Source: Chloroflexota bacterium (GTDB taxonomy: Bacteria > Chloroflexota > Anaerolineae > Ardenticatenales > Ardenticatenaceae). From it: 9,470 bases of DNA. This document shows, one piece after another, positions 1 through 9,470 of this stretch. Positions within the stretch are counted from its first letter, which is position 1; each line of letters starts with the position of its first letter. The position numbers and the translations under genes were made by a program. The stretch covers positions 1-9,470 of the forward strand of contig DOUV01000144.1 of the NCBI GenBank assembly GCA_003520455.1. Direction: 5' to 3'. The notes under the pieces were generated by a model. It worked only from the letters and a program-made list of their open reading frames with translations. It did not search any database and had not been told where the DNA came from.

Positions 1-2
1 GG

Positions 3-1478
3 CCCGTGCGCGGTGGCACCCTTCGCGCCGCCAGCCGGGTTCATAAGGTTACCCACCCGGCCCAGTTTTCCTGGGTCTCCCCGTCCAACCAGTTGCGCCA
101 GGTCGCCGAGTACCTGACGGTCACCGATGGGGAGAACATCACCCATCCGCTCCTCCTCGAAAGCTGGGAGGCGAGCGACGACTTGAAAACCTGGACACTC
201 AACCTGCGCAAGGGGATCAAGTTCAACAACGGCGACGACTTCAGCGCCGACGATGTCGTCTTCACGATGGGCCAGTGGCTCGACGAAGATGTGGGCTCGT
301 CGATTCTCGGGCTGATGTCCTATATCAGCCCGGACAACATCGAGAAGAAGGACGATCACACCGTGGTGCTGCACCTGGACCGGGCGGAGATTGGCGTGCC
401 GGAGCATCTCTTCCACTATCCGGCCCTGGTCCTCAACCATCGGACCTTCGAGGGCGACTTTATCAAAGCGCCCCACGGAACCGGGCCTTACACTCTGGAG
501 CAGTACAGCGAGGGCGAGCGCGTCCTCCTCAAGCGCCGGGACGACTACTGGCAGATGGGGGCCGACGGCAAATCGTTGCCGTATCTGGACTCGATGGAAT
601 TCGTTGACATGGGTGATGAGACCTCGGCCTGGATCGCGGCGATCCAGGCGGGCGAGGTTGATTACCTCGACCTCGGTGATAACCCCAGCCCCGACGTCTA
701 TCTGGCCCTGAAAGACGATTCCAACATCAATGTGGTCGGCATTCCCACCGCCCGCGTTCGCGTGCTGCGCATGCGCGTGGACATCGATCCGTGGAGCGAC
801 AACCGCGTGCGCCAGGCCCTCAAGCTGTGCCAGAACCGGGAGAAGATCCTCAACCTGGCCTTCTTCAGTCAGGGCGTTCAGGGGCAGGACTTCCACGTCT
901 ATCCCAGGCACCCCGAATACTGCGAGCAGCCCATCCCCGAATACGACCCAGAGAAGGCCAGGCAACTCCTGGCCGATGCCGGCTATGCCGATGGTCTCGA
1001 TGTGAACCTGGCCGTCGGCTCTGGGTGGTCGGACGTCGTCCGCTACGGGGAGATCCTCAAGGAAGACGCCGCTCCCGCGGGTTTTAATATCACCCTCGAC
1101 ACCATGCCCAACAACCAATACTGGGAGCAGTGGACCGAGGTGGACCTTGGCGTCACGCCGTGGACCCACCGCCCGCTGGGCACGATGGTGCTCAATCTCG
1201 CCTACGTTGGAGATGCGGACGGCAAACCTGTCGCCTGGAATGAGACCCGCTGGATCGACGATGAATTCTCAGAGCTGCTGACCCAGGCGAACGGGACGCT
1301 GGACGTGGACAAGCGCCGCGAGATCTTCTGCAAACTGGAGAAGATCCAGATGGATCGCGGCCCCATCGGCATTGCCTGGTGGGCGAACGCCTGGACCGTC
1401 TCCAGGAAGAGCGTGAAGGACGTCGAGCCGCACCCGACCGCGTACATGCTTTTCAATGAGGTCTCAAAAGAGGCGTAG
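3..1478 (+). CDS. ABC transporter extracellular substrate-binding protein, family 5 (DppA/OppA-like), 5'-truncated
   Basis: This is the solute receptor of a peptide/opine/nickel-type ABC importer; it captures the substrate outside the membrane and delivers it to the two permeases encoded next. The frame is open to the window edge. The first visible residues (P-V-RGGTLR) match the stretch that normally follows the signal peptide of this family, so the signal sequence and real start lie upstream and the GTG at 6 is not the start. Counting from that GTG, the visible part has the family signature [14 protein letters not shown] (about 73-86), the GTGPYTL motif followed by a K-R-R-x-D-Y-W element (158-182), an RVRQAL helix (267-272) and a C-terminal R-W-x-D-x-E-F-S-x-L-L region (about 415-425). 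About 490 residues are visible, close to a full mature protein. The stop is TAG at 1476-1478. The substrate cannot be read from the sequence; 'peptide' would be a default label only. Confidence 0.93.
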
Positions 1479-1514
1479 CTCAGACTGGTAGATGTGCGCA
1501 AGTTCTGGTAGCGA

Positions 1515-1557
1515 GCGTGATGCGTGATCCTTACGCACCACGGATCACGCATCGCGC
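1515..1557 (+). repeat. 16-bp inverted repeat (hairpin) between receptor and permease genes
   Basis: Bases 1515-1530 (GCGTGATGCGTGATCC) pair with 1542-1557 (GGATCACGCATCGCGC) over 16 positions, one of them a G-U wobble in RNA, around an 11-base loop. No T-tract follows, so it is not a classical intrinsic terminator. The left arm contains a 7-bp tandem, GCGTGAT twice. It lies 36 bases after the receptor stop and 23 bases before the permease start. A role in stabilising the upstream receptor transcript or damping expression of the downstream genes is known for such structures in other transporter operons; here it is inference. Confidence 0.75.
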
Positions 1558-1564
1558 AATGATC

Positions 1565-1572
1565 GGAAAGGA
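1565..1572 (+). promoter_or_regulatory. Ribosome binding site for the first permease
   Basis: GGAAAGGA lies 8 bases before the GTG at 1581. It supports that GTG as the start, which also places the first membrane helix at residue 8 as is usual for this family. Confidence 0.7.
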
Positions 1573-1580
1573 ACATCTCA

Positions 1581-3689
1581 GTGGCGAAGTTTATTGTACG
1601 GCGGTTGTTGCTCATGCTCTTGACGATGTTCCTCGTCTCGGTCGCCGTCTTCCTGATCACTGAGGCAGCCCCCGGAAACGTTGCTCGCAACGTTTTGGGC
1701 GTGCACATCACGCCCGCGCAGGAAGCCTCTTTTCTGGCCCAGACCGGACTGGACCAGCCAATCTACGAGCGCTATCTCAACTGGCTTGCCGGGAGCGACT
1801 GGCGGGCCGCCCGCCAGATCGGCATGCCCGTCAGGCAGATCACCACCAAGGATGGCTTCAAAGAGTGGTGGGCTGTGGAGAAGGATGGCACGCTGGTTAC
1901 CTGGAAACAGGAGGGCGACGACCTGATCATCCGCCAGCGCCAGCCCGACGGCAGCGCGGAAGAGAGCCCGGACAACGAACGCTGGCAAGTCAAAGAGCCG
2001 GCCAGCGAAATCGGCCGTCTGACGACCTATCGAGATCAGGTGCTCACCAATCCTCAACTGACTGAGCCTGACCGGCAGGCCATCCTGCAGGAGCTGGATC
2101 GGATCCTGGCGATCCTTCAAGGGAAGGATCAAAGCCAGGCAGCACTCGCAGCCGCCCTGGCGGGGCCGGAGAGCGCCCTGGAAGCCATGATGGATCCCGG
2201 CAGTGCCAAGGAGAAGGAGCTTCTCCAGAAGGCGGCTCAAGATGTCTCCAGGGATGACCTGCTCCAGGCGGTGGTTCTCTCTCAAGAGCTGTCTGCGCCA
2301 TCGGCGGATCTCACGCCGAGCAATCGCCAGACGATGGCCCGGCGCCTGGGAAAGGCGGCTGATGTTGTTGAAAGTGCCGACCCTGCCGTCGCCGCGCAGT
2401 TGCGCCGAGCGGCTGATAGCTTGAAAGCTGGCGATACGGCCGCAGCTCAAGAGGTTCTCACGGGCGCAGCCTCTGCGCTGAACCGGCTCACCGGCTCGCT
2501 GGCCGTCCTTTCCACGGCGTTGAGGGCCGGGGATTATCAACAGGCGGTGACCGTTTTACGGGACCTGTCCGACCCGGCGCACGGACCTCTGGATGCTGCT
2601 CAGCTGGCGGTGGTCCCGGGTCTGCTCGAACAGGCCGGGAAAGCGCTGAAGGATGCCAGCGCCGAACTTGGTGATCAGTTGCGGCAGGCTGCCGACAGCC
2701 TCGAGGCAGGGGACAGCCGCGCAGCCAAAGACGCTCTCGGCCGGGCGGCCGCGGTTCTGGCTGAAACGGGCGAGAGTATCGCCCGCAGTGATGCGGCCAG
2801 GCAGGCGCGCGTCATCAGAACCTTTTGGGGGGTGGACACGCAGAATCATGCGGTCAAGTGGGAGAAAGGCGCGGGCAAAGAAGTGTGGGTGTTGAAAGCC
2901 GGCGTCGGCTGGAAGGCCGCGAGTGGGGGCCCGGTGGAATTCATCCCACTCCAGAAGGGGCTGCTGCGCGGCGATCCGGGACTCTCCCTGCGCACCGGCC
3001 GTCCCGTGGCCGATTTGCTGTTCACGCGCCTGCGCAACTCGCTGGTCCTGGCCGGCATCGCCTTCATTCTCGTGATGCCGTTGGCCCTCGTCCTCGGTTT
3101 GATCGCGGGGATCAACGAAGGCAAGCCGCTGGACCGGATTCTCTCGATCGGCGGCATGATGTTCTCCGTGACGCCGGAGTTTACCACCGGGATTTTCTTG
3201 ATCCTGATCTTCGCGTTTTGGCTGAAGCTCGTGCCGGGGGCGACGGTATTTGGCGAGAAGGCCCCCTGGTCGAGGCCGGACATGCTGGTCTTGCCGGTGC
3301 TGACGCTGACCCTGATCGAGTTGGGCTACGTTCTTCGGATCACTCGGGCCAGCATGGTGGAGGTCATGAAGGCGCCCTACATTCGCACCGCGTTCCTGAA
3401 GGGGCTGCCCTACTGGCACGTCGTCACCAAACACGCCGTGCGCAACGCGTTGATGGCTCCCATCACCATCATCATGTTGCACGTCAACTGGCTGTTGGGT
3501 GGCATTGTCGTGGTGGAGGTGATCTTCGGCTACCCCGGCCTGGGCGGCTATCTGCTTGAATCGGCGCTGTTCAAGGACTTCAACGCCATCGAGGCCGGCG
3601 CGATCATTCTCGTCACAGTTGCGGTCGGAACGCAATTGCTGGCCGATATCATCTACACGTTTCTGAATCCTCGGATCCGGTACGGTTAG
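1581..3689 (+). CDS. ABC transporter permease, DppB/OppB-like, with a ~390-residue extracytoplasmic insertion
   Basis: This is one of the two membrane subunits of the importer. It is 702 residues, whereas the family is usually about 310-340. The N-terminus is normal: helix 1 at about 8-28, then APGN (30-33) and TGLDQPIYERYLNWL (55-69). The family normally continues directly into a G-D-L-G-x-S element; here that element (GDPGLS, 464-469) follows residues 72-461, which are extra. From there everything is normal: RLRNSLVLA (483-491), helices at about 484-510, 521-549, 568-587, 621-648 and 670-695, the cytoplasmic coupling (EAA-type) loop around 589-620 with FLKGLP (605-610), and the ending NPRIRYG. 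Removing the insert leaves about 312 residues, the normal size. The insert holds two W-x-V...V-x-W units (about 96-136 and 415-446) around an alanine-rich helical region (about 150-405) with a duplicated 29-residue segment. With the N-terminus inside, the insert lies outside the membrane. The frame is uninterrupted, so this is not an assembly artefact of two genes. Confidence 0.93.
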   Translation: MAKFIVRRLLLMLLTMFLVSVAVFLITEAAPGNVARNVLGVHITPAQEASFLAQTGLDQPIYERYLNWLAGSDWRAARQIGMPVRQITTKDGFKEWWAVEKDGTLVTWKQEGDDLIIRQRQPDGSAEESPDNERWQVKEPASEIGRLTTYRDQVLTNPQLTEPDRQAILQELDRILAILQGKDQSQAALAAALAGPESALEAMMDPGSAKEKELLQKAAQDVSRDDLLQAVVLSQELSAPSADLTPSNRQTMARRLGKAADVVESADPAVAAQLRRAADSLKAGDTAAAQEVLTGAASALNRLTGSLAVLSTALRAGDYQQAVTVLRDLSDPAHGPLDAAQLAVVPGLLEQAGKALKDASAELGDQLRQAADSLEAGDSRAAKDALGRAAAVLAETGESIARSDAARQARVIRTFWGVDTQNHAVKWEKGAGKEVWVLKAGVGWKAASGGPVEFIPLQKGLLRGDPGLSLRTGRPVADLLFTRLRNSLVLAGIAFILVMPLALVLGLIAGINEGKPLDRILSIGGMMFSVTPEFTTGIFLILIFAFWLKLVPGATVFGEKAPWSRPDMLVLPVLTLTLIELGYVLRITRASMVEVMKAPYIRTAFLKGLPYWHVVTKHAVRNALMAPITIIMLHVNWLLGGIVVVEVIFGYPGLGGYLLESALFKDFNAIEAGAIILVTVAVGTQLLADIIYTFLNPRIRYG

Positions 3690-3862
3690 CGTGAAACGTG
3701 GCCTTCTTGCCGGGATGGAGGTTGGGTCGCGACAGAACATATCCCAGATACGCGCCGGTTGAGCTATGAGGAACCGAGCTCTTCGCGGCGCCACGTTGCG
3801 CGTTTCGGAAAGGCTCCAATGCGAGCGATCGATGCCCCATCAGTCGTTCCGTCGCAACGATC

Positions 3863-3871
3863 AGGAGGGAG
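3863..3871 (+). promoter_or_regulatory. Ribosome binding site supporting the GTG start of the second permease
   Basis: AGGAGGGAG is the strongest Shine-Dalgarno-like stretch upstream of the second permease and lies 10 bases before the GTG at 3882. A weaker competitor, GGAAAGG at 3807-3813, lies 5 bases before the in-frame ATG at 3819. Confidence 0.55.
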
Positions 3872-3881
3872 AAGTACCGCA

Positions 3882-4820
3882 GTGGCAGTCAGTGAACAAA
3901 CCGTGGAACGAACCATCCCGGTCGCGGTGGCCCGCCCGTCGCGCCTCCGTCGCGTCTGGGATACGCTTGCGCTCATCTTTGAGTCGAAGACCGCCACCGT
4001 CGGCCTGATCATCGTCCTCTTCTGGGTCCTGGTCGCGGTGCTGGCACCGCTCCTGACTCCCTACAGTCCGACCGACCAGGATATCCACGCCCAGAATCAA
4101 GGCCCGTCGAGCGTCCATCCACTAGGAACCGACAGCCTGGGGCGGGACCTCTGGTCACGGATCATCTATGGCGACCGAGTTGTCCTGGTCTACTTGCCGG
4201 TGACGGAGACGTTCTGGTTGCCGGGCGGCACCGCCCTGTGGGGGGTCTTTCTCGGCCTGGTCGCGGGCGCGACTCTCGGCTTGATGGGCGGTTATCTCGG
4301 GGGGTGGGTCGATGAGGTGATCATGCGGGTCCTGGACGCGATGATGGCCTTTCCAGTGATTCTTCTCTACATGATCATCATCGCTGCTGTTGGGGCCTCG
4401 GCGATCAACGTCGTGATGGCCATCGCCATCGTCGGGATGCCCGGGATCGCGCGCCTGGTGCGGAGCCTGGCGCTGGATATCCGCACCCGCGACTACATCC
4501 GGGCTGCCGAGACGCGGGGTGAGAGCCCCTGGCACATCATGTTCGTGGAGATTCTGCCCAACGCGCGCGGTCCGATCATCGTCGATGCTATGCTGCGGGT
4601 GGGCTACGCGATCTTCGCCATGGGAACCCTGGGCTTCCTGGGGCTAGGGCTTCCGCCGCCCTCCCCCGACTGGGGGAGTATGGTCGCCAAAGGCCGGCAG
4701 TTCATCCTGGCCGGCAGTCCGTGGGAGGCGCTGTGGCCGTCGGTGGCTATCGCGTCCCTGGTCGTGGGGCTCAATCTGTTCGCCGATGGTCTGCGTGAAG
4801 AATCCCTCCGGTACCAGTAG
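3882..4820 (+). CDS. ABC transporter permease, DppC/OppC-like
   Basis: This is the second membrane subunit of the importer, 312 residues from the GTG start. Helix 1 is at about 37-58, followed by the family hallmark HPLGTDSLGRDLWSRIIYG (79-97), a helix at 118-138 ending GGYLGG (136-141), and helices at about 155-173, 175-193, 235-257 and 283-302. The cytoplasmic coupling loop is D-Y-I-R-A-A-E-T-R-G-E-S (204-215) followed by ILPN (224-227), and the end is DGLREESLRYQ. Between YGDRVVL and the second helix there are about 13 more residues than usual (about 103-116, V-Y-L-P-V-T-E-T-F-W-L-P-G-G). The frame is open back to a TTG at 3759, and an ATG at 3819 is possible. I prefer 3882 because of the stronger ribosome binding site and because the extra N-terminal residues look unlike family sequence and would push helix 1 unusually far in. 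Confidence 0.93.
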   Translation: MAVSEQTVERTIPVAVARPSRLRRVWDTLALIFESKTATVGLIIVLFWVLVAVLAPLLTPYSPTDQDIHAQNQGPSSVHPLGTDSLGRDLWSRIIYGDRVVLVYLPVTETFWLPGGTALWGVFLGLVAGATLGLMGGYLGGWVDEVIMRVLDAMMAFPVILLYMIIIAAVGASAINVVMAIAIVGMPGIARLVRSLALDIRTRDYIRAAETRGESPWHIMFVEILPNARGPIIVDAMLRVGYAIFAMGTLGFLGLGLPPPSPDWGSMVAKGRQFILAGSPWEALWPSVAIASLVVGLNLFADGLREESLRYQ

Positions 4821-4833
4821 CCCAGTGGCAGGG

Positions 4834-4904
4834 AGCAGGGTAGTAAGTCGCATTGGGTTCGTGGCACTGCTCAAGCAATGCCATTTTGCGACGTGGTCCC
4901 TGCT
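4834..4904 (+). repeat. Compound inverted repeat between second permease and ATPase genes
   Basis: AGCAGGG (4834-4840) pairs with CCCTGCT (4898-4904), and GTCGCA (4847-4852) pairs with TGCGAC (4887-4892), with a 6/5-base internal loop. A smaller stem-loop is nested inside: TGGCA (4862-4866) with TGCCA (4879-4883), one mismatch, then TGC (4868-4870) with GCA (4875-4877) around TCAA. There is no T-tract. It occupies most of the 124-base gap. It could fold in the transcript as a processing or attenuation element; I recognise no known riboswitch class. Confidence 0.5.
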
Positions 4905-4944
4905 GCAGGTAAACGACATCACGAGTGGGTAGGTAGCACGAGCT

Positions 4945-7044
<2,100 letters not shown>

Positions 7045-7045
7045 A

Positions 7046-7062
7046 GCAAATTGCCAATTTGC
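7046..7062 (+). repeat. 17-bp palindrome after the ATPase stop codon
   Basis: GCAAATTG, one central C, then CAATTTGC: two perfect 8-bp arms beginning two bases after the ATPase stop. It can also be read as near-tandem AATTGCC/AATTTGCC (7049-7063). With a one-base loop it is a poor RNA hairpin, so a protein-binding site or a repeat remnant is more likely than a terminator. Confidence 0.5.
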
Positions 7063-7101
7063 CCGACAAGGAAGAGACTCGTTGCCTGTCGGCCTGTCGT
7101 G

Positions 7102-7124
7102 CCGGTTGGTGCTGATCGAACCGG
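7102..7124 (+). repeat. Small inverted repeat upstream of the CBS-ACT gene
   Basis: CCGGTT (7102-7107) pairs with AACCGG (7119-7124) around an 11-base loop. Just before it is an 8-bp tandem GCCTGTCG (7084-7091 and 7092-7099). Together with the palindrome at 7046 these fill the 120-base gap. I see no convincing promoter boxes and no T-tract. Confidence 0.3.
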
Positions 7125-7153
7125 AGGCCCAATTGCCCGGTTGTCCTCGCAAT

Positions 7154-7159
7154 GGAGAG
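7154..7159 (+). promoter_or_regulatory. Ribosome binding site that fixes the start of the CBS-ACT gene
   Basis: GGAGAG lies 5 bases before the ATG at 7165. The frame stays open back to a TTG at 7051, but the extra residues do not resemble a CBS protein, and this site decides for 7165. Confidence 0.65.
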
Positions 7160-7164
7160 ATGTG

Positions 7165-7812
7165 ATGCTCGTCAGGGACTGCATGACTAAACACCCGCTG
7201 ATGATCGAGCCGACGATGCCGGTCCTCGAGGCGCAGGGATACATGGGGGAGCACGACGTCCGCCACCTGCCGGTCACGGCCGACGGCAAACGGCTCTTAG
7301 GCCTCGTCACCCGGCAAACGCTGTTGATTCAACCGGCCAGACTGAGTAGCTTGAATGTCTGGGAGATTACTCGCTACCTGTCCAACCTCAGAGCCGGCGA
7401 CGTGATGGTGAAGAACGTGATCACCATCCACCCGGATGCGACGGTTGAAGAGGCCGCCCGGCTGATGACCAGGAAGCGGATCGGTTGCTTGCCGGTTCTG
7501 GATGAGGGCATCGTGGTTGGCATCATCACCGAGCTCGACCTCATGGCCCAGATGTTACAGTTGTTGGGTGCCCAGTTTGTTGGCCTGCGCGTGACGGTGG
7601 AGATCCCTGATCGGTTAGGCGAGTTTGCCAAATTGACCCGGGCCATTGCCGAACGGGGGTGGGGCTTTATCGGGGTTGCGACCTATCCCGCGCCCAGGGC
7701 GCAGGATAGGTGGCAGGTTGTCTTCAAGGTGCGGAATGTCGAGCGCGGGGCGCTGCTTGCAGCGCTGGAGCAGATTGAGGATCAGCGCGTCCTGGACGTT
7801 CGTGAGTTGTAG
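7165..7812 (+). CDS. CBS-CBS-ACT domain regulatory protein, AcuB-like
   Basis: This is a small soluble protein of 215 residues, the same size and domain order as Bacillus AcuB. CBS domain 1 runs from about 1 to 56 (V-R-D-C-M-T at 3-8, D-V-R-H-L-P-V at 31-37, G-L-V-T-R at 46-50). CBS domain 2 runs from about 75 to 132 (AGDVMVKNV at 77-85, A-T-V-E-E-A-A-R-L-M at 92-101, G-C-L-P-V at 107-111, G-I-I-T-E-L-D at 119-125). A C-terminal ACT-like fold runs from about 140 to 210 (L-R-V-T-V-E-I-P-D-R at 141-150, then a G-W-G-F-I-G-V turn at 165-171). CBS pairs generally bind AMP, ATP or S-adenosylmethionine and ACT domains bind amino acids, so a sensory role is likely; the ligand and target are unknown. 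The name AcuB reflects architecture only: acuA and acuC partners of acetoin use are not present. Position between a transporter and a methyltransferase gene suggests regulation of that pathway (inference). Confidence 0.88.
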   Translation: MLVRDCMTKHPLMIEPTMPVLEAQGYMGEHDVRHLPVTADGKRLLGLVTRQTLLIQPARLSSLNVWEITRYLSNLRAGDVMVKNVITIHPDATVEEAARLMTRKRIGCLPVLDEGIVVGIITELDLMAQMLQLLGAQFVGLRVTVEIPDRLGEFAKLTRAIAERGWGFIGVATYPAPRAQDRWQVVFKVRNVERGALLAALEQIEDQRVLDVREL

Positions 7813-7874
7813 CCGGGTCGGTTCATCCATCAACGCGTGCAGCCGGCGACAGCGTGGGCTGCGGGAAGAAACGC

Positions 7875-7879
7875 GAGGA
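7875..7879 (+). promoter_or_regulatory. Ribosome binding site that fixes the start of the methyltransferase gene
   Basis: GAGGA lies 6 bases before the ATG at 7886. The open frame extends back to 7646 inside the CBS-ACT gene, but that part is arginine/serine-rich and is a shadow of the upstream gene. A small inverted repeat, GCAGCC (7839-7844) with GGCTGC (7857-7862), lies just upstream. Confidence 0.6.
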
Positions 7880-7885
7880 CACGAA

Positions 7886-9433
7886 ATGGCAGGGGAGCGA
7901 GTACTCGAGCCACGACGACTCGAACGCGACCGCCGGCGCGCACGCCGTGAGCGCCAGCAGCCGAATATCGTGCCACCCGGGCTCGAAGGAGGCCGGTACA
8001 AGCCGCTCAGGGACAAGGACGTGCGACGGATCCACGAGGCGTCACTGGAAGTCCTGGAGCGTACCGGAATCGAAGTGGTGCCGTCCGAGTGCCGCGAGAT
8101 GTTCCGCCAGGCCGGCGCGCGGCTCGACGCGGAGAACAACCGGCTCTTCATCCCGCGGAGCATGGTCGAGGATGCGCTGGCGACGGCGAGGAACGAGGTC
8201 GCCCTTTGCGGCCGCGACCCGAAGCACGATATCGTGCTCGGTGGCCGGCGTGTCTACATGGGGACCGGCGGCGCCGCGATCAAGGTGCTCGATCTGGAGA
8301 GTGGGCTCGCTCGGGCGACAACCCTGGCCGACGTGGCACGGATCGGCCGGCTGGTCGATGCCCTGGCCAACATTCACTTCTACCTGCGGGCGTGTGTCGC
8401 ACAGGACATTCCCCCCGAAAACCTCGACGTCAACACTTACTACGCAGCGCTGGCCAACACCACCAAGCATGTGACCGGCAACTGTTTCTCGGTCAAAACG
8501 GTGCGCGAGGTCGGCGAGATGGCGGCGATGATTGCCGGCGGCCGTGAGGCGCTGGCTGAGCGGCCGCTTATCTCGCTCGTGACCTGCTGGACGGTGAGCC
8601 CGCTACGCTACGCGCCGGAGACGGTCGAGGTGCTCACCGAGGCCCTGCGGCTGGGACTGCCGGTGTTCCTCTCGTCGGCGCCCCAGGCCGGGGCGACGAG
8701 CCCGGCCGCGTTGGCAGGGACCCTGGTGCAGATCAACGCCGAGGAATTGTCGGGCATCACCTATGCCCAGCTTGTCAGGCCGGGCGCGCCGGTCGTGCTG
8801 GGCTACGTCCCGTCGGTCTCCGACCTGCGCACCGGCAACTTCGTCGGCGGGGCGCCGGAGTTTGCGTTAATGCACGCCGCGGTCGCCCAACTCGGGCAGT
8901 TTTACAACCTGCCGGTCTATAACTCTTCCGGGCTGAGTGATTCCAAGCTCCCGGACATCCAGGCCGGATACGAGAAGGGGATGACCGGCCTCGCCGCAGC
9001 CCTCGCCGGTGCCAACTACATTCACCACTCGGCCGGCTTCCTCGAGTCGATGCTGACCGTCGCGTACGAGCAGTACGTCATCGACGATGACATCAACGCG
9101 GCGATCATGCGGATGGTGCGGGGGATCGAGGTCACCGACGAAACGCTGTCGGTTGACTTGATCGACCAGGTCTGCCGCGGCGAGGGTCACTACCTGGGCA
9201 CCCAGCAGAGCCTGGCGCTGATGCATACCGAGTACTGCTACCCGCACACGGCGGACCGTCGCCGCCGCGAGGATTGGGAGGCTGATGGCGGCCTGGACAT
9301 GCGCGAGCGTGCCCGCCACAGAGCCAGGAATATCCTGGCCAGCCACGTCCCCGAGCCTATCCCGTCCGAGATCGACGCCGCCATTCGGGAGCGGTTCGAG
9401 ATTCTTTTGCCGAAGGGAGCAGGGAGCAGGTAG
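7886..9433 (+). CDS. MttB-family (COG5598) trimethylamine/betaine-type methyltransferase, non-pyrrolysine
   Basis: This is a 515-residue TIM-barrel-type methyltransferase of the family that moves a methyl group from a quaternary or tertiary amine to a corrinoid protein. Family features include H-E-A-S-L-E-V-L-E-R-T-G-I-E (50-63), I-P-R-S-M-V-E-D-A-L (89-98), YMGTGGAA (124-131), V-T-G-N-C (196-200), L-G-L-P-V-F-L-S-S-A-P-Q-A-G-A-T (256-271), the NSSGLSDSKLPDIQAGYEK stretch (346-364) and H-Y-L-G-T-Q (435-440). True trimethylamine MttB carries pyrrolysine from an in-frame amber codon; no internal stop exists here, so it belongs to the larger non-pyrrolysine branch, whose characterised members act on glycine betaine, proline betaine, carnitine or butyrobetaine. 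The precise substrate cannot be assigned. The corrinoid protein and its partner methyltransferase usually lie nearby but are not in this window. The N-terminal 25 residues are strongly basic (many arginines) and not family-conserved. The final residues GAGSR and the stop are encoded inside the GGGAGCA repeat tract. Confidence 0.92.
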   Translation: MAGERVLEPRRLERDRRRARRERQQPNIVPPGLEGGRYKPLRDKDVRRIHEASLEVLERTGIEVVPSECREMFRQAGARLDAENNRLFIPRSMVEDALATARNEVALCGRDPKHDIVLGGRRVYMGTGGAAIKVLDLESGLARATTLADVARIGRLVDALANIHFYLRACVAQDIPPENLDVNTYYAALANTTKHVTGNCFSVKTVREVGEMAAMIAGGREALAERPLISLVTCWTVSPLRYAPETVEVLTEALRLGLPVFLSSAPQAGATSPAALAGTLVQINAEELSGITYAQLVRPGAPVVLGYVPSVSDLRTGNFVGGAPEFALMHAAVAQLGQFYNLPVYNSSGLSDSKLPDIQAGYEKGMTGLAAALAGANYIHHSAGFLESMLTVAYEQYVIDDDINAAIMRMVRGIEVTDETLSVDLIDQVCRGEGHYLGTQQSLALMHTEYCYPHTADRRRREDWEADGGLDMRERARHRARNILASHVPEPIPSEIDAAIRERFEILLPKGAGSR

Positions 9434-9470
9434 CAGGGAGCAAGGGGAGCAGGGAGCAAGGGGAGCAGGG
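9415..9470 (+). repeat. GGGAGCA degenerate tandem repeat (7-9 bp units)
   Basis: Units in order: GGGAGCA at 9415, GGGAGCA at 9422, GGTAGCA at 9429, GGGAGCA at 9436, AGGGGAGCA at 9443, GGGAGCA at 9452, AGGGGAGCA at 9459, then GGG to the window end, so the tract continues outside. One shorter copy, GGGAGCAGGG, lies at 4831-4840 after the second permease. Heptameric tandem repeats of this look are well known in cyanobacteria (STRR sequences). The tract begins inside the methyltransferase gene. Confidence 0.85.

Follow-up and report, generated by a model that had tools for sequence, protein, structure and literature searches.

Which part of an ABC importer would carry an extra region of almost 400 residues, and what might that region do? 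The question is raised by a gene for a DppB/OppB-type permease in the window, by which we mean the whole 9,470-nucleotide stretch of Chloroflexota DNA analyzed here. An earlier note, made from the letters of the DNA, had proposed that a single large domain is inserted into the outward-facing loop between the first two helices, where the receptor docks. The features of the window are collected in Table 1.

Table 1. Features of the window, with positions, strand, and basis of each assignment
Feature	Position	Strand	Basis or remark
Family-5 substrate-binding protein, 5' end cut by window	3..1478	+	PF00496, E 2.9e-77
DppB/OppB-type permease, 702 aa, nested extracytoplasmic insert	1581..3689	+	Single open frame, GTG start
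Scoop motif equivalent, residues 31-58 (helix 31-39, loop, helix 45-55)	1671..1754	+	Model helices; DppB alignment
Helix alpha3, residues 61-71, last part common with E. coli DppB	1761..1793	+	Model; DppB alignment
Whole insert, residues 72-459, 388 extra versus E. coli DppB	1794..2957	+	phmmer alignment junction
Beta domain, first half, residues ~82-137, five predicted strands	1824..1991	+	Model strands 84-130; conserved in short forms
Helical domain nested in beta domain, residues ~140-408, 13 helices	1998..2804	+	Model; absent from short forms
Beta domain, second half, residues ~411-458, five predicted strands	2811..2954	+	Model, less confident, blocks 67-90
Second permease, OppC/DppC type	3759..4820	+	PF00528 and PF12911; start TTG 3759 or ATG 3819
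Fused DppD-DppF-type ATPase, 699 aa	4945..7044	+	Two ABC_tran and two oligo_HPY stretches
CBS-CBS-ACT-like protein, 215 aa	7165..7812	+	Homologue in 10/20 loci
MttB-superfamily corrinoid methyltransferase, 515 aa	7886..9433	+	PF06253, E 7.8e-122

The long permease is real and belongs to an ABC importer

The 702-residue protein serves as permease B in a type I ABC importer that consists of a receptor, the B and C permeases, and a fused D-F ATPase. Pfam placed the N-terminal permease domain PF19300 on residues 1 to 71 (37.3 bits; gathering score, 23.8) and BPD_transp_1 (PF00528) on residues 503 to 700 (97.9 bits; gathering score, 26.4). None of the named NCBIfam equivalogs (Opp1B to Opp4B, NikB, DppB, OppB, GsiC, SapB, and YejB) scored above its curated cutoff, and the best score was that of Opp2B, with 201.2 bits against a cutoff of 350. 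Outside the insert, the structure model kept the three-dimensional fold of solved DppB/OppB proteins. With phmmer, permease residues 3 to 71 matched residues 3 to 72 of E. coli DppB, and the match resumed at permease residue 460, equivalent to DppB residue 72. Thus, 388 residues (72 to 459) were added at one point. The earlier note had counted about 390 extra residues at 72 to 461, which is right within two residues, and the 314 residues that are left once the insert is removed bear out its expectation of about 312.

A protein database search with the permease returned 1,402 relatives at an E value of 1e-5 or below. Among the 120 matches listed of these 1,402, every one covered 95 to 100% of the query, 116 were 690 to 710 residues long, and the five organism-named proteins were from Ardenticatenaceae or Anaerolineae. 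A near-identical protein, P0002, sits on a 10.4-Mb contig labeled Ardenticatenaceae. These full-span matches and P0002 together exclude a misassembly. Model alignment A2 comprised 60 of the 120 listed matches and 14 other sequences. Sampling of 396 genomes from the class of the L001 genome yielded the long permease in 10; nine of the frames encoded 702 to 732 residues, and the tenth, close to a contig end, encoded 627.

The receptor, B permease, C permease, and fused ATPase recur over 20 fetched loci from Chloroflexota and Desulfobacterota-type genomes. Exceptions were L099, L110, and L111, with no receptor beside the B gene; L100, where the receptor is distant; and L101, which has no fused ATPase. 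According to one report (PMC12136057), E. coli DppA holds the ends of a dipeptide through R383 and D436. Both residues are replaced in the window receptor (R383 by S and D436 by R), and a W-x-H-R-P motif occupies the place of D436 in 16 of 16 aligned receptors, that of the window included. By eye, the receptors at L094:94-1818 and L001:2854-4143 share a similar start (HP..P.L...G.I.RREF) that looks twin-arginine-like, and the L094 receptor also has a lipobox-like Cys.

The insert adjoins the scoop motif

The insertion point falls between helix alpha3 and TM2, so that the insert begins directly after alpha3 and beside the scoop motif. The scoop motif of E. coli DppB spans TM1 to alpha3 and reaches into the DppA cleft; it was proposed to seal the outward cavity (PMC12136057). 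The model of the window permease has an equivalent helix-loop-helix at residues 31 to 55 and alpha3 at residues 61 to 70. From homology to DppB, the insert is predicted to face outside. It contained no TM segment (maximum Kyte-Doolittle value, 1.2), and the structure model predicted it to be folded. Homology thus supports the TM1-TM2 location on the outside that the earlier note had named. Its suggestion of a receptor-docking region agrees with a start directly after alpha3, next to the scoop, which in the E. coli protein enters DppA.

Searches of Pfam, NCBIfam, and further profiles matched the insert to no described domain at curated cutoff. The sole homologue found, that of the helical part discussed below, is an undescribed family, and the insert was predicted to be neither cytoplasmic nor disordered; neither of the outcomes that the earlier note had named against its reading occurred. 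Among the papers listed by searches of the open-licence literature, no title described a DppB/OppB-type permease with such a domain. We also considered loss of the dipeptide-mimicking scoop residues as a trait of insert-bearing permeases and rejected it. Normal-length relatives, too, have no E-R pair such as E41/R42 of E. coli in the scoop loop, so its absence is not tied to the insert.

The insert consists of two nested domains

Surveying relatives for the presence and length of the insert, as the earlier note had suggested, showed that the length varies. Short forms of about 431 residues, found in Desulfobacterota-type, SAR324, and other Chloroflexota genomes, kept a beta domain and had no helical domain, and long forms had both. 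The four Desulfobacterota-type/SAR324 short forms compared aligned to permease residues 1 to 139 and about 412 to 702 with 69 to 74% identity, and residues ~140 to 410 were the sole part missing. The pieces retained in short forms are two Trp-rich segments, one on each side of the missing helical part. Because these flanking beta pieces persist, the insert of the long form is a beta domain split by a helical domain. The earlier interpretation is therefore partly supported: its site and folded nature stand, and its single domain is corrected to two, of which the beta domain is common to short and long forms and the helical domain is optional.

The beta domain, with ten predicted strands in all (residues ~82 to 137 plus 411 to 458; 137 residues in the short form), was predicted to fold. 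Six aromatic residues (W33, W72, F82, W83, W94, and Y121 in the numbering of alignment A6) were invariant in 29 of 29 aligned beta domains. Profile, fold, and sequence searches gave no trustworthy relative outside this permease; there was a faint resemblance to aromatic-rich propeller lectins and to the tectonin/fucose-lectin beta-propeller. An internal two-fold repeat was rejected: the register fits, but the hhalign probability was just 13.

Among 850 candidate database proteins, the beta region gave 809 matches at an E value of 1e-5 or below. No stand-alone beta domain occurred among 43 matches, of which 30 carried PF19300, 12 had no Pfam label, and one carried PF00230. Of the 13 without PF19300, 12 continued into the permease segment RGDPG, and P0145 ended just before it. 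Three proteins (P0142, P0158, and P0163) have foreign ends and look like chimeric assemblies. As judged from these sequences, the beta domain is typical of this permease's subfamily.

The beta domain diverges more quickly than the TM part: over 44 rows, mean identity was 46% in the former and 71% in the latter. When we controlled for the TM part, beta-domain divergence did not follow receptor divergence (partial r = -0.01, p = 0.51, n = 15; a weak test that left out the L100 receptor, 7 kb away from its permease). The same test kept a partial r of 0.85 between TM part and receptor divergence.

The helical domain was probably gained once and lost several times

Of 400 genomes sampled from the Chloroflexota phylum (that of the L001 genome), 12 carried short forms, with 51 to 60% identity over the whole length. 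Normal-length matches in the same genomes reached up to 46% identity, in the TM part alone. With the four best candidates scored per genome, we saw no close relative without the beta domain in these 400 genomes. A beta-domain query matched 11 of 297 genomes in the phylum of the L007 genome, one of them partially; none of the 11 was a long form, with frames of up to 463 residues. By record name, other searches also found carriers of the beta domain in Bipolaricaulota, Kouleothrix, and a Dehalococcoidia record. Long forms were seen solely in Chloroflexota-labeled records or in genomes drawn from the Chloroflexota phylum or class. Genome G005 has both a long-form operon (L099) and a short-form operon (L111), and G006 also has both forms.

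In a tree of 312 shared columns, a branch with support of 100/100 separated 44 insert-bearing from 15 normal permeases. The 44 rows had been chosen for the insert, so the beta domain in all of them follows from that choice, and the 15 normal rows all came from the Chloroflexota-phylum genome draw. The rows included the window permease and 5 of the listed database matches; left out were short forms L009 and L031, long forms L054 (cut) and L055, normal forms L046 and L049 (tail filter), and the partial or N-containing L016 to L019 and L090. A single clade of long forms was rejected on this tree (p-AU, 1e-4), and Desulfobacterota-type short forms fell inside the long-form part. Some branches are weak.

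When compared with 20 domains of the membrane protein family described below, all 16 of 16 helical domains grouped together (92/84; 95% of bootstrap trees). Repeated independent gains are disfavored because all 16 form one group. Read from the trees, the helical domain was probably gained once in Chloroflexota, with several clean losses afterward, and independent recruitment is less likely. The helical domain thus appears removable over evolution without loss of the permease gene.

The helical domain is related to part of a membrane protein family

The helical domain, about 270 residues, was predicted to fold, with ten-residue blocks of the model mostly at 82 to 95 and two at 75 to 79. Mean identity across 16 long forms was 38% in this domain versus 80% in the TM part. 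A SbsC spectrin-like repeat scored 20.2 bits, under its gathering cutoff of 26. A helical-domain query matched 37 genomes in the sample from the class of the L001 genome, 27 of which gave weak matches alone. We fetched loci for 20 of 28 weak matches. The helical-domain profile matched one frame in each of these 20 loci, and 20 column-shuffled profiles plus one reversed profile gave zero matches there. Against an alignment of nine such proteins, hhalign returned a collinear match with a probability of 99.6 and an E value of 3.4e-24.

By sequence comparison, then, the helical domain is homologous to part of an uncharacterized, undescribed family of Chloroflexota membrane proteins, with members at L091:7394-9082 and L092:7314-9350. 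Their domain is collinear with that of the permease but lacks about 80 of its residues, and the proteins are not permeases. They have hydrophobic N-terminal segments, in several cases a Gly/Gln-rich linker, and a conserved C terminus (consensus YFSSLEP). At both of the two loci examined, the gene adjoins MoxR AAA and DUF58 genes, with a BatA/VWA gene at one.

Neighboring genes suggest a methylated-amine substrate

The MttB-type protein of the window scored 477.8 bits with TIGR02369, under the cutoff of 525. Its gene has no in-frame stop and thus is not read through a TAG (pyrrolysine) codon. The 20 control loci surround DppB genes of normal length in seven of the carrier genomes, and some of these loci are short (7 kb); the transporter loci total 359 kb and the control loci 329 kb. 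MttB homologues neighbored the transporter at 13 of the 20 loci, compared with 2 of the 20 control loci (Fisher p, 0.0008), and for CBS-ACT homologues the counts were 10 and 0 (Fisher p, 0.0004). The 20 transporter loci behind these p values are not independent, as one genome supplied two of them and several are almost identical copies. MttB was not found in the fetched stretch of the other 7 loci, and the CBS-ACT homologue was not found in four Desulfobacterota-type/SAR324 loci (L101, L103, L104, and L105).

Known members of the MttB superfamily act on methylated amines or related compounds. From the MttB neighborhood, the replaced dipeptide-holding residues of DppA, and the W-x-H-R-P motif, it is reasonable to infer that the importer takes up a methylated amine, a quaternary amine, or a related compound as feed for the neighboring MttB-type enzyme.

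Two or more MttB homologues lay near the transporter in L096, L098, L103, L105, and L106. Further neighbors (L093:13023-14807, L094:7289-8179, and L005:85-2918) encode a TPP-dependent ferredoxin oxidoreductase, an N-formylglutamate amidohydrolase, and FAD-dependent oxidoreductases.

A collar or lid is the proposed role

We tentatively propose, with a probability of roughly 0.4, an importer that has a beta-domain collar or lid, an optional helical arm, and a substrate of the methylated-amine type. The beta domain would stand beside the scoop motif, and the two together would surround the docked receptor as a fixed collar or lid. Such a collar could help to position the receptor, or could close off the outer cavity during the hand-over of a small substrate, as MalF-P2 may do in the maltose importer. 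The helical domain would be an optional arm that contacts the Chloroflexota envelope or another membrane protein, and the substrate (a methylated amine, a quaternary amine, or a related compound) would pass to the neighboring MttB-type enzyme. The position of the insert favors a collar or lid beside the scoop, and a docking or lid function there is plausible. The absence of co-divergence beyond the TM part and the faster change of the beta domain count against this collar and docking view. The dispensable, variable helical domain is easier to reconcile with an accessory contact than with a core step.

It is possible, if somewhat unlikely, that the insert, mainly through its helical domain, is a spacer that binds the wall, the S-layer, or a membrane partner and takes no part in the transport cycle. 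The confinement of long forms to Chloroflexota records and samples and their absence from the 11 matches in the L007 genome's phylum fit such an envelope contact, as do the weak, below-cutoff similarity to the SbsC repeat, the fast divergence of the helical domain, the kinship with a membrane protein beside MoxR/DUF58 genes, and the lack of beta-receptor co-divergence. However, the beta domain occurs in both Desulfobacterota-type and Chloroflexota genomes, whose envelopes differ, and the insertion site adjoins the scoop rather than lying in a loop far from the entrance. Neutral insertion at a permissive loop, retained by drift, would account for a helical domain that was apparently lost repeatedly while the gene stayed and for the longer loop of YejB and mycoplasma OppB. 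We consider it quite unlikely, as the beta domain has invariant residues and occurs in several phyla, and the sampled genomes gave no close relative that lacks it.

Three further readings put the insert in contact with a substrate or a signal. We doubt, but a little less strongly than we doubt drift, that the importers form an unrecognized methylated-amine ABC subfamily in which the aromatic-rich beta domain binds the substrate or receptor at hand-over and the exchangeable helical domain, which another membrane protein shares, can enter and leave the beta domain without disrupting it. The invariant aromatics, the faint likeness to aromatic-rich propeller lectins and tectonin, and the MttB linkage would also suit a second receptor, in which the beta domain cages trimethylammonium and either passes the substrate on to the pore or concentrates it locally; this seems very unlikely to us. 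Most improbable is a sensor of substrate or envelope state that signals through TM1/TM2 or to the CBS-ACT neighbor. A CBS-ACT homologue does accompany half of the transporter loci, but the insert matched no known sensor domain, and the four loci in which that homologue was not found retain the beta domain.

Comparison with known importers

Taken together, the nested insert, both domains of which are conserved among uncultured Chloroflexota, seems to be a genuine, as yet unstudied addition to an importer, perhaps one for methylated amines. Permeases with no domain, a beta domain, or a beta plus a helical domain form a natural series for testing how the outer face contributes to docking of the receptor and sealing of the cavity. 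Should a methylated amine be the substrate, uncultured Chloroflexota and Desulfobacterota would have in this importer a means of supplying MttB-type metabolism.

E. coli DppB (DppABCDF; 8z1v and others) and Mycobacterium tuberculosis DppB (8wd9) share with the window permease the TM fold, the YIRTA..KGL coupling region, and the N-terminal 71 residues with the scoop and alpha3. The solved proteins have the scoop and a short helix alone at this site, whereas the window permease adds 388 residues; its receptor also differs from that of the dipeptide importer DppABCDF in not keeping R383 and D436 of DppA. The same loop is longer in the profiles of YejB and mycoplasma OppB, where the match resumes at positions 109 (permease residue 460) and 163 (residue 472), respectively, compared with positions 61 to 76 in Opp1B, Opp2B, Opp3B, Opp4B, NikB, GsiC, and E. 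coli OppB. These extensions are much smaller than the insert, and the NCBIfam profiles detected no similarity to it. MalF-P2 of the maltose importer MalFGK2 has no sequence or fold link to the insert that we could find, and MalF belongs to another permease family with another insertion point. Like the insert as predicted here, however, it forms a folded part of a single permease subunit on the extracytoplasmic side, and it contacts the receptor MalE. By analogy, MalF-P2 is the nearest functional parallel to the insert.
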